DNA of 64,000 nucleotides, taken from positions 2,705,659 through 2,769,658 of the forward strand of contig BQKD01000001.1 of the NCBI GenBank assembly GCA_022834735.1, written 5' to 3'. How positions within the stretch are numbered: the first letter of the stretch is position 1; each line of letters begins with the position of its first letter. Positions 1-64,000 of this stretch are shown here, in pieces. The notes under the pieces are model-generated. The model did no database searches. It was not told where the DNA came from and saw only the letters and a program-made list of their open reading frames with translations. The stretch is from Erysipelotrichaceae bacterium OPF54 (lineage in GTDB: Bacteria; Bacillota_I; Bacilli_A; Erysipelotrichales; Erysipelotrichaceae). The translations under genes and the position numbers were made by a program.

Positions 1-399
1 CACAAAATCTCCCAGAGACATCTGGATATCCACATAATCGCGGATCCGTTCATCGAAGCCTTCATAATGGCCGCACAAAAAGATCAGATGGTCTGCCTGC
101 GCAAGCTGTGTGGCTTTTGTCTGCTGAAACGTTTCTCCCTGCGGCGTCAGCATGATGACCAGGCTGTTTTCTGTACGCACCGCATGGATCGCATCGATGA
201 TCGGCTGGCACATCAAAAGCATGCCCGCTCCTCCTCCATACGGGGTATCATCCACATGACCGTGCTTTTCCTTCGTATATTTGCGAAAGTCGACCGCTTC
301 GAAAGAAAACAGGCCTTTTTCATACGCCCTTTTAATGATCGACGTATTCATTAAACCGTCAAAATATTCCGGAAATAAAGTAAGGACCGTAATTTTCAT
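1..399 (-). CDS. trmD: tRNA (guanine-N1)-methyltransferase TrmD, N-terminal part (cut by window edge)
   Basis: Methylates G37 at N1 in tRNAs reading CNN codons, using SAM, which prevents +1 frameshifting. Only the first 133 codons are in the window; the gene continues past base 1. The start (ATG at 397-399) opens with MKITVLTLFPEYF, the standard TrmD beginning, followed by the conserved DDTPYGGGAGM stretch and GHYEGFDERI of the SPOUT trefoil knot. Its ATG overlaps the rimM stop codon (ATGA at 396-399), so the two are probably translationally coupled. It is the last visible gene of the rpsP operon. Confidence 0.96.
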   Translation of the reverse strand, partial: MKITVLTLFPEYFDGLMNTSIIKRAYEKGLFSFEAVDFRKYTKEKHGHVDDTPYGGGAGMLLMCQPIIDAIHAVRTENSLVIMLTPQGETFQQTKATQLAQADHLIFLCGHYEGFDERIRDYVDIQMSLGDFV

Positions 400-884
400 C
401 GCAGTCCTTCCATTTCTTCGATCACGATCACTTTATCGCTTACATTGACATCCTTGATAAAGGCGTCCACAAACGGTACCAGAAAGCTGTCTTTCCCGTT
501 CCGGACCCGAAGAACGAGGTTGGCTCCTGTTTCGAGCAGATCGGTGACAGTGCCTAGTTCTTCGCCCTGCTCGTTTTTTACTGTGCAGCCATTCAGCTCA
601 TGATAGTAATATTCGTTTTCTTCTGTTTCAGGCAGATCTTCCATACGGATATACAAGCTGTCTCCTTTGAGCTTTTCCGCTTCATCGATCGAATCGATCC
701 CTTCAAAAAAAGCATAGCCCAGACCTTTCTGCATCCGGAAACGAACGACCTTCAGCGGCGTTTTCTCGTTCAGATACAAAATTCTTCCCTTTTCAAAACG
801 ATGTCCGGGATCATCTGTATACAAATACAGTTTGCATTCTCCCTTCAGGCCGTGCGTATTGATAATTTTCGCAACTTGAATCAT
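396..884 (-). CDS. rimM: 16S rRNA processing protein RimM
   Basis: RimM assists maturation of the 30S head and binds ribosomal protein S19. About 162 residues, the usual family length. It starts MIQVAKIINTHGLKGE, typical of the N-terminal RimM beta barrel, with the PRC-barrel half following (YYHELNGCTV, then GTVTDLLETGANLVL). I place the start at the ATG at 882-884 because GGAGG (complement of 890-894) lies five bases upstream; an in-frame ATG at 896 sits against this site and is not preferred. The gene lies between khpA and trmD, as in other Firmicutes. Confidence 0.96.
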   Translation of the reverse strand: MIQVAKIINTHGLKGECKLYLYTDDPGHRFEKGRILYLNEKTPLKVVRFRMQKGLGYAFFEGIDSIDEAEKLKGDSLYIRMEDLPETEENEYYYHELNGCTVKNEQGEELGTVTDLLETGANLVLRVRNGKDSFLVPFVDAFIKDVNVSDKVIVIEEMEGLR

Positions 885-918
885 AAATACCTCCAAAAAA
901 AGGATGCGTTACCGCATC

Positions 919-1167
919 CTAATACGCTTCGAATTTTACCGCAATATGTTTGTCTTCATTGCGGGATGCAATGGACATCATCTGGCGCAATGCGCTCGCC
1001 ATGACACCTTTACGTCCGATCAGCCGAGCAACATCTTCACTGTTTGCATATACATACAATGAGATTTCGTTTTCGTTTGAGCTCGACATCGTTTTCACTG
1101 ATAATGATTTTTCGTCATCGACCAGTGGTGCACAAAGATCAAACAGCGTTTTCTCAAGGTCTGTCAT
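919..1167 (-). CDS. khpA: KH-domain RNA-binding protein KhpA
   Basis: An 82-residue single KH-domain protein of the YlqC/KhpA family. The nucleic-acid-binding GXXG loop is visible as IGRKG near residue 52. In other Firmicutes KhpA pairs with KhpB and affects cell elongation and small-RNA biology; that role is known from the family, not shown here. Its ATG overlaps the rpsP stop (TAATG), so translation is probably coupled. The gene order rpsP-khpA-rimM-trmD is the conserved one. Confidence 0.93.
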   Translation of the reverse strand: MTDLEKTLFDLCAPLVDDEKSLSVKTMSSSNENEISLYVYANSEDVARLIGRKGVMASALRQMMSIASRNEDKHIAVKFEAY

Positions 1168-1436
1168 TATTTTCCGGCTTTTTCTTCGTGAAGAGTTTTA
1201 AGCACGCCTTCTTTTGACAGAATCGAACGTACAGTGTCAGTAGGCTGAGCACCGTTCTTGATCCAGCGGATCGCAGCTTCTGTATTCAATTTCACTTTAT
1301 TATCAGCCTTCATCGGATCATATGTTCCGATTTCTTCAATGAAACGGCCGTCACGAGGACTTCTTGAATCAGCAGCTACAATACGGTAGAAAGGATGTCC
1401 CTTTTTACCCATTCTTTTTAAACGTAATTTTACCAT
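1167..1436 (-). CDS. rpsP: 30S ribosomal protein S16
   Basis: Small-subunit ribosomal protein S16, 89 residues. It begins [20 protein letters not shown], with [20 protein letters not shown] immediately after; both are signature stretches of the family. It sits 82 bases downstream of ffh and overlaps khpA by one base. No convincing terminator lies between ffh and rpsP, so the genes may be cotranscribed from the ffh promoter. Confidence 0.97.
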
Positions 1437-1518
1437 GATTTTATTTTCCTTTCGATTAATGCAGGCTTATTCTAGCAAAAGGAAAATATGGTGTCAAGTA
1501 TTTTTGCTTTACAGTATC

Positions 1519-2940
1519 CTATTTTTTATTTTTCTTTGATTTTGATTTTTTCTTTTTCTTCGATCCGGCATGTTTGCTGGCACCATATGCCCCGCCGCCT
1601 TTCTGCATTCCCTGCAGCATATTCATGTTCGGAACCCCGGATCCGGATTTCATCATCTTCATCAAGGTCTGCATCTGTTCGACCTGGCTGATCAGACGAT
1701 TGACGTCCATGACCTTTACGCCGGCTCCTTTGGCAATACGCGATTTGCGGCTCGCTTTTAAACAGCTCGGATGCTCTCTTTCATACGGCGTCATCGACTG
1801 AATGATGGCTTCGCTTTTCTTCACGCTGCCGTTGACCTGCTCATCATCGATCTTGCCGCTGATCTTTCCCATGCCCGGGATCATATTGAGCATTTTCTGC
1901 ATCGATCCCATCTTTTTTACCTGGCCGAACTGATCAAGAAGATCGTTGAAAGTAAATATTCCTTCATTCATCCGCTGGACAGCCCGCTTCTGGACCTCTA
2001 TGTCGATCTTCTCCTGTGCCTGTTCCACAAAGGTCATGATGTCGCCCATGCCCAGGATCCTGTCCGCCATCCGGTCAGGATGGAATTCCTCGAGATCGTC
2101 TACCTTCTCGCCATTGGAAACGAACATGACAGGCACATCCGTAATGGAACGGACAGAAAGCAGACCGCCGCCGCGCGCATCGCCGTCCATCTTTGTTACA
2201 ACAAGGCCCGTAATCGCAAGCTGTTCGTTAAACTCGCGGGCAACCGTCACGATATCCTGTCCGGTCATCGCATCGACAGTGAGCAGGATATCGTCCGGCT
2301 GCACGATTTCCTTCATTTCCTTCAGCTCGTCCATAAGCTGCTCATCAATATGCAGACGTCCGGCCGTATCATAAATCACCAGATCTTTCTGATGCTCTTT
2401 TGCGTATTCAAGCGCTTTTTTGGCAGTTGTCACCGCATCCGTTTGCGCCCCGAGACTGAACACTTCCACATCAATGCTTTTTCCCAGCGTCTGAAGCTGT
2501 TCGATCGCTGCCGGACGAATGACGTCGCACGCAGCAAGCAGTACACGTTTTTTCAGCTTATCCTTGGCAAATCGTGCGATTTTCGCAGAAGCTGTCGTTT
2601 TACCTGTACCTTGCAGACCGACCATCATGATATTCGTTATGCCCTGCTTTTTAAAATGGAGCTTGGCGTCGCTTTCGCCTAAAAGAGCCTGCAGTTCATC
2701 ATGAACGATCTTGACGACCATTTGTCCGGGATTGAGCGAATCGAGCACTTCCTGTCCCAGCGCTTTCTGCTTTACATTTTCAACAAATTCCTTGACCACG
2801 CCGTAATTCACGTCGGCTTCAAGCAGCGACATGCGCACTTCCTTGAGCATGTCATTCATATTTTTTTCAGTAAGTTTTCCCTGTCCGGAAATATTTTTTA
2901 TCGCTTTGTTCAAGCGTTCCGATAATGATTCAAATGCCAT
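1519..2940 (-). CDS. ffh: Signal recognition particle GTPase Ffh (SRP54)
   Basis: Ffh binds 4.5S/scRNA and signal sequences at the ribosome and docks with FtsY at the membrane. The 473-residue product has the N-terminal helical bundle (MAFESLSERLNKAI), a GTPase domain with the P-loop GLQGTGKTT near residue 107, DTAGR and TKMDGDARGGG, and a methionine-rich M domain (SMQKMLNMIPGMGK, SRKSRIAKGAG). The start at 2940 is chosen because AGAAAGGA lies 9-15 bases upstream; a start at 2991 would add an atypical 17-residue tail. ylxM, often found upstream of ffh, is not here: the integrated element begins 97 bases upstream. Confidence 0.97.
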   Translation of the reverse strand: MAFESLSERLNKAIKNISGQGKLTEKNMNDMLKEVRMSLLEADVNYGVVKEFVENVKQKALGQEVLDSLNPGQMVVKIVHDELQALLGESDAKLHFKKQGITNIMMVGLQGTGKTTASAKIARFAKDKLKKRVLLAACDVIRPAAIEQLQTLGKSIDVEVFSLGAQTDAVTTAKKALEYAKEHQKDLVIYDTAGRLHIDEQLMDELKEMKEIVQPDDILLTVDAMTGQDIVTVAREFNEQLAITGLVVTKMDGDARGGGLLSVRSITDVPVMFVSNGEKVDDLEEFHPDRMADRILGMGDIMTFVEQAQEKIDIEVQKRAVQRMNEGIFTFNDLLDQFGQVKKMGSMQKMLNMIPGMGKISGKIDDEQVNGSVKKSEAIIQSMTPYEREHPSCLKASRKSRIAKGAGVKVMDVNRLISQVEQMQTLMKMMKSGSGVPNMNMLQGMQKGGGAYGASKHAGSKKKKKSKSKKNKK

Positions 2941-3012
2941 AGTTTGTTCCTTTCTGTCATCGAATGGTTCACATAATTTTATCGTATCCATTTTCCTTTT
3001 TCAATCATTCCA

Positions 3013-3041
3013 ATTATACTTGTTCGTTAATTAAGCTATAG
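3013..3041 (-). promoter_or_regulatory. Probable ffh promoter, with its -35 zone inside the attachment core
   Basis: Read on the minus strand, a perfect TATAAT lies at 3013-3018, about 70 bases before the ffh ATG. The -35 zone expected 16-18 bases further upstream falls at about 3035-3041, inside the left attachment core. No good TTGACA match is visible there, so the promoter call rests on the -10 element and on position. Confidence 0.45.
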
Positions 3042-3056
3042 TGAATATATGAAACA
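3037..3056 (+). repeat. attL: left attachment core
   Basis: Contains AGTGAATATATGAAACA (3040-3056), repeated exactly at 9744-9760. Including the preceding TATA/TACA, 19 of 20 bases match. It lies next to the 3' end of the integrase gene, where the attachment site of tyrosine-recombinase elements usually is. Three AGCTATA heptamers (3034, 3061, 3068) lie around this core and could be accessory recombinase sites. Confidence 0.75.
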
Positions 3057-3109
3057 TTAAAGCTATAAGCTATAAATATCACTTTAAATAAAGTCTTTTT
3101 TAATGCTTC

Positions 3110-4261
3110 CTAATTGAATACTTTTAAATTTGGGGCATTTTTGGTGTCAATGTTTCCGAAAACCTTGTTAATTGCATTCTTTTTGGCTTCCTCGTTTGTA
3201 TGGGTATAAACATCAAGGGTAGTCTGTGTGTTACTGTGTCTTGCGAGTTTTGAAGCGGTTTTTATATCACAACCCGATTGTACAATATTTGTTATGTAGG
3301 TTTGTCGTAAGCAGTGAGGATGAAAATAAAACCCTAGTTTATTACCGATTTTTTTGCAAGCTCTTCCAAAGGCAAATTCATGAATAAAATCTCCTGATTC
3401 ATCGCAACATACCAAGTCATAAGGATCAAAGGCAAACCATTCAAGTAAAATTGTTTTCAACGGTGCAGGAAGTGGCAAAACGGCTTTACTCGCTTTTGTT
3501 TTCATATTTTCGGTTAAATACATTTCGGATTTCTTCAAATGGCGAGATTCTAACTTTTTAGAAATAGTAACTACGTTATTTTCAAAGTCAAAGTCTGTTT
3601 TTTCGAGAGCCAAGATTTCAGAAATTCTAAGCCCAAGATAATATCCGCAATAAGTGGCTATACAGTAGGAATATTTATTGAAGTTTCCGCGCATATCAAG
3701 AAAGCAACTTATGGCGTTCTCTAGTTCGTCATACGTTAAAACGTGTGTTTCGACATTCCTTTCCTTATAGGAAACTTTAATGTCGTGCATTGGGTTATTT
3801 TGAATATAACCGCATTTTAATGCGTGTCGGAAAGCCCGGTTAAAGATAATTTTTTGTGCAGTGACTAAACTTTTTCCTAATGTTTTTAACTGATTGAAAT
3901 GTGTTTGCAACATTGTATAATTAATTCGATTAATTGGAATTTGAGCAATACGTTGACTTTTGACATGATTTTTAAAAACGTCATTGTAATGAATTATGGT
4001 ATTTCGCGATAAACTGTTTTTTTCAAGTTCCATAGATTCCAAGAAACAATCATTCAAAGTTTTAAGGGTATCCTTTTGCAAAACGCCTTTTGTTTGAAGT
4101 TCGTGCTCAATTTCTACACCATGCGCCCGAGCTTCTTTTTTAGTTTCAAAGCCACTTTTTGAATAGGTTTGTTTAATCCCGTATTCATCAACATAATTAA
4201 TTTTTACGCGGTATGTATATCCGCTTTTTGCCCTTTTGGCAACTCTTTTTTCTATTCTCAT
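3110..4261 (-). CDS. int: Tyrosine recombinase (integrase)
   Basis: Site-specific recombinase of the phage/ICE integrase family, 383 residues, expected to integrate and excise the element. An arm-binding N-terminal region (residues 1-60, YVDEYGIKQTYSKSGF followed by KKEARA) is followed by a SAM-like core-binding domain (about 65-165) and the catalytic domain. The full active-site set is visible: R212 (GLRISE), K257 region, H316-x-x-R319, H342 (ARHSN) and the nucleophile Y352 (DVYTHT). GGAG lies seven bases before the ATG. The last codons overlap a 26-base sequence that is repeated near the right end of the element. The catalytic residues appear intact, so the enzyme is probably active. Confidence 0.95.
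   Translation of the reverse strand: MRIEKRVAKRAKSGYTYRVKINYVDEYGIKQTYSKSGFETKKEARAHGVEIEHELQTKGVLQKDTLKTLNDCFLESMELEKNSLSRNTIIHYNDVFKNHVKSQRIAQIPINRINYTMLQTHFNQLKTLGKSLVTAQKIIFNRAFRHALKCGYIQNNPMHDIKVSYKERNVETHVLTYDELENAISCFLDMRGNFNKYSYCIATYCGYYLGLRISEILALEKTDFDFENNVVTISKKLESRHLKKSEMYLTENMKTKASKAVLPLPAPLKTILLEWFAFDPYDLVCCDESGDFIHEFAFGRACKKIGNKLGFYFHPHCLRQTYITNIVQSGCDIKTASKLARHSNTQTTLDVYTHTNEEAKKNAINKVFGNIDTKNAPNLKVFN
3123..3148 (+). repeat. Left copy of a 26-bp direct repeat (candidate integrase arm site)
   Basis: TTTAAATTTGGGGCA, three bases (TTT), then TTGGTGTC. The same sequence with AAA as the middle three bases is at 9548-9573, in the same orientation, so 23 of 26 bases match. This copy overlaps the final codons of int. 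Position near both ends suggests arm-type binding sites for Int or an excisionase; this is inference. Confidence 0.6.
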
Positions 4262-4311
4262 TTTTTAACTCCATTCTTATAATTGCTAAATGCTATTAAA
4301 TAACCGATTTC

Positions 4312-4447
4312 AAGGAGTTAAAAACTCCTTATATCATTCACAATTCGTTTGTTGGTAGCTTCTGAATTGTGGTAACATAAGGATGTAAATATGCGTGTGG
4401 AAACTTATATTTACATCCGTCCCGTGTTGGTAGCGCGGGGCTTTTAT
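4312..4447 (+). other. Cluster of four stem-loops between int and the repressor
   Basis: Four inverted repeats follow each other. AAGGAGTT/AACTCCTT (4312-4330, 3-nt loop). CACAATTC/GAATTGTG (4339-4371), whose loop holds GTTGGTAGC. A perfect 12-bp arm pair (4381-4392 and 4407-4418) with loop GCGTGTGGAAACTT. CCCG/CGGG (4421-4439), again with GTTGGTAGC in the loop, followed by a T-rich tract, so it looks like a plus-strand rho-independent terminator. No credible protein is encoded. It could be a small RNA ending at 4447, a leader, or a DNA structure used in replication. Confidence 0.5.
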
Positions 4448-4449
4448 TT

Positions 4450-5205
4450 TTATAAAAGATCATTAAGCCTTAATTGTTGTTCAAAATCCAACTTGTCAAA
4501 TTCGTTTTCAAACTCTAATTCTTTCAACTCGTTTTTTAATCTTGAAAGTTTGCTAAGGATAAAAAAAGCTTCATTATCTTTTGCTCTACCTTTTTCATTT
4601 TGCTTTAATTGTTCTCTTTCTTGTTTCAGAAGTTTTATTTTGGTTATAAGCATTTGCTTAGTGACAGGGCATGTTCTAGCAATTGAAATTAGTGTGTCCG
4701 TCAGCTCCTCTTCTATGTATTTTCTATAAATAAGTCGCCCTTGACTAGGTGGAATAATCACATCATTTTCCGCTTGGAACATTAGAATAACTTCTGAAGT
4801 GTGGCTTTTCTCAGCTATCATGTAAGAAAAATACTCAAGAAAGCGTATTAATTTGTTTTTGTTTTGAAGTAAATTATCAAGAGCCATTTTTTCGGAGATA
4901 AATTTTCCTTTTTCAACTTCCGTATTTAAAGAAGTAATGTTTTGTACAGCAGAAACACTAAGCCCTAATTCTTGCGCTAAATCAGCATTTTCATAATCTG
5001 TTGATCTAATATCACTCAGCCCTAAAAAATAATCAGTAGACACATTAAAAAATTTACACAGCTTTATAAGCGTATCAGTAGAAATGCTTTCAGATTTTCC
5101 TTTAATAATTTTAAAAATAGTATTGGTGGAAACTCCCGTTTCATTAGATAACTTTTGATAAGAAATACCTCTTTCCTCTAAAAGTTCTTTTAATCGTTCT
5201 TTCAT
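4450..5205 (-). CDS. XRE-family repressor of the element
   Basis: A 251-residue DNA-binding protein. Residues 1-65 form a Cro/C1-type helix-turn-helix (YQKLSNETGVSTNTIFKIIKG, then TLIKLCKFFNVSTDYFLG). The C-terminal two thirds are helical and charged, ending in a coiled-coil-like segment (about residues 180-245), and lack the Ser-Lys peptidase motif of LexA/CI repressors. Loss of repression is therefore unlikely to involve self-cleavage; an antirepressor interaction, as for satellite Stl repressors, is possible. AAGGAG lies eight bases before the ATG. It is divergent from the replication genes, the usual place for an immunity repressor. Confidence 0.82.
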   Translation of the reverse strand: MKERLKELLEERGISYQKLSNETGVSTNTIFKIIKGKSESISTDTLIKLCKFFNVSTDYFLGLSDIRSTDYENADLAQELGLSVSAVQNITSLNTEVEKGKFISEKMALDNLLQNKNKLIRFLEYFSYMIAEKSHTSEVILMFQAENDVIIPPSQGRLIYRKYIEEELTDTLISIARTCPVTKQMLITKIKLLKQEREQLKQNEKGRAKDNEAFFILSKLSRLKNELKELEFENEFDKLDFEQQLRLNDLL

Positions 5206-5398
5206 TTATATACTCCTTAAATATCATATTTTATCTAACTTATAACCTTATCATTTACAATTATAAATTTGTTTGCGTAACGATTAATGACAATTTACAA
5301 TATAAATAGGTGGTAGTTAATATAATGATGTTTACATTTAGATTATATAATGAGTTATTTTGAACAGTCAACCACCACCACACAGAAAGGAGAAAAAA
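5206..5398. promoter_or_regulatory. Divergent control region between repressor and early genes
   Basis: An AT-rich region with candidate operators. The motif ATTTACAAT recurs (5253-5261 and 5293-5301) and TTTACA occurs again at 5331. TATAAT-type -10 elements are at 5321-5326 and 5346-5351 on the plus strand and at 5260-5265 on the minus strand. GGTGGTAGTT (5309-5318) is inverted as AACCACCACC (5370-5379). Spacing to clear -35 boxes is imperfect, so individual promoters are uncertain. Confidence 0.5.
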
Positions 5399-5578
5399 AT
5401 GACACAAGCAAATCAAGAACTAAAAAACTATGCACGCTCTAAAAAGGTTCCCTATTGGCGCATTGCGGACGCTTACGACGTTTGCGAAAACACCATTGCA
5501 AGAATGTTCCGTAAAGAACTACCGCAAGAAGAGAAAGAAAAAATCATGAAAATTATTGATGAAATCGCAGAACAGTAG
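5399..5578 (+). CDS. Small helix-turn-helix protein
   Basis: A 59-residue protein starting MTQANQELKN, behind a good ribosome-binding site (AGAAAGGAG, 5393 region). The centre (VPYWRIADAYDVCENTIARMFR) reads as a helix-turn-helix, with an acidic-basic helical tail. It is the first gene rightwards of the control region, where phage and satellite elements usually place a Cro-like or activator protein. The exact function (Cro-like repressor, activator or excisionase) cannot be decided from the sequence. Confidence 0.75.
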   Translation: MTQANQELKNYARSKKVPYWRIADAYDVCENTIARMFRKELPQEEKEKIMKIIDEIAEQ

Positions 5579-5588
5579 AAAGGAGAAT

Positions 5589-5626
5589 AGTAAATAAATA
5601 TTAATTTCCACACGCATTTATTTACT
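5589..5626. repeat. Stem-loop partner of the 4381-4418 hairpin (shared loop sequence)
   Basis: A perfect 11-bp inverted repeat, AGTAAATAAAT (5589-5599) and ATTTATTTACT (5616-5626), with a 16-nt loop. On the minus strand the loop begins GCGTGTGGAAA, exactly as in the loop of the plus-strand hairpin at 4381-4418, and the arms also share the TAAAT-rich stem. The two structures face each other across the repressor and control region. Confidence 0.7.
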
Positions 5627-5637
5627 CAAAAAAACAC

Positions 5638-5901
5638 ATGTATTTAGACAATCTCAAAATGTTAACCACTGACGAAGTGGCGGAAATCCTGAACGTTCAC
5701 CGCAACCAAGTACAAATGTTCAAGGACCAAGGCATATTAAAAGGAACAAAGACCGGTAAAAATTTTATGTATTCCCAAGAGGAAGTATTGAACTTTCAAC
5801 GCAGATTTAAAGGCTATAACATTTCTAATCTAACAGAAATAAGAAAAACCCTTCTTGCTATGGAAGAAAACAACGATCAAGGAGCTTCCCGATATGTCTA
5901 G
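5638..5901 (+). CDS. Excisionase-like winged helix (MerR-type HTH_17) protein
   Basis: An 87-residue protein. Its N-terminal half reads as the small MerR-like domain common in excisionases and AlpA-type activators: LTTDEVAEILNVHRNQVQMF, then GTKTGKNFMYSQEEVLNF. No clear Shine-Dalgarno precedes the ATG at 5638 and one could also start at 5659 (MLTTDEV). The 5589-5626 stem-loop lies just upstream. In satellites such proteins act as Xis or as activators of the rep operon; which applies here is unknown. It overlaps the next gene by eight bases. Confidence 0.7.
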   Translation: MYLDNLKMLTTDEVAEILNVHRNQVQMFKDQGILKGTKTGKNFMYSQEEVLNFQRRFKGYNISNLTEIRKTLLAMEENNDQGASRYV

Positions 5902-6172
5902 GAGAAATTTCACAAGAGAGGTCGTAAATTCGAACCTTTTCCAAGAACTCCCGTTGTCTACACAGGCACTTTATTTTCATTTCGGAGTAAACGCAAACGC
6001 AGACGGCTTCATTTCGGAGCCGTTAAGCGTTATTAAGAGGATTAACGCCTTAGAATCCGATTTGCACAATTTAGAGGCTGTAGGGCTCGCTATAAGGCGT
6101 GAAACGGGCGGTATTATGATTATGTACGCAACACCCGAAAGAAAAGCAAGTCAAGAAAAGGAGAGTGCATAA
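5894..6172 (+). CDS. Replication-initiator-like winged helix protein (short paralogue of the next gene)
   Basis: A 92-residue protein (MSRRNFTREVVNSNLF) resembling only the N-terminal winged-helix part of the following gene: LSTQALYFHFGVNANADGFI here against IPARLLYFDLGMRADDEGFV there. It starts at ATG 5894, nine bases after AAGGAG, inside the end of the upstream gene, and stops directly before the next ATG. Such domains occur at the start of phage replisome organisers. It may be a stand-alone DNA-binding subunit or the residue of a duplication. Confidence 0.6.
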   Translation: MSRRNFTREVVNSNLFQELPLSTQALYFHFGVNANADGFISEPLSVIKRINALESDLHNLEAVGLAIRRETGGIMIMYATPERKASQEKESA

Positions 6173-6985
6173 ATGGCAAAAAAAAGAATGTTCAACCTGG
6201 ACGCAGTGAATACAGACAGGTTCTTAGATATGTCTATCCCGGCTAGACTGTTGTATTTCGATTTAGGAATGAGAGCAGATGACGAGGGGTTTGTAGCTTC
6301 ACCTAACATGATTATCAGAAGTACAGGAAATAGCAAAGAAAGTTTAGATGAGCTAATTAGAAAAGGTTATGTGATCCCGTTTAAAAGCGGGGTTATTGTC
6401 ATTACTCATTGGAAAATGAACAACTACCTACAAAAGGATCGCTTCACACCCACTATTTATACAGAGGAAAAAGAACAGCTTTCAATAGATGAAAACAAAG
6501 TCTATTCAATGAGAAAAAACGTTATGGATACAACATGTATCCAAAATGTATCCAAAATGTATACACAGTATAGTATAGATAAGAATAGTAAAGATATATA
6601 TAGTCATGAAAAACGACCAAAAATAAAGAAAAAAGGTTCTAAACATAAAAATCTTTTTGGAAAACTTCCGCAGGATCAACAAGAAGAATTGACAAGGATC
6701 ATAAACCATTTGAACGAATCCACAGGAAGCAATTACAGACCCAATACAAAAGATACAGTTATCAAATTTAAAAATCTGAAAGAGCTTGATTATAAAGAAG
6801 AAGATTTTTTCAAAGTGATTGATAACAAAGTAAAAGATTGGACTAATTCAGAACAGTCTAAATATTTACGTCCTGAAACCTTATTTCGAGAATCGCATTT
6901 TGAATCCTATTTAAATGAACGAGTACACGTTAACAAGGAAAAACAAAAAGTCGATTTATACGCAGGCTTTGAAAGCATAAAGTGA
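6173..6985 (+). CDS. Phage-type replisome organiser / replication initiation protein
   Basis: A 270-residue protein. The N-terminal ~110 residues form the winged-helix domain seen in Firmicutes phage replication proteins (AKKRMFNLDAVNTDRFLDM, followed by ITHWKMNNYLQKDRF). The C-terminal ~75 residues (IINHLNESTGSNYRPNTKD, then LRPETLFRESHFESYL) match the conserved phage C-terminal domain of replisome organisers (Phg_2220_C type). The linker is lysine-rich. Expected role: bind the element's origin and load the adjacent helicase. AAGGAG lies nine bases before the ATG, which abuts the previous stop codon. Confidence 0.82.
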   Translation: MAKKRMFNLDAVNTDRFLDMSIPARLLYFDLGMRADDEGFVASPNMIIRSTGNSKESLDELIRKGYVIPFKSGVIVITHWKMNNYLQKDRFTPTIYTEEKEQLSIDENKVYSMRKNVMDTTCIQNVSKMYTQYSIDKNSKDIYSHEKRPKIKKKGSKHKNLFGKLPQDQQEELTRIINHLNESTGSNYRPNTKDTVIKFKNLKELDYKEEDFFKVIDNKVKDWTNSEQSKYLRPETLFRESHFESYLNERVHVNKEKQKVDLYAGFESIK

Positions 6986-6994
6986 GGCGAGAAC

Positions 6995-8209
6995 ATGGAA
7001 AAATCAAAACAAGAATTTTTAGAGCAGAACGTTATTTCAATGGCAATCACAAACCTTGAAAAGCTCAAAGATCCGAATTTAAAACCTGATTTATTCGTTA
7101 CACCGGTTCACCAGGAAATAATCAAAGTGTGCAAGGATGTTTTGCACGAAAAAGGGAATGTATCTAGTATTCCTTATGATGATATTATTCCTAAACTCCT
7201 GGAAAGCTCACAAGATTACTTTTTAAAAATAATGGATCAAGCCTTTCAGTATGGCGACTATGATAATTACCTTTCTCAGCTTAGAGAACAAAAAGCGATT
7301 CGGGATATTCACCGATTGAGCAAAGAAGCATTACAGGAAGATACGACGCTTGACGAGCTGAAAACAAAAATAGCAAAAATCGAAGACTCCAATTATACGT
7401 CTAAATTAAAAAAATGGACGTTTGACGAGTTATGCACCATTCCAAGAAAAAGCGAAGAATCGCTTATTTTTGAACGCGACAAGTACATGCAATATGTACG
7501 GCCAAAAAAGCATACAGTAAACGTGATAGGCGCTAGAACAGGCGTAGGAAAGACAGCGTATGCCCTAAACCTAGTTAATGACCTTGGAGAACGCTATAAA
7601 GTATTGTATTTCAATCTTGAAATGACGAATATAGAAATTATCCGTAGGTTATTAGCCTTACAAAGCAATGTAGATATTAACAAGATTGAAAACAACGATT
7701 TAACCAAAGAGGAAAACACACGATATGTAGACGCTTGTTGGAGATATGTAAATAGATTGAATATTGCTATTATTGATGGTTCAAAAAGCATTGATTCAAT
7801 ACGCAGGATCATAGCAAAAGAATCAAGAAAAGGGCATTGTGTTGTATTCGTCGATCATATAGGATACATCAAAAATAAGGGATTCAATAACACCCGTGAA
7901 TCAGTACAACACACTATGATTGAGCTGAACAATATCACAAAAGATTTTGATTGTACCGTGTTCGCTGTTTCTCAGTTAAACCGAGGAGCAGAAGGAGAGC
8001 AACCACAATTAAAAGACCTGAAAGATTCTGGAGAGGTGGAACAAACCGCACACTCCATCACTTTGCTATATGACGAAACAAATAATAGAGCGTCCCAAAA
8101 TTCTAAATACAAACTTATTTGTGCCAAGAACAGAGGAAGGCTTGGAATAAGTGACGTTTTATTCCATAAAGCGAAGCAATGCTTTATTTATGAAGGAGCG
8201 AATAAATGA
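6995..8209 (+). CDS. DnaB-type replicative helicase
   Basis: A 404-residue RecA-fold helicase. Residues 1-110 resemble the DnaB N-terminal primase-interaction domain (LFVTPVHQEIIKVCKDVL) but are short. The ATPase core shows Walker A GARTGVGKT (179-187), Walker B VVFVDH (283-288), the QLNRGAE arginine-finger region (about 327-333) and the DnaB-like LKDSGEVEQTAH segment. It lies nine bases after the initiator gene and would unwind the element's origin during autonomous replication. It is a mobile-element DnaB relative, not the host dnaB, which is normally linked to other genes. Confidence 0.88.
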   Translation: MEKSKQEFLEQNVISMAITNLEKLKDPNLKPDLFVTPVHQEIIKVCKDVLHEKGNVSSIPYDDIIPKLLESSQDYFLKIMDQAFQYGDYDNYLSQLREQKAIRDIHRLSKEALQEDTTLDELKTKIAKIEDSNYTSKLKKWTFDELCTIPRKSEESLIFERDKYMQYVRPKKHTVNVIGARTGVGKTAYALNLVNDLGERYKVLYFNLEMTNIEIIRRLLALQSNVDINKIENNDLTKEENTRYVDACWRYVNRLNIAIIDGSKSIDSIRRIIAKESRKGHCVVFVDHIGYIKNKGFNNTRESVQHTMIELNNITKDFDCTVFAVSQLNRGAEGEQPQLKDLKDSGEVEQTAHSITLLYDETNNRASQNSKYKLICAKNRGRLGISDVLFHKAKQCFIYEGANK

Positions 8210-8589
8210 AACCAAAATCAAACAAAATCAGACCGTTTAATTTGCAAATATTTGCCGATTGCGACATTATCACCGAATTTTTAAAAAGAAATCGTTTTCC
8301 ATCAGTTCAAGAATTGGAAAAGATGAAGCCCGAAGAGTTTAAAGACGCAGTTATTGAATTTCGGTACAGGCTTTACGATCCGAACGAGCGGGAGCAATTC
8401 GGATACGATCGAACCGCAAAAGAAGGAACAATAGCAGAATTCTTGAAACGTGAAACATTCCTGAATCCGAACAGTTTAGAAAGAATGGACGCTGAAGAGT
8501 TCAAAAAAGCCGTTATAGCGTTTCGTGAATTGCTGAACGATCAAACCGAGCGTAAAAAGTTCGGATACGATACAAATTACAACCGATAA
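8206..8589 (+). CDS. Unknown protein made of two tandem ~47-residue repeats
   Basis: A 127-residue protein overlapping the helicase stop by four bases (ATGA). After the opening MKPKSNKIRPFNLQIFAD come two copies of one module, about residues 22-68 and 76-122. Each contains EFLKR, a P/N-rich turn, LE-M-EEFK-AVI-FR, and ends ER-KFGYD or ER-QFGYD. The phrase NLQIFAD resembles the NLQLFA-type N-terminus of many phage capsid and scaffold proteins, which is suggestive but weak. I recognise no family. Its position between rep and terS-like genes is where satellites carry phage-interference or capsid-remodelling genes. Confidence 0.7.
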   Translation: MKPKSNKIRPFNLQIFADCDIITEFLKRNRFPSVQELEKMKPEEFKDAVIEFRYRLYDPNEREQFGYDRTAKEGTIAEFLKRETFLNPNSLERMDAEEFKKAVIAFRELLNDQTERKKFGYDTNYNR

Positions 8590-8639
8590 ACGAATAGAGC
8601 GTCGGAAAAGGCACTTCTTTTAAAGAGAGGAGAAAAGCA

Positions 8640-9098
8640 ATGAACGAAAAGAATTTGATTCCTAACGCAAAGAGAACACCCGAAGAACGCCGAGAAAACG
8701 CCACAAAAGCAGGAATAGCAAGCGGAAAATCAAGAAGGCAAAAGAAAAAGCTAAAGCAAGCCTTGGAAACAATTATGAATGAAAAAGTACCTCAAAGCAT
8801 GGATAAGGTACAAAATATGCTTCATGAATTCGGGATCAATGAAGAAGAAAGCACTTTTCAAATTGCTTTAGCTGTTATGTTAGTAAAGAAGGCATTAGAC
8901 GGAAACATTCGTTCAGCCGAGTTAATCGCAACGATAACGGGACAAACCGCAGATCATGATTTGAAAGAACGAGAGTTCACGCATAAAAAGAAAATGGATC
9001 GTCAAAAGATTGATATTGTTGATAAGACGTTAGCCGATCCAAGCGCACTGATTGCGGTGTTGAAAGGAACAAATGAAAAAGAAAACGTTATGCATTAG
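8640..9098 (+). CDS. Small-terminase-like phage protein
   Basis: A 152-residue basic, helical protein with AGAGGAG upstream of the ATG. The N-terminus (NAKRTPEERRENATKAGIASG, then KSRRQKKKLKQALETIM) and the middle (FQIALAVMLVKKALDGNIRSAELIATITGQ) match a group of Firmicutes phage proteins found just before the terminase large subunit and often annotated as small terminase subunits. In PICIs a stand-alone TerS redirects helper-phage packaging to the island. No large subunit follows. The assignment is by resemblance only. Confidence 0.5.
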   Translation: MNEKNLIPNAKRTPEERRENATKAGIASGKSRRQKKKLKQALETIMNEKVPQSMDKVQNMLHEFGINEEESTFQIALAVMLVKKALDGNIRSAELIATITGQTADHDLKEREFTHKKKMDRQKIDIVDKTLADPSALIAVLKGTNEKENVMH

Positions 9099-9254
9099 CT
9101 CTTTCCTTTTAATACGCTCACAGACGCGCAGAAAGGGCACAATAAGCGTTAGAATGTCTTTTTTAAAAGAAGAATCGCTCTATTTTGACATTTTAAGCTA
9201 TTCTTCATTAAATGTAATTTGTTGTGATGGGATTGTTCGAAAATAAAATGAGTA

Positions 9255-9263
9255 TGATATAAT
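9255..9263 (+). promoter_or_regulatory. Extended -10 promoter upstream of the 52-residue gene
   Basis: TGATATAAT gives a TG-n extension followed by a consensus TATAAT (9258-9263). A weak TTGTTC (9233-9238) lies 19 bases upstream, as expected where an extended -10 compensates. The start codon at 9315 is about 45 bases beyond the predicted start site, giving the last gene of the element its own promoter. Confidence 0.6.
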
Positions 9264-9314
9264 AGAAATCGTACATTAAATAGGGTTAATCTGAATCTTT
9301 AGAAAGGGAAAAGA

Positions 9315-9473
9315 ATGGAAAAAACAGCTATTGAATTTAGAAAACTACCGGATGGAATAAAAGCGTTCCGCTTGGATCGAAACAACAAGACACTCTATGT
9401 GATAGATCCAAAACAACAAGAAGGAAATGAAATTGAAAATTTAAATATGCAAGCTAAAGCATTGGAGGAGTGA
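9315..9473 (+). CDS. Small unknown protein of the mobile element
   Basis: A 52-residue protein beginning MEKTAIEFRKLPDGIKAFRL and rich in charged residues. AGAAAGGGA lies just before the ATG, and an extended -10 promoter lies about 50 bases upstream. It stands apart from the replication cluster and has its own promoter, so it may be expressed in the integrated state like accessory or superinfection genes of other elements. No family recognised. Confidence 0.6.
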   Translation: MEKTAIEFRKLPDGIKAFRLDRNNKTLYVIDPKQQEGNEIENLNMQAKALEE

Positions 9474-9547
9474 ACAGAACACTTCTCTTTTTTCTTTTTG
9501 ATGTAAGAAAAAGTGCGTAAATCCTTAATAATAAAGCTGAAACGAAG

Positions 9548-9573
9548 TTTAAATTTGGGGCAAAATTGGTGTC
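9548..9573 (+). repeat. Right copy of the 26-bp direct repeat
   Basis: TTTAAATTTGGGGCA, AAA, TTGGTGTC; same orientation as 3123-3148 and identical except for the central three bases. It lies 167 bases inside the right attachment core in non-coding DNA, whereas the left copy overlaps the end of int. Confidence 0.6.
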
Positions 9574-9645
9574 TCTTGGACGTAAAATGGGACATTTCAC
9601 ACTATATATAAAATGTGCATGTACAGGCTTTCAGTATATATATAA

Positions 9646-9668
9646 TAAAAAAGCCTAATAAATAGGCT
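9646..9668 (-). terminator. Leftward terminator-like hairpin near the right end
   Basis: AGCCTA (9652-9657), five-base loop, TAGGCT (9663-9668); on the minus strand it is followed by six T residues (9646-9651). It would stop leftward transcription entering the element. The remainder of 9474-9740 is AT-rich DNA with TATATA runs and no gene that I can support. Confidence 0.4.
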
Positions 9669-9740
9669 AAAAAATGGTTTAAAACAGCTTGAAATCGGTA
9701 TGAAATAGCCACAAACGACGACAATAAAGAGCCGTTATGT

Positions 9741-9760
9741 TACAGTGAATATATGAAACA
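9741..9760 (+). repeat. attR: right attachment core, overlapping a host start codon
   Basis: Contains the same AGTGAATATATGAAACA as attL (9744-9760). The ATG of the downstream NlpC-type gene (9753-9755) lies inside it, so the first codons ATG-AAA-CA are part of the core. Integration therefore keeps the coding sequence but replaces everything upstream of the core. Confidence 0.75.
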
Positions 9761-10610
9761 CAGAAAGATCAATTACAGACGTCTAGGACTTGCCGGTTTA
9801 TGCCTCCTGCTTCTGAGCGCAGGGACCTGTTTCGGGTTTTCCCGGCTGTTTTCGCATCCTGAAAAGAATTTGCCCGTCCAGAATACAGCGAGCGGAACAG
9901 CCGATCTGTCCACCCTGCTCGAGATGGCAAAACAGCCGCTGGGAAAAGTAATGTATATCTGGGGCGGCGGATGGAACGAAGAGGACACCGCATCCGGGCC
10001 CGAAACCAGGCAGCTCGGGCTGGCCTCCTCCTGGATCGAATTTGCCGATGCGCAGGACGCCTCCTATAATTTCCAGGACCATTTATATGAGATCCATAAC
10101 GGGCTGGACTGCTCAGGCTATATCGGGTGGGTGCTGTACAATACTTTCGAGCATAAAAAAGGAGAAAAAGGCTATGTCGATTTTTCTGATCGTATAGAAC
10201 CTGACCTTGCTGATCTTGGCCTGGGCACAGTGATCCCTGCCGATCAGATCGAAAGCTATGACCCGGGCGATATCATGGCCAATTCAGACCATATTTATCT
10301 CGTGCTTGCGCCTTGTCAGGACGGAAGCATCCTGCTGATCCACTCCTCTCCTCCGGGGGTGCGTCTTTGCGGAACTCCGGCAGCCGACGGAAACCCGGAC
10401 AGCCAGGCTCTTGCGCTGGCCCGGCACGTCATGGCCGGATACGCGCCGGACTGGTATGCAAAATACCCGGATTGTACGGCAGACTACTCGTATCTGACAG
10501 AGTATGACCAGTTTCGCTGGAATCCCGACAAAATAAAAGATGAAAACAATTTAAGGAACAAATCCGCAGAAGAGATTGTTTCCTATTTGTTTTCATCTTT
10601 GGAAAACTGA
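9753..10610 (+). CDS. NlpC/P60-like secreted cell-wall hydrolase
   Basis: A 285-residue protein with a basic N-terminus and hydrophobic segment (about 11-30), giving a signal peptide or membrane anchor. The catalytic domain carries the NlpC/P60 pattern: C120 in LDCSGYIGW, H180 in NSDHIYLVLA and a further polar H197 (LLIHSS). Such enzymes cleave peptidoglycan stem peptides or amides. No Shine-Dalgarno precedes the ATG, and the whole upstream region is now element DNA joined at attR, so expression is likely altered. It converges on and overlaps the GNAT gene by 28 bases. Confidence 0.75.
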   Translation: MKHRKINYRRLGLAGLCLLLLSAGTCFGFSRLFSHPEKNLPVQNTASGTADLSTLLEMAKQPLGKVMYIWGGGWNEEDTASGPETRQLGLASSWIEFADAQDASYNFQDHLYEIHNGLDCSGYIGWVLYNTFEHKKGEKGYVDFSDRIEPDLADLGLGTVIPADQIESYDPGDIMANSDHIYLVLAPCQDGSILLIHSSPPGVRLCGTPAADGNPDSQALALARHVMAGYAPDWYAKYPDCTADYSYLTEYDQFRWNPDKIKDENNLRNKSAEEIVSYLFSSLEN

Positions 10611-11083
10611 TATGCGAGCCTTGGATCTCCGTTGGCCAGATAAATGATCCCGGTATGAATGAAGCCGTTGCGTCGGATACAATTCTGCATAAATACATTA
10701 TCCTTATGCGTATCAATCTTTAAATTCGAACAGCGGGACTTGCAGTAGGATAAAATAAAATTTCCGATCCCTTTTGCCGTATGGGCAGACGCAACTTTGT
10801 GGACTGCCGCATACGGTTTTTCGTTCAGCCAGCAGCCGTCGATATATGTATATGTCGGATCTTCGCCAAAGATCAGAGCAAAGCTCCCTTCGATCTGTTC
10901 GTTGTTCTCCACCACATAAAGCTCGCCGTTTTCGATATTTTCAGCCAGATCGATCCGATTCGGCTTTCCTTCATTCCATTGATCCGGATTTCCGTGCGTA
11001 TGCATGAAGGTCCGGGCATTTTCATAAAGGACATCCAGGATGTCCAGATCTTCATATCGCGCCTTTCTTACCTTTCTTGTCAT
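10583..11083 (-). CDS. GNAT-family N-acetyltransferase
   Basis: A 166-residue acetyltransferase. It starts MTRKVRKARYEDLDILDVLY; the acetyl-CoA binding region is the VHKVASAHTAKGIGNFILSY stretch with its A-x-G-I-G loop, followed by IDTHKDNVFMQNCIRRNGF, the typical beta4-alpha4 end. The substrate cannot be inferred. It is the last gene of a five-gene minus-strand operon and overlaps the glycosyltransferase gene by four bases. Confidence 0.85.
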   Translation of the reverse strand: MTRKVRKARYEDLDILDVLYENARTFMHTHGNPDQWNEGKPNRIDLAENIENGELYVVENNEQIEGSFALIFGEDPTYTYIDGCWLNEKPYAAVHKVASAHTAKGIGNFILSYCKSRCSNLKIDTHKDNVFMQNCIRRNGFIHTGIIYLANGDPRLAYQFSKDENK

Positions 11084-12018
11084 TTCCAGTCAAGCTCCTT
11101 CTTTTTCCATCCGTATTTCCAGCAGGCAATCTGCAGCCACGCTCCGTAAGCCGCTTTCAGGATCCACGATAGCCGGCTCCAGTCGATATGATCAGGAACA
11201 AAGACCGGATCCTCTTTTCTTTTCGTAATGAAAATGAGCGTGTAAATAATGACCATATCGGTGTTGTAGTAATTGATCGCATAATCGAACGTCTCGCCAG
11301 GCAAAGCCTTTTTGAGCTCTTCTTCCTGGTCGTGATACGCTTTACGCATATTGTACACAAAAGAAAGGCTCATATTATTCGTCAACGACCCGCTGTGCTG
11401 GACATAGTGATAATACCGGTTCGGTATTGCGGCAATTTTTTCTGCATTCAAAAACGTTTTATAAATGGTCCGCGTATCTTCGAACCCGGTCGCATGCGCA
11501 GGAAAACGGACATTCCGGAACGTATCAGCCTTGTACAGCTTGGCCCACGGGTAATTGTTGACTCCCTTGTTTTCAACAAGCTTGTGGATCGCTTCGATCC
11601 CTGTCATGGTCTGTTTTCCTGCGACCTTGCGCAGCAGCGGAAAATATTTAAAGTAATCCATACGGTATCCGCACAAGACGATATCGGCCTTGCAGCTGTT
11701 CATCGCAGCAACCATCGATCCGATCATTTCCGGATCGATCCAGTCATCGCTGTCGACAAAGGTCAGATACGTTCCGGTCGCATGATCGAGCGCGCGGTTT
11801 CGTGTCGTGGAAATTCCGGCATTTTCATAGTTATATAAAAAGATATTTTTATGCGAGGCAGCATATTTTTCAGCAATTTCCTTAGATCCGTCTGTCGACC
11901 CGTCATTGATCAGGATCATTTCGATTTGCGGATACGTTTGAGCCAGGATCGAGTCAAGGCAGATAGCCAGATACTTTTCTACATTATATACGGGAATCAG
12001 CACGCTGACAGTTTCCAT
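11080..12018 (-). CDS. Family 2 glycosyltransferase
   Basis: A 312-residue GT-A fold enzyme, probably transferring a sugar to a surface polymer or lipid at the membrane. N-terminal nucleotide-sugar site VSVLIPVYNVEKYLAICLDS, then INDGSTDGS, and the metal-binding DxD region FVDSDDWIDPEM. The C-terminal part is helical with no transmembrane segment apparent. The operon context (ABC permease, TPR protein, signal peptidase) suggests envelope assembly, but donor and acceptor are unknown. Confidence 0.9.
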   Translation of the reverse strand: METVSVLIPVYNVEKYLAICLDSILAQTYPQIEMILINDGSTDGSKEIAEKYAASHKNIFLYNYENAGISTTRNRALDHATGTYLTFVDSDDWIDPEMIGSMVAAMNSCKADIVLCGYRMDYFKYFPLLRKVAGKQTMTGIEAIHKLVENKGVNNYPWAKLYKADTFRNVRFPAHATGFEDTRTIYKTFLNAEKIAAIPNRYYHYVQHSGSLTNNMSLSFVYNMRKAYHDQEEELKKALPGETFDYAINYYNTDMVIIYTLIFITKRKEDPVFVPDHIDWSRLSWILKAAYGAWLQIACWKYGWKKKELDWK

Positions 12019-12032
12019 TTATTCATTCTCCT

Positions 12033-12803
12033 TTACTTGAAGCAGATGCGGATCAGTTTTTTCACGAACTGCTCATAGACAAACACGACAATGAGCAGCC
12101 ACGCAGTCCACGCAAAAAGCGAAGCAATATCGATGTTCAGCTTGGCAATCTGCATGCTCCGTCCGATTCCTGAACGTACCTGCGAAAGGATCTCAGCCAT
12201 GACCCCGACCTTGAAGCCTAACGAGGAAACAGAAATCAGAGCGCTGCCCAGATCCGGCTTGAGCAGTGGCAGATATATTTTTTTAAGCAGATAGAGCCGC
12301 GGCTGCGAATATACAGCAAATAGATCCTTCCACTCCTGTCCGATCTGCACGAGCGAATCGGCACAGGCCTGATAAACCAGAGGAAAGAGGACAAGGCAGA
12401 TCACAAAAAAGATGCAGCTTTCGCCATCGAACCAGAACAGAAATAAGATGATCAAAGTAATATTCGGCAGGCTGCGAAGAAGCAGGACGAAACGATCCAG
12501 GATACGGGAAGTCCATGGATAGAAAAAGCGTACGATCCCTAGAACAGCTCCTGTCAAAAACGAGGCAGCAATTCCCAGGCTCACACGAAGGATCGTTATC
12601 GCGATCGCATCGATGCATTGCGGATCCGTTATCTGCTCTGCCATGATCTCTGCCACTTCAAAAGGCGAAGGGAAGATCACCGGATTGTTTATTCCTGTAT
12701 AAAGCAGCTGAAGCAGAAGAAAAACTGCTGCTATGTACGCAGCCGCTCCTACGGCTTTTCTGAGCATCTTATTCTTCATTATGAGCGAGAAGATCAAGCG
12801 CAT
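12033..12803 (-). CDS. ABC transporter permease (SsuC/TauC-like), orphan
   Basis: A roughly 256-residue membrane protein with six hydrophobic segments and the binding-protein-dependent permease fold. The EAA-type loop is visible around YLLKKIYLPLLKPDLGSALI. It resembles nitrate/sulfonate/taurine permeases. No ATPase or substrate-binding protein is adjacent, so partners must be encoded elsewhere. Start is uncertain: ATG at 12803 or 12779, both inside the end of the TPR gene and without a strong ribosome-binding site, so expression is probably coupled to it. Confidence 0.8.
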   Translation of the reverse strand: MRLIFSLIMKNKMLRKAVGAAAYIAAVFLLLQLLYTGINNPVIFPSPFEVAEIMAEQITDPQCIDAIAITILRVSLGIAASFLTGAVLGIVRFFYPWTSRILDRFVLLLRSLPNITLIILFLFWFDGESCIFFVICLVLFPLVYQACADSLVQIGQEWKDLFAVYSQPRLYLLKKIYLPLLKPDLGSALISVSSLGFKVGVMAEILSQVRSGIGRSMQIAKLNIDIASLFAWTAWLLIVVFVYEQFVKKLIRICFK

Positions 12804-14145
12804 CAATTACGTAGTCGATGTTTTTAAATTCCTTGCCCTGATCGAGATCGTGATTGATCTGATCGAGAAGCGCAAATTCTTCTTCTGTTTTTCCCAGCAT
12901 ATTGTAGCAGTAAAGGCAGATGGCTGCCATGCGGCCGTCCATTGGATGCAGGCGGGCTGTTTTCAAAGCTTCTTCATAATGCCTTAAATACAAACACGTT
13001 GTCGCATAATCGACTTCAAGATCTTTTTCCAGAGGCTTATATTTCAGATATTCCTGAAACTCCTTATAGGCGCAGCCAAATTCTTTTCGCAGCAGACGCA
13101 CATAAATGCGGAGCCTTGTAGTAAAAACATATTCCTCTTCGCTTAAATTATTCGGTACATTCGTATATAAAAATCGAAAAGCGCTCCTGTAGTAATCTTC
13201 CGAGCACAAAAAGGATGCCAGCTTTACAAATACCCTGTTTTTCTGTTCGCTTTGTTCGAGCATCTGATCGACATATTTCGCTACGGTCGCTTCTGTATAT
13301 TTCAAATTGAGAAGAGCAGCCAGTTTCATGTCCACAAAAGATTCCTCGTCCATCGTGCCGTCCGGCAGCAGGCGGAGAACTTTGCGCTCGACGCTGCGCT
13401 GTTTTTTTATTTGTTTTGTTTCCTGATAAACGACCAGAAGCTGATTGTATAAAGCGGCGTGATTATATTTTTTTACAATTCCTATCAGGCACTGTTCCGC
13501 TTTTTCGTAGTCTTTTACGGAAAGATAAAAATCAGATTTATAGTATTCCTTTTGCTCTTCTCCGTGGATCTTCTCTACATACCGCAGGAAATGCTCTTCA
13601 TCTTTTTCTTCGATAAAAAAATCACAGATTCCTTCGACGATTTCTTCCCGGCCGCTTATACGGTCAAAATATTCCAGGGCTCTTTTATATTTTTTCACTT
13701 TCCAGTAAGCGATGGCAGCATAATAATAAATCGGATCCGAATCGATTTCCAGAAGGACATCTTCAAATGAGGAAATCGCTTTTTGATATTCTTTCTGGTT
13801 CAGATACACCTGACCATATAAAAAGGAAATATGCAGACTGTTCTGCACATCATCGTCAAAACTGCACATGTCGAGATACTTTTTTGCTTCCTCATATCGT
13901 TCGAGCCCGACATAGGCATCAGCCAGACGTTCATAAAAGAGCTCGTTTTCGTATCCGTCATTTCCTGCCTCTGTGATCAGCAGAATGACCTGATCGAACA
14001 TCCCCTGAAAAAGGAGGATATCCGAAAAAGCCAGATAGAAAAATTCGTCCTTTCCATATTCATCCTGATACTGCTGGATCTTGTAAAACGCTTCTTCCAC
14101 GTTATTGTTTTCGATCAGCTGAATGATTTCCTGCTGCAGATTCAT
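12769..14145 (-). CDS. TPR-repeat protein
   Basis: A 458-residue soluble helical protein made almost wholly of degenerate tetratricopeptide repeats (for example ERLADAYVGLERYEEAKKYL, then YYAAIAYWKVKKYKRALEYF). No catalytic motif is seen. TPR arrays are protein-interaction scaffolds; here the partner may be another product of this operon. The ATG at 14143-14145 follows directly on the signal peptidase stop codon, with GGAGG inside the upstream gene, so translation is coupled. Confidence 0.85.
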   Translation of the reverse strand: MNLQQEIIQLIENNNVEEAFYKIQQYQDEYGKDEFFYLAFSDILLFQGMFDQVILLITEAGNDGYENELFYERLADAYVGLERYEEAKKYLDMCSFDDDVQNSLHISFLYGQVYLNQKEYQKAISSFEDVLLEIDSDPIYYYAAIAYWKVKKYKRALEYFDRISGREEIVEGICDFFIEEKDEEHFLRYVEKIHGEEQKEYYKSDFYLSVKDYEKAEQCLIGIVKKYNHAALYNQLLVVYQETKQIKKQRSVERKVLRLLPDGTMDEESFVDMKLAALLNLKYTEATVAKYVDQMLEQSEQKNRVFVKLASFLCSEDYYRSAFRFLYTNVPNNLSEEEYVFTTRLRIYVRLLRKEFGCAYKEFQEYLKYKPLEKDLEVDYATTCLYLRHYEEALKTARLHPMDGRMAAICLYCYNMLGKTEEEFALLDQINHDLDQGKEFKNIDYVIDALDLLAHNEE

Positions 14146-14649
14146 CTATGATTCCTCCTTTGAGCTTTTCAAGCCTGTCATTAAATTCATCAAGGCTCCG
14201 ACTGCTGCCAGCGCAAGCAGAAACAACTTGCCGCTCATCGTGCTGAGCCATGCAAAAAAGGCGCCGATAACAGGGACGTGCATTTTAAACACGCCGATCA
14301 GATCTGTGTAAGGTACCGGTTCAAAGTCGTTCTGGGCATTGGCATCTCCCCGGGTAATAAACTGCTGAGAGCTTTGGTCATTTTCAACGACCCGATGGGT
14401 CACAACGCTTCCGCGATGTTCAAAAGCAATAATATCCTGTGCGCGGATCTGATCCGGCTCTTCATATTTTACCGCGATCAAAGATCCGACCGGGATGGCT
14501 GGTTCCATGCTTCCTGTTGTAACATTATACAATTTGATGCCAAATATGCCTGGCAATGTGATCATCAAGGCAACAACGATCACCAGACCGATCAGCCCGG
14601 TTCCGATTGCTACCCCAATTCTTTTTCCTGTTGTTTTGCTATTTTTCAT
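14146..14649 (-). CDS. SipW-type signal peptidase I
   Basis: A 167-residue signal peptidase of the ER/SipW subfamily, which uses a Ser-His dyad rather than Ser-Lys. Residues 10-33 form an N-terminal membrane anchor; the catalytic serine lies in TTGSMEPAIP and the histidine in VVTHRVVEN; a second membrane segment is near 130-155. In Firmicutes these enzymes process dedicated exported proteins, such as TasA. No obvious substrate gene is adjacent. It appears to head the operon running to the GNAT gene. Confidence 0.88.
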   Translation of the reverse strand: MKNSKTTGKRIGVAIGTGLIGLVIVVALMITLPGIFGIKLYNVTTGSMEPAIPVGSLIAVKYEEPDQIRAQDIIAFEHRGSVVTHRVVENDQSSQQFITRGDANAQNDFEPVPYTDLIGVFKMHVPVIGAFFAWLSTMSGKLFLLALAAVGALMNLMTGLKSSKEES

Positions 14650-14689
14650 GCATTTAGCCTATCATTAAAGCAAAAAAAAAGAAAGATAC

Positions 14690-14956
14690 TTATCCACTGA
14701 TTTGCGATTCTATCTTTCTCGCTTCCCTACGATAATGGTCGGATCTTTCATGATCTTCAAGCTTTTCATATATTTGTGCTTCCAGTTCATAACATTTCGC
14801 AAGAAACAATGTTTTTTCGCTGCTATATTCAAGCGAACGGATTGGCCGCTTCAAGGCCGTGAGTGCCGGTTTGCACTTTCCCTGCGCCAACAGGTGCGCA
14901 GCCTGTTCGTATCCTCTTTTTATGCGCAGGAATTCTTTGGTATTGTAGTTTTTCAT
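14690..14956 (-). CDS. Small helical (TPR-like) protein of unknown function
   Basis: An 88-residue, strongly charged, all-helical protein with two helix pairs of TPR type: RGYEQAAHLLAQGKCKPALT and FLAKCYELEAQIYEKLEDHE. No signal peptide. It lies between the ROK kinase and the signal peptidase operon with the same orientation and 40 bases before the latter, so it may be cotranscribed. The resemblance to the TPR protein downstream is only at the level of repeat type. Confidence 0.65.
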   Translation of the reverse strand: MKNYNTKEFLRIKRGYEQAAHLLAQGKCKPALTALKRPIRSLEYSSEKTLFLAKCYELEAQIYEKLEDHERSDHYRREARKIESQISG

Positions 14957-15008
14957 CGCTTCCTCCTAAAAGGAAGCAGCAGATCGTTTCTCTGCTGCTT
15001 CGGCGGAT

Positions 15009-15929
15009 CTATTCTCCATATACGAGATTATAATTATAAAGGGCTCCGATCAGATTGGAGTCGTTATTGAAACGGCAGACATCGATCTTCGGCCTAGGCA
15101 TTTCCATCCCGATCTTTTTGATCTGGTCGAAATATTCATCGGCCTTTTCCCGAATGCGTTCCACGACGATCGGCTGTTTCGAGATCCCGCCACCGATCAA
15201 TATTTTTTCCGGGTTCAAGGTCGCGGTCAGGTTGTAGATCAGACCGCCGATCGCATTGCACACTTCTTCAAATACTTCGATGGCCTCTTCATCTCCGTTC
15301 TGGATCCATTCAAAGGTCTGAAAGCCGTCGACCGATTCAGGGTCGAGCCCTTTTTTTCGCGCCACTCCGGAGGTCAATGCATGGGCGCTCGACACATTGG
15401 CAAACGCATTTCCCATCCCTTTAAGACGCAGATCGGTCATGATGAAGGAAAATTCCCCGGCAAAAAAGTCCTTTCCTTTCAGGATCTTTTTATCATGGAT
15501 GATCCCGCCACCGATCCCGGTGCCCAGGACGATGACGACCCCGTCATCCACATCCGCAAGGTTTCCTTTCCAGGCTTCCGCCAGGGCTGCCGCTTTTCCA
15601 TCATTTTCAATAGAAATCCTGATTTCTCTTCCGGTCCTGTTTTTGATCTGCCCGGCAATCCGATGGCTGAGGTGGGTTTCGTTATTATAGATCAGCGCCC
15701 CTGGTGTATGGACATACCCGATATCCGAATTGATCCTTCCAGGCAGCGACATGGCGATCCCGTCGACCTGATCCATATATTTTTCGTAAATGTCCACGAG
15801 CGAATCGATAAAAGTCGGCTGATCGATCATCGGGGTCGGGAAATTCCCTTTTTCCTCGATTTCGGCCTTTTCATTCATGATGGCGTATTTGATGGCGGTC
15901 CCGCCCACATCAAAAACCAGTTTATTCAT
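15009..15929 (-). CDS. ROK-family sugar kinase (atypical)
   Basis: A 306-residue kinase of the ROK family (glucokinase, fructokinase, ManNAc kinase). It starts MNKLVFDVGGTAIKYA, with AAGGAGG upstream. The catalytic and sugar-binding segments are ENDGKAAALAEAW and VIVLGTGIGGGII; the adenosine region is LNPEKILIGGGIS. The CXCGXXGC zinc motif of most ROK kinases is absent: that segment reads FIMTDLRLKGMG. Zinc-free ROK kinases are known, so it may still be active. The substrate is not predictable. Confidence 0.85.
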   Translation of the reverse strand: MNKLVFDVGGTAIKYAIMNEKAEIEEKGNFPTPMIDQPTFIDSLVDIYEKYMDQVDGIAMSLPGRINSDIGYVHTPGALIYNNETHLSHRIAGQIKNRTGREIRISIENDGKAAALAEAWKGNLADVDDGVVIVLGTGIGGGIIHDKKILKGKDFFAGEFSFIMTDLRLKGMGNAFANVSSAHALTSGVARKKGLDPESVDGFQTFEWIQNGDEEAIEVFEEVCNAIGGLIYNLTATLNPEKILIGGGISKQPIVVERIREKADEYFDQIKKIGMEMPRPKIDVCRFNNDSNLIGALYNYNLVYGE

Positions 15930-16020
15930 AATCTGTATCCTCCTTTTCTTCTTCATTATAGATATAATACAGAATCTAAGCGGTTTCAATCACAAACAAT
16001 TAAAACGACATAAAAAAAAG

Positions 16021-16136
16021 ACCCGGCAGCGAGCTATTTTCGCAGGCGCAAGGCCAACTATCGTCGCCGCTGGGGGTGCTTAACTTCTGTGTTCGGGATG
16101 GGTACAGGTGTTTCCACCCCGCCATCGCCACCGGAT
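16021..16136 (-). rRNA. rrf: 5S ribosomal RNA
   Basis: The complement reads as a bacterial 5S rRNA: CCGGTGGCGATGGCGGGG at the 5' side, AACACAGAAGTTAAGCACC in the middle and a complementary 3' end near 16021. It is followed on the minus strand by eight T residues (complement of 16012-16019), a likely transcription stop for the rRNA operon. Ends are placed to within a few bases. Confidence 0.93.
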
Positions 16137-16228
16137 CTTCTTCTCGCTTTCCATCGATCTTTCAAAATCACCATACACTCTCTTCCACAATCGGTCTTGG
16201 CAAGTCGCGGACGTCTTCATCTCTTCTG

Positions 16229-19134
<2,906 letters not shown>

Positions 19135-19391
19135 AGTTGGTTCTCTAGTTTCTTTCAATGTGCTTTCTACAAGATTTTTCTTCTTTTGATGAAAACTGTT
19201 ATTTCTTTAACTGTTTCTCAGTGTTATCTTCCACAACTTGCTTTCAAGACCTCTTCTCTTCTTATCTATTGTGTCTTTTCTTCAAATTTGTGTATGATGA
19301 TTTTCAAAGATCGATTTCTGCTCTCAGGACAATCCCTGAAAACCTGACAGAACTCCTTCTCACGTCTTTACACCTTCTTCGCTTTCTCCTT
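19135..19391 (-). other. 16S-23S spacer without tRNA genes
   Basis: 257 bases. No tRNA cloverleaf was seen. On the minus strand ATCTTTGAAAAT (near 19295-19310) resembles the boxA-like leader element also found upstream of 16S, and GAAAACCTGACAG (19338-19350, plus strand) is the reverse of the 16S leader sequence at 21044-21063, consistent with RNase III processing stems. Confidence 0.7.
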
Positions 19392-20921
<1,530 letters not shown>

Positions 20922-21043
20922 ATATTGACTCTTTTTTTGTTTCTGTTATCTCTTTTTTTCTTTTCAGGTGTTTCTCAAGAAATCGACGTGTAATTTTAGT
21001 TCTCTCGTACTTGTACGTTTTTTTCTTCTAAAACTATTCGTTT

Positions 21044-21063
21044 CTGTCAGGTTTTCAAAGATC
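21044..21063 (-). promoter_or_regulatory. rRNA leader boxA-like / processing element
   Basis: The minus strand reads GATCTTTGAAAACCTGACAG, resembling the boxA-type leader upstream of 16S that supports antitermination and RNase III processing. A related sequence recurs in the 16S-23S spacer. Confidence 0.5.
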
Positions 21064-21094
21064 GTCCCTCGCTGCCGTTTCCGACAGCTCGTTT

Positions 21095-21123
21095 ATACTA
21101 ACTCTTCCTTTTCGTTTCGTCAA
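21095..21123 (-). promoter_or_regulatory. rRNA operon promoter P2
   Basis: On the minus strand, TTGACG (21118-21123), a 17-base spacer and TAGTAT (21095-21100). It lies about 170 bases upstream of the mature 16S 5' end, downstream of P1. Confidence 0.65.
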
Positions 21124-21211
21124 GAAAGAATTTCACTTTTTTTAAAGTTTTTTTCTTTCTTCGGAAGCGTTTCGTATGTTTTCTTTTCTGCGTCGTTCTT
21201 GACGCTCACTT

Positions 21212-21240
21212 ATAATACCTCTCCCCGCTTTATCTGTCAA
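21212..21240 (-). promoter_or_regulatory. rRNA operon promoter P1
   Basis: On the minus strand, a consensus TTGACA (21235-21240), exactly 17 bases, then TATTAT (21212-21217). A T/A-rich stretch at 21241-21270, partly inside the 3' end of the sirohaem gene, sits where an UP element would be. Confidence 0.8.
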
Positions 21241-21258
21241 CATTTTTTTATATATTTT

Positions 21259-22356
21259 TTAAATATTTTTAAAGGACAGATTAGCGTTGAATATTTCCTT
21301 GAATTTCTCCATATCCAGAAGGCATGAAAAAGGCATCGACACCGTACAGCCGTGTGCTCTTCCATTGTCCACCTGTTTTGCCACATCGACCAGTACATGC
21401 TTTCCCGCATTCATGAACAGCGGATAGATCCGCATCATCCCCTCATTCCAGTCGATCACCTCGTTATATTCCACGACCTGCGCATTCCGGCAATACGAAG
21501 CAATCTCCTTTTTCAAGGCCTGATCTCTGCTTGTATGCACCACAAAAACCGAGTCCGGCCGATCGATATCGCGCAACAGCGCCTTCCAGTTGTGCGCATT
21601 CAGCAAAAGCCCGTCCAGCTCATATCCGAATCGCTCCATGATTGCCGATAATTTATGATATACCGATCCTTTTGACACCAGCATCGGAACGATCCGCACC
21701 CTAATGCCGCAAAGCGAAAAAAACTCCATCAGCCTTGTCAAAGGCTCATCCATAAAAACGACCAGTGTATCCTTTCCGCAGAAATCGTGCATCTTCTCAT
21801 ACTGGTCCTCATCCCTGCAGCTGTGGAACACACAAACGACGCCGGACTTTTTATCATTGAAGTCAGCAAGCGTCCGTAACCGGTCCGTGCTCAGCTCCAT
21901 CAGGTAGTCCATGATCTCTTTGTGTCCTTTCACAGCCGGCCTCAAAAGCCGGAGCACCTCCAGCTTTTCCTTCCATTTGCTTTCATACAGTTTTTCCAGA
22001 TCCGCTTCAATGATCTGGCCGTACATCAAAAAACCATGCTTGGTAGAAAATCCGATTTCCAGCTGTCCAAGATCAAGAGAGCGCATAAAGTGCACAGAAG
22101 CCTTTTCATTATAAGACGCGCTTGCGCACCAGAGCCCGTGCGCATTGGCATAGTCCACGATCTGGCCGTTCACGTTCTCGTCATCCGTGCTCGCATACAC
22201 AAAATCATACGGATCCAGCTGCTGCCATTCAAATCCGGTATCCACATAATCCACGAGCGCCCCGTCTTTTTCGAGCTGCGCGCCTTTGCGCTCCCCTTGC
22301 GCTCCCCGGCCAACGATCAGCACCCGCTTTCCTTTCCAGCAAAGCCCTGCGATCAC
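21259..22356 (-). CDS. Sirohaem synthase-like: precorrin-2 dehydrogenase fused to a two-half CbiX/SirB-like chelatase
   Basis: A 365-residue protein. Residues 1-150 are a CysG/Met8 N-terminal NAD-binding domain (GKRVLIVGRGAQGERKGAQL, YASTDDENVN, FGFST-type loop), expected to oxidise precorrin-2 to sirohydrochlorin. The C-terminal half has two related segments, one with VFHSCRDED and IVPMLVSKGSVYHKL, the other with VVHTSRDQA and IYPLFMNAGKHVLVDV. These match the pattern of SirB/CbiX chelatase half-domains that insert iron or cobalt, each with a candidate metal-binding histidine. It is the last gene of the hem operon, overlapping hemL by four bases, which supports sirohaem as the end product. 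Confidence 0.75.
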   Translation of the reverse strand: MIAGLCWKGKRVLIVGRGAQGERKGAQLEKDGALVDYVDTGFEWQQLDPYDFVYASTDDENVNGQIVDYANAHGLWCASASYNEKASVHFMRSLDLGQLEIGFSTKHGFLMYGQIIEADLEKLYESKWKEKLEVLRLLRPAVKGHKEIMDYLMELSTDRLRTLADFNDKKSGVVCVFHSCRDEDQYEKMHDFCGKDTLVVFMDEPLTRLMEFFSLCGIRVRIVPMLVSKGSVYHKLSAIMERFGYELDGLLLNAHNWKALLRDIDRPDSVFVVHTSRDQALKKEIASYCRNAQVVEYNEVIDWNEGMMRIYPLFMNAGKHVLVDVAKQVDNGRAHGCTVSMPFSCLLDMEKFKEIFNANLSFKNI

Positions 22357-23642
22357 GAAGCCAGTTCCTCCATCACTTCGCGGAACGCTTCAAGCGTCAC
22401 ATCCATATCGTTTTTGGTGAGCGCACAGCTGACAAACATCGCCTCGAACTGGCTTGGCGCCAGCATCACGCCTCTTGCCAGCATTCCACGAAAATATTTC
22501 CCGTAAAGCTTCGTATCCGCCTCTTTCACGTCGTTGTAGCTGTACGGCGTACGCTGGCAGAAAAAGAGCGTCATCAGACTATGTTCACGCACAAGCGTGA
22601 ACGGCAACTTCAGCTCATCAAGAACTTTCTGCATCCCATTTTCCAGATAGGCCGCCTTTTCCTCGATCACATCATAGACGGCTGGATTGTTTTTCAAATA
22701 ATCGAGCATCGCCAGGCCGGCACGCATAGCGAGCGGATTGCCCGAAAGAGTCCCTGCCTGATACACCGGTCCATTCGGCGATACGCACTCCATGATGTCC
22801 CGGCGCCCGCCATACGCTCCGACCGGAAAACCGCCGCCAATGATCTTTCCAAAACATGCCATATCAGGAACCACTCCGAACAAGCCGGCCGCTCCGTGAT
22901 AAGACACGCGAAATCCGGTTATGACTTCATCAAAAATGAGCAGCGCGCCTTCTTTGGTACACAATTCGCGCAGTCCCTGCAGAAATCCTGCACGCGGTCT
23001 TACGACACCCATGTTTCCGCACACCGGCTCCACGATCACACAGGCAATCTGCCCCTTATTCGCTTCCATGATCTGTTTTACATGTTCCAGATCATTGTAC
23101 CGCGCCACAAGCGTGTTCTTCACGATATCAGCCGGCACGCCCGGCGAAGTCGGCACGCCAAACGTCAGTGCTCCTGAACCGCTCGAAACAAGAAGCCCGT
23201 CGCTATGCCCGTGATAACACCCTTCGAATTTAATGATCTTGTCCCGCTTCGTGCAGCCTCTCGCCACCCGAATGGCCGACATCGTAGCTTCTGTTCCGGA
23301 ATTGACCATCCGCACCTCATCGATCCCGGGATACGCTTCGACAATTTCTCTGGCCAGATCGACCTCGGCACGGCAAGGAAGGCCGTAACTGATCCCGTCA
23401 TGCAGGTGCTGCTCGACCGCTTTATTCACCACATCGCAGCTGTGGCCAAGGATCATCGGCCCCCACGAAGAAATGTAATCAATATACATGCGCCCATCCT
23501 CGCCAAACAAATGGGCCCCTTTTGCCTTGCGGATAAACACCGGCAAGGCGCCAACCGAACGGAAGGCGCGGACAGGAGAATTGACTCCGCCCGGAATATA
23601 GTATTTTGCTTCTTCAAATAGTTTTTCGTTATTGTTTCTCAT
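22353..23642 (-). CDS. hemL: Glutamate-1-semialdehyde 2,1-aminomutase
   Basis: A PLP enzyme that converts glutamate-1-semialdehyde to 5-aminolevulinate, the last C5-pathway step before porphobilinogen. 429 residues, normal length. Class III aminotransferase features: MVNSGTEATMSAIRVARG near the cofactor phosphate, LIFDEVITGFR, and the Schiff-base lysine in FGKIIGGGFPVGAYGG (about residue 260). It overlaps hemB by 14 bases at its start and the sirohaem gene by four at its end, so the operon is tightly coupled. Confidence 0.96.
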   Translation of the reverse strand: MRNNNEKLFEEAKYYIPGGVNSPVRAFRSVGALPVFIRKAKGAHLFGEDGRMYIDYISSWGPMILGHSCDVVNKAVEQHLHDGISYGLPCRAEVDLAREIVEAYPGIDEVRMVNSGTEATMSAIRVARGCTKRDKIIKFEGCYHGHSDGLLVSSGSGALTFGVPTSPGVPADIVKNTLVARYNDLEHVKQIMEANKGQIACVIVEPVCGNMGVVRPRAGFLQGLRELCTKEGALLIFDEVITGFRVSYHGAAGLFGVVPDMACFGKIIGGGFPVGAYGGRRDIMECVSPNGPVYQAGTLSGNPLAMRAGLAMLDYLKNNPAVYDVIEEKAAYLENGMQKVLDELKLPFTLVREHSLMTLFFCQRTPYSYNDVKEADTKLYGKYFRGMLARGVMLAPSQFEAMFVSCALTKNDMDVTLEAFREVMEELAS

Positions 23643-24600
23643 CTTTCAGCCTCTTTGCCATATACAGGGCAAAATAAGTAATGATCATGTTTGCGCCCGC
23701 ACGCTTCATGCACAAAAGCGATTCTTCGATCACATCCGGTTTCATCCAGCCATTTTGAACTGCAGCCACAAGCATCGCGTATTCGCCGCTCACATTATAG
23801 GCGCAAAGCGGCACGTCAAAACGCTGCGAAGCCTCCTTCATGATATCGAGATAAGGAAGGGCCGGCTTGATAATGATGGCATCCGCCCCTTCCTGCAGAT
23901 CAGCCGCGATCTCCCGCATCGCCTCTTTACTGTTGGCCGGATCCATCTGATACGATTTCCGGTCGCCGAAACCTGGCGCCGAATGAGCCGCCTCGCGGAA
24001 CGGACCGTAGAAATTGCTGGCATACTTTGCAGAATAAGCCATGATCGGCACATATTCGAATCCGTTTTCATCCAATGCGGAACGGATGGCTCCGATCCGC
24101 CCGTCCATCATATCGCTTGGCGCGACCATGTCTGCTCCTGCGCGTGCATAAGACAAAGCGATCCGCTGCAGATAAGAAACCGTTTCATCGTTTTTTACCA
24201 TGCCGCGGCTGTCCAGGATCCCGCAATGGCCATGATCCGTGTATTCGCACATGCACACATCCGCGATGATATACATCTGCGGATCATAAGATCGGATATA
24301 ACGTATAGCCTTCTGAATGATCCCATTCTCGTTATACGCTTCGCTGCCGCACGCATCCTTATGGTCCGGAATGCCGAACAGCAGGCATGCCCGTATACCA
24401 AGGCTTTTCATTTCATCCAGCAGAGGATCCAGACAGTCGACGGAGTAATGATACTGGCCGGGCATGCTGGCAATTTCCTCTTTGATCCCTTTTCCCTCCA
24501 CCACAAAAACAGGATAAATGAAATCGGCTGCCTGCAGCCGGTTTTCACGCACGAGCGAACGAATTGTCGGATTCATCCGCAGCCTTCTTCCTCTAAACAT
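23629..24600 (-). CDS. hemB: Porphobilinogen synthase (5-aminolevulinate dehydratase)
   Basis: Condenses two 5-aminolevulinate molecules to porphobilinogen. 323 residues. The metal-binding loop DVCMCEYTDHGHCGI carries three cysteines, indicating a zinc enzyme. Both active-site lysines are in place: YSAKYASNFYGPFREA and IIKPALPYLDI. It is the fourth gene of the hemA-C-D-B-L operon, overlapping cobA/hemD by eight bases. Confidence 0.96.
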   Translation of the reverse strand: MFRGRRLRMNPTIRSLVRENRLQAADFIYPVFVVEGKGIKEEIASMPGQYHYSVDCLDPLLDEMKSLGIRACLLFGIPDHKDACGSEAYNENGIIQKAIRYIRSYDPQMYIIADVCMCEYTDHGHCGILDSRGMVKNDETVSYLQRIALSYARAGADMVAPSDMMDGRIGAIRSALDENGFEYVPIMAYSAKYASNFYGPFREAAHSAPGFGDRKSYQMDPANSKEAMREIAADLQEGADAIIIKPALPYLDIMKEASQRFDVPLCAYNVSGEYAMLVAAVQNGWMKPDVIEESLLCMKRAGANMIITYFALYMAKRLKDEKQ

Positions 24601-26017
24601 GATTTATACTTCCTTTCAGACATTCGATCATTTCCTGAAGATCCGGTTTCGAAACTTCGATGATCTGTTTAAATTTTCCTTTTTTCAGCACTGCTGTCGT
24701 TTTCGGCCCGATACTGATCGCAAGCCGCGCCTGTACGCTGTGGCGCAGCGCATCTCTGGCTGCCCGCGCGCTCGTAAACAAGCCGGCATCATAATATTCA
24801 TACGCCGGATCCCATTTGCACTCTTTCATTTCATACAATATGCGGATATCTGCAGGACACTTCAGCTCCTTGAACGCCTCGACATTGGCCGCAGCATGCG
24901 GAATGAGGACACGGGAAAAAAGATCGATCTTTTCATTAAGGAGCGCAACGAGCCGTCCGGCATCCCGGTCTCCGACCAGATCGGCAAACAAGCCGTAGGC
25001 GGCAAGCTTTTTTGCGCTCTGCTCCTGTACGACCGCGATCCTTGGAAGCAGACGGACATCCAGATGTCTTTTCTTCATATGCTCCATGAACAGATCGACG
25101 GCTGTCGGGCTCGTCAGGACGAGCCAGTCGTATTCGAGCAGATCCACCTTGCCTATATCATAAACGATTTTTTCAAAAGCTGCCGGCGCATCCACCGTTG
25201 CTCCCAGATTAGAAAGGGGCTGCAGAAGATCGCTGCGATCCGAGCCGTGCATATACAAAATTTTTTTGTCAAACAGCGGCAGTCTTTCATACCAGTTCAG
25301 GACCGGAGCCGCTTCCACTGTCCTTCCCACCACGATCAAGGTCGGTGCCGGATAGTTTCCTTTTTCAGCAAGCGCCAGTATAGTAGAAAGCTTCCCGATG
25401 CACGAAGCCTGTTCCGGTCTGGCGGCATTCGAGACGAGCGCGATCGGCAGATCGGGCGCTTTCGCTTTCTGATACCCTTCAACGATCCGGGGCAGATTCT
25501 TCCTGCCCATCAAAAAGACGACCGTATCGCTTGTGCGCGCCAGCTCCTCAAAATCGAGATCCGGAAGTTTTCCGTCTTTTGAATGGGCCGTATACACCCG
25601 GAATCCTCTGGCCGTTTCTCTTTCAGTAACAGGAATTCCTGCATAAGACAGGCCGGCGATACACGAAGAAACGCCCGGAACGACTTCAAAGCCGATTCCA
25701 TGCTCGTACAGCACTTTCGCTTCCTCGCTTCCTCGTCCGAACACATACGGATCGCCGCCTTTCAGACGCACGACAAGCGAATATTTTTCTGACAGCTCGA
25801 CGAGCATCGCATTGATCTGTTCCTGGGAAAACGCATGATTTCCGCTTTCCTTGCCCACAAACACAAGATGGCAGCGATCCTGCGCAAAGCCAAGCACATA
25901 CGGATCGATCAGATGATCATATAAAATGCAGTCGGCTTTGCGGATGAGGGCACATGCTTTGCGGGTGAGCAGATCGACTGTTCCGCACCCGCACCCGACA
26001 AGCGCGACCCTACCCAT
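24593..26017 (-). CDS. cobA-hemD: Fused uroporphyrinogen-III C-methyltransferase / uroporphyrinogen-III synthase
   Basis: A 474-residue bifunctional enzyme. Residues 1-240 are the SUMT methylase that makes precorrin-2 using SAM (VALVGCGCGTVDLLTRKA, VRLKGGDPYVFGRG, VPGVSS, GIPVTER). Residues 245-474 are uroporphyrinogen-III synthase (LVLTSPTAVDLFMEHM, then AISIGPKTTAVLKKG). The start at 26017 follows GAGGAG and overlaps the hemC stop by eight bases; an upstream in-frame start would add an unrelated arginine-rich tail. This fusion is common in Firmicutes and commits the pathway towards sirohaem or cobalamin. Confidence 0.94.
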   Translation of the reverse strand: MGRVALVGCGCGTVDLLTRKACALIRKADCILYDHLIDPYVLGFAQDRCHLVFVGKESGNHAFSQEQINAMLVELSEKYSLVVRLKGGDPYVFGRGSEEAKVLYEHGIGFEVVPGVSSCIAGLSYAGIPVTERETARGFRVYTAHSKDGKLPDLDFEELARTSDTVVFLMGRKNLPRIVEGYQKAKAPDLPIALVSNAARPEQASCIGKLSTILALAEKGNYPAPTLIVVGRTVEAAPVLNWYERLPLFDKKILYMHGSDRSDLLQPLSNLGATVDAPAAFEKIVYDIGKVDLLEYDWLVLTSPTAVDLFMEHMKKRHLDVRLLPRIAVVQEQSAKKLAAYGLFADLVGDRDAGRLVALLNEKIDLFSRVLIPHAAANVEAFKELKCPADIRILYEMKECKWDPAYEYYDAGLFTSARAARDALRHSVQARLAISIGPKTTAVLKKGKFKQIIEVSKPDLQEMIECLKGSINHV

Positions 26018-26888
26018 GATATGTCTCCTCTGTCTGACGTACTGCCTGCTCAAGGAGCTGCTGCGGGTCGGCGCCGGCATGTTTCGTCTTTACGATCCGG
26101 TCCGGATCGCCGAACACCGTATACAATACGTATTCCTGCCCGCGGCATTCCATATAGGCTCCGATCGGAATGGAGCACGAACCGTTCATCCGGCTCAAAA
26201 AAGCGCGTTCAAACTGTACACATATATTTTCCTTTTCGTCGCAAAGTTTTGCCAGCTGATCAAAAAGACGGTCATTATCCTTTCTCAGCTCTATGGCCAG
26301 CGCCCCTTGTCCGGCAGCCGGCACGCATTGCCAGGCAGAAAAAGTTTGACAGATCCGCTTTTCCAGACCGATCCTTTTTAATCCGGCTTCAGCCAGCACG
26401 AGCGCATCGTATTGTCCTGAATCCAGCTTTTCCAGACGGGTCAGGATATTGCCTCTTATATTTTTATATTCCAGATCGTTTCGCAGCTGTTTGAGCTGCA
26501 GTATGCGCCGGAAGGATCCGGTTCCTACCACACTGCCGGACGGCAGAGAAAAGAAATCTCCTTTCCGGCTGACGAGCGCGTCGCGGGCGTTTTCGCGAAG
26601 GATCACAGGCGCAAGCACAAAACCTTCGGGCAGAACAGACGGAATATCTTTCCACGAATGCACGGCCAGATCGATCTTTCCGTCGAGCAGCTGCTGCTCG
26701 ATTTCCTTGACGAACAATCCTTTATCATGAATTTGATGAAGCGGCCGGTCAAGGATCCGGTCTCCTTTTGTGTGTATGACAACAAGCTCATACGTGATCG
26801 AAGGATCGTGAGCCTGCAGAAACTGTCCGACCTGTTCTGCCTGCGCTTTGGCCAGAACGCTTCCTCTTGTTCCTATTCTTACATGCAT
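26010..26888 (-). CDS. hemC: Hydroxymethylbilane synthase (porphobilinogen deaminase)
   Basis: Polymerises four porphobilinogens into hydroxymethylbilane. 292 residues. N-terminal VRIGTRGSVLAKAQAEQV, substrate-binding arginines in GTGSFRRILQLKQLR and IRGNILTRLEKLDSGQYDA, and the dipyrromethane cofactor cysteine in LSRMNGSCSIPIGAY. Twelve bases separate it from hemA. It is slightly shorter than E. coli HemC but has all the domains. Confidence 0.96.
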   Translation of the reverse strand: MHVRIGTRGSVLAKAQAEQVGQFLQAHDPSITYELVVIHTKGDRILDRPLHQIHDKGLFVKEIEQQLLDGKIDLAVHSWKDIPSVLPEGFVLAPVILRENARDALVSRKGDFFSLPSGSVVGTGSFRRILQLKQLRNDLEYKNIRGNILTRLEKLDSGQYDALVLAEAGLKRIGLEKRICQTFSAWQCVPAAGQGALAIELRKDNDRLFDQLAKLCDEKENICVQFERAFLSRMNGSCSIPIGAYMECRGQEYVLYTVFGDPDRIVKTKHAGADPQQLLEQAVRQTEETYHG

Positions 26889-26900
26889 GTTGTTTCTCCT

Positions 26901-28055
26901 TTACGGCTGTCTGAACAGCCTGTTGAGCGTTTCAGGCTCGAGCTGATCATAATGACGGCTGATTTCCTGGATCGGCGTGCGCATCAGCCTGAACATCGAT
27001 GCGTTCAGAGACTTTTTCAAAATGCTTTTCTCGCGCTCGTTCAGATCGAGCTTATGCTCAAGATACTCGTACGTTTCGCGGCTGACCAGTTCCACAGCCT
27101 GCTGCAGGGACAGCAGCGTATGATTCCTTGCCGCATCCTCCTTACAGGCCGAGATCATCTCTGCGTACTGATCGATCAGCTTGCGGACATGCCCGAGCTC
27201 CTGATGCCGGATATTTTCATTTTCCTTTGCGATCGCTGCCAGGGTATCGAGCGTATAAACGGATGCATCGGGATCGTGCTCAAATTCCGGATCGATATCC
27301 CGGGGCGATGCGAAATCATACAGCCGCAGCGGTTTCGAACACGGAAAATACCGGTACACATAATGGGGCGCGGATGTCGCGGAACAGAGAATATCGCATT
27401 GCGAAGCGGCTTCATATCGCTGCCGGAACGGAACAAAAACGGCATGCCTGACGGTTTCAAGCATCGAAGCGGCATGTTCTTTGTTTCTTGCGGTGATCAT
27501 GATCTCGCACGGCTTGTCTTTCAAATAGTTCAGGATCCGGGCAGCAATTTCCCCGTTTCCGGTCAGCAGGATCTTTTTGCCGCTCACATCGCCCATCGAC
27601 CTGACCGCAATATAGGCCAGAGATAGCGGATGCTGGCTCATCCTGTATTTTGTGCGCGCTTCCTTGCCGCATTTTATGGCCTGCTGAAATATAAAGTGAA
27701 GAGCGCTGCTGCAGCGGTGCACGTGTACGCTGAATTCATACGCCTGCTTGACCTGGCGAAGAATTTCATCTTCGCCGAATATCTGGGAGTGCAGCCCGTT
27801 GACTACCTCGAGCAGATGGAGGATCGCCTCTTTGCCGCTCTTCGTATAGATTTCGATCGGCTCTTTCTCATACCGTTTCAGGATCGGAGCGGTTTCGACG
27901 GGGATCTCGCTGTATATTTCAAACCGGTGACAGGTGGTCAGGATCACGCAAGGCTGTCCGATCTTTTCATACAGATCCATAAGCTCGGTCTCGCTCCAGG
28001 GGACCTTTGTGCGGACATCGAGACCGGCATGGATGCCAAATACTTCAAATTCCAT
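26901..28055 (-). CDS. hemA: Glutamyl-tRNA reductase
   Basis: Reduces glutamyl-tRNA(Glu) to glutamate-1-semialdehyde with NADPH, the first committed step of the C5 pathway. 384 residues, a little short for the family. The catalytic cysteine is in VILTTCHRFEIYSE, where most enzymes have TCNRxEIY. EDEILRQVKQAYEF and the NADPH-binding KILLTGNGEIAARILNYL follow, then the dimerisation helices. AGAGGT lies about nine bases before the ATG. First gene of the hem operon. Confidence 0.93.
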   Translation of the reverse strand: MEFEVFGIHAGLDVRTKVPWSETELMDLYEKIGQPCVILTTCHRFEIYSEIPVETAPILKRYEKEPIEIYTKSGKEAILHLLEVVNGLHSQIFGEDEILRQVKQAYEFSVHVHRCSSALHFIFQQAIKCGKEARTKYRMSQHPLSLAYIAVRSMGDVSGKKILLTGNGEIAARILNYLKDKPCEIMITARNKEHAASMLETVRHAVFVPFRQRYEAASQCDILCSATSAPHYVYRYFPCSKPLRLYDFASPRDIDPEFEHDPDASVYTLDTLAAIAKENENIRHQELGHVRKLIDQYAEMISACKEDAARNHTLLSLQQAVELVSRETYEYLEHKLDLNEREKSILKKSLNASMFRLMRTPIQEISRHYDQLEPETLNRLFRQP

Positions 28056-28180
28056 ATTTAGTTTACCTCTTGATTTTTAATTATACCTTCTTTGACAGGT
28101 GTTTTCGACTTTGGCAATCATCCTGCGACCATTTTCCTGCCGTTTCTTTTATAATGAGAACTGTAAACGAGGTGAAGAGT
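28056..28180. promoter_or_regulatory. Divergent promoter region, hemA and the 100-residue gene
   Basis: Minus strand: TATAAT (28080-28085), about 20 bases before the hemA ribosome-binding site, with only weak -35 candidates. Plus strand: TATAAT (28150-28155), 26 bases before the ATG of the next gene. No riboswitch or tRNA-like leader is apparent. Confidence 0.5.
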
Positions 28181-28483
28181 ATGACAAAAGAATATCGTAT
28201 TACGGTTGAAGAAACAGGAGTGAAGATCCAGCTGCTGCAGGGCGATCAGGTCATGGACTATAAACAATATCCGATCTACTCGACAGGCGCTGACGATTCA
28301 GATCCGGATGATCTTTCGAATTATATGATCCCGTTCGAGATCCTTGCCCAGATGCAGATGCTCGAAAAGACCGGTTTCGTGTTTGCAGGCATCAACACGC
28401 CATTCGACACCATGGAGCCTGCCGATGCATCAGCAGCTGATACAGAAGGCATGAACGACATGGATGGCCAGACAGCCCAATAA
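28181..28483 (+). CDS. Conserved-looking small acidic protein, unknown
   Basis: A 100-residue soluble protein beginning MTKEYRITVEETGVKIQLLQ, with an acidic, Asp/Ala-rich tail. AGGTGA lies nine bases before the ATG; an upstream in-frame extension has no ribosome-binding site and runs back into hemA. No signal peptide, cysteine pair or catalytic motif. I recognise no family. Transcribed alone, between hemA's promoter and a strong bidirectional terminator. Confidence 0.7.
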   Translation: MTKEYRITVEETGVKIQLLQGDQVMDYKQYPIYSTGADDSDPDDLSNYMIPFEILAQMQMLEKTGFVFAGINTPFDTMEPADASAADTEGMNDMDGQTAQ

Positions 28484-28490
28484 GCAAAAC

Positions 28491-28516
28491 AAAAGAGCAC
28501 GATCGTGCTCTTTTTT
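28491..28516. terminator. Bidirectional rho-independent terminator
   Basis: AGAGCACGATCGTGCTCT is a perfect palindromic stem flanked by A residues on the left and six T on the right, so it can stop both the 28181 gene and the convergent 28526 gene. Confidence 0.9.
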
Positions 28517-28525
28517 CGGTGTTTG

Positions 28526-29554
28526 TTACTGCTGTTCGTCACTCTGTCCGAGCGTGCCGCTGTACAGGGCCTCTAAATACGCTGCATCCTCTTTATCTTT
28601 CTGGATGCGGGCTTTGATCGCGTTCTCGTAAAGAACAGCATTGTCCCGTGCCTGTTCGAGTTCTTCGATCGTTTTATTTTCATCCAGTGCCTGTCTGATT
28701 GCCTGGCGGTACTTTTCAAATTCCTCGCACTCGCTTTGATAGGCGTCGGCAGGACATGTATGATTTGTCAGGTAATCGTTCATTTCATCTCGGACGTCGA
28801 GCAGATGGGTGATGGCATACAGATCCACGGTGTCGATCAGGGCAGAATAGCCGTAGTCATTGAAATCATTGGCATATGTGAATAATGAAATGATATATAC
28901 GCCTTCCTGGATCGGCACAAGAAACGTTTCGCCGATCAGATCTTTCGAAAGCAGGTTTTTGGGACGCCGTGTCACTGTATAGGCATACGTAGCCATCTGG
29001 GCCGGACGACCATTGACAACATGGTCTTCTGTAAGCACGTTGCTGATCGTTCCGTCGATCCCGAGCTGTCCGGGAATATAGGAATTGAGAAACGATGTCA
29101 CGCTGCCGAGGGATGCATGATCGACATGGGATACGATCATGACCGGGACCGGCTGATCCTTGACCGGAAAGTATTCGGCATTGCCGTCTTTCTCCTTGCG
29201 CTTGAGGCCCGGATCGATCATATAGCTCATCTGGTCGAACGTTTCGACCTTTGTGCCGGATACGTGAGTATACTCTTTCAAATACGTGGGGATATCGCTT
29301 TCTTTTGGCTGAAACATAAAGAAGCCGACAATCATGAGCCCGAAAGCGGCCAGCGGTATCCCGATCCGGGCGTTCTTATTATAATGATGCTCTTTCAGAT
29401 AATTCTGGGTCAGCGGCATGCAGAAAAAACTGACAATGAGCCCGAAGAGCCCGGAAATGAGCAAATGATCAAAAAATAAATAAACCGATCCGAGGAAGAA
29501 TGCGATGCCGGCGGCCCACAGGATCCAGGAAGTTCGTCGTTTTTGTTTAGACAT
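28526..29554 (-). CDS. Membrane protein of unknown function
   Basis: A 342-residue protein. Residues 10-85 contain three hydrophobic segments (ILWAAGIAFFLGSVYLFF; LFGLIVSFFCMPL; GIPLAAFGLMIVGFFMF). The remaining 250 residues are hydrophilic, with alternating beta-type segments (about 95-240) and a helical tail (DENKTIEELEQARDNAVLYE). The C-terminal part may fold on either face of the membrane. No catalytic motif or family recognised. It faces the 28181 gene across a shared terminator. Confidence 0.75.
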   Translation of the reverse strand: MSKQKRRTSWILWAAGIAFFLGSVYLFFDHLLISGLFGLIVSFFCMPLTQNYLKEHHYNKNARIGIPLAAFGLMIVGFFMFQPKESDIPTYLKEYTHVSGTKVETFDQMSYMIDPGLKRKEKDGNAEYFPVKDQPVPVMIVSHVDHASLGSVTSFLNSYIPGQLGIDGTISNVLTEDHVVNGRPAQMATYAYTVTRRPKNLLSKDLIGETFLVPIQEGVYIISLFTYANDFNDYGYSALIDTVDLYAITHLLDVRDEMNDYLTNHTCPADAYQSECEEFEKYRQAIRQALDENKTIEELEQARDNAVLYENAIKARIQKDKEDAAYLEALYSGTLGQSDEQQ

Positions 29555-29654
29555 CGGAAGTTCTCCTTTTTTAAAATCATATCATCTCAGTCAAGGCAGG
29601 CGGGCAGATGTGCTATAGTAGAGAAAAACCGAGAGAAAAGAAAAGGAGGATCGT

Positions 29655-30386
29655 ATGCGTTTTCAGGATAAAGTGGTGGTGATCACAGGCGGTGCCTCGG
29701 GGATCGGAAAAACGATCCGGGACCGTTTCGAAGCGGAAGGGGCAAAGACCGCGATCATCGACATCCGGCCAAACGATTACTTTCAGGGCAGCGTTTCCGA
29801 TCAGAGGCTGCTCGAACAGTTTGCGGCAAAAGTCATCAGGGATTTCGGAAAAGTGGATATCCTGGTCAACAACGCCAAACCGGTCATGCAGGGAATTGAC
29901 GAATGCAGTTATGAGGCATTTTCCCACGCTCTGGCGGTCGGCGTGAGCGGCCCGTTTTATCTGACCCGGCTTTTCATGCCTGTTTTCAGCGATCAGGCGA
30001 GCGTGATCAATATCACATCGACCAGACAGGATCAGTCGATGCCGCAGACAGAAAGCTACGCGGCGGCCAAAGGCGCTCTGGCGGCCCTTACCCATGCGAT
30101 GGCGATCTCGCTGGCTCCAAAGGTTCGTGTCAACGCGATCGCGCCGGGATGGATCAGCGCGGATGGCACGGTCTATGCGGGCGCGGATGCTGCCCAGCAG
30201 CCTTTAGGACGTGTCGGCACCCCGGATGATATCGCGGACCTTGCACTTTTTCTTGCCAGCCCGCAGGCCGGTTTTATTACGGGGCAGAATATTGCGGTCG
30301 ATGGCGGGATGAGCCGGCTGATGATCTACCATAACGAGCATGGCTGGACCTATCAGGCTCCGGACGGATCCGGCAAGAAGCAGTAA
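29655..30386 (+). CDS. Short-chain dehydrogenase/reductase
   Basis: A 243-residue NAD(P)-dependent SDR oxidoreductase. Cofactor motif VVITGGASGIGKTI at residues 8-21, the LVNNA-type segment, the catalytic serine in INITSTRQDQ and the Y-x-x-x-K pair in ESYAAAKGAL. The Asp at IDIRP after the second strand favours NAD(H). The N-x-G-G-M end (AVDGGMSRLM) is classical. Substrate unknown. AAGGAGG lies seven bases before the ATG, and a terminator follows directly. Confidence 0.9.
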   Translation: MRFQDKVVVITGGASGIGKTIRDRFEAEGAKTAIIDIRPNDYFQGSVSDQRLLEQFAAKVIRDFGKVDILVNNAKPVMQGIDECSYEAFSHALAVGVSGPFYLTRLFMPVFSDQASVINITSTRQDQSMPQTESYAAAKGALAALTHAMAISLAPKVRVNAIAPGWISADGTVYAGADAAQQPLGRVGTPDDIADLALFLASPQAGFITGQNIAVDGGMSRLMIYHNEHGWTYQAPDGSGKKQ

Positions 30387-30411
30387 AGACAGCTTTCCGG
30401 CTGTCTTTTTT
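30387..30411 (+). terminator. Rho-independent terminator after the SDR gene
   Basis: AGACAGC (30387-30393), six-base loop, GCTGTCT (30400-30406) and a T tract. Confidence 0.85.
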
Positions 30412-30420
30412 CGTGTTCTG

Positions 30421-30936
30421 TCAGTGAACGATGCTGTTGTTTTTCGATGAATCGAGATGGTTGTCCAGATACAGCCGCAGCATTTTCAGATACCGGATCA
30501 GATCCTGATACTCCTGAAGATCGACATCGTCATCTACAGAAATCATCTCGATGCCGAGCGCTTCATAGATTTCATACAAGGCGTTGGACGCAAGCGAGAT
30601 CTTCCTGTGGCGTTCATAAAGCATATTGTCGGCCATGACAAACAAGGAAAATACATACGGGATCGTGCGGGAAAACTGATCCCGGTCAAGTTTCTGCAGG
30701 AACGAACGCACTTCCCCGGGAGAATAGTCATAGCCAAGATAATCCTGCAGGAAATGGCTTTCGCTGTGCCGGATCCGCTCGTCGGAATCGGATAGATACA
30801 TCGCATAGACGAGCAGCTCGGTCTGCAGCAGCTGTTTTAGTGGTTTGTGAAGCGTAATTGTGTTTTGAAGCGTTTTTTCGACTTCCGCGCACAACGCGTA
30901 GGCGAAGTCGACAGACTGTTTCAGGTCTTCATTCAT
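30421..30936 (-). CDS. Helical protein, possibly TerB-like
   Basis: A 171-residue soluble all-helical protein. The segment LVYAMYLSDSDERIRHSESHFLQDYLGYD resembles the acidic loop-helix of TerB/DnaJ-associated domains (where A-D-G-x-h-x-x-x-E is typical), but the match is partial. Start at 30936 is set by AAAGGAAA upstream; a longer reading frame to 31053 has no ribosome-binding site. Convergent with the SDR gene. Confidence 0.6.
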   Translation of the reverse strand: MNEDLKQSVDFAYALCAEVEKTLQNTITLHKPLKQLLQTELLVYAMYLSDSDERIRHSESHFLQDYLGYDYSPGEVRSFLQKLDRDQFSRTIPYVFSLFVMADNMLYERHRKISLASNALYEIYEALGIEMISVDDDVDLQEYQDLIRYLKMLRLYLDNHLDSSKNNSIVH

Positions 30937-31135
30937 GTTACGTTTCCTTTCTGGCTCCCTTGTCACTTTCTTTTTTCTTCTATTTTGAGGGTTTCCCGCC
31001 GATAAATCAACTATGAAAAAAAACACAGTATTATTAAATGTCCCATTAATCAAATTTCAGTTTCTCAGGGAAAATATAAGGAAAATGCTGATATAATGAA
31101 ATTGAAAGACGGGCCCGTCATTCAGGCATAATATT

Positions 31136-31148
31136 GTTGAAAGTCAAC
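31136..31148. promoter_or_regulatory. Upstream dyad of the nrdD control region
   Basis: GTTGA-aag-TCAAC, a 5-bp inverted repeat immediately upstream of the predicted nrdD -35 zone. It shares the GTTGA/TCAAC half-sites with the stronger dyad at 31189-31212. Confidence 0.5.
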
Positions 31149-31150
31149 CC

Positions 31151-31179
31151 TTTAATTTGATTTTTTTATGTGTTACTAT
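31151..31179 (+). promoter_or_regulatory. Probable nrdD promoter (extended -10)
   Basis: TGTTACTAT (31171-31179) supplies a TG-n extension and a TACTAT -10 element; TTTAAT (31151-31156) lies 17 bases upstream as a weak -35. It is bracketed by two GTTGA/TCAAC dyads. Confidence 0.55.
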
Positions 31180-31188
31180 TTGCAGGCA

Positions 31189-31212
31189 AAATAGTTGAAC
31201 GTTCAACTATTT
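31189..31212. promoter_or_regulatory. 24-bp perfect palindrome, probable nrdD operator
   Basis: A perfect inverted repeat with half-site AAATAGTTGAAC, centred on the CG at 31200-31201, about ten bases past the predicted transcription start. It does not resemble the NrdR box (ACAC-w-ATATAT type). The half-sites are more like those of MarR- or LacI-type regulators; the regulator is unknown. Confidence 0.7.
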
Positions 31213-31250
31213 AAATGCATACTCGGAAATATACAAAAGGAGACCTACCG

Positions 31251-33461
31251 ATGAAAGTTATCAAACGAAGCGGTGAAGAAGTAAATTTCGACATTGCTAA
31301 AATAGAAAATGCGATTCGCAAGGCAAGCCAGGCTACCCCAAGCGTAAAGATGCATGAGCTTGAGATCCAGGCCATCGCTCATATCGTGGCTGAAAAATGC
31401 GAAGATTTCACGCGCAGCCCGAGCGTCGAGGAAATCCAGGACCTCGTGGAAAACGAGATCATGCGCCACGGCTATTTCGCAGTTGCTCATAATTATATCA
31501 CATACCGGTACGAGCGGGCGCTCGTGCGCAAAGCCAATTCCACCGATTCGCAGATCATGTCGCTTCTCGAAAGAAACAACGAGGAAGTAAAACAGGAAAA
31601 TTCCAATAAGAATCCTCTGGTCAACAGCGTACAGCGCGATTATATGGCCGGCGAAGTTTCAAAAGACATTACGAAGCGTTTCCTGCTTCCTGCAGACATC
31701 ATGGAAGCGCACGAAAAAGGGATCATCCATTTCCATGATTCGGACTATTTTGCCCAGCACATGCACAACTGCTGCCTGGTCAATCTGGAAGATATGCTTC
31801 AGAACGGAACGGTCATTTCCGAGACGATGATCGAAAAGCCTCACAGTTTCTCGACAGCGTGCAACGTGGCGACCCAGATCATTGCCCAGGTCGCGAGCAG
31901 CCAGTACGGCGGTCAGAGCATCACTCTTTCCCACCTGGCGCCGTTCGTCCAGGTATCCCGGGAGAAAGCGCGCCGCGAGGTGCGCGAAGAGCTTGATGCG
32001 CTCGGCATGGAGTATTCGGAGGAAAAAGCGAACGAGATGGCCGAAATGCGGGTGCGCCGCGAGATCGAAAAAGGAGTGCAGACCATCCAGTATCAGGTCA
32101 TCACATTGATGACCACGAACGGACAGGCCCCATTCGTTACGGTATTCATGTATCTGAACGAGGTGTCGGATCCGACAACACGGCATGACCTGGCCCTTAT
32201 TATCGAAGAAATGCTGCGTCAGCGCATGACAGGTGTCAAAAATGAAAAGGGCGTATACATCACGCCGGCTTTTCCTAAGCTGATCTATGTGCTGGAAGAA
32301 AACAACGTCCGTCCGGACAGCCCGTACTACTATCTGACTGAGCTGGCGGCAAAATGCACCGCAAAACGCATGGTGCCTGACTACATCAGCGAAAAGAAGA
32401 TGCTCGAATACAAGATCAACGCCAACGGCACAGGCGACTGCTATCCGTGCATGGGCTGCCGCTCCTTCCTTACTCCGGACCGCAGCGGCAACGGCTACGA
32501 CAACATCGCAAACGCGAAAAACTATGACGGCAGGCCAAAGTACTACGGACGGTTCAATCAGGGTGTCGTGACGCTGAACCTGGTCGATGTAGCCTGCTCC
32601 TCGAAAGGAAACGAGGAGGAATTCTGGCGGATCATGGACGAGCGTCTCGAGCTTTGCTACAGGGCCCTCATGTGCCGTCATAACCGGCTGCTCGGAACGC
32701 CAAGCGATGTGGCTCCGATCCTCTGGCAGGACGGGGCGCTTGCCCGTCTGAAAAAGGGCGAACTGATCGATAAACTGCTCTTTGGCGGATATTCCACCAT
32801 TTCATTAGGCTACGCGGGGCTTTGCGAGTGCGTGACTTATATGACCGGACACCCGCATACCGAAGAGCCGGGAACGTCTTTCGGTCTTCGTGTCATGCAG
32901 TATTTGAATGATGCGTGCGCAAAATGGCGTGCCGCTACAAATATCGACTTCTCATTGTACGGAACGCCAATGGAATCCACGACATACAAATTTGCGAAAA
33001 AGCTGCAGGATCGTTTCGGCATCATCCCGGGCGTAACGGACCGCAACTACATTACGAACAGCTACCATGTTCACGTCACAGAAGAGATCAACGCGTTCGA
33101 CAAGCTGACTTTCGAATCCCAGTTCCAGAAACTTTCTCCGGGAGGAGCGATCAGCTATGTGGAAGTGCCGAACATGGAAAACAACATTCCGGCCGTTCTT
33201 GCCCTGATGCAGCATATCTACGACAACATCATGTATGCGGAGCTGAACACGAAGAGCGACTACTGCCAGGTTTGCGGCTACAGCGGCGAGATCCAGATCG
33301 TTGAAGACGAAAATCATAAGCTTGTATGGGAATGCCCGAACTGCGGCAATCACGATCAGGAAAAGATGAATGTTGCCCGTCGTACGTGCGGATACATCGG
33401 AACCCAGTTCTGGAATCAGGGGCGCACGCAGGAAATCAAAGAGCGCGTCATGCACCTGTAA
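31251..33461 (+). CDS. nrdD: Anaerobic (class III) ribonucleoside-triphosphate reductase
   Basis: Makes deoxyribonucleotides from NTPs without oxygen, using a glycyl radical. 735 residues. Residues 1-95 are an ATP-cone (KVIKRSGEEVNFDIAKIENA) for allosteric control. The barrel core contains HFHDSDYFAQHMHNCCLVNL and GDCYPCMGCRSFL. The C-terminus has the Cys4 zinc site (CQVCGYSG, then WECPNCGNHD) and the radical loop RRTCGYIG with the glycyl radical at about G713. Start at 31251 follows AAAAGGAG; an upstream in-frame start at 31215 is less well placed. Followed by DUF1653 and nrdG. Confidence 0.97.
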   Translation: MKVIKRSGEEVNFDIAKIENAIRKASQATPSVKMHELEIQAIAHIVAEKCEDFTRSPSVEEIQDLVENEIMRHGYFAVAHNYITYRYERALVRKANSTDSQIMSLLERNNEEVKQENSNKNPLVNSVQRDYMAGEVSKDITKRFLLPADIMEAHEKGIIHFHDSDYFAQHMHNCCLVNLEDMLQNGTVISETMIEKPHSFSTACNVATQIIAQVASSQYGGQSITLSHLAPFVQVSREKARREVREELDALGMEYSEEKANEMAEMRVRREIEKGVQTIQYQVITLMTTNGQAPFVTVFMYLNEVSDPTTRHDLALIIEEMLRQRMTGVKNEKGVYITPAFPKLIYVLEENNVRPDSPYYYLTELAAKCTAKRMVPDYISEKKMLEYKINANGTGDCYPCMGCRSFLTPDRSGNGYDNIANAKNYDGRPKYYGRFNQGVVTLNLVDVACSSKGNEEEFWRIMDERLELCYRALMCRHNRLLGTPSDVAPILWQDGALARLKKGELIDKLLFGGYSTISLGYAGLCECVTYMTGHPHTEEPGTSFGLRVMQYLNDACAKWRAATNIDFSLYGTPMESTTYKFAKKLQDRFGIIPGVTDRNYITNSYHVHVTEEINAFDKLTFESQFQKLSPGGAISYVEVPNMENNIPAVLALMQHIYDNIMYAELNTKSDYCQVCGYSGEIQIVEDENHKLVWECPNCGNHDQEKMNVARRTCGYIGTQFWNQGRTQEIKERVMHL

Positions 33462-33691
33462 TGAGGACGGTCGAACCCAACGCTTTGTACCGCCATTTTA
33501 AAGGCGGGGTATACAAGGTGCTGTTTACGGCAAAGCGTGCTGAAGACGAAAGTGTCGTGGTCGTCTATGAGCCCCAATACGCAAAGGGCACATACTGGAC
33601 GCGCGATCTGCAGGAATTTCTTTCCGAAGTCGATCATGAAAAATACCCGGACGCGTCCCAGCTTTACCGATTCGAAAAAATTGAACAATAA
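33461..33691 (+). CDS. DUF1653 protein
   Basis: A 76-residue small soluble protein that matches the DUF1653 pattern: LYRHFKGGVYKVLFTAKRAEDE, then VVVYEPQYAKGTYWTRDLQEF and YRFEKI. The function of the family is unknown. Its ATG overlaps the nrdD stop by one base (TAATG), so translation is coupled. Placement between nrdD and nrdG suggests a link to anaerobic growth, but this could be incidental. Confidence 0.88.
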   Translation: MRTVEPNALYRHFKGGVYKVLFTAKRAEDESVVVVYEPQYAKGTYWTRDLQEFLSEVDHEKYPDASQLYRFEKIEQ

Positions 33692-33742
33692 TACAGGAGA
33701 AGGGATCCCTTCTCCTTTTTTACGAAATGAAAGAGGCAAACA

Positions 33743-34264
33743 ATGAATTACGGAAATATTAAAAAATACGATATCGCAAATGGCGAAGGAGTGCGCGTGA
33801 CGCTCTTCGTGTCCGGATGCACCAATCACTGCTTTAACTGTTTTCAGCCCGAAACATGGGACTTTGATTACGGACAGCCGTTCACGAATGAGACGATGCG
33901 CGAGCTCCTTGAAGCGCTCAGACCAGACTACATTCAGGGGCTTACCCTTCTTGGCGGCGATCCGTTCGAGCTCAGCAATCAGGAAGGTCTGATCGAGCTG
34001 CTGCGCGAAGTGAAAAAACAGTATCCCGAAAAAGATATCTGGTCCTATACAGGGTTTATCCTGGATCAGGACCTGCTTGACGGAGGCAGGCGCCATGGTC
34101 CGTATACCGACGAAATGCTGTCCTATATCGACGTCCTTGTCGACGGTCCATTCATCCAGGATAAAAAGAATATTTCCTTAAAGTTTCGGGGAAGCGAAAA
34201 CCAGCGGGTCATCGATCTGAAAAAATCATTAAAAAAGCAGGAAGTCATCCTGTATCTTGATTAA
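33743..34264 (+). CDS. nrdG: Anaerobic ribonucleotide reductase activating protein
   Basis: A radical-SAM activase that generates the glycyl radical on NrdD. 173 residues. The 4Fe-4S motif is in FVSGCTNHCFNCFQPETW (C-x3-C-x2-C), with the SAM-binding LTLLGGDPFEL and IWSYTGF segments downstream. It lies 51 bases after the DUF1653 gene and is closed by a strong terminator, completing the nrdD operon. Confidence 0.96.
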   Translation: MNYGNIKKYDIANGEGVRVTLFVSGCTNHCFNCFQPETWDFDYGQPFTNETMRELLEALRPDYIQGLTLLGGDPFELSNQEGLIELLREVKKQYPEKDIWSYTGFILDQDLLDGGRRHGPYTDEMLSYIDVLVDGPFIQDKKNISLKFRGSENQRVIDLKKSLKKQEVILYLD

Positions 34265-34266
34265 GA

Positions 34267-34296
34267 AAGCGTTCACAATTTACGAACGCTTTTTTC
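34267..34296 (+). terminator. Terminator of the nrd operon
   Basis: AAGCGTTC (34267-34274), nine-base loop, GAACGCTT (34284-34291) and a T tract. Confidence 0.88.
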
Positions 34297-34432
34297 TTTT
34301 CTTTGGACCGCTTTGTCACGTAAAAAAAGAAAAGCAAAACGTAATATCGTATTTAAATCCTTTATATAAAAGAAATTTTAAACACGCTTTAAAACAAAAG
34401 AATATACGATTGTTCATATTTTGTACACAATT

Positions 34433-34461
34433 TTGACAAAACAGAAAAAATCATGTATAGT
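34433..34461 (+). promoter_or_regulatory. Strong promoter of the secreted 3D-like protein
   Basis: TTGACA (34433-34438), 17-base spacer, TATAGT (34456-34461); 32 bases before the ATG at 34494. Confidence 0.85.
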
Positions 34462-34493
34462 CACTTCCAGCAAACAAACAAGGAGGAATTTAC

Positions 34494-35198
34494 ATGATAA
34501 CGAAACTTTTAACAACAGCCCTCATCTCAACAAGCTTGCTGACAGGAACTGCTGCGAAAGCGCAGGAAACACGCCCCGTGTTTGAAGAAGCCAATTTACG
34601 CTTTGAACGCTACTTTTTTGAAGGAACCGACCAGAGCGCCTATATAACCGAAGATACAAAAGGAAAGAATATCCCCGAAGAAAACGGGCTGGATCAGATC
34701 GAACTCAAAAAATACGATGAAGTCACGCTGGTAGGTACAAACAGCTATGATTTCTGGAAAATAAAAGTCGACGGCCAGATCTATTACATCGATCAGGACG
34801 ACCTTACGACCAGCAAAAAAGAAATCGAGGCCCTGAAAAAGGAAGAAGCAGAAGAGGAAAAAAAGAAGCAGGAAGAAGCAGAAGCTGCCAAATGGAGCGG
34901 ACCAGTATTGAGCGCCAGCGCCGGCGTCAATCAGGGGCCGAGCGGAAGAGAAACCTACTACAACCTGCCTATGGAAGGGGTCGTATCGATCATGCGCAGC
35001 ATGGGAAACAACGATCCGTACTGGGTGCGCGAGGATGGCGCCAAGATGCTTGGCGACTACGTCATGGTCGCGGCCCATCTCGATATTCGTCCTAGAGGCA
35101 CGATCGTCGAGACTTCTCTTGGAAAAGGGATCGTATGCGACACGGGAGGTTTTGCGGCTGGCAATCCGACCCAGCTCGATATCGCGACTGCCTGGTAA
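34494..35198 (+). CDS. Secreted protein with a C-terminal double-psi-barrel (3D/RlpA-like) domain
   Basis: A 234-residue exported protein. Signal peptide MITKLLTTALISTSLLTGTAAKA, about 23 residues. Residues 30-110 may form an SH3-like module (YDEVTLVGTNSYDFWKIKVD), followed by a Lys/Glu-rich helical linker (about 105-135). The C-terminal part (GPSGRETYYNLPMEGVVSIM, VMVAAHLDIRPRGTIVETSL, VCDTGG) resembles the 3D-type barrel found in cell-wall lytic proteins of Firmicutes. The final catalytic aspartate context is only partly conserved. AAGGAGG precedes the ATG; promoter and terminator flank it as a single unit. Confidence 0.75.
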   Translation: MITKLLTTALISTSLLTGTAAKAQETRPVFEEANLRFERYFFEGTDQSAYITEDTKGKNIPEENGLDQIELKKYDEVTLVGTNSYDFWKIKVDGQIYYIDQDDLTTSKKEIEALKKEEAEEEKKKQEEAEAAKWSGPVLSASAGVNQGPSGRETYYNLPMEGVVSIMRSMGNNDPYWVREDGAKMLGDYVMVAAHLDIRPRGTIVETSLGKGIVCDTGGFAAGNPTQLDIATAW

Positions 35199-35202
35199 AA
35201 CG

Positions 35203-35238
35203 AACGCCCTGTACCATTTTAATGGTACAGGGCGTTTT
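35203..35238. terminator. Terminator between convergent genes
   Basis: A perfect 16-bp stem (AACGCCCTGTACCATT and its complement) with a two-base loop, followed by T residues. It can serve both the secreted protein gene and the convergent small membrane protein gene. Confidence 0.88.
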
Positions 35239-35240
35239 CA

Positions 35241-35408
35241 TTATTTCTTTATCCAATTCATAATCAGCCATGCAAACAGAGCCATCGCTACGATGCCATA
35301 TACTAGATACCACTGTGGTTTTGGAACAAACCAGTAAACAGCAGATGATGCCAGCATCCCTATCAGGATTCCGATAATCAGTTGTGTAATTGTTTTCTTT
35401 TTCATCAT
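35241..35408 (-). CDS. Small two-segment membrane protein
   Basis: A 55-residue protein starting MMKKKTITQLIIGILIGMLA. It has two hydrophobic segments, ITQLIIGILIGMLASSAVYW and YLVYGIVAMALFAWLIM, joined by FVPKPQW, and a basic end (NWIKK). AGAGGGG lies seven bases upstream of the first ATG. No family recognised; small double-spanning proteins of this kind are often regulators or partners of larger membrane proteins. Confidence 0.65.
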   Translation of the reverse strand: MMKKKTITQLIIGILIGMLASSAVYWFVPKPQWYLVYGIVAMALFAWLIMNWIKK

Positions 35409-35722
35409 ATTGTATCCCCTCTTCTCTCCTTTCTTCTAAACAAATGATTTTATTTCCGGTTGTAAATCTCAAGCAATTGTTTGTTGGCTTCATTATAAAT
35501 CTTTTTATTTTTCTAAATATATTTTTCTGCACAACCGGTCTTTTTTTCACATAACAGGTTTATTGCTTTAGTTTAATTGAAACTTTAAATCGCACTATAA
35601 AAGCAGGCAATCCAAACCTGCTTTTTTAATCTATCTATTTTTATTCTTTCGATCGAAAACTTTAATGCCCTGTTCATAAATTGTTTCTTTTTCCCGAGTA
35701 TGCTCATGCCAGGAGGTAATTC
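35409..35722. other. Divergent intergenic region with two hairpins, no gene seen
   Basis: Contains CCGGTTGT (35456-35463) and its complement ACAACCGG (35531-35538), followed by seven T residues, a long-range stem with a 67-base AT-rich loop. A conventional terminator hairpin follows: AAAAGCAGG (35599-35607), CCTGCTTTTTT (35617-35627). Neither neighbour reads into this region on the plus strand, so these could belong to a small RNA. No protein gene is supported. Confidence 0.5.
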
Positions 35723-36337
35723 ATGCATTCCAGACAATCCGCAAATTTCCCCATTCTTTCTCTTATTGCTGCGCTTCTTTTGATTGCAGGCTTAGGCACA
35801 GGCATGCTTTGCACCTTTTTTCCAGCCAGGAGTCCTCACCATCCAAAGCCGGACATTCCTCTTCTGCTCCAGTTTGATGAGCGCTGGAAAAACGAACCTT
35901 ACGGCACATCCGATCTTCAGAGCGCCGGATGCGCCCCGACATGCATCGCTATGATCTTTTCCTATCTGAACAAGGAGCCGGAAATCGATCCGGTCGCGAT
36001 CGCCCGTTTTTCAGAATCGAACGGCCATTACGTGGACGGAGCCGGAACAGCACACACCTTGTTTGTTGACGCAGCCGCCGCCTATCACATCGAGGAACAG
36101 GACATAGCGCCTTATGAAGACACGATCGATCAAGTCCTGCAGGAAAACAAGCTGATCATCGCCTCCATGGTTCCCGGACACTTTACTCGCACCGGGCATT
36201 TTATCGTGCTTGCGGGCATAAAAGACAATCAGTATGAGGTGCTCGATCCTAACTCAGAAGAACGATCCACGCTCTGGGATAAATCGATCGTCCTCGATGA
36301 AATGACGAGCGCGTGGGGCTTCTGGAAAGCAGGATAG
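35723..36337 (+). CDS. Membrane-anchored C39-like cysteine peptidase
   Basis: A 204-residue protein. N-terminal signal anchor (ILSLIAALLLIAGLGTGML, residues 11-29), then a Peptidase_C39-like domain: QFDERWKNEPYG, active cysteine C70 in SAGCAPTCIAM, H159 in RTGHFIVLAG and D175 in VLDPNS. This Cys-His-Asp arrangement is that of papain-fold enzymes of the C39_2 type, usually extracellular and of unknown substrate. AGGAGG precedes the ATG. It converges on the XRE membrane regulator. Confidence 0.8.
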   Translation: MHSRQSANFPILSLIAALLLIAGLGTGMLCTFFPARSPHHPKPDIPLLLQFDERWKNEPYGTSDLQSAGCAPTCIAMIFSYLNKEPEIDPVAIARFSESNGHYVDGAGTAHTLFVDAAAAYHIEEQDIAPYEDTIDQVLQENKLIIASMVPGHFTRTGHFIVLAGIKDNQYEVLDPNSEERSTLWDKSIVLDEMTSAWGFWKAG

Positions 36338-36344
36338 AAGGCCG

Positions 36345-37301
36345 CTACCTTCTCTTTCCTGCTCTTAGCAGTGCCTTCAGGCCACCATACAGCACCCCAG
36401 CCACCGCAAAAACGATCCACGTCCGATCCCATTGTTCGCTCGTAAAGCTCCATGCCAGATAGATCGCCGTTGCCGTACACCAGTACAGACCAGGAAAAAA
36501 AGAATATTTCTTTTTGAACGATTTTTCATCCACCGAGTATTCGCCTTCCTGAAGCAGGGAATCAAGCGCGCCTTCCCATACCCCGTCTCTGATAAAAAGA
36601 TACACGCCGCACATCACGATCAGAAGCAGAAGGACCACGCTGAGAGCTATCGCCAGCTCATTTTCTTTTGTCAGAAGCAGCGTCATGAACAGCGGAACGA
36701 CAGCCAGGATACATAAACATACCCCGATCGTCGTGTTGCGGATGTGCGGCTGTGCATTTTCTTCTTTGAGCATCCGTATGTGTTTCAGCATTTTTGATGA
36801 AATCATGACCGGCTCTTTCTCGATCCATTCAAACCGCGCCAGCTTCATCGAATCCGAAACCATGATCCCTACTCCGATCGCCACCAGGATCAGCAGAACG
36901 ATCAGCCCCAAAGCGCCCAGCTGATCCTCCCCATCCCGATAAACGATCGACAGCGCGCCCATTCCGATCAACGCGGCAGCGCCAAGAATACACAGCCCGA
37001 CAGCCACCGGAAGACGTTTCCTCTCTCTTCTTTTCAGATCAAGAAACAGTTCGACTTCCTCGTCGCTCATACGACGCATCCGTTCCTCCTTAGGCATATA
37101 AACCTCGTCCTCTTTTAATAAATAATCGGTCGGGACATCGAACAGCTCGCTCATCTGAACGATCCGGTTCAGATCCGGTACCGACACATCCAGTTCCCAC
37201 TTGGAAACCGACTGCCTCGATACGTCAAGCCGGTCGGCAAGCGTTTCCTGCGAATAGCCCGCCCGCTTTCTTAAGCTCGTTATTTTTTCTCCCATCGTCA
37301 T
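36345..37301 (-). CDS. XRE-type regulator with membrane domain
   Basis: A 318-residue protein. Residues 1-65 form a Cro/C1-type helix-turn-helix (ITSLRKRAGYSQETLADRL, VSRQSVSKWELDVSVPDL). The remainder has seven or so hydrophobic segments in three groups, so the DNA-binding domain is tethered to the membrane. Such regulators are common in Firmicutes and probably respond to an envelope signal. The start at 37301 is set by AGAGAGGT seven bases upstream. Target genes unknown; it may regulate the C39 peptidase opposite it. Confidence 0.82.
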   Translation of the reverse strand: MTMGEKITSLRKRAGYSQETLADRLDVSRQSVSKWELDVSVPDLNRIVQMSELFDVPTDYLLKEDEVYMPKEERMRRMSDEEVELFLDLKRRERKRLPVAVGLCILGAAALIGMGALSIVYRDGEDQLGALGLIVLLILVAIGVGIMVSDSMKLARFEWIEKEPVMISSKMLKHIRMLKEENAQPHIRNTTIGVCLCILAVVPLFMTLLLTKENELAIALSVVLLLLIVMCGVYLFIRDGVWEGALDSLLQEGEYSVDEKSFKKKYSFFPGLYWCTATAIYLAWSFTSEQWDRTWIVFAVAGVLYGGLKALLRAGKRR

Positions 37302-37477
37302 GTTCAATACCTCTCTTTTCGCCTTCATCATGCCAGAATCCCGGTCGTTTTCGAACCAAGTGCGCTTGGAAACCGCGCACCTGCCAGTTGCATCTTTCGA
37401 AAATCTTTCATTTTTGTTCGTAGCTTTCTTTATTTTATCGGATTATCCTATGAAATATGAAAAGAAAAGTAAAATTG

Positions 37478-37582
37478 ATGATTTATTCCCTTCTGATCAC
37501 CCTCTTCCCTACAGAACACAATCTCGACCGATACATGAAAACAAGAAGGGAACAATGGAGCCAGCTCATGACCGAGCTCTAA
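37478..37582 (+). CDS. Possible 34-residue small protein
   Basis: A short frame encoding MIYSLLITLFPTEHNLDRYM plus 14 more residues (a basic-aromatic tail ending MTEL). Its stop codon lies four bases before a strong terminator hairpin, which is the main reason to list it. The ribosome-binding site is weak (GAAAAG) and no clear promoter is seen. The rest of 37302-37667 holds no other gene that I can support. Confidence 0.3.
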   Translation: MIYSLLITLFPTEHNLDRYMKTRREQWSQLMTEL

Positions 37583-37585
37583 AAA

Positions 37586-37620
37586 ATGCAGACAGCCCTG
37601 TGATGCTGCCTGCGTTTTTT
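37586..37620. terminator. Bidirectional terminator-like hairpin
   Basis: ATGCAG-a-CAGC (37586-37596) pairs with GCTG-c-CTGCGT (37605-37615), with A6 on the left and T6 on the right. It could end the minus-strand sigma/anti-sigma operon and any plus-strand transcript from 37300-37585. A second stem (CTCCCACCT/AGGTGGGGAG, 37641-37663) lies just before it on the minus strand. Confidence 0.75.
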
Positions 37621-37667
37621 ATCAACTATAGGCAAGAAGACTCCCACCTCTATAGGTGGGGAGCATG

Positions 37668-38255
37668 TCACGAAATCCGTACATATTCTTTTTCATCTTC
37701 CGGAACATGCGGACTGATCTGATACGTGATCGAATGCTCTTCCACCTCGATATCCCAGTACGTATCCGCGCCCTGCCGGTTCACGATGACCTTTGCCTTT
37801 CCGTTTTTCAGAAGATCCGTGATATCCCGGGAAAACTCGTGATCAAAGATCCACACGCTGCCGTCTTTCTTTTTTTCTACATACTGCGAATTCACTTCCA
37901 TCACATCCTGTGCCGGAAGTTTGGTCTCGCTGCCATCGTCATTGATCGCAACACCGCCCCCGCCCATGAATGGCACATCCTCTCCGTCCTTGTAAAATTC
38001 ATAGCCCGGTCCGCCGTTATCGACCGCTTCCACCTGCTTCTGCTCGCCACGGATCCATCCCGTCACAAGAGTGCGGATGCCGCCCACGTCGCTGGCATAA
38101 CAGATCGTTCCCGTACCGAGCACAAGGACCAGAGCACACGCAAACGCTAACGAATACTGATGCTGTTTTTTCATAGGTTTCTCCTCCACGCTGATTGGCG
38201 CAATACACGACAGCGAGGAAAACGTGCTTTTGTATTTTTCCTTATTCGTCTTCAT
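37668..38255 (-). CDS. Probable membrane-anchored anti-sigma factor
   Basis: A 195-residue protein. A short cytoplasmic N-terminus (MKTNKEKYKSTFSSLSCIAP) is followed by one membrane segment (SLAFACALVLVLGTGTICYA, about 35-54) and a 140-residue extracellular domain with beta-rich character. Its ATG lies inside the sigma factor gene (14-base overlap) with AGGAGG six bases upstream, so the longer start is real and the two proteins are translationally coupled. This arrangement is typical of ECF sigma/anti-sigma pairs; no zinc-binding HxxxCxxC motif is present. Confidence 0.7.
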   Translation of the reverse strand: MKTNKEKYKSTFSSLSCIAPISVEEKPMKKQHQYSLAFACALVLVLGTGTICYASDVGGIRTLVTGWIRGEQKQVEAVDNGGPGYEFYKDGEDVPFMGGGGVAINDDGSETKLPAQDVMEVNSQYVEKKKDGSVWIFDHEFSRDITDLLKNGKAKVIVNRQGADTYWDIEVEEHSITYQISPHVPEDEKEYVRIS

Positions 38256-38724
38256 TCCATTCCTCCTGAAGCTTTTGTTTCAGCGCAGCCCTCGCCCTGG
38301 ACAGCCGTTTTCGGACAGCCGCCTCTTTCAGGCCAAGGATCGCCGCGATCTCTTTGACCGGATACTCTTCATAGTAGTATAGCTGCAGCACCGTCCTCTC
38401 CTTGCGCGGCAGCTGCAGGACAGCCGCAAACAGATCGCGCTGGTCAGAAGGCTGCGGGAAGTAGAAATTCACCACTTCGTCCAGATCGACCTTGCTGCGT
38501 TTCCAGAACGCCTTCCGGATATCCTTTGCCCGGTTATATACGGTCCTGAACAGCCAAAGCCGGATATGTTCTTCATTATCAAATTCCATATCGCTTTGAT
38601 AGTAGCGGATAAAAGTATCCTGCACCGCATCCTGGGCATCCGCCCCGTTCTGTGTGACCGAAAACGCAGCACCGAAAAGATGGTCTTTGTAGCGTCCGAT
38701 CAAATATTCAACACCTATGCGCAT
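38242..38724 (-). CDS. ECF-type RNA polymerase sigma factor
   Basis: A 160-residue sigma-70 family protein with only regions 2 and 4. Region 2: YLIGRYKDHLFGAAFSVTQ, ADAQDAVQDTFIRYY, HIRLWLFRTVYNRAKD. Region 4: LQLPRKERTVLQLYYYEEY, VKEIAAILGLKEAAVRKRLS. It would direct polymerase to a stress regulon when released by the downstream membrane protein. Start at ATG 38724, where GAGGAG is only three or four bases upstream, so initiation may be weak. The reading frame could be extended upstream only into the copA terminator. Confidence 0.9.
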   Translation of the reverse strand: MRIGVEYLIGRYKDHLFGAAFSVTQNGADAQDAVQDTFIRYYQSDMEFDNEEHIRLWLFRTVYNRAKDIRKAFWKRSKVDLDEVVNFYFPQPSDQRDLFAAVLQLPRKERTVLQLYYYEEYPVKEIAAILGLKEAAVRKRLSRARAALKQKLQEEWNEDE

Positions 38725-38743
38725 ACGCTCCTCGCTTTCTTTC

Positions 38744-38759
38744 GTGAAAGATCTTTCAC
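38744..38759. promoter_or_regulatory. 16-bp palindrome in the sigma-factor leader
   Basis: GTGAAAGATCTTTCAC, a perfect inverted repeat 20 bases upstream of the sigma-factor ATG. As DNA it could be an operator; as RNA it could form a hairpin next to the ribosome-binding site. Confidence 0.45.
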
Positions 38760-38795
38760 TTATACTACGATCCAGACCCGCAAAATGTGACAAAA

Positions 38796-38827
38796 AAAGA
38801 AAAAACCCCTGATCAGAAGACCAGGAG
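38796..38827 (-). terminator. Terminator of the csoR-copA operon
   Basis: On the minus strand CTCCTG (complement of 38822-38827), a ten-base loop, CAGGGG and then six T residues followed by CTTTTTTT. It also insulates the sigma-factor gene from copper-induced transcription. Confidence 0.75.
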
Positions 38828-38842
38828 CAGAAACCCATGTTT

Positions 38843-39052
38843 CTAATAAATTTTTACCGGATCGTATCCAGCCTCTTTGACAGCCTGCATCAGCGTATCA
38901 TCCAGGATCGGCGCATCCATCGTGATGACAGCCTCCTTCTTTTCCAGGTCCACCTCGGCCTTTTCGACACCCGCGATCTTTTCGAGCGCCTGTTCCACAC
39001 GCATCTTGCAGTGATTGCACGACATTCCATCAACGATCATAACTTTTTTCAT
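38843..39052 (-). CDS. Possible free CopZ copper chaperone from an internal start in copA
   Basis: Within copA, AAGGAGG (complement of 39061-39067) lies eight bases before an in-frame ATG at 39050-39052. Initiation there would give a 69-residue protein (MKKVMIVDGMSCNHCKMRVE onwards), which is the length and domain of CopZ, with the Cu(I)-binding CNHC pair. The sequence thus looks like a copZ gene whose upstream stop codon was lost, allowing both a fused and a free form. Translation of the free form is a prediction. Confidence 0.5.
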   Translation of the reverse strand: MKKVMIVDGMSCNHCKMRVEQALEKIAGVEKAEVDLEKKEAVITMDAPILDDTLMQAVKEAGYDPVKIY

Positions 39053-41425
39053 TTTCTTTTCCTCCTTTGATTCCTGTTTTACAGGATCCTTTGTCACAGA
39101 GATCTGTGCCTTGGACTGATTTTTTTCTTCCTTCACGCTCTTGAACGACGGTTTGAAGAACCGCAGACGAAGGGCATTCATGACAACACAAACCGAGCTG
39201 AGCGCCATCGCCGCGCTGCCGATCATCGGGCTCAGAAGCAGGCCCCACATCGGGTAGAACACGCCAGCCGCCACCGGAATACCGAGCGCATTATAGAAGA
39301 ACGCCCAGAACAAGTTCATCTTCACGTTCCTGATCACTTTATCCGACAGCTCATACGCAGTATTGACATCCATCAGATTGTCCTTCATCAATACGATATC
39401 TGCCGAATCGACCGCGATATCCGTACCGGCACCGACCGCCACGCCAACATTCGCACGGGCAAGGGCAGGCGCATCATTGATCCCGTCGCCAACCATCGCG
39501 ACAAATTTGCCCTGATCCTGAAAGCGCCGTACGACACTTTCCTTTTCAGCCGGAAGGACATCCGCGATGACCTCATCCACGCCCACTTCTTCTGCGATCG
39601 CTTTGGCCGTCTGCTCGTTATCGCCTGTCAGCATGACAACATAGATCCCTTTTTCCCTGAACAGACGGATCGCCTGCGCCGAAGAGGCACGCACCGTATC
39701 CGCCACACCAATGATGCCAAGGATCGTGCCCTCCTGCACGAACAGCAGCGGCGTCTCGCCTTTTTTCGCAAGACGGTCCATCCAGTCCTTTACGGTCCGG
39801 GGAATATCGATCCCGGCCGACGCCATCAGCTTCATGTTTCCGGCAAGGATCGAAGACGATCCAAGTTTTGCCTTCAGGCCAAGGCCCGACAGCGCCTCAT
39901 ACTGATCCGGCTGATCGAGCGGCAAATGGCGATCTTTCGCCTCGGTGACGATCGCCTTGGCCAGCGGATGCTCGCTGCCAAGCTCGACACTGCCCGCAAT
40001 ACGAAGAAATTCATTTTCATCCACGCCTTCTTTCATGATCACCATATCATGGATCGAAGGATTTCCGGAAGTGATCGTACCCGTCTTGTCCAGGATGATC
40101 GTATTGACACGATGCATCGACTCCAGGCTTTCAGCCGACTTGATCAGGATGCCGTTCTCTGCCGCTTTTCCGGTCCCCACCATGATCGCGACCGGCGTAG
40201 CCAGCCCTAAAGCGCAAGGACACGAGATCACGAGCACGCTGACCGCGTTGCTCAACGCAAATTCGAACGGTTTTCCTGCGATCAGCCATACAACCAGCGT
40301 AATGACCGCCAGACAGATGACGATCGGGACAAAAACGCCCGAAACCTGATCGGCCAGCCGCGCGATCGGCGCTTTCGAGTTGCCCGCTTCATCCACAAGC
40401 CGGATGATCTGGGAAAGCGTCGTATCCTCGCCAACCTTGGTCGCCCGGAAACGGAACGTGCCATTCACATTCATCGTAGCCGAAAGCACAGGATCGCCAG
40501 GTTCCTTTTCGACCGGGATGCTTTCTCCGGTAATAGCAGCCTGATCCACGAACCCGTGGCCGCTTTCCACGATCCCGTCCACTGGAATACGCTGTCCCGG
40601 ACGCACAACAACAAGATCTCCCTGCATGACATCCTGGGCGTCGATCTCGACCTCTTCGCCGTTGCGGATCACGACCGCGTTCTTCGGCGCCAGATCGACC
40701 AGTTTCCCAAGCGCATCGTTTGTTTTGGACTTGGAACGTGCCTCCAGGTATTTGCCGACCGAAACGAGCGTCACGATCATGGCTGCCGATTCAAAATACA
40801 TCGAATGCATCGCGGCATGCACGATTTCATGGTCGCCAAAGCCGAAACCGTAAGCCATGCGGTAGATCGAATACAATCCGTACAGGAACGAGGCGCTCGC
40901 GCCCAGGGCGACAAGCGAATCCATGTTCGGGGCCCGTTTGAGCAGCGAACGAAAACCATGCGTAAAAAACTGTTTTTGAAAAAAGAGAACGAACAAGGTC
41001 AGAACAAGCTGGGTCACAGCGCTGACCATGGCCCATTCCATGCCCTGCCAGAACGGCAGGCCCATCATCGGTCCCATGGCCACGATCATGAGAGGAACAA
41101 GAAGGATGATCGACCACCACAGGCGGCTCTTCATTCCTTTCTGTTCCTCTTCCATCTTCTTCTGGCGGGCATCCCACTGTTCCTTGATCGAATTGTTTCT
41201 GGACTGTGCTGTCTGATCCTGCGCAGCCGCGCCATAGCCGATCGCATCGACTGCTGCGCAGATCTCGTTTTCGCTGACAAGCTTTTCATCAAAAAGAACT
41301 TTCATCGTATTGTTCATCAAAGAGACATCGACCTTCTGGACACCGGGCAGTTTCTGGACCGCTTTGGTCACATTGGCCTGACATGCTGCGCACGTCATTC
41401 CGGTCACATCAAATGTTTCCTTCAT
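38843..41425 (-). CDS. copA: Copper-exporting P1B-type ATPase with N- and C-terminal HMA domains
   Basis: Pumps Cu(I) out of the cell using ATP. 860 residues. N-terminal heavy-metal-associated domain with GMTCAAC (residues 9-15), eight membrane segments, TGES (about 299-302), the ion-binding CPC in ISCPCALGLATP (about 402-404), the phosphorylated aspartate in DKTGT (446-450) and MVGDGINDAPAL. Unusually, a ~30-residue Lys/Glu-rich linker is followed by a second HMA domain (GMSCNHC) equivalent to CopZ. AGGAGG lies seven bases before the ATG at 41425; ATG 41428 is an alternative. Twelve bases downstream of csoR. Confidence 0.95.
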   Translation of the reverse strand: MKETFDVTGMTCAACQANVTKAVQKLPGVQKVDVSLMNNTMKVLFDEKLVSENEICAAVDAIGYGAAAQDQTAQSRNNSIKEQWDARQKKMEEEQKGMKSRLWWSIILLVPLMIVAMGPMMGLPFWQGMEWAMVSAVTQLVLTLFVLFFQKQFFTHGFRSLLKRAPNMDSLVALGASASFLYGLYSIYRMAYGFGFGDHEIVHAAMHSMYFESAAMIVTLVSVGKYLEARSKSKTNDALGKLVDLAPKNAVVIRNGEEVEIDAQDVMQGDLVVVRPGQRIPVDGIVESGHGFVDQAAITGESIPVEKEPGDPVLSATMNVNGTFRFRATKVGEDTTLSQIIRLVDEAGNSKAPIARLADQVSGVFVPIVICLAVITLVVWLIAGKPFEFALSNAVSVLVISCPCALGLATPVAIMVGTGKAAENGILIKSAESLESMHRVNTIILDKTGTITSGNPSIHDMVIMKEGVDENEFLRIAGSVELGSEHPLAKAIVTEAKDRHLPLDQPDQYEALSGLGLKAKLGSSSILAGNMKLMASAGIDIPRTVKDWMDRLAKKGETPLLFVQEGTILGIIGVADTVRASSAQAIRLFREKGIYVVMLTGDNEQTAKAIAEEVGVDEVIADVLPAEKESVVRRFQDQGKFVAMVGDGINDAPALARANVGVAVGAGTDIAVDSADIVLMKDNLMDVNTAYELSDKVIRNVKMNLFWAFFYNALGIPVAAGVFYPMWGLLLSPMIGSAAMALSSVCVVMNALRLRFFKPSFKSVKEEKNQSKAQISVTKDPVKQESKEEKKMKKVMIVDGMSCNHCKMRVEQALEKIAGVEKAEVDLEKKEAVITMDAPILDDTLMQAVKEAGYDPVKIY

Positions 41426-41436
41426 CATACTACCTC

Positions 41437-41733
41437 CTATTTGATCTTTTTTATGAGCTCCATCACTTCATCGATTGATCCCATATTCCCTTCGTTCACA
41501 TCATCCACGACACACGTATGCAGATGTTCGTCCAGCAGCAGATAACCGAAAGACTGCAGGGCCGATTCCAGCGCGCCGATCTGGATGATGATGTCGCCGC
41601 AGTAGCGTCCTTCATCGATCATTTTCTCGATCCCGTTCATTTGTCCGATCATGCGATGGAGACGGTTCTTGAGCATTTTCAGTTCCTTTTCATCCCGGAC
41701 CCGATGCCGGTATCGTTTTGTTTGTCCGCTCAT
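41437..41733 (-). CDS. csoR: CsoR-family copper-sensing repressor
   Basis: A 98-residue all-helical repressor of the DUF156/CsoR family. The Cu(I) site is formed by C45 region (RYCGDIIIQ) and the H-x-x-x-C pair in LDEHLHTCVVD, the C-H-C pattern of copper sensors. Arg-rich helix NRLHRMIGQMNGIEKMI contacts DNA. Copper binding releases it from the operator. AGGAG lies nine bases before the ATG. First gene of the csoR-copA operon, behind an operator of CsoR type. Confidence 0.92.
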   Translation of the reverse strand: MSGQTKRYRHRVRDEKELKMLKNRLHRMIGQMNGIEKMIDEGRYCGDIIIQIGALESALQSFGYLLLDEHLHTCVVDDVNEGNMGSIDEVMELIKKIK

Positions 41734-41759
41734 ATTTCCTTCTCCTTTCGTGCACTGCC

Positions 41760-41788
41760 ATAATATACCCCCTTAGGGTATAATGCAA
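41760..41788 (-). promoter_or_regulatory. csoR-copA promoter with embedded CsoR operator
   Basis: On the minus strand TTGCAT (41783-41788), 17-base spacer, TATTAT (41760-41765). The spacer contains the dyad TATACCC-ccttA-GGGTATA (41764-41782), matching the G/C-tract inverted repeat of known CsoR sites, so bound CsoR would block polymerase directly. Confidence 0.82.
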
Positions 41789-41844
41789 GAAAAATACCAT
41801 TCCTGACGATTTTTGATAAAATAAAACAGAAACAGGTGATTAAA

Positions 41845-42219
41845 ATGAAAAAAGATTACTATACGCTGCTGCTGTGGCAGGGCCTTTGTGCCGGCGCATG
41901 CTTCTGGATCAAAGAGATCGGCTGGATCTTCACGTGCCTTGGCATCATCCTTGTCATTATAATGGAAACGGTCCTGTCGCAATACGCAAAAGCTCAGCAG
42001 CTCCAGGCTTTCGGCACCCCGTTCAAAGGAAACAAATATCTGCAGGATGAAGGGCTTCTCATCGTGCAGCTGTGTTTTACGATCCTCTTATGGATCACCG
42101 GGCTCATCCTGCTGTCCAGCTACGGCTTATGGACCATATTCTGGATCATGACAGCAGCAGGCATTGTATGCTTCACGGCATTCTGCACCTTCTTCAGGCA
42201 GAAAAGGAGAAAGAAATGA
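41845..42219 (+). CDS. Small membrane protein
   Basis: A 124-residue protein with four hydrophobic segments (LLLWQGLCAGACFWI; IFTCLGIILVIIMETV; GLLIVQLCFTILLWITGLIL; TIFWIMTAAGIVCFTAF) and a basic C-terminus (RQKRRKK). AGGTGA lies five bases before the ATG at 41845; a GTG at 41836 overlaps that site and is less likely. It overlaps the next gene by four bases, so the two are a translationally coupled pair. Function unknown; it is divergent from the copper operon. Confidence 0.7.
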   Translation: MKKDYYTLLLWQGLCAGACFWIKEIGWIFTCLGIILVIIMETVLSQYAKAQQLQAFGTPFKGNKYLQDEGLLIVQLCFTILLWITGLILLSSYGLWTIFWIMTAAGIVCFTAFCTFFRQKRRKK

Positions 42220-42821
42220 TCAATAAAAAAACATGGCATACGCCTGTCCAGCTGCTCATATCGGCTGCGGGCATCCTGATCCTGAGCTGGATCGATCTGA
42301 ATGCCGTTGCCATCCACTACAACGAAACGATCAACGAGTTTGTCGCAGAGTACGATACGACCGGCTTCGCGATCCTCAATGTCGTACTGTGTCTGTTCAC
42401 GAGCTATTTTCTCGCCCGGCTCCTTTCGTGGTCAAAAAGCACGTGGTCGCTCATGTTCGTCATTTATACGCTCATGCTCTGCGCGTTCGTGCCCAAGCTG
42501 ATCGCCATCAATTCGGCCGTTTATTTAAGCCTGCATTTTATGAGCTCGGCCCGGCTGTTCGGATCGGTTCTCGCGGTGCGTACCGTGATCATCGTCATCG
42601 CGTTCATCCTGCTTATTGCCGGCATCGTCATGCGCTGCAGGGACCGCCATTCTCCGGTCACCATGACCCTGCTTTCCTTAAGCACCATCATTTCGTGCAT
42701 CATGTATGAGTTTTCCACCTTTGCGTATGCCTGGTACTTTTATCTAGGGCTGCTCGGCATGCTCCCGATCTTCTGGCTGGCTATGCGCCAGAACCATCTG
42801 AAAATCCCGCGTGATAAGTAA
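42216..42821 (+). CDS. Membrane protein of unknown function
   Basis: A 201-residue protein with six hydrophobic segments (for example LLISAAGILILSWIDL; AILNVVLCLFTSYFLARLL; TVIIVIAFILLIAGIVM). It starts MINKKTWHTP at ATG 42216, overlapping the previous stop (ATGA), with AAGGAGAAAG upstream. No transporter motif or catalytic residue recognised. Probably forms a complex with the preceding small membrane protein. Confidence 0.75.
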   Translation: MINKKTWHTPVQLLISAAGILILSWIDLNAVAIHYNETINEFVAEYDTTGFAILNVVLCLFTSYFLARLLSWSKSTWSLMFVIYTLMLCAFVPKLIAINSAVYLSLHFMSSARLFGSVLAVRTVIIVIAFILLIAGIVMRCRDRHSPVTMTLLSLSTIISCIMYEFSTFAYAWYFYLGLLGMLPIFWLAMRQNHLKIPRDK

Positions 42822-42834
42822 AATAAGACTTCAG

Positions 42835-42864
42835 CAAAAAGCGCCGGCTCAACCGGCGCTATTC
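42835..42864. terminator. Terminator between convergent genes
   Basis: AGCGCCGG (42840-42847), five-base loop, CCGGCGCT (42853-42860). T-rich on the plus strand, and five A residues on the left give a T tract on the minus strand. Confidence 0.85.
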
Positions 42865-43890
42865 TTTATTTTCTTCCTTTTTGAACCATCGGTAATCATC
42901 CACATGCTCGGTGTTCCAGTGCTTTTCGATGTATTCCTCGTACTTCTGCTTTTCCTGGCGGTAATCCGCCTTTTTTTGCTGGATTGCATCCCAGAAACGG
43001 ATCTTCTTTCTTCCGCCCGGCAGAATATTGAGCGAAAGGATCGAATGGGCCCGCAGCAGCATCCGGAACGCCACACAGAAAATGACCACACCGCCAGCCG
43101 TTCCCGACAGCGCGATGATATTCTGCCGCAGTTCGCTGTCCGCATTGGCAAACCAGGCTGTCTCGAACGAAATGAGCGACACGATAGCACAGGCGAAATT
43201 CAAGGCCCGCGTGCTGGTCAGGACCGGCGCATCGATCCGGCGGTATACCAGATGGCCGAAGATGACCATGATCCACTGATAGATCGTAAAGATCGCCATG
43301 ATATACATCATCAGGCCGCGATAGGAATAAGCCTGATACTTTTCGAGCATGAGGAAAATGATAAAACAGTACGGAACGAGCAGGACCATGAGCATAGCGG
43401 CCGTGAAGCGGTAACGTTTCAGATCCTCGAGAAATTTTCTGCCCGCGATCCTGAACCGGGCATGATGCCGGTTGACATAGCTGAGCAGATAAAAGCGGAT
43501 GATCGTCAGGACCAGATAATAAAGCGAAATGGCAATGAGCCATTCCGAACGGTCGAGCAGTCCGGTAAACAGATCGAAGCACGCATACATCGTCGTCATG
43601 ACCATGTTGAAGTAAAGCGAAACAAAGATCCGGATATTGACATCATTGACGAACATCGATGTGTATTTGTGCGCATTCAGGAAAACAAAAACGCCGCGGA
43701 TCATTTTCGGGGTGGCGCACGCAAAGATCATGAGCGAGTACACGAAAAAGATCCATACGCCCCCAAGCAGCCCCGTATGCTCCTGCCGTCCCATGACCGG
43801 CATGATCAGTATTGTGACAAGGGCACAGAAAAGCACCCACCGCATAGGGGGAAACAGCAGCTTTTTTGCCCAGCATCTGATATAGTCCAT
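42859..43890 (-). CDS. Polytopic membrane protein of unknown function
   Basis: A 343-residue protein with about eight hydrophobic segments (WVLFCALVTILIMPVMG; VWIFFVYSLMIFACA; FTAAMLMVLLVPYCFIIFLM; GVVIFCVAFRMLL) and a charged C-terminal tail of about 60 residues (KKADYRQEKQKYEEYIEKHW). No recognised family motif. Its stop codon lies in the shared terminator with the convergent gene at 42216. Confidence 0.75.
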   Translation of the reverse strand: MDYIRCWAKKLLFPPMRWVLFCALVTILIMPVMGRQEHTGLLGGVWIFFVYSLMIFACATPKMIRGVFVFLNAHKYTSMFVNDVNIRIFVSLYFNMVMTTMYACFDLFTGLLDRSEWLIAISLYYLVLTIIRFYLLSYVNRHHARFRIAGRKFLEDLKRYRFTAAMLMVLLVPYCFIIFLMLEKYQAYSYRGLMMYIMAIFTIYQWIMVIFGHLVYRRIDAPVLTSTRALNFACAIVSLISFETAWFANADSELRQNIIALSGTAGGVVIFCVAFRMLLRAHSILSLNILPGGRKKIRFWDAIQQKKADYRQEKQKYEEYIEKHWNTEHVDDYRWFKKEENKE

Positions 43891-43956
43891 CTCAAATCCC
43901 TCTTTATTTTTTTATAATGGATTCATCGGCATTGTGCAACATTTTTTGCGAACAAA

Positions 43957-44046
43957 AAGCAGGAAACCACCCCACATGATTTCCTGCTTTCATTTGTGAC
44001 GGATCAATGTCACTGCAAATCGTACCGTTTTGATCAGTACACCCAT
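43957..44046 (-). ncRNA. Candidate small RNA (or 18-residue peptide) in a divergent intergenic region
   Basis: A minus-strand terminator (AGCAGGAAA pairing with TTTCCTGCT, 43957-43991, then five T) lies in a region with no minus-strand gene upstream. About 60 bases before it, on the same strand, TTGTGC, 17 bases and TATCAT (44047-44075) form a possible promoter. The predicted transcript is some 85-90 bases. It could encode MGVLIKTVRFAVTLIRHK (43990-44046), but there is no ribosome-binding site, so an untranslated RNA is more likely. Confidence 0.35.
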
Positions 44047-44186
44047 ATGATAGCTAAAAATTAAAATTGGCACAAGTTTTGTAGGAAATTATCCGCATTT
44101 TTTCTTTTTTTCTTCAAAAAGCATTATAGTTATTGTTTTCATTTTTATTGTTTAAAATTAAAAATGTAAAGAAAGGAATGCCACTT

Positions 44187-44387
44187 ATGCCAAAAGCTCA
44201 AATTTATTTAATCGGCATCGTCGAACTGATCGTATTTGCTTCCTTTGCCTATCAGATGGTCGTTTCGCCTTCCTGGCTGAATTTTGCCGTGCTCATTGTC
44301 ATGGGCATCAGTATCCTCCAGCTCAAGGGGCCGCTCGACAAAGCGATAGAAAAAGAAAAGAAACAGAAAGGATCCAGCCACTCATGA
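44187..44387 (+). CDS. Small membrane protein upstream of gpmA
   Basis: A 66-residue protein starting MPKAQIYLIGIVELIVFASF, with two hydrophobic segments (about 6-24 and 32-46) and a basic C-terminus (EKEKKQKGSS). AAGGAA lies nine bases before the chosen ATG. It overlaps gpmA by four bases (ATGA). No family recognised. Confidence 0.65.
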   Translation: MPKAQIYLIGIVELIVFASFAYQMVVSPSWLNFAVLIVMGISILQLKGPLDKAIEKEKKQKGSSHS

Positions 44388-45139
44388 AACAGCTCGTTTG
44401 TGTCCGCCACGGAGAAAGCGAATGGAACAAAAAAAACCTCTTTACCGGATGGAGCGATGTCGATCTGTCCGAACACGGACATCAGGAAGCCATCCAGGCC
44501 GGAAAGATCCTTTTCGACAAAGGATATTTCTTCGATATAGCCTACACTTCCATGCTCAAAAGAGCCATCCATACTCTCGACCATATCCTTGACGGTCTCG
44601 ATCAGGTCTATGTGCCCGTCATCAAGGCATGGCAGCTCAACGAACGCCATTACGGCGCTCTGCAGGGACTCAACAAAGCCGAAACAGCCGCCCGATACGG
44701 TGATGAGCAGGTGCTCCTCTGGCGACGTTCCTTCGATGTCCTTCCTCCGCTCATGGAAGAAGACGATCCTCATGCGCCGCGCAACGAGAAAATGTACCGT
44801 ACTATCCCGAAGGACAAGCTGCCGCTTGGCGAAAGCCTGAAAACAACCATCGAACGGGTCATTCCGTTTTATGAACAGGAAATCAGACCTCATATCGAAG
44901 GAGGAGAGAACGTTCTGATCACAGCACACGGCAATTCGCTGCGCGCCCTTCTCATGTATCTGGCCCACATCAGCAAAGAGGAGATCATGAACATCAACAT
45001 TCCGACCGGGGTGCCGCTCGTCTTCGAATTCGACGACAGCATGCAGTTTATCCGTTCCTATTATCTGCTCGATCAAAAAGAGCTCGAGAAAAAGATGGAA
45101 GCGGTCGCCAGCCAGGGAAAAGCCGTCCATAAACCATAG
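44384..45139 (+). CDS. gpmA: 2,3-bisphosphoglycerate-dependent phosphoglycerate mutase
   Basis: Interconverts 3- and 2-phosphoglycerate in glycolysis. 251 residues, standard for the dimeric/tetrameric GpmA type. The phosphohistidine is in LVCVRHGESEWNKKNLFTG; NERHYGALQGLNKAE and the second histidine in LITAHGNSLRALLMYL complete the active site. ATGA overlap with the small membrane protein gene; followed by a terminator. Confidence 0.95.
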   Translation: MKQLVCVRHGESEWNKKNLFTGWSDVDLSEHGHQEAIQAGKILFDKGYFFDIAYTSMLKRAIHTLDHILDGLDQVYVPVIKAWQLNERHYGALQGLNKAETAARYGDEQVLLWRRSFDVLPPLMEEDDPHAPRNEKMYRTIPKDKLPLGESLKTTIERVIPFYEQEIRPHIEGGENVLITAHGNSLRALLMYLAHISKEEIMNINIPTGVPLVFEFDDSMQFIRSYYLLDQKELEKKMEAVASQGKAVHKP

Positions 45140-45141
45140 AA

Positions 45142-45178
45142 AAAGCCCGTATCGCATGTGATATGGGCTTCTTGTTTT
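45142..45178 (+). terminator. Terminator after gpmA
   Basis: AAGCCC (45143-45148) with an extended interrupted stem (ATC/GAT) and GGGCTT (45165-45170), followed by a T-rich tract. Confidence 0.75.
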
Positions 45179-45202
45179 CACTTCATTGTGTTTATGATTG
45201 TT

Positions 45203-46597
45203 TTACAGTCCCTGTTCGCAAAGCTCGCGCACGACAGGATCCTTGATCGTGACCCCGGCAGCCTCCAGCTCGGCAATCTTGTCAGCAAACTGCGGAAGAT
45301 ACTTCTTATGCGCGATCAGCAGCTCATCAAGCACGTTTTTCGCTTTCTGTCCGCTGACCACCTGCGGATTGAGGATAAAAGCCTGCAGCGCTTTGCCGTA
45401 ATCTCCGGTCACAGCCGCCTCTTCGACACAGTGCTCCATATTTTTCATGCACTGCAGCCAGCCCTTCTCAGCAGGCTGAAGCGGGCCAAACGCTACCGCT
45501 TTCGCGCCTGTCGCGCCGATCAGCGCCGATACCTCGACCGCACAATCAGCCGGAAGATCAGGCACGGCCCCGTTGTTTCTTGTCGTCACGACAATGTGCG
45601 AATTTTTATTGGCATAAATGCTGGCAATCGTTTCGCAGGCCGCATCCGAATAATGGGTGCCCCCGCGCTTTGTCAGCTGTTCCGGCTTGTAGTCGAGCGC
45701 AGGATCCCTGTACAGCTCGAACAGTTCAGCCTCCGTCTGCTTGACCTGCTGACCGCGGGTACCGATCGTATTATATTCTTCCAGTCCGTGGGCCAGCATT
45801 TCCTCCTGGCGATAGTAATACCGGTGATAGCCGCACGGGATCATGCCCATTTCAAGAAGCTGTTCCTTGAAGAACGGCATATCATGAATATTGGCCGGAA
45901 TACCTGAATCGGCCCCTTCCTTGTACATCGCCTCGATGATATCCTTCGTGACTTCATTTCCTTTCTCGTCCCATACACGATGCCAGTGGAAATGATTCAG
46001 TCCCGCAAATTTATAGGTCAGATCATCCAGGGTTTTTCCGATCGTTTCCGGCTCTTTCATCATAGCGCCGACCGGCACGTTGCAAAGTCCGATCACTTTA
46101 TCCCAGTGTCCGTATTTCATGACCGCTTCCGTGACCATTCCGCTCGGGTTCGTAAAATTGATCAGCCATGCATTCGGGCAGAGCTCTTTCATATCCTCCA
46201 CGATATCCAGGATCACAGGGATCGTGCGGAACGCCTTGAACATTCCTCCGGCCCCGTTCGTTTCCTGACCGAGCATGCCGTACGAGAACGGGATGCGCTC
46301 GTCCTTGATGCGGGCGTTGAGCAGTCCGACCCTGAACTGTGTCGTGACAAAATCGGCCCCAGGCAGCGCTTCCCTGCGATCCAGGGTCAGATGCACCTTG
46401 ACATCATACGGGCTGGCATCCCACATCCGCTGGGCCATGGCACCGACGATTTCCAGCTTTTCCTTTCCATCTTCGATATCGACAAGCCAGATTTCGCGAA
46501 TTGGAAGTTCATCATACCGCTTGATGAAACCTTCCATCAATTCCGGTGTATAGCTGCTGCCGCCACCGATCGTAACAATTTTTACTCCTTCACTCAT
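45203..46597 (-). CDS. Family 4 glycoside hydrolase (6-phospho-beta-glucosidase type)
   Basis: Hydrolyses phosphorylated disaccharides delivered by PTS transporters, using NAD and a divalent metal. 464 residues. NAD-binding VKIVTIGGGSSYTPELMEGF; substrate region INFTNPSGMVTEAVMKYG; metal-binding Cys and His in VIGLCNVPVG and LNHFHWHRVW. The IGGGSSYTPEL start and GLCNVP favour the 6-phospho-beta-glucosidase (LicH/CelF) branch. Start at 46597 follows GGAGGG. No PTS gene is adjacent, although a PTS EIIC gene lies at the window's right end. Confidence 0.92.
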   Translation of the reverse strand: MSEGVKIVTIGGGSSYTPELMEGFIKRYDELPIREIWLVDIEDGKEKLEIVGAMAQRMWDASPYDVKVHLTLDRREALPGADFVTTQFRVGLLNARIKDERIPFSYGMLGQETNGAGGMFKAFRTIPVILDIVEDMKELCPNAWLINFTNPSGMVTEAVMKYGHWDKVIGLCNVPVGAMMKEPETIGKTLDDLTYKFAGLNHFHWHRVWDEKGNEVTKDIIEAMYKEGADSGIPANIHDMPFFKEQLLEMGMIPCGYHRYYYRQEEMLAHGLEEYNTIGTRGQQVKQTEAELFELYRDPALDYKPEQLTKRGGTHYSDAACETIASIYANKNSHIVVTTRNNGAVPDLPADCAVEVSALIGATGAKAVAFGPLQPAEKGWLQCMKNMEHCVEEAAVTGDYGKALQAFILNPQVVSGQKAKNVLDELLIAHKKYLPQFADKIAELEAAGVTIKDPVVRELCEQGL

Positions 46598-46640
46598 AAA
46601 TTGACCCTCCTTTGGTACCATCATTATATCAAGCAAAAAA

Positions 46641-46683
46641 GAAAAAAGATGAAAGCGCTTCAAAAAGAAACGGCGTTTCATCT
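46641..46683 (-). terminator. Terminator of the FMN dehydrogenase gene, overlapping a CRE-like sequence
   Basis: AGATGAAA-gcg (46647-46657) pairs with cg-TTTCATCT (46674-46683); on the minus strand it is followed by a six-T tract. The left arm TGAAAGCGCTTCAA (46650-46663) matches the catabolite-responsive element consensus with one mismatch when read on the minus strand, in front of the GH4 gene, so a dual role is possible. Confidence 0.7.
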
Positions 46684-46701
46684 TTCGTCGTATTTATCAA
46701 T

Positions 46702-47730
46702 CTATTTTGCGAATGGCGTTACGACCATATCACGGCCGATCGATTTCAGGTCCGTGGCGCCGCACATGCGCATCGTATCCGCCAGCTCCTGACCAAGCTG
46801 GTCAGCAAGAACATGGATCCCGTCCTCGCGCGCACCATATACCGCATTGACAAACGGGCGCGCAATCAGGACCGCATCCGCCCCCATTGCCAGCGCCTTG
46901 AACACATCCACGCCCGAACGAATGCCGCCATCGACAAAGATCTTCATTTTGCCCTGCACCGCATCAGCGATCGGACCAAGCACGCTTGCGGTAGACGGCA
47001 CTCCGTCCTGCACCCGGCCTCCGTGATTTGATACCACGATCGCGTCCGCTCCTGCCATCATCGCTTTTTTTGCACCATCAACTGTCATGATCCCCTTGAT
47101 GATGAAGGGCAGTCCGCTCTCCTCTTTGATCCGGCGCAGCTCCTCTACGCTTTTCCGGCCTGCCGGCGGCGTAAAGGTCTTGAGAAACGGCAGCCCGGCC
47201 GCATCGATATCCATCGCGAACGCGAACGCCCCGCTCTTTTTGACAAGCGCAAGCTTTTCGCGCACCATTTCCAGAGGCCACGGCTTGATGGTCGGGATCC
47301 CGGTCCCTTCATTGACGCCGATCGATCTTGTCGCAGCTATCATGATCTGCGGGTCCATCCCGTCGCCGGTCCAGGCTGCGATGCCCGCTTCTTTCGCGCC
47401 GCGCACAAGAATATCGTTGTACGACGTATCGTTCAATTCATCGCTGTAATGCATATCCACCGCTCCGACCGGACCGGCAAAAACTGGATATCTGAACGTT
47501 CTGCCAAATATCGTAAAGCTCGTATCCACTTCGTTTCCGGAAGCGATCGTATCGACATTCACGTAAACTTTCTGCCAGTCCTCGTAATTGCGGACCGCCG
47601 CCGTCCCTGTTCCTTTCGCTCCCGGTCCGGGAATATGGTTCGAACAGGCCTGTCCATTGCAGACCGGGCACGAACGGCACCATTCGCCCATGTGTCCCTT
47701 GCTCATTTCCAGTACTTCCTGATAATTCAT
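46702..47730 (-). CDS. FMN-dependent alpha-hydroxy-acid dehydrogenase/oxidase family protein
   Basis: A 342-residue TIM-barrel flavoprotein of the lactate oxidase/glycolate oxidase family. FMN-binding and catalytic segments: PVFAGPVGAVDMHY, FIIKGIMTVDGAKKAMMAG, the catalytic His-Gly-Gly-Arg in IVVSNHGGRVQDG, and IFVDGGIRSGVDVFKALAMGAD. An N-terminal cysteine cluster (CRSCPVCNGQAC, about residues 18-29) is not part of the standard family and may bind metal. GGGAGGTG precedes the ATG. The hydroxy-acid substrate is unknown. Confidence 0.85.
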   Translation of the reverse strand: MNYQEVLEMSKGHMGEWCRSCPVCNGQACSNHIPGPGAKGTGTAAVRNYEDWQKVYVNVDTIASGNEVDTSFTIFGRTFRYPVFAGPVGAVDMHYSDELNDTSYNDILVRGAKEAGIAAWTGDGMDPQIMIAATRSIGVNEGTGIPTIKPWPLEMVREKLALVKKSGAFAFAMDIDAAGLPFLKTFTPPAGRKSVEELRRIKEESGLPFIIKGIMTVDGAKKAMMAGADAIVVSNHGGRVQDGVPSTASVLGPIADAVQGKMKIFVDGGIRSGVDVFKALAMGADAVLIARPFVNAVYGAREDGIHVLADQLGQELADTMRMCGATDLKSIGRDMVVTPFAK

Positions 47731-47820
47731 ATGTTCACCTCCCTCTCATTTTAGCATTTGTTTTTTTCTTGTACATAAGAAGGAGAAAGATGATATCGTT
47801 AAATAAAGGAGAAAGAGAAT

Positions 47821-48852
47821 ATGAAAACAATCACATTAGGAAGCACGGGCATCCAGGCCGTGCAGAACGGATTCGGCGCCCTGCCCATCCAGCGCATTAC
47901 CAAAAAAGAGGCTGTTGCGCTGCTGCGCAAAGCATATGATGGCGGCATGCGCTTTTTCGACACCGCCCGCGCCTACTCGGACAGCGAGGAAAAAGTAGGC
48001 GAAGCGCTGAAAAAATACGATCGGAACACATACTTTCTGGCCACAAAAACAATGGCAAAAACCCCCGGACAGTTCTGGGAACAGCTCGAGACCTCGCTCA
48101 AACTGCTGCAGACCGATCATATCGATATTTATCAGTTCCATTGTGCCGGGCAGGTCTACAAGCCAGGCGACGGGACCGGCATGTACGAAGCCATGCTCGA
48201 AGCAAAAGAGCAGGGAAAGATCCGGCATATCGGCATTACGGCCCATAAGCTCGGCATTGCCAGAGAAGCGATCGGATCCGGGCTTTATGAGACCCTTCAG
48301 TTTCCGATGAGCTATTTATCTTCGGACAAGGAGATCGAACTGATCGAACTGTGCAAAGAGCACAAGATGGGATACATTGCCATGAAAGGACTGGCCGGCG
48401 GGCTCATCAACCAGTCGAAACCTGCCATGGCCTTTATGAGCCAGTTCGAAAATGTCATGCCGATCTGGGGCATCCAGAAGGAAAGCGAACTCGACGAGTG
48501 GCTTTCCTTCATGACCGACACGCCGCAGATGGATGAGACGATCAAAGCATTCATCGAACAGGAGAAAAAAGAAATCGCCGGCAGCTTCTGCCGCGGATGC
48601 GGATACTGCATGCCATGTCCGGTCGGAATCGAGATCAACCAGTGCGCCCGTATGTCGCTCATGCTGCGCAGAGCCCCGAGCCAGAACTGGCTGTCGGAAC
48701 ACTGGCAAAAGGAAATGGAAAAGATCCGTTCGTGCCTGCACTGCAGTCAGTGCGCCGCCAGATGCCCGTACGAGCTCGATACGCCGGCACTGCTCCAGGC
48801 AAACCTGAAAGATTACGAAGAAGTCCTGGCCCGCAAAATAAGCGTCGACTGA
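47821..48852 (+). CDS. Aldo/keto reductase with C-terminal 4Fe-4S domain
   Basis: A 343-residue fusion. Residues 1-260 form the AKR barrel (MKTITLGSTGIQAVQNGFGA, FFDTARAYSDSEEKVGEAL with the catalytic Asp-Tyr, IDIYQFHC). Residues 265-343 carry two cysteine clusters (CRGCGYCMPCPVGI and CLHCSQCAARCPYEL) that bind 4Fe-4S centres of ferredoxin type. This subfamily is common in anaerobes; electron transfer to or from ferredoxin is likely. AAAGGAG lies ten bases before the ATG. Confidence 0.92.
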   Translation: MKTITLGSTGIQAVQNGFGALPIQRITKKEAVALLRKAYDGGMRFFDTARAYSDSEEKVGEALKKYDRNTYFLATKTMAKTPGQFWEQLETSLKLLQTDHIDIYQFHCAGQVYKPGDGTGMYEAMLEAKEQGKIRHIGITAHKLGIAREAIGSGLYETLQFPMSYLSSDKEIELIELCKEHKMGYIAMKGLAGGLINQSKPAMAFMSQFENVMPIWGIQKESELDEWLSFMTDTPQMDETIKAFIEQEKKEIAGSFCRGCGYCMPCPVGIEINQCARMSLMLRRAPSQNWLSEHWQKEMEKIRSCLHCSQCAARCPYELDTPALLQANLKDYEEVLARKISVD

Positions 48853-48854
48853 AA

Positions 48855-48892
48855 AAAGGATCCGGAGCAGTATGCTTTGGATCCTTTCTTTT
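48855..48892. terminator. Terminator after the aldo/keto reductase gene
   Basis: AAAGGATCC (48855-48863), 15-base loop, GGATCCTTT (48879-48887), then CTTTT. Located at the convergent end of the DHHW gene, so probably shared. Confidence 0.8.
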
Positions 48893-50012
48893 ACTGTTCT
48901 TCCGACCGGCTCTGCAGGACATCGCTCAATGAGCTGTCGGACACAAAGTTGCTGTAGTTGTAAAGCACCAGGACATCCGTGATCAGATCGCTGCGCATGA
49001 TTCGTTCCAGATCCTCATAATAGTAGCGCGGATCGACGATCGTGATCGTGCGGTACTGCGGTATGAGAAACTGCAGCATCGTGTTGGCATAGGAATCCTT
49101 CAGAAGCAGCAGATGCTTATCGCTGTCATTGTCCGATTCGATCCGGACGATCCCTTCGTTGGCGCCCAGGAACACCTCGTACTGATCCTTTTCATGGATC
49201 GCTTTCGAATTGTACATGGTCCGGCTCTTATGCTGATCGCTCCCATACGTCACGACGTACTCCGGCACATTGTCCGGCACATAAAGCTCGATCGTGTCTT
49301 TCAGGAACGGGCTGCCTGTTTTTGAAGCCAGCGTCCCCTGAAAATGATCGGACACTTCATAGACCGTATTGCCGGCCGGCGTATAGCCCTGACTGCCAGC
49401 CAGTACCTGGTACGCATACCACGCTCCAAGACTTGTCCAGTGATGATCGGTCTTATAATAAATCGTTTCCTCCTTGTGCTCATTCAGAGCCTGGCGCACA
49501 TCAATGTTCGTGATTCCTTCGCCGCTTTTCCCCCAGATCGCATCCAGATCCTCCGGTCCGACCGGCGCAAAGGCCGGAAGCCTGTCCTTCTCGATCGACG
49601 CGGCCGTCGGGACGACCATGAGCATCGTATTGACATCATGCGCCGCCCGGAACGCATTCAGCGCATCCATATTTTTTGAAACGATCGTCTCGTCGTAAGG
49701 ACTGCTTTCGCGGATCAGCGCGCCTTTGCCAAGATACACATCGTCGATGCGCCGGATTCCTTCCATCCTTTTTATGATATAGCTTCCCTTGAACAGCAGA
49801 TCGCGCCCGGCAAACTGATCGGAAAAATATACATCCAGATCCTGCAGGAAGCTTGCCGACAAAGCCGGGAACCGGGCCAGCATCCGGTTTTCCGTCATGC
49901 TTTTCTCCTTGTCCGGCCACACAACATTGAGCACCAGACAAATACACAATCCGCTCATGAGCACTTTGACAAATTTCTTGCCAAGCCCGTTTATTTTATT
50001 TTCACTTTTCAT
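48891..50012 (-). CDS. DHHW/AlgJ-like protein of polysaccharide O-acetylation
   Basis: A 373-residue protein with one N-terminal membrane anchor (VLMSGLCICLVLNVVW, about 17-33) and an extracellular domain. It carries the family signature YYKTDHHWTSLGAWYAY and LLLKDSYANTMLQFLIP, the latter resembling the SGNH GDS-type region of AlgJ/AlgX proteins. With an MBOAT partner these proteins transfer acetyl groups to surface polysaccharides. Last gene of a four-gene operon. Confidence 0.88.
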   Translation of the reverse strand: MKSENKINGLGKKFVKVLMSGLCICLVLNVVWPDKEKSMTENRMLARFPALSASFLQDLDVYFSDQFAGRDLLFKGSYIIKRMEGIRRIDDVYLGKGALIRESSPYDETIVSKNMDALNAFRAAHDVNTMLMVVPTAASIEKDRLPAFAPVGPEDLDAIWGKSGEGITNIDVRQALNEHKEETIYYKTDHHWTSLGAWYAYQVLAGSQGYTPAGNTVYEVSDHFQGTLASKTGSPFLKDTIELYVPDNVPEYVVTYGSDQHKSRTMYNSKAIHEKDQYEVFLGANEGIVRIESDNDSDKHLLLLKDSYANTMLQFLIPQYRTITIVDPRYYYEDLERIMRSDLITDVLVLYNYSNFVSDSSLSDVLQSRSEEQ

Positions 50013-50021
50013 ACGGTCCCC

Positions 50022-51374
50022 TTAAAACGCAAAATACAAAAACGCGTGCGACGTTGAAGCGGTGATCAGGATCACACAGCACAGAAAAGCGGCGATATAG
50101 ATGCCAAGCCATACGGCATTGCCGTATTTTGCGCAGATCGTCGTTCTCTCGGTCCGATCAAAGAGGCTGGACGAAAACAGGACACATCCGGCAAACAGCA
50201 CGCCAAACGTCGTCAAAACATAGAAAGCTGTCTGCGAAGCCAGCCCCGAACTTCCCAGCCCGATCATGCAGCCGAGCTGGCTGAATGCCGAAGAGAGCGA
50301 AGGATTGGCAAAGAACACCCATCCCGTATTGGCAACAAGGAAGATGAGCACGATCCGCGCCGGACGCGGCACCTTTTCCAACACCCGTTTCCCGTAATAA
50401 TGTTCGAACAGCAGCAACGCGCCATAATAAAGGCCCCAGGCGATATAGGTCAGATTCGGTCCATGCCATATTCCTGTCAGCACCCATACGATCAGGATGT
50501 TGCGCACATACGCCCGTTCGCCTGCCCGGCTGCCGCCAAGAGGAATGTAGACATAATCCCGGAACCAGCTCGACAGCGCGATATGCCAGCGGCGCCAGAA
50601 ATCCTGAACACTGAGGGCCGTATACGGATGATCGAAGTTGGCCGGGATATCAAACCCGAACAGCCGGCCTAGTCCGATGGCCATATCCGAATAGCCGGAA
50701 AAATCAAAATACAGCTGGAAGGTGTAGGCCAGTCCCAAAAGCCACGCCCCCAGCACAGACGAATCATTGGCGAGCAGTGCGTAAGCGAGCGCGATCTGGT
50801 CGGCAAAAACGACTTTCTTTACGAGCCCGCGCACGAACATCAGCGCCCCGCTCCCTGATTTTTTCAAGGAAACCGTACGCGAGACCAGCTGGTCCTCGAG
50901 CTGATGGTATTCGCTGATCGGTCCCATGTTCACTTTGCCGAAAAAGGCAAGATACAATCCGAACGCTGTAATATTTTTCTGGACAGGCACTTTGCGTCTG
51001 TACACATCGGCCAGATAGGAAACGGCCGAAAATGTATAAAACGAGATCCCGATCGGAAAACGCAGCTTCAGCGCCGAAAACCAGTACGGAATGTACTTGT
51101 AGAAGCACAGCACAAGCACAAGAAAGCCGGCCGAGATCCAGAACGTGCGCTGCCGGCCTTTCTCATCTTCTGTATCGAGCTGCAGCCCGGAAACAAATGT
51201 CCATGCTCCAAGGATGAGCAGGACACAGAGATCAGTCAGCGAGCCGAACGCGTAAAATAAAAGCGAAGCGGCAAGCAGGAAGATATTTTTCGCCTTTTCG
51301 TTTCTGATCAGGCTGTAAGCGACCCATGCCAGCGGCAGAAACGCAAACAGGAAAAACAAATTGTTGAATACCAT
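50022..51374 (-). CDS. MBOAT-family O-acyltransferase (AlgI-like)
   Basis: A 450-residue integral membrane protein with about eleven hydrophobic segments. It begins MVFNNLFFLFAFLPLAWVAY, standard for AlgI relatives, contains YFDFSGYSDMAIGLGRLFGF and FWRRWHIALSSWFRDYVYIP, and the invariant catalytic histidine in LTGIWHGPNLTYIAWG. Expected to pass acetyl groups from cytoplasmic acetyl-CoA to the outside for polysaccharide modification. Ten bases upstream of the DHHW gene. Confidence 0.95.
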   Translation of the reverse strand: MVFNNLFFLFAFLPLAWVAYSLIRNEKAKNIFLLAASLLFYAFGSLTDLCVLLILGAWTFVSGLQLDTEDEKGRQRTFWISAGFLVLVLCFYKYIPYWFSALKLRFPIGISFYTFSAVSYLADVYRRKVPVQKNITAFGLYLAFFGKVNMGPISEYHQLEDQLVSRTVSLKKSGSGALMFVRGLVKKVVFADQIALAYALLANDSSVLGAWLLGLAYTFQLYFDFSGYSDMAIGLGRLFGFDIPANFDHPYTALSVQDFWRRWHIALSSWFRDYVYIPLGGSRAGERAYVRNILIVWVLTGIWHGPNLTYIAWGLYYGALLLFEHYYGKRVLEKVPRPARIVLIFLVANTGWVFFANPSLSSAFSQLGCMIGLGSSGLASQTAFYVLTTFGVLFAGCVLFSSSLFDRTERTTICAKYGNAVWLGIYIAAFLCCVILITASTSHAFLYFAF

Positions 51375-51380
51375 ACGCTC

Positions 51381-51866
51381 CTACCCCCGCAGACTTTGGG
51401 CAAACTGCTGTTTCGCAAGCGGAGCCTGCGCTCCGACCATGTACAGCGCGTAATTCGCCCGTACAAAGACGATGCCGTCTTTGACCAGCTGCTCCTGCTC
51501 AGGCGCGTAGCCGGCATAGATCTTTTCCTGCGAACGCATCCGCTCGCCGATCTTCTGTTCAAAATCAGCTGCCTGTCCGTCCTCTTTGAACTGCACGATC
51601 AAAAGTTCCGACGCATTCAGCGCGTCGCTGGTCCGGTAAAAAGCGACCTGCTCATACTGCGAGGGAACAAGCCCAAGATAGCGTTTGATATCCTGCGCCG
51701 TACAGGACGGATACAGTTCCATGTCCAGACCGGCAGTCGTCTTCTGCACGACCGTATCAAAAGGCACATTCGAATTTTTCGGCATCACGAAATGCGGAAT
51801 GATCATCGCGGCCAGCAGCACGACAAGCGCTCCTTTGACGGCGATATACAATTGTTCTTTTTTCAT
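51381..51866 (-). CDS. DUF4358 lipoprotein-like protein
   Basis: A 161-residue protein with an N-terminal membrane segment (VKGALVVLLAAMIIPHFVM, residues 9-27) and an extracellular domain of the DUF4358 type (LYPSCTAQDIKRYLGLVPSQ, IVFVRANYALYMVGA). The family is often found next to MBOAT acetyltransferases; function unknown. It overlaps the SGNH gene by four bases and lies six bases before the MBOAT gene. Confidence 0.8.
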   Translation of the reverse strand: MKKEQLYIAVKGALVVLLAAMIIPHFVMPKNSNVPFDTVVQKTTAGLDMELYPSCTAQDIKRYLGLVPSQYEQVAFYRTSDALNASELLIVQFKEDGQAADFEQKIGERMRSQEKIYAGYAPEQEQLVKDGIVFVRANYALYMVGAQAPLAKQQFAQSLRG

Positions 51867-52585
51867 TGGGCTGCCTCCAGCATACGTGCTGTCAGAAGAG
51901 GATAAAAGGCGGCTGTAAAATGTTCGCCATCCTGTTCATAATACTGTTCTTCTGCCAGATCCGACGTATCGATATAGATCCAGCCGTTCTTTTCGCATTC
52001 CTGCCGAAGTATTTCATTATACGTGGCGATCTGCCCGTTCATCGCTTCGTTTCCCTGTACCGGCAGGATCCCGATGATGAAAATCTTTGCCTGCGGGCAG
52101 GCTTCTTTGATCTTGTTCAGCTCGTCCTTGACAATTTTTCCGTACCCGCCTTCCAGGCCATTCAGATTCGACTGGATATCGTTCAGCCCGTACATGATAT
52201 AAATATTCTGAGGCTGCATCGACTTGAGCGTATCGATATACTGATCGATATTGGTGATCTTTACTCCGATATCTGCCATCACTCTTTCAGGCTCCAGCAC
52301 GTTTTTAAAATTCACGGCCCGCGAATCGCCAAGGATCGCATAGGAATCGAGAAGATCGAACACATTCAGCTGTCCGGCATCATTCATCGCTTTTATTTCC
52401 GCATTGCGTTTCCGGGCAAGCGTTCCAAGAAGTTCCTCGACCGGTTTCTGTTCCTGTTCCTTGATATATTTCTCTCCTTCCGAAACAGAGCGCGGCCAGA
52501 ACACGATACACAGGCCGATGCCTGCAGCTGCCGCCGTTCCTGCAAGGATCCAGCGGACTTTTCCCCTTATTTTTATCTTGTTCAT
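51863..52585 (-). CDS. Membrane-anchored SGNH/GDSL hydrolase
   Basis: A 240-residue protein with a membrane anchor near the N-terminus (WILAGTAAAAGIGLCIVFW, residues 12-30). The extracellular domain shows the SGNH motifs: catalytic Ser in YAILGDSRAVNF, Gly-x-Asn in IYIMYGLNDIQ, and Asp-x-x-His-like DGEHFTAAFYPLL. It probably acts as esterase or acetyltransferase on the same polysaccharide. The start at ATG 52585 is uncertain: the A/G-rich AAAAAAGG is very close to it. First gene of the operon. Confidence 0.8.
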   Translation of the reverse strand: MNKIKIRGKVRWILAGTAAAAGIGLCIVFWPRSVSEGEKYIKEQEQKPVEELLGTLARKRNAEIKAMNDAGQLNVFDLLDSYAILGDSRAVNFKNVLEPERVMADIGVKITNIDQYIDTLKSMQPQNIYIMYGLNDIQSNLNGLEGGYGKIVKDELNKIKEACPQAKIFIIGILPVQGNEAMNGQIATYNEILRQECEKNGWIYIDTSDLAEEQYYEQDGEHFTAAFYPLLTARMLEAAQ

Positions 52586-52644
52586 ACCTTTTTTATTGTA
52601 CGCAAAAACCATGCCATTGAATACACAAAATACAAAAAAATAAA

Positions 52645-52680
52645 AGATCCGATCCATTGCATGATGATCAGATCTTTCTT
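52645..52680 (-). terminator. Terminator between the coiled-coil gene and the SGNH operon
   Basis: AAAGATC (52645-52651) and GATCTTT (52672-52678) form a stem with further pairing inside; on the minus strand it is followed by TATTTTTTT. Confidence 0.65.
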
Positions 52681-52682
52681 TC

Positions 52683-52940
52683 TTATTGTCCGGGCTTGAC
52701 GGCTGAACGGACGCTGGCAAGATAATCGTCCGCTGCCTGCTGGCACTGCTCGAAAATATGGTTGATCTCCAGGGCCGCCTGCGCGATATTTCCTGTCTGC
52801 TCGCAAAGCAGACGACGATCTTCCAGTTTTTTGTTGGCCTGCGCCAGCTCGGCCTTGAGCCGCTCCACCTCTTTCGACTTTTCGACGAACAGCTCGAGCA
52901 GCTCAAGACGTGAAAGTTTTCTCATTTCTTTTTCTGTCAT
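52683..52940 (-). CDS. Small coiled-coil protein
   Basis: An 85-residue helical protein starting MTEKEMRKLSRLELLELFVE. Residues 15-42 form a strong coiled coil (EKSKEVERLKAELAQANKKL), followed by a second helix (GNIAQAALEINHIFEQCQQA). Similar small proteins occur next to surface-polysaccharide genes in many anaerobic Firmicutes; their function is not established. It lies nine bases after the SH3 protein gene, probably in the same transcript. Confidence 0.75.
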   Translation of the reverse strand: MTEKEMRKLSRLELLELFVEKSKEVERLKAELAQANKKLEDRRLLCEQTGNIAQAALEINHIFEQCQQAADDYLASVRSAVKPGQ

Positions 52941-52949
52941 ACCAGTTCC

Positions 52950-53915
52950 CTACGGTTGCTCCGTCTCCTTTGTATCTTCTGTTTCTGTCTCTTCGAAATA
53001 AGTATACTCTTTATCCTGCATGCATACCCATTTTCCATCCTCAATTTTTCCCCACACGCTTTCGTTATCGCCATCCTTTAATTCGGTGATCATGACTTTC
53101 TCGTTCTCCTTGATGGAGCCGACCTGTTCAGCGTCCAGGTTCGGTTCCTTGCGGATCTTCATCGCGTATTTTGCCGCAAATTCGGTAGGAATCGTTTCCT
53201 CATCCGTTTCCTTTGTTTCCGTATCGCTTTTTTCCTCATCCGTCCGTGGCTCATCCTTGGACTCTTTGGACTGGATCTCTTTCACGCTGCTGCTCTGTGC
53301 AGCCCACGAACCGTTTTCGAGCTCGTACCACTCATGACCGATCAGGTCGCGGAAAACAGCCGTGTAGCGCGCCTGCTCGTCCTTGGCCAGGGTGCCGGTC
53401 TGCTCAGCCGATTCCGACGGATCGGAATACAGGATGATTTCCTTGGCAGCCTCGATCGTGCCCGGACCATCGCTTGTTTCGGTCAGCACGTTTTCGCTCG
53501 CATAGGAACCATCCTCATCGCGGATCAGGATCCAGCCGGTCTTCGTCTGGCCCCACAATCCTTCGGTCTCATCAATATAGGCCGTGTTATCGCACCAGAC
53601 AATATCGTTTTCCTTGAAAGAACCGCCGGTCTTCGTGCCTTCCGGACCGTCATATACATCCAGCGTTCCGGAAGCGATATACTCGCCCGCTTCATTGAGC
53701 ATACGGTACTCGTGTTTTTCGGAAACGATCGAAGCAATCGTATGGTTTGTTATAAGGCGGGCCCCGAACGTTATGGCACTGATCATGGCGCCAAGCACGA
53801 TCACTGCGATCACGATCCCGATGATCGTTTCTTTCCGCTTGTACCATGGTGTCGGTTCGGGTTTTCTGCCCGGGTCAAAAGGCGGAGGGGTCATATTTTT
53901 ATTTTCTTCTTTCAT
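52950..53915 (-). CDS. Membrane-anchored protein with SH3-like domains
   Basis: A 321-residue protein. A proline-rich cytoplasmic start (MTPPPFDPGRKPEP) and one membrane segment (TIIGIVIAVIVLGAMISAITF, about 29-49) precede a long extracellular part with SH3_3-like repeats: IDETEGLWGQTKTGWILIRD, ALTGTLAKDEQARY-type, and the C-terminal RKEPNLDAEQVGSIKENEKV with WGKIEDGKWVC. Glu/Lys/Thr-rich linkers join them. Probably binds the cell wall. GAGGAG lies six bases before ATG 53915; a TTG at 53918 is less likely. Confidence 0.8.
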   Translation of the reverse strand: MKEENKNMTPPPFDPGRKPEPTPWYKRKETIIGIVIAVIVLGAMISAITFGARLITNHTIASIVSEKHEYRMLNEAGEYIASGTLDVYDGPEGTKTGGSFKENDIVWCDNTAYIDETEGLWGQTKTGWILIRDEDGSYASENVLTETSDGPGTIEAAKEIILYSDPSESAEQTGTLAKDEQARYTAVFRDLIGHEWYELENGSWAAQSSSVKEIQSKESKDEPRTDEEKSDTETKETDEETIPTEFAAKYAMKIRKEPNLDAEQVGSIKENEKVMITELKDGDNESVWGKIEDGKWVCMQDKEYTYFEETETEDTKETEQP

Positions 53916-54004
53916 CAAATTCTCCTCTTTTCCAATTCAAAACTCAGTATACCGGCTGAGAATTACTAATGCAATAAAAAGAGAAAAACAAATACCTGCA
54001 AATG

Positions 54005-55042
54005 TTACACAAGCTTGTGGACACCTTTGACCGAGCGCAACGCCATTGTCAAAAGAAGAGAAACAAAAAACACGACAAGCGAAACGAGCGGTACCATCCA
54101 CAAAGCGTTCAGCGAGGCCAGATCGATCCATGAGGCCAGCAGGCGCAGAACGAGGATATGCGACAAATAGATGCCCAGAGTGCAGGAGGAAAGAAATTCA
54201 AGCGCAGGTTTCCATTTCTTCCTGAAAGAGGAATACCGGCTGCTGATCATAAAGATGGCCATTGCCTCCAGCAAGGTAAAGAGCGTGAAATTGGAAAACA
54301 GATCCTCTGCCGCAACGCCTTTTTTCATGGATACGAGAACAGTCGTCACGGCACAAAGGAACGGGCTGACAAGGCCGCCGGCATAGATCCATTTTCTCCA
54401 ATTTGAACGCACCGGAAAATTGACCAGGAACCATCCAAGCAAAAAATAGCTGTAATAGCGCAGGATATAGCTGAGCGGCAGCTGTTCGCTCAGGAGAACG
54501 AATGTCGTATGACCCGGAAAAATCGGGATATAGGTGATCGTACGGATCAAAGAGGCGCCTGCAAACAGGATCAATCCGTATTCGACCAGTTTTTTTGAAC
54601 TGAGCTGGGTGATCTTTTTCAGAAAAGGCGAGATCACATACAGGCCGATCAGCATCGGAATGTACCACAAATGAGCCGGTCCCTCGATCCACGCATGAAG
54701 GATCGAACGCAGTTTGAACGGAACTTCTCCTGCCAGCACATCATAAATCGTATACAAAGCCGACCAGATCACATAGGCTGCCGCAAGACGGATAATATAT
54801 TTTCCGTACAGTTTTTTGAGCGTCATTTCCCGGGGCGCCAGGAAGAACACGCCGCTCAGCATCACAAAGAGAGGTACGGCACTGCGCACGCACGCGTCAT
54901 AAAACGTATAGACTTTCCAGTTGAATGTATCAATGGGTACGGCGGAAAAAAAGCGGGACGATACGTGCAGGAAGACGACCATGAAGCACGCAATGACCCG
55001 CAATACATCCAGTCCGGTATTTCTTTCGTATTTTTTCTCCAT
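54005..55042 (-). CDS. Acyltransferase family 3 membrane protein
   Basis: A 345-residue polytopic protein of the Acyltransf_3/OafA type with about ten hydrophobic segments. It opens with TGLDVLRVIACFMVVFLHVS, which includes the conserved R and H of the family, and contains HAWIEGPAHLWYIPMLIGLY. It probably acetylates a surface glycan, in line with the neighbouring O-acetylation operon. The start at 55042 follows AAGGAG with eight-base spacing. Confidence 0.92.
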   Translation of the reverse strand: MEKKYERNTGLDVLRVIACFMVVFLHVSSRFFSAVPIDTFNWKVYTFYDACVRSAVPLFVMLSGVFFLAPREMTLKKLYGKYIIRLAAAYVIWSALYTIYDVLAGEVPFKLRSILHAWIEGPAHLWYIPMLIGLYVISPFLKKITQLSSKKLVEYGLILFAGASLIRTITYIPIFPGHTTFVLLSEQLPLSYILRYYSYFLLGWFLVNFPVRSNWRKWIYAGGLVSPFLCAVTTVLVSMKKGVAAEDLFSNFTLFTLLEAMAIFMISSRYSSFRKKWKPALEFLSSCTLGIYLSHILVLRLLASWIDLASLNALWMVPLVSLVVFFVSLLLTMALRSVKGVHKLV

Positions 55043-55088
55043 TTCAGATTCTCCTTTATTCACAAAAAATTATAAAAAGGACATGAAA

Positions 55089-55114
55089 AAAGGACAAGCT
55101 TTTCTGCCTGTCCT
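55089..55114 (-). terminator. Terminator of the left-copy 90-residue gene
   Basis: On the minus strand AGGACA (complement of 55109-55114), twelve-base loop, TGTCCT (55090-55095), then six T. The stem includes the stop codon. The equivalent right copy (57029) lacks the distal arm because the repeat ends before it. Confidence 0.75.
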
Positions 55115-55397
55115 AATCGAAACCTTCTTCGCTTCCTACCATGCTGCCATTCATATAACCGCAGGAGAAGCCGTCCTGAAAGCTCTGGTCGACCACTTTC
55201 TGCATCGTATTCATCAGCAGTGTTTTCTGGTCGTCATCAAGCTTCAATGATCCGGACAATGAATCGACCGCCTGCGCCAGAGCCGCATCGTCCTTCTTTT
55301 TCGCGTCTTCCGGCGTCATTTCCTCGTCCATCTTGCTCATATATTTTTTGATATCTTCACCAATATGTTTGAAAAAGTGTGCCATAGTTTCTCTACT
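55098..55397. repeat. 300-bp direct repeat, left copy
   Basis: Matches 57029-57328 over exactly 300 bases, same orientation; by eye six positions differ (about 98% identity). It spans the whole coding region of a 90-residue protein. The left copy includes the downstream terminator side and breaks off just before the ribosome-binding site. Between the copies lie 1631 bases of different DNA. Confidence 0.95.
55113..55385 (-). CDS. 90-residue conserved-looking protein, left copy (promoter side lost)
   Basis: Starts MAHFFKHIGEDIKKYMSKMD. Acidic, helical, with a glycine-rich tail (DGFSCGYMNGSMVGSEEGFD) and one cysteine. It differs from the 57044 copy at two residues (K/E near 18 and D/N near 71). 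The repeat junction at 55397 removes the AAGGAG site that precedes the right copy; upstream is now the transposase remnant, so this copy is probably not well expressed. It retains the original terminator. Family unknown. Confidence 0.7.
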   Translation of the reverse strand: MAHFFKHIGEDIKKYMSKMDEEMTPEDAKKKDDAALAQAVDSLSGSLKLDDDQKTLLMNTMQKVVDQSFQDGFSCGYMNGSMVGSEEGFD

Positions 55398-55695
55398 TCA
55401 CCAAAGAGCTCAAAGACGATTTTGGTGCAGGCACATTGTCCTATCCAAAGTTCCTGTCCAACGAGCTCGAGTTTCTGCTCAAAGCCTGGGTATACAATAT
55501 TTATCTTCTGTTCCTGAATCGGAAAGCAAAACACATGCCGGGCATTGTACGTATGCGGATGAATACATTCAGGAAGGCATTTGTCAGGATCGGCGGAAAA
55601 ATGATCTGTCACGCAAGGCAGATCACATTGTGCATCAGCAGAGCTTATGCAAGAAAGAGTTCGTACAATTGATGCGCAACATCCAAAACGAATAA
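55398..55695 (+). pseudogene. IS1380-family transposase, C-terminal remnant with frameshift
   Basis: From the first base after the repeat, a frame reads FTKELKDDFGAGTLSYPKFL, then NELEFLLKAWVYNIYLLFL, MNTFRKAFVRIGGKMICHAR and ITLCISRAYA. This is the order seen at the C-terminus of IS1380-type DDE transposases. The N-terminal ~80% is absent, and near 55645-55660 the frame shifts so that the natural end (KKEFVQLMRNIQNE) is in another frame. It is an inactive fragment. A T-rich hairpin (55700-55740) follows. Confidence 0.7.
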
Positions 55696-55699
55696 TAGA

Positions 55700-55740
55700 C
55701 AGATCGATATTTTAAATCGGACAGAGCGATCTGCCCTTTT
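55700..55740 (+). terminator. Terminator-like hairpin after the transposase remnant
   Basis: CAGATCG (55700-55706) and CGATCTG (55727-55733) with a 20-base loop, then CCCTTTT. The stretch between here and the next promoter (55741-55887) contains no gene that I can support. Confidence 0.5.
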
Positions 55741-55887
55741 CGTCATGGAATTATTCACTGTAAAACATTTCGAAGATCACAAATTTGAAAAATGTCTTTC
55801 AGCACAAGGAAAACTCATTGAAGAAAAGTGTTTTATAAATAATTTGGATTTTAGAAGTAAATTTATATTATATTGTACAAATATCAT

Positions 55888-55937
55888 TTGTTTTTGCCGT
55901 TAATTATTGTTATAATTTAATAAAGATAACGTTATCT
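55888..55937 (+). promoter_or_regulatory. Islet promoter with palindromic operator
   Basis: TTGTTT (55888-55893), 17-base spacer, TATAAT (55911-55916). Immediately downstream, at the expected start site, is the perfect 14-bp palindrome AGATAACGTTATCT (55924-55937), a likely repressor site. Confidence 0.7.
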
Positions 55938-55966
55938 ACAATAATAAGTTTGGAGAAGGTGAATAA

Positions 55967-56329
55967 ATGGACAATACTTCATATAAAGAAAAAATCATTT
56001 CTGAATTAGGATTTAACGAAAATAAATTAAATCGTTTGTTTGAAAAATGCGATGCTGATACCGAAGCAAAACAAATCAACTTTCTAATTAATTTAAAATC
56101 TTCAATTGAGTATAAACCGGATAATGATTTTTTTGTTAAAGCTTGTTTAGAAAACCTGCTATATGATTATGGTTTGAGTGTTGAAATGATATCTAAATTA
56201 ACTGGCATAGAAGAAAAAAACATTCTCATTGTATTGAATGGAAAAAACTTTTTGTCTTTAGAAGAAAAATACAATTTAACATGTTCACTTTTTAGACTTT
56301 GCAATTTAATTTTAAGTTTTAACCATTGA
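55967..56329 (+). CDS. Small protein with a helix-turn-helix-like segment (islet)
   Basis: A 120-residue, AT-rich-coded, helical protein behind GGAGAAGGTGA. The centre (LENLLYDYGLSVEMISKLTG, then IEEKNILIVLNGKN) reads like a helix-turn-helix, so it may regulate the following gene or bind the palindrome at 55924. N- and C-terminal parts are unlike anything that I recognise. It is followed after seven bases by a secreted protein gene. Codon and base use differ clearly from the neighbouring genes, suggesting acquisition. Confidence 0.6.
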   Translation: MDNTSYKEKIISELGFNENKLNRLFEKCDADTEAKQINFLINLKSSIEYKPDNDFFVKACLENLLYDYGLSVEMISKLTGIEEKNILIVLNGKNFLSLEEKYNLTCSLFRLCNLILSFNH

Positions 56330-56336
56330 ATTTAAA

Positions 56337-56858
56337 ATGTATTTTAAAAAATCCAAAAGAATAAGAGACTCATATGAAAAAATTATTTCTTTTTTATTAG
56401 CGTTGGTTTTATGTGTTCAGTCTAGTCCATTAATTATTTCTGCTCAAAGTTATCAAGCCCCGATAAGTTATAATTCATCAGAATTAGTTTTGGAAGAAGG
56501 AGAGCAAATTACTATACCAATTGAATTTACGCCTGAGGGAAAAGCATGGTTAGAAAAACAACGTAAAACAGTAACTGGTAACGCAGGAACAGTTACATTG
56601 AATTATGTTGGAGGAGGTGTGTGTTCATGGCAAGTAACTATGTTCGCTCCATTTTCTAGATTAGTCGTTTCTTTAAGAGCAACAGATATTACATCAGGTT
56701 TAGGGGCAGGTTATGGAACTTATTCAACTAGTAGTGGTACCTTTAAAGTCGCTGCAATATCCGGGCATCTGTTCACTGTGTATCTAGATGCTACTTCATA
56801 CATGGGTGTAATACTAATTGCCCATTCTAATCCATGCAGTATTTCATTTGTTGTATAA
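56337..56858 (+). CDS. Secreted protein of unknown function (islet)
   Basis: A 173-residue protein. A basic start (MYFKKSKRIRDSYEKI) precedes a signal peptide core (IISFLLALVLCVQSSPLIIS) with likely cleavage after SAQS or ISA. The mature part (about 135 residues) is beta-rich, with Gly/Thr/Ser-rich strands (GTVTLNYVGGGVCSWQVTMF, GAGYGTYSTSSGTFKV) and two cysteines (GVCSW and NPCSI) that could form a disulfide. No ribosome-binding site is visible, so translation probably depends on the upstream gene. A secreted effector, adhesin or bacteriocin-like role is possible, but nothing in the sequence proves one. Confidence 0.65.
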   Translation: MYFKKSKRIRDSYEKIISFLLALVLCVQSSPLIISAQSYQAPISYNSSELVLEEGEQITIPIEFTPEGKAWLEKQRKTVTGNAGTVTLNYVGGGVCSWQVTMFAPFSRLVVSLRATDITSGLGAGYGTYSTSSGTFKVAAISGHLFTVYLDATSYMGVILIAHSNPCSISFVV

Positions 56859-56952
56859 CTCTCCATATAATTTATATCTAAAAGCCGGAATATTTTGAAA
56901 TTGCTAAAAAGTAGTTATTTTAAATTATCCCGATTTAACAGATCTAAACATT

Positions 56953-57004
56953 AAAAAACAGGAATCAGTTTTTCTGCATCAGAAATTCATGATTCCTGTT
57001 TTTC
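56953..57004. terminator. Terminator of the islet operon
   Basis: AACAGGAATCA (about 56957-56967) pairs with TGATTCCTGTT (about 56990-57000), with A and T tracts on the two sides, so it can work in both directions. Confidence 0.82.
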
Positions 57005-57028
57005 TTAGCTAACAAAAGAATATACTTC

Positions 57029-57328
57029 GCTTTTCTGCCTGTCCTAATCGAAACCTTCTTCACTTCCTACCATGCTGCCATTCATATAGCCGCAGGAGAA
57101 GCCGTTCTGAAAGCTCTGGTCGACCACTTTCTGCATCGTATTCATCAGCAGTGTTTTCTGGTCGTCATCAAGCTTCAATGATCCGGACAATGAATCGACT
57201 GCCTGCGCCAGGGCCGCATCGTCCTTCTTTTTCGCGTCTTCCGGCGTCATTTCCTCGTCCATCTCGCTCATATATTTTTTGATATCTTCACCAATATGTT
57301 TGAAAAAGTGTGCCATAGTTTCTCTACT
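57029..57328. repeat. 300-bp direct repeat, right copy
   Basis: Pairs with 55098-55397. The right copy retains the ribosome-binding site and promoter side (57327 onwards) but lacks the original terminator arm, which is beyond its left edge. Confidence 0.95.
57044..57316 (-). CDS. 90-residue conserved-looking protein, right copy (intact promoter side)
   Basis: Near-identical to the 55113 gene (MAHFFKHIGEDIKKYMSEMD start). AAGGAG (complement of 57327-57332) lies ten bases before the ATG, so this is the copy likely to be expressed. After its stop codon the sequence departs from the left copy and the intrinsic terminator stem is missing; the islet terminator at 56953-57004 may serve instead. Protein family not recognised; acidic, helical, cytoplasmic. 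Confidence 0.75.
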   Translation of the reverse strand: MAHFFKHIGEDIKKYMSEMDEEMTPEDAKKKDDAALAQAVDSLSGSLKLDDDQKTLLMNTMQKVVDQSFQNGFSCGYMNGSMVGSEEGFD

Positions 57329-57377
57329 CCTTTTTCCATATTGTACGCTTTTAGAAATATGAACAAAATCGAGATGC

Positions 57378-58013
57378 CTATTCCAGCACCTCCTGCACGA
57401 TTGCGAACACCTCTTCTACGCTTTCCGCTCTTGGCTCATGATCAAATGGACCAAAGCCATAGGCAGCCAGGATGAAAGGCACGTCTGCTTTCTGCGCGCA
57501 CACATAGTCGTTGTAAATATCGCCCACATAGACAGCCGATCCAAGATCGTTCTCCTTCATGACATCCTGGATATTTTCGTCCTTTTCTTTTTGAAGATCG
57601 CCGTATGCCCGGGTCGCATCGATGTATTTTCCCAGCCCGTAATATTGTATGAACGCTTCGATATAGCCTTTCTGACAATTGGAAATGATAGCTGTAAAGT
57701 AATGCTTTGACAGCCTGGCAAGCAAGGCAGGGACCCCTTCAAAAAGGACCCCGCCATGCCGACGGATATATTCGTTTTCATGCAGCTCGCATTCCCGCAT
57801 GAGCGCATAGCGCTTTTCCGGCTCCAGATTCGGAAACAGGATATCGGCGATCCGGTTCATGGAAAGGCCCATGACCCGTTTCATATCTTCATCGCTCAGC
57901 GGTTCCAGACCATATTTTTCAAGGATCTCGTTCCACGCTTTGACAACCGCTTTGGAAGAGTCCCAGAGCGTGCCGTCCAGATCAAGAAGGACCCCTTTCT
58001 TTTTATCTTTCAT
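57378..58013 (-). CDS. HAD-superfamily phosphatase (phosphoglycolate phosphatase-like)
   Basis: A 211-residue hydrolase. Nucleophile motif VLLDLDGTLWDSS (DxD), a helical cap domain of C1 type (residues about 20-85), motif II AIISNCQKG, the lysine in YGDLQKEKDENI and motif IV VYVGDIYNDYVCA. Substrates could be phosphoglycolate or sugar phosphates. The start is either ATG 58013 or 58016; AGGAGG is four bases before the former. It lies eight bases after the potCD gene, so it may be cotranscribed with the transporter. Confidence 0.88.
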   Translation of the reverse strand: MKDKKKGVLLDLDGTLWDSSKAVVKAWNEILEKYGLEPLSDEDMKRVMGLSMNRIADILFPNLEPEKRYALMRECELHENEYIRRHGGVLFEGVPALLARLSKHYFTAIISNCQKGYIEAFIQYYGLGKYIDATRAYGDLQKEKDENIQDVMKENDLGSAVYVGDIYNDYVCAQKADVPFILAAYGFGPFDHEPRAESVEEVFAIVQEVLE

Positions 58014-58021
58014 CATGCCTC

Positions 58022-59938
58022 CTATTTCGCGGCGTTGCTGGCCGCGATCTTGACACGCGACCAGAGATCCGCGATCGTCTTGCGCGTGTTTTCATTGTAT
58101 GTGAACACTTCATCGTTCGGGTTGTCCGAACGCGGAACATAGGATTCGATGCCGGCAAACTCGCCTTCTGCCAGCTCATCCTGCGCTTCCATATTGCTTG
58201 CGGTATAACCGACATAGCTTGAATTATCATACGCTGCCTCATACTGGCAGGTATAGTTGATAAATTCATACGCAAGATCCACATTCTGGGCGTTTTTCGG
58301 AATGACCATCGCGTCGCTCCATAAATTGGATCCCTGTTCCGGAACAAAATAGCCCATGTTCGGATTTTCGGAGATCACATACGTGGCATCGCCGGAATAC
58401 ACCAGACCAAGCGCTTTTCTTCCCTGGGCCATATTGTCGATGATCTCATCAGTCACGATTTCCGGATTCATGGTCTGCACGCACTGAAGCAGCCAGTTAT
58501 AAGCGGCCTGGATCTCGTCTGGATCCTCGGTATTCATCGAATAGCCTAACGCTTTCAGGGCCATCATGAACGAGTCGCGTTCCGAATCATACAAATACAG
58601 ATCGCCCTTGTATTTCGGATCGAGGAAAATATTGAATCCTTCCTTTTCCAGATCTTTGATATCGACTTTCGATTTATCGTAGACGATACCGACGCTGCCC
58701 CAGAAATACGGTACAGAATACTGATTGCCCGGATCGTACGGCAGATCGAGAACGTTGGAATCGAGCAGATCGAGCGAAGCGCTGATCCGGCTGCGATCGA
58801 GCGGCTGCAGCAGATCCTCCTGGATCAGTCGCTGGATCATGTAGTCCGACGGCACAAGAATGTCGTACGATTCATTGTTGGCCACTTTGATATACATCTG
58901 TTCATTGGATTCGAAGTTGTCCATGACGACCTTGGCTCCGGTCTGTTCTTCAAAGCCGGAAATAAAGTTTTCGCCTACATATTCGCCCCAGTTGTACACA
59001 TGCAGCGTCTGCCCGGCAAACGGTTTGTTGTCGTCGGACGCCTTTTTATAAGAAAACAGCCCGATCGCGAGGACTGCCACAAGAAGGGCAGCAACGATCT
59101 TCGGCCCTTTGCGTTTTGGCGCCCGGAACTGGCCGTCCAGAGCCACGACCTTGTCCTGGGCCTTTTTGCGCAGGATCGAAATGATATTGGCAGCGAACAG
59201 GCCGAGCGTGATAAAGAGCACGACAAGCGTACTGATCGCGTTGATGCTCGGATTGACACGTTTGCTCATCGTATACACCATGATGGACAGGTTCTTGACG
59301 CCTTGTCCGGTCGTGAAGTACGAGATGATAAAGTCGTCGAACGACATCGTAAAGGCAATCAAAGCGCCCGATACGATGCCGGGCATGATCTGCGGAACAA
59401 TGACCTTTGTCAGCGACTGCCACGGAGTGGCGCCCAGATCCATGGCCGCGTCGGCCAGGTTCGGATCGAGGCTGCGCAGCTTCGGCATGATCGACAGGAT
59501 CACATACGGGATACAGAACGCGATATGGGCCAGCAGCAGGGTGGTGAAGCCTCTTTCCACACGAAACGTGATGAACAGGAGCATCAGGCCGATGGCGGTC
59601 ACGATCTCCGGGTTCATCATGGGCAGATCATTGACCTGCTGAACGAAGCGTTTGACCCATTTTTTCGAATACACCAGACCGATCGAAGTGATCGTTCCGA
59701 TAAAGGTGCTGATCACTGTGGCCGCGACCGCGATGATCAGGGTGACATACAAGGATTCCATCATGCTGTGGTTTTTGAGCATGGCCTCGTACCAGCGCAT
59801 CGAAAAGCCGGTAAAAACGGTCAGCGACTTGCTGCTGTTGAACGAGAAAATGACCATGAACACAATGGGGAGATAGAAAAAGACGATCGTCAGGGCCATG
59901 AGAACCTTGCCGAAGATCCGCGAATTTTTCGTTTTCAT
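58022..59938 (-). CDS. potCD: Spermidine/putrescine ABC transporter, fused permease PotC and binding protein PotD
   Basis: A 638-residue fusion. Residues 1-270 are the PotC permease with six hydrophobic segments and the EAA loop (DAAMDLGATPWQSLTKVIVP). A further membrane segment (IVAALLVAVLAIGLFSY, about 283-299) acts as tether, followed by a PotD-type substrate-binding domain outside the cell (TLHVYNWGEYVGENFISGFE, VPSDYMIQRLI, VPYFWGSVGIVYD). The acidic and aromatic polyamine-binding residues appear retained. The overlap with potB (ATGA, using ATG 59941) or ATG 59938 with better spacing are both possible starts. Confidence 0.92.
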   Translation of the reverse strand: MKTKNSRIFGKVLMALTIVFFYLPIVFMVIFSFNSSKSLTVFTGFSMRWYEAMLKNHSMMESLYVTLIIAVAATVISTFIGTITSIGLVYSKKWVKRFVQQVNDLPMMNPEIVTAIGLMLLFITFRVERGFTTLLLAHIAFCIPYVILSIMPKLRSLDPNLADAAMDLGATPWQSLTKVIVPQIMPGIVSGALIAFTMSFDDFIISYFTTGQGVKNLSIMVYTMSKRVNPSINAISTLVVLFITLGLFAANIISILRKKAQDKVVALDGQFRAPKRKGPKIVAALLVAVLAIGLFSYKKASDDNKPFAGQTLHVYNWGEYVGENFISGFEEQTGAKVVMDNFESNEQMYIKVANNESYDILVPSDYMIQRLIQEDLLQPLDRSRISASLDLLDSNVLDLPYDPGNQYSVPYFWGSVGIVYDKSKVDIKDLEKEGFNIFLDPKYKGDLYLYDSERDSFMMALKALGYSMNTEDPDEIQAAYNWLLQCVQTMNPEIVTDEIIDNMAQGRKALGLVYSGDATYVISENPNMGYFVPEQGSNLWSDAMVIPKNAQNVDLAYEFINYTCQYEAAYDNSSYVGYTASNMEAQDELAEGEFAGIESYVPRSDNPNDEVFTYNENTRKTIADLWSRVKIAASNAAK

Positions 59939-60771
59939 CATGAATCCTCCCGTCCGCTTTTCTTATCCATTTTTCGTACGAGCATCATCAGCAGCATCAT
60001 CACGAAGGCCATGATCATGGAGATGGCGGAGCCGAAGTTCCATTCGCCCACGGTGATGAACTGATTCTCGATCACGTTACCGATCAGGAAATACTGTCCG
60101 CCGCCCAGCAGCTTCGGAATGAAGAAGGCGGATACGGCAGGCAGGAACACAAGGGTGATGCCGCTCACTACGCCTGGCAGCGAAAGCGGGAACACGACAC
60201 GCCAGAACGTCTGGAACTTGTTGGCACCCAGATCGCTGCTGGCTTCAAGCAGGGACTTGTCCATTTTGGAAAGAACAGTATTGATCTGCAGGATCATGAA
60301 TGGCAGAAAGTTGTATACCATGCCGATCAGCACGGCCGTTTCGGTATACAGGAGCTCGGCGTTCCTGATCCCGAACAAAGACAGGAACCAGGAGGCCAGA
60401 CCGCCTTTGGACAGGATCCCGATCCATGCGTATGTTCGTACGAGCATGTTGATCCACATCGGCACGGTAATAGCCATGATGAGGATGCCCTGCGTTTTTT
60501 CGCTGCAGCGCGAAATAAAATAGGCGATCGGATATCCGAGCAGGAGACAGATCACGGTCGTTTTAAGGGCAATGATCAAGGAGCGCCATAAAATGATCAG
60601 AAAGTCCTTGTCGGTAAAGAAACGAATGTAGTTATCCAGCGATATTTGAAAATGGACGATCGAGTTGCCGGGCTGAAGAAATGAATACATAAAAATCAGC
60701 ACCATCGGAAGCAGCAGCATGAGAACTGCCCAGATCAAATACGGGATCGTTAACTGTCTGAACTTGCGCAT
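59938..60771 (-). CDS. potB: Spermidine/putrescine ABC transporter permease PotB
   Basis: A 277-residue permease with six hydrophobic segments. It begins [20 protein letters not shown] and has the EAA loop LEASSDLGANKFQTFWRVVF, LSLPGVVSGITLVFLP. It forms the membrane channel with the PotC half of the next gene, and is energised by PotA. It abuts potA (shared base at 60771) and potCD. Confidence 0.93.
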   Translation of the reverse strand: MRKFRQLTIPYLIWAVLMLLLPMVLIFMYSFLQPGNSIVHFQISLDNYIRFFTDKDFLIILWRSLIIALKTTVICLLLGYPIAYFISRCSEKTQGILIMAITVPMWINMLVRTYAWIGILSKGGLASWFLSLFGIRNAELLYTETAVLIGMVYNFLPFMILQINTVLSKMDKSLLEASSDLGANKFQTFWRVVFPLSLPGVVSGITLVFLPAVSAFFIPKLLGGGQYFLIGNVIENQFITVGEWNFGSAISMIMAFVMMLLMMLVRKMDKKSGREDS

Positions 60772-62354
60772 CAGAATCCCATTTTCTCCATAACGTGAAT
60801 GTCTTCCGGAAAGAACGTGATCCCGACTTCTTTTCCTTCCTCGACATAGTCGGTCGTATGGATCTTGAATTCGCGACCGGTCGTCCAGAAGGTCACTTTG
60901 TAAATGCCTTCCCGGATATGTTCCGGATCAAAATTGTAATCGACAGACAGATCGACCGTTTCATTTTCGTCGTCGAGCTTCCAGCCCTGGACGTTGGCCC
61001 ACGTTTTCAGATCGGTATCGAGTGCCATCGATTCCTTGATCTCGTCGACTGTCTTAAAGAAGTTGAATGCGGACACGGCTTCGTTGGCCTTCCTGTTTTC
61101 GACGACTTTCTGGTCGACGACCCATATACGGCGGGTAATGGCCAGATTGTTGACAGTGTAGAAGGTCACATCATACTGGCCGATCTCGTCCTTGAGATCG
61201 GTTTCCACATGCTGGATCGGAAAATACTCGTCCGTTTCCCTGGACCATGCCTGCGCGTCAGCCCGGGCGATCAGGTCGGACTCGTCCCAGTCTTTCATAT
61301 CCTCGATATCGAGGTAGAAGTCATTGGCCGAAATACGGACGTCGCCTTCCTCCTTGACGTTGGCGCTGTCCTTGTTCACGTGCATGTTCACAGTAACGTG
61401 TGTTCCCGGCACCGTTTCGACCATGACTTCGTAATGCACGCCTTTGAACAGGACACTTTCCACGGTCCCTGACATTTTTCCCTGTCCTTCCGGAACAATG
61501 TCGATGTCTTCCGGACGGATAATGACGTCGACCGGTTCATTTTCCTTGAATCCGACGTCCACGCACTCGAAATTGTGATCGTCGAAGCGGACGAAACGGT
61601 CCTTGATCATACGGCCCGGAATGATATTGGATTCGCCTACGAACTGTGCCACATATTTATTGACTGGTTCGTTGTAAATGTCCTGAGGAGAGCCCACCTG
61701 CTGGATCTCTCCCTCTTTCATGACAACGATCTTGTCGGACATTGTCAGCGCTTCTTCCTGGTCGTGGGTGACGAAGATAAAAGTAATGCCGACTTCCTGC
61801 TGTATGCGTTTGAGCTCGTACTGCATTTCCTTGCGCAGCTTGAGGTCGAGCGCGCCCAGAGGCTCGTCGAGCAGGAGGACGTCCGGCTCGTTGACGAGAG
61901 CCCTGGCAATGGCGACACGCTGCTGCTGTCCGCCTGACATCAGGGTTACGTCTTTGTTTTCATAGCCTTCCAGACCGATGAGCTTGAGCATTTTCATGAC
62001 TTTCTGCTCGATGACGTCCTTGCTCATTTTCTTGATCTTGAGCCCGAACGCGATGTTGTCGAACACGTTCATGTTCGGAAAGAGGGCGTACTTTTGAAAG
62101 ACAGTGTTCAGCTCCCTTTTGTACGGAGGCAGCTTGGAAATGTCCTTGCCGTCGAAGATTACTTCGCCTTTATCCTGTTCGAGGAATCCGCCGAGGATGC
62201 GCAGAAGCGTTGTTTTTCCACATCCGGACGGTCCGAGCAGGGTCACAAATTCATTTTCGTAAATATCGAGATTGATCCCTTTCAATATGATCTGGTCGTC
62301 AAATTTCTTGACGATATTTTTAAACTGAATGATTTTTTTCTTTTCCTGATCCAT
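60771..62354 (-). CDS. potA: Polyamine ABC transporter ATPase PotA with inserted Ig-like repeats
   Basis: A 527-residue ATPase; usual PotA proteins are about 350-385 residues. Residues 1-240 are a complete ABC domain: Walker A GPSGCGKT (41-48), signature LMSGGQQQR (138-146), Walker B LLLDEP (160-165), switch histidine H197. The TOBE_2 domain begins normally ([32 protein letters not shown]) but is interrupted after about residue 320. It resumes at about 497 ([21 protein letters not shown]). The 165-175-residue insert holds two related modules, about 341-415 ([10 protein letters not shown] to YDVTFYTVN) and 424-497 (to YKVTFWTTG), that look like Ig-like repeats of surface proteins. Confidence 0.9.
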
Positions 62355-62369
62355 GCGGTTGTTTCCTTT

Positions 62370-62903
62370 CTAGAACATGGGCGGGGTAGTGACCCACAGA
62401 ACCTGTGCTTCCTTCTCGCCGGGATTGTATAAATAGTGGTTCCGGCTGCCGTCCAGGTAAAACGTTTCTTTTGCTTTGACGCGGCAATGCCTGTTCTCGA
62501 TCACAAGCTCGATGGTTCCTTTCAGGACATAGCCGAATTCCTGCCCGTTATACGAAGTCATGGTCTGACTTTTTCCTTTCGGCTTGATCGTGAGCAGGAT
62601 CGGTTCCATATCGTTTTTCTGGGCGTTGGGAACGATCCAGGCAATCGTGTGATCATCCCGTTCGTCGACAAAAAAGTCGTCTTTGGTAAATACGACTTTT
62701 TCATCCGGCTCTTCCTGAAAGAACTGGGACAGATTTGTTCCGAGCGCTTCAAGAATATCTTCGAGCGTAGAAATGCTCGGGCTGGTCAGATTGCGTTCGA
62801 CCTGCGATAAAAATCCTTTTGTCAGCTCGCTTCGCGAAGCGAGCTCTTCGAGGGTAAGGTCGTTGACCAGCCGCAGCTGTTTGATTTTTGTGCCAATATC
62901 CAT
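62370..62903 (-). CDS. XRE-cupin regulator of polyamine transport
   Basis: A 177-residue two-domain regulator. Residues 1-65: helix-turn-helix (IKQLRLVNDLTLEELASRSE, LTKGFLSQVERNLTSPSIST). Residues 100-175: a cupin (TSYNGQEFGYVLKGTIELVI, FYLDGSRNHYLYNPGEKEAQ), which probably senses a small ligand such as a polyamine. This PuuR-like architecture is the usual first gene of Firmicutes potABCD operons. It lies 15 bases upstream of potA. GGAGAGATGAGG lies upstream of the ATG. Confidence 0.9.
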   Translation of the reverse strand: MDIGTKIKQLRLVNDLTLEELASRSELTKGFLSQVERNLTSPSISTLEDILEALGTNLSQFFQEEPDEKVVFTKDDFFVDERDDHTIAWIVPNAQKNDMEPILLTIKPKGKSQTMTSYNGQEFGYVLKGTIELVIENRHCRVKAKETFYLDGSRNHYLYNPGEKEAQVLWVTTPPMF

Positions 62904-62938
62904 TACCGGTTCCTCATCTCTCCTTTTGTTTATTATTT

Positions 62939-62999
62939 GTAAACTTCTGATTCAATTTAGCAAACACAATTATTATAAACGAAAAGTTTACCAATACAA
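62939..62999 (-). promoter_or_regulatory. pot operon promoter with inverted operator sites
   Basis: TATAAT on the minus strand (62972-62977) with TTGTAT 16 bases upstream. GTAAACTT (62939-62946) is repeated inverted as AAGTTTAC (62984-62991), one copy in the spacer and one downstream of the start; probable autoregulatory sites. Confidence 0.55.
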
Positions 63000-63055
63000 T
63001 ACTCAAACGCAAAAAAAAATCGCCGCAGACGTGCTGCAGCTCTCGTATCAAAAGG

Positions 63056-63105
63056 AAAAAGCAGGAAAGCGATTGTGATCTTGAACTTTCGCTTCCTGCC
63101 TTTCT
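63056..63105 (-). terminator. Terminator of the PTS gene
   Basis: On the minus strand GCAGGAAGCG pairs with CGCtTTCCTGC across a 20-base loop, followed by TTTTTCCTTTTG. Confidence 0.75.
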
Positions 63106-63111
63106 CTATTT

Positions 63112-64000
63112 CTATTCTTTTTCTGCATTCATTTCTTCTTCTACGTTTTTTTGATCAAATATTTTGAAAAACGGGAAGTAGACTAGCATGGACATCATGA
63201 TGATGCCGATTTCCATGAGAATCCCCTGCCATCCGCAATTGATGAATCCGCGGAACATAGCCGGGACATAGGAGAGGTTCATGATTCCCTGCGGCGCCGG
63301 AACGATTCCAAGCACGCAGATACATACATAAGCAATAAGAACGCCCAGCAGAGGAGCCAGGATAAACGGTACCAGGAAAAGCGGATTGAGCATCAGCGGC
63401 ATCGAATACACCATCGGTTCATTGATATTAAAGATTCCGCACGGAAGAAACAGTTTTCCATACTCTTTGGAAATCTTCGATTTTGACATGAAGCACAGAA
63501 GCAGGCTCAGGCCAAGCGTACATCCGCAGCCTCCAATCGTTGTGAAATCAAAGAAAGTGACATTGATCGGATTGAGAACTTCTCCTCCTGCAGCCACGGC
63601 TGCCGCATTTTCTGCATACATAGATATCCATAGCGGAAAAATAACGCTGAGCACGGTCATCGATCCGTGGATCCCGAAGAACCATAAGATCTGACATACC
63701 ACGACAAGCACGATCATCGAACCGATATTTCCAGCCAGCGACTGCAGCGGAGCCTGCAGCAAGGTGTACATGCAGTTAAAGATATTTTCAAACGGCGTAA
63801 AAGTAAATAAAACGTTAATGAGCAGGAATACAACCGCAATGATCAGAGCCGGGATAATTCCGATAAATGAATTCATGACATTGCCTGGAACTCCGTCCGG
63901 CAGCTTGATAGTAATATTTTTATCCAGGACCGTACAGTAAATCCTGGCTGTCAATATTCCCGTAAGAATTCCGACAAACATGCCCATGGAGCCAAGATAA
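63112..64000 (-). CDS. PTS EIIC component, lactose/cellobiose family (N-terminus beyond window)
   Basis: A sugar-transporting membrane permease of the phosphotransferase system. The last 295 or so residues are in the window; the frame stays open to base 64000. Family segments: FFGIHGSMTVLSVIFPLWIS, the substrate-binding NEPMVYSMPLMLNPLFLVPF and several hydrophobic stretches. Cellobiose or another beta-glucoside is likely; the GH4 enzyme at 45203 would hydrolyse such products. A charged tail (VEEEMNAEKE) ends the protein. Confidence 0.92.
   Translation of the reverse strand, partial: YLGSMGMFVGILTGILTARIYCTVLDKNITIKLPDGVPGNVMNSFIGIIPALIIAVVFLLINVLFTFTPFENIFNCMYTLLQAPLQSLAGNIGSMIVLVVVCQILWFFGIHGSMTVLSVIFPLWISMYAENAAAVAAGGEVLNPINVTFFDFTTIGGCGCTLGLSLLLCFMSKSKISKEYGKLFLPCGIFNINEPMVYSMPLMLNPLFLVPFILAPLLGVLIAYVCICVLGIVPAPQGIMNLSYVPAMFRGFINCGWQGILMEIGIIMMSMLVYFPFFKIFDQKNVEEEMNAEKE

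Follow-up and report, generated by a model that had tools for sequence, protein, structure and literature searches.

A ~6.7-kb element in the chromosome of the gut-type Erysipelotrichaceae bacterium OPF54 is probably a phage satellite, integrated and intact, that belongs to a small Erysipelotrichales family, with a repressor, a predicted antisense RNA, a predicted small terminase subunit (TerS) and a putative head-assembly protein that may be cut by Prp, the host protease responsible for maturing ribosomal protein L27. There is good support for reading it as a helper-dependent, satellite-like island: the repeated attachment (att) site, the empty site of a congener, a predicted TerS without a large subunit (TerL) and a family of small bounded elements with the same gene order. 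Positions refer to the window, that is, the whole 64,000-nucleotide stretch of DNA analysed.

An exact 17-bp repeat (attL core, 3040–3056, AGTGAATATATGAAACA; attR core, 9744–9760) delimits the element. It is nested in a 26-bp stretch of 88% identity (3031–3056 and 9735–9760), and no second common 17-mer was found between the two 600-bp end windows; the flanking repeat of the first-pass annotation stands, its length of 20 bp being a slight overestimate. The attR core overlaps the start codon of the flanking gene (9753). An empty site, which had been proposed as a check, was found in a congener (G001), where the junction is unoccupied: the flanking gene comes immediately after ffh and has ATATGAAACA at its start. 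The att repeat and this empty site show that the integrase put the element at the start codon of a gene, adjoining ffh, for a secreted-looking protein. Two putative arm-type integrase sites, assigned no strand like the att cores, lie at 3123–3148, overlapping the 3' end of int, and at 9548–9573 as an 88% direct repeat; the same layout occurs in four related elements (L075, L077, L081 and L089). GC content is 34.3% in the element compared to 46–50% in its flanks. The right part of the element, from 5962 onward, has a second copy with 100% identity in this assembly, at a distance of 113.6 kb, which is probably an assembly duplication.

Several protein assignments made in the first-pass annotation were borne out by profile searches. 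The tyrosine integrase (3110–4261, − strand, 383 aa; PF00589, Arm-DNA-bind_4, phrog_1) has a full active site, with the R-HxxR-H-Y residues present in LRISE, HCLRQTY, HSN and VYTHT, and the XRE/Cro-CI-type repressor (4450–5205, − strand, 251 aa; HTH_3 (PF01381), 7e-16; phrog_8) is divergent from a right operon on the + strand. This operon opens with a 59-aa protein (5399–5578; phrog_17740, 1.5e-10) that is kept in relatives (L075, L077, L081, L083, L086 and L089), followed by an 87-aa excisionase-like HTH_17 protein, here xis (5638–5901; HTH_17, 2e-7; phrog_66/4691 excisionase), scoring 27.5 bits against TIGR01764, slightly below the cut-off of 28.8. The replication initiator and DnaB-type helicase noted earlier correspond to a DnaD-like helicase loader (6173–6985, 270 aa; phrog_5708, 4e-56; Phg_2220_C, 3e-23) and a 404-aa protein with a DnaB C-terminal domain (6995–8209; DnaB_C, 2e-40). 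An extra copy of the loader's N-terminal domain precedes them (5894–6172, 92 aa; phrog_8489, 1e-16; phrog_5708, 1e-15), and a two-gene loader arrangement is also annotated in Lactococcus phage P1045. Further right on the same strand, the product of 8640–9098 (152 aa; phrog_2412, 6e-30) was rightly called small-terminase-like, because its homologues immediately precede terL in phages EJ-1, Javan23 and Javan316 and in two same-family prophages; its single-sequence structure prediction was poor (pLDDT 48), and a profile search found no relative in the PDB. A 52-aa ORF (9315–9473, + strand) gave no convincing family match. No product of the element matched a portal, TerL, capsid, tail, lysis or relaxase family, in agreement with the reported absence of structural, packaging-ATPase, lysis and conjugation genes.

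Two features overlooked in the first reading form a candidate antisense pair. The first is a small RNA gene (4379–4448, + strand) between int and xre and in antisense orientation to both, consisting of hairpin 1 (4381–4418) and an intrinsic terminator (4419–4441) with a U run. The region has a fold z of −5.8, and the terminator was called by a consensus scan that did not call the promoter, which is weak by eye (TTGTTG-18-TAACAT); in relatives, TATAAT precedes the int-side hairpin. A model built solely from two relatives independently recovered the OPF54 RNA (28 bits, E 2e-4). Across six sequences, two-sided changes were seen in 11 of 20 pairs and 99% of cells were paired, in an alignment that had been fitted to the RNA model itself; it replaced initial MAFFT alignments, which were dropped because they were structurally misaligned. 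Rfam contained no family matching the RNA in the OPF54 element, L075, L076, L077, L086, L089 or L097. A separate Rfam hit, to tsr25 at 9049–9209, scored 21 bits where the cut-off is 63 and was discarded.

The second feature is a leader hairpin just before xis (5591–5626, + strand; GTAAATAAAT...ATTTATTTAC), located between a Shine-Dalgarno-like AAAGGAG (5579–5585) and the xis start, with a loop complementary to the small RNA. Against RNA positions 4391–4413, 20 of 23 nt are complementary, 12 of them contiguous, a match reached by none of 300 control windows. Complementary leader hairpins were found in seven elements (OPF54, L075, L076, L077, L081, L089 and L097), at the junction of xis and the replication genes in five of the seven, and the complementarity extends to 27 of 28 nt in L076. 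For the six elements tested, 0–2 of 300 control windows equalled the observed value. Cognate duplexes averaged −36 kcal/mol and ranked first among 5,040 assignments, in a permutation test that is partly circular because the targets were picked as best matches. Because these seven RNA–leader pairs keep their complementarity while the loop sequences differ from element to element, they suggest antisense RNA control of excision and replication in the OPF54 element and its relatives.

In L083 the RNA is present and a target hairpin was not found; L086 has 9 nt of complementarity only, at the rep start; and L244 and L245, which come from contigs measuring 34 and 37 kb and have an integrase of 51% identity, show an RNA-like region by eye and no convincing target. 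A TATAATAGGAGYRYAAA pattern gave at least 120 matches in viral contigs, but of 79 new loci read, 12 had stable folds and none of these 12 had an integrase match. With a wider pattern, 4 of 12 genome matches were set aside as chance because their loci lacked a related integrase.

Two other readings of the hairpins have to be weighed. The RNA could be real and silence the integrase in cis, as proposed for the antisense RNAs that RNA-seq revealed upstream of int in Streptococcus pyogenes prophages (PMC6431027). These share position and orientation with the OPF54 RNA and, in the prophages examined, a similar layout of promoter, hairpin and terminator. The OPF54 RNA, however, does not overlap int itself, and in the seven elements its loop is complementary to the leader of the right operon; we regard silencing in cis as rather doubtful. 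In the S. pyogenes prophages tested a complementary leader target was not found, pairing there and in satellite Javan103 being not above control, which speaks against the antisense-pair reading. It is similarly improbable that the paired hairpins act as DNA, for example as inverted sites bound by Xis, Int or the repressor, or as hairpins at an origin. The two are inverted copies of one motif within one element, but in OPF54 only the int-side copy has the intrinsic terminator and U run, the TATAAT of relatives stands before that copy, the loops match while the basal stems differ, and the loop sequences vary among elements. As an antisense pair, the hairpins resemble the CI RNA of phage satellite P4 and its targets seqA/seqC (PMC4825925), in which a small RNA pairs with the leader of the replication operon, as predicted for OPF54. 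CI RNA is processed from the primary transcript of the leader under its control (PMC4825925), whereas the OPF54 RNA has a locus of its own, between int and xre, and the element encodes a protein repressor as well.

The protein encoded at 8206–8589 (+ strand) contains two repeats identical at 27 of 47 positions. Its description as an unfamiliar two-repeat protein holds in that no relatives were found in Pfam, PHROGs, NCBIfam, PADLOC, phages, viral contigs, genome contigs or 273 family genomes, but it missed an N-terminal Prp-cleavage signature, FNLQIF'AD (residues 11–18). Among 2,493 ORFs scanned, only one other protein had this signature near its N-terminus, a prophage head scaffold, and the scaffold of phage 80alpha has the Prp site KFNLQFF'AD (PMC9405229). 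Because of this likeness to the 80alpha scaffold, the signature suggests a role in capsid morphogenesis, and the peptide KIRPFNLQIFADCD is a candidate Prp substrate with a predicted cut after F. The single-sequence structural model was poor (pLDDT 56), with no BFVD match below E 4. As for interference genes, PADLOC gave nothing beyond cross-matches to HTH and ATPase proteins, leaving the two-repeat protein as a candidate.

Related elements in the same family and order are att-bounded, 6.5–12 kb long and arranged int–xre–xis–replication as in OPF54, with zero to two additional phage head or packaging genes. Bounded examples include L075 (9.06 kb), L077 (12.03 kb), L083 (6.54 kb), L089 (10.24 kb) and L090 (8.86 kb), all with att repeats of 17–19 bp. 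TerS-type proteins occur in L081 and L090, a scaffold and major head protein in L075 and a minor head protein in L090. Because of these relatives, a deleted-prophage origin is unlikely. Every protein module except the two-repeat protein has relatives in full phages, so int, immunity, replication and terS genes might have been left by chance once the late genes were deleted; but every ORF is intact, neither an att core nor an arm-type site is missing, five or more related elements measuring 6.5–12 kb share the gene order with att repeats of their own, and the integrase is closer to family elements (34–42% identity to the closest) than to the deposited phages listed (26–29%). A search for an intact prophage of which the element is a fragment, also suggested in the first-pass annotation, found none, and we give this origin little weight. 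An integrative element that transmits itself or is mobilised by conjugation (IME), with an incidental terS gene, is very improbable: the element encodes its own helicase loader and helicase and L083 has no recognisable phage packaging gene, but no relaxase, coupling protein or other conjugation gene was seen among the OPF54 products, no plasmid matched, and TerS, head proteins and the scaffold-like signature occur in OPF54 and its sister elements.

Gram-positive phage satellite is the best class for the element. The first-pass annotation had gone further and seen the gene set of a helper-dependent phage-inducible chromosomal island (PICI), of which the satellite-like part stands while strict PICI membership is uncertain. 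As in PICIs and SaPIs (PMC6092414), int and a divergent master repressor lie leftward and xis and replication genes rightward, the att site has flanking repeats and is empty in a relative, late genes are absent, and there is a TerS (by phrog_2412 and synteny upstream of terL), which some PICIs have. Unlike them, the OPF54 element measures 6.7 kb, carries a DnaD-like loader and DnaB in place of the pri (primase homologue)/rep module, with no primase match among its products, and adds the predicted RNA–target pair and the unrelated two-repeat protein. A non-exhaustive repeat scan showed no iteron origin or other multi-copy short repeat array. Streptococcus satellite Javan103 (PMC6813308; MK448317) has a similar order of int, regulator, replication and then small genes and a phrog_2412-like homologue; it differs in size (10.7 kb), a DnaI-type loader, a separately annotated terS, an integrase of 23% identity and no match to the RNA model. 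Vibrio PICMI satellites (PMC10803314) are comparably minimal (about 6 kb), with reduced excision and replication gene content, but are Gram-negative, sit next to fis, carry other genes and package concatemers without capsid-remodelling genes, whereas OPF54 has its own predicted TerS and perhaps a head-assembly protein. The content also fits the definition of Streptococcus thermophilus satellites (an integrase, att repeats and modules for regulation and replication, with structural genes absent; PMC13376191), although 6.7 kb is slightly under the 7–20 kb given there.

Neither a TerL of matching type nor a portal (PF05133, PF04860) was found in the whole genome, with portal searches positive in control genomes, and no resident helper phage was found. 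On this genome sequence, any helper would have to enter from elsewhere. While the element is resident, the XRE repressor would shut the divergent right operon, and the 70-nt RNA from between int and xre would form a loop–loop complex with the leader hairpin before xis, blocking excision and replication transcripts that escape the repressor. Entry of a helper phage with an EJ-1-like TerS–TerL would lift repression; leader transcripts would then outnumber the RNA, Xis and Int would excise the circle, and the DnaD-type loader and DnaB would replicate it. By homology, the satellite's TerS would steer the helper TerL to satellite DNA. Prophages in the Erysipelotrichaceae loci L043 and L044 are examples with the matching TerS–TerL type. 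Host Prp would cut the two-repeat protein at FNLQIF'AD as it does a phage scaffold, and the product may act in head assembly, through capsid redirection or as a decoy scaffold.

More broadly, it is nearly as likely as not that a family of Gram-positive satellites, together with some prophages that have this type of integrase, uses a trans-encoded antisense RNA, whose element-specific loop matches a leader hairpin at the xis/replication junction, as an RNA immunity code, with OPF54 also feeding a Prp-processed scaffold mimic into helper heads. Outside the cocci, even a nearly minimal gene set makes up a satellite family that is bounded and recurs. P4 of enterobacteria is the best-known case of RNA-based immunity in satellites; should the RNA pair act as predicted, such immunity would have arisen independently in Gram-positive elements, and easily swapped loops would define superinfection groups. 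If the two-repeat protein is processed by Prp, the host protease that matures L27 would also serve the satellite.

The 6.7-kb element (3040-9760, from attL to attR) is bounded by AGTGAATATATGAAACA, an exact 17-bp repeat at 3040-3056 and 9744-9760 that is the sole 17-mer common to both end windows and is surrounded by a 26-bp stretch at 88%. Its GC content is 34.3% versus 45.8% and 50.2% in the flanks. Its genes encode an integrase, an XRE repressor, an HTH protein resembling excisionases, two DnaD-like proteins, DnaB and a protein like the small terminase. Together these features bear out the unit and the gene calls of the first-pass annotation, which had named an empty site in a relative as a check. 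Such a site was found in the congener G001, where ffh (protein 90% identical) runs directly into a counterpart of the right flanking gene (60%); the start codon of this counterpart falls within ATATGAAACA, the terminal part of the att core. The element is therefore an insertion at the flanking gene's start codon, keeping the reading frame and replacing all sequence upstream. The gene at this integration site (9753-10610), now parted from its native upstream region, encodes a protein that looks secreted, has a DCSGY motif and lacks any NCBIfam match. Inside the element, another 26-bp repeat (3123-3148 and 9548-9573) is explained as putative arm-type sites, because repeats of different sequence have the same placing in four relatives of the element (L075, L077, L081 and L089).

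One long perfect duplication breaks inside the element: the window rightward of 5962 recurs with 100% identity in the same assembly, starting at G000:C1:2825251 (offset 113,631 bp, traced to at least window position 26711). Positions 19474-21104 are likewise perfectly duplicated upstream of the window (G000:C1:2700000-2701630). These duplications are probably an assembly error or unresolved rearrangement; the genome, G000, is 3.2 Mb with 9.27% contamination, and congeners are 2.3-2.4 Mb. Genes run on uninterrupted across 5962 in the window copy, which we took as the true one. Elsewhere in the window lies a 300-bp direct repeat with 98% identity (55098-55397 and 57029-57328).

The label 'small-terminase-like' proved apt for 8640-9098, a terminase small subunit homologue. 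It belongs to phrog_2412, a family that carries no name in PHROGs. Its members sit immediately upstream of the gene for the large terminase (terL), both in the Streptococcus phages EJ-1, Javan23 and Javan316 and in prophages of G088 and G045, genomes from the same bacterial family. Searches of G000 revealed neither a G088-type TerL nor another TerS beyond the assembly duplicate, and portals of the SPP1 and HK97 types were likewise not found (the same portal searches matched in control genomes), so a helper would need to come from outside. The two-repeat protein (8206-8589, + strand), whose repeats are identical at 27 of 47 positions, had no relative in anything searched. Its N-terminus, MKPKSNKIRPFNLQIFAD, bears the signature at which the host protease Prp cleaves L27 and, in phage 80alpha, the scaffold (MEENKLKFNLQFF'AD) and capsid proteins (PMC9405229). 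Only two of 2,493 ORFs in the collected loci carry this signature near the N-terminus, the second being a head scaffold encoded by the G045 prophage. On this basis our best guess, at somewhat less than an even chance, is a role in head assembly, for example redirecting or mimicking the helper scaffold.

Bounded elements with integrases roughly 34-42% identical to that of the element share a common gene order: int, xre, a 59-aa protein, HTH_17, replication gene(s) and DnaB or DnaC. They include L083 (genome G003; 6,541 bp, without a recognisable packaging gene), L090 (G125; 8,855 bp, encoding a minor head protein and an N-terminus of TerS type), L075 (G070; 9,059 bp, with a 19-bp att that lies in the end of a tRNA), L089 (G140; 10,239 bp), L077 (G267; 12,032 bp) and L081 (G052; TerS-type N-terminus, right repeat less clear). 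L077 also contains a pair of oppositely oriented skipping-rope RNAs (RF02924), at 9765-9847 (+) and 10616-10712 (-). L075 encodes two head proteins at 7818-9144, a scaffold (phrog_172) and the major head protein (phrog_422), with neither portal nor TerL, and is possibly a capsid-forming mini-satellite in Gram-positives. The annotation had proposed a helper-dependent PICI-like island, and the element would indeed work like a PICI, with predicted induction and packaging by a helper, but it lacks the pri-rep module of PICIs. We therefore class it more broadly, as a phage satellite of Gram-positive bacteria. Against a deleted prophage stand the recurrence of bounded elements with the same gene order and the fact that the element still has its two att cores as well as its two putative arm-type sites.

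The satellite's int-xre spacer folds far more strongly than shuffles on the + strand (z -5.8) and holds a candidate small RNA (4379-4448, +). In relatives, this spacer contains TATAAT(A/T)GGAG followed by a hairpin and then by an intrinsic terminator with its U run; the element's copy retains a clear terminator and has a weak -10 (TAACAT). A covariance model from loci L079 and L086 alone recovered the element's RNA (28 bits, E 2e-4 over 380 kb), and a six-sequence model matched L077, L075, L083 and L081, all in the int-xre position. Of the cells in the six-sequence alignment 99% are paired, and two-sided changes occur in 11 of 20 pairs. Both figures far exceed those of shuffled and slid controls but are biased in favor of the structure, to which the alignment had been fitted. 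No Rfam family matched the RNA in the element or the six relatives scanned. The RNA also adjoins the integrase in a 42.7-kb prophage contig (L096/L242, 464-539), and the prophage-size contigs L244/L245 show, by eye, what looks like the same or a similar RNA upstream of int; it is thus not confined to satellites.

A second hairpin, located in the right operon, is complementary to the hairpin loop of the RNA. In the element this target (5591-5626, +) lies just before the excisionase-like gene xis (5638-5901, +), with 20 of 23 nt complementary at 5595-5617, including 12 contiguous nt. At the junction of xis and the replication gene, 27 of 28 nt are complementary in L076, and L077, L081, L089 and L097 have complementary stretches of 25-31 nt with a few mismatches; the L075 target is where dnaB ends. 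Loop sequences vary from element to element. None of 300 control windows equaled the observed score for the element, L075, L077, L089 or L097, and two did for L081; complementarity in L083 and L086 (in the latter, 9 nt at the rep start) was not above that of the 300 windows. Cognate duplexes were the single best of 5,040 assignments, to be read with caution as the targets had been picked as best matches. For this pair, the sequences themselves, their predicted folds and their complementarity are demonstrated.

RNA-seq has detected antisense RNAs upstream of int in Streptococcus pyogenes prophages (PMC6431027). Three S. pyogenes prophages (L250 1198-1507, L251 1225-1348 and L252 1225-1344) have a promoter-hairpin-terminator layout there that resembles the element family's and probably corresponds to those RNAs; no complementary leader target like the family's was found in them. 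In the element, the small RNA and its target would both be transcribed, and their pairing would reduce excision and replication. Because the target hairpin follows a Shine-Dalgarno-like AAAGGAG and precedes the start of xis, translation control would be the likeliest mode here, and leader attenuation is possible in other elements.
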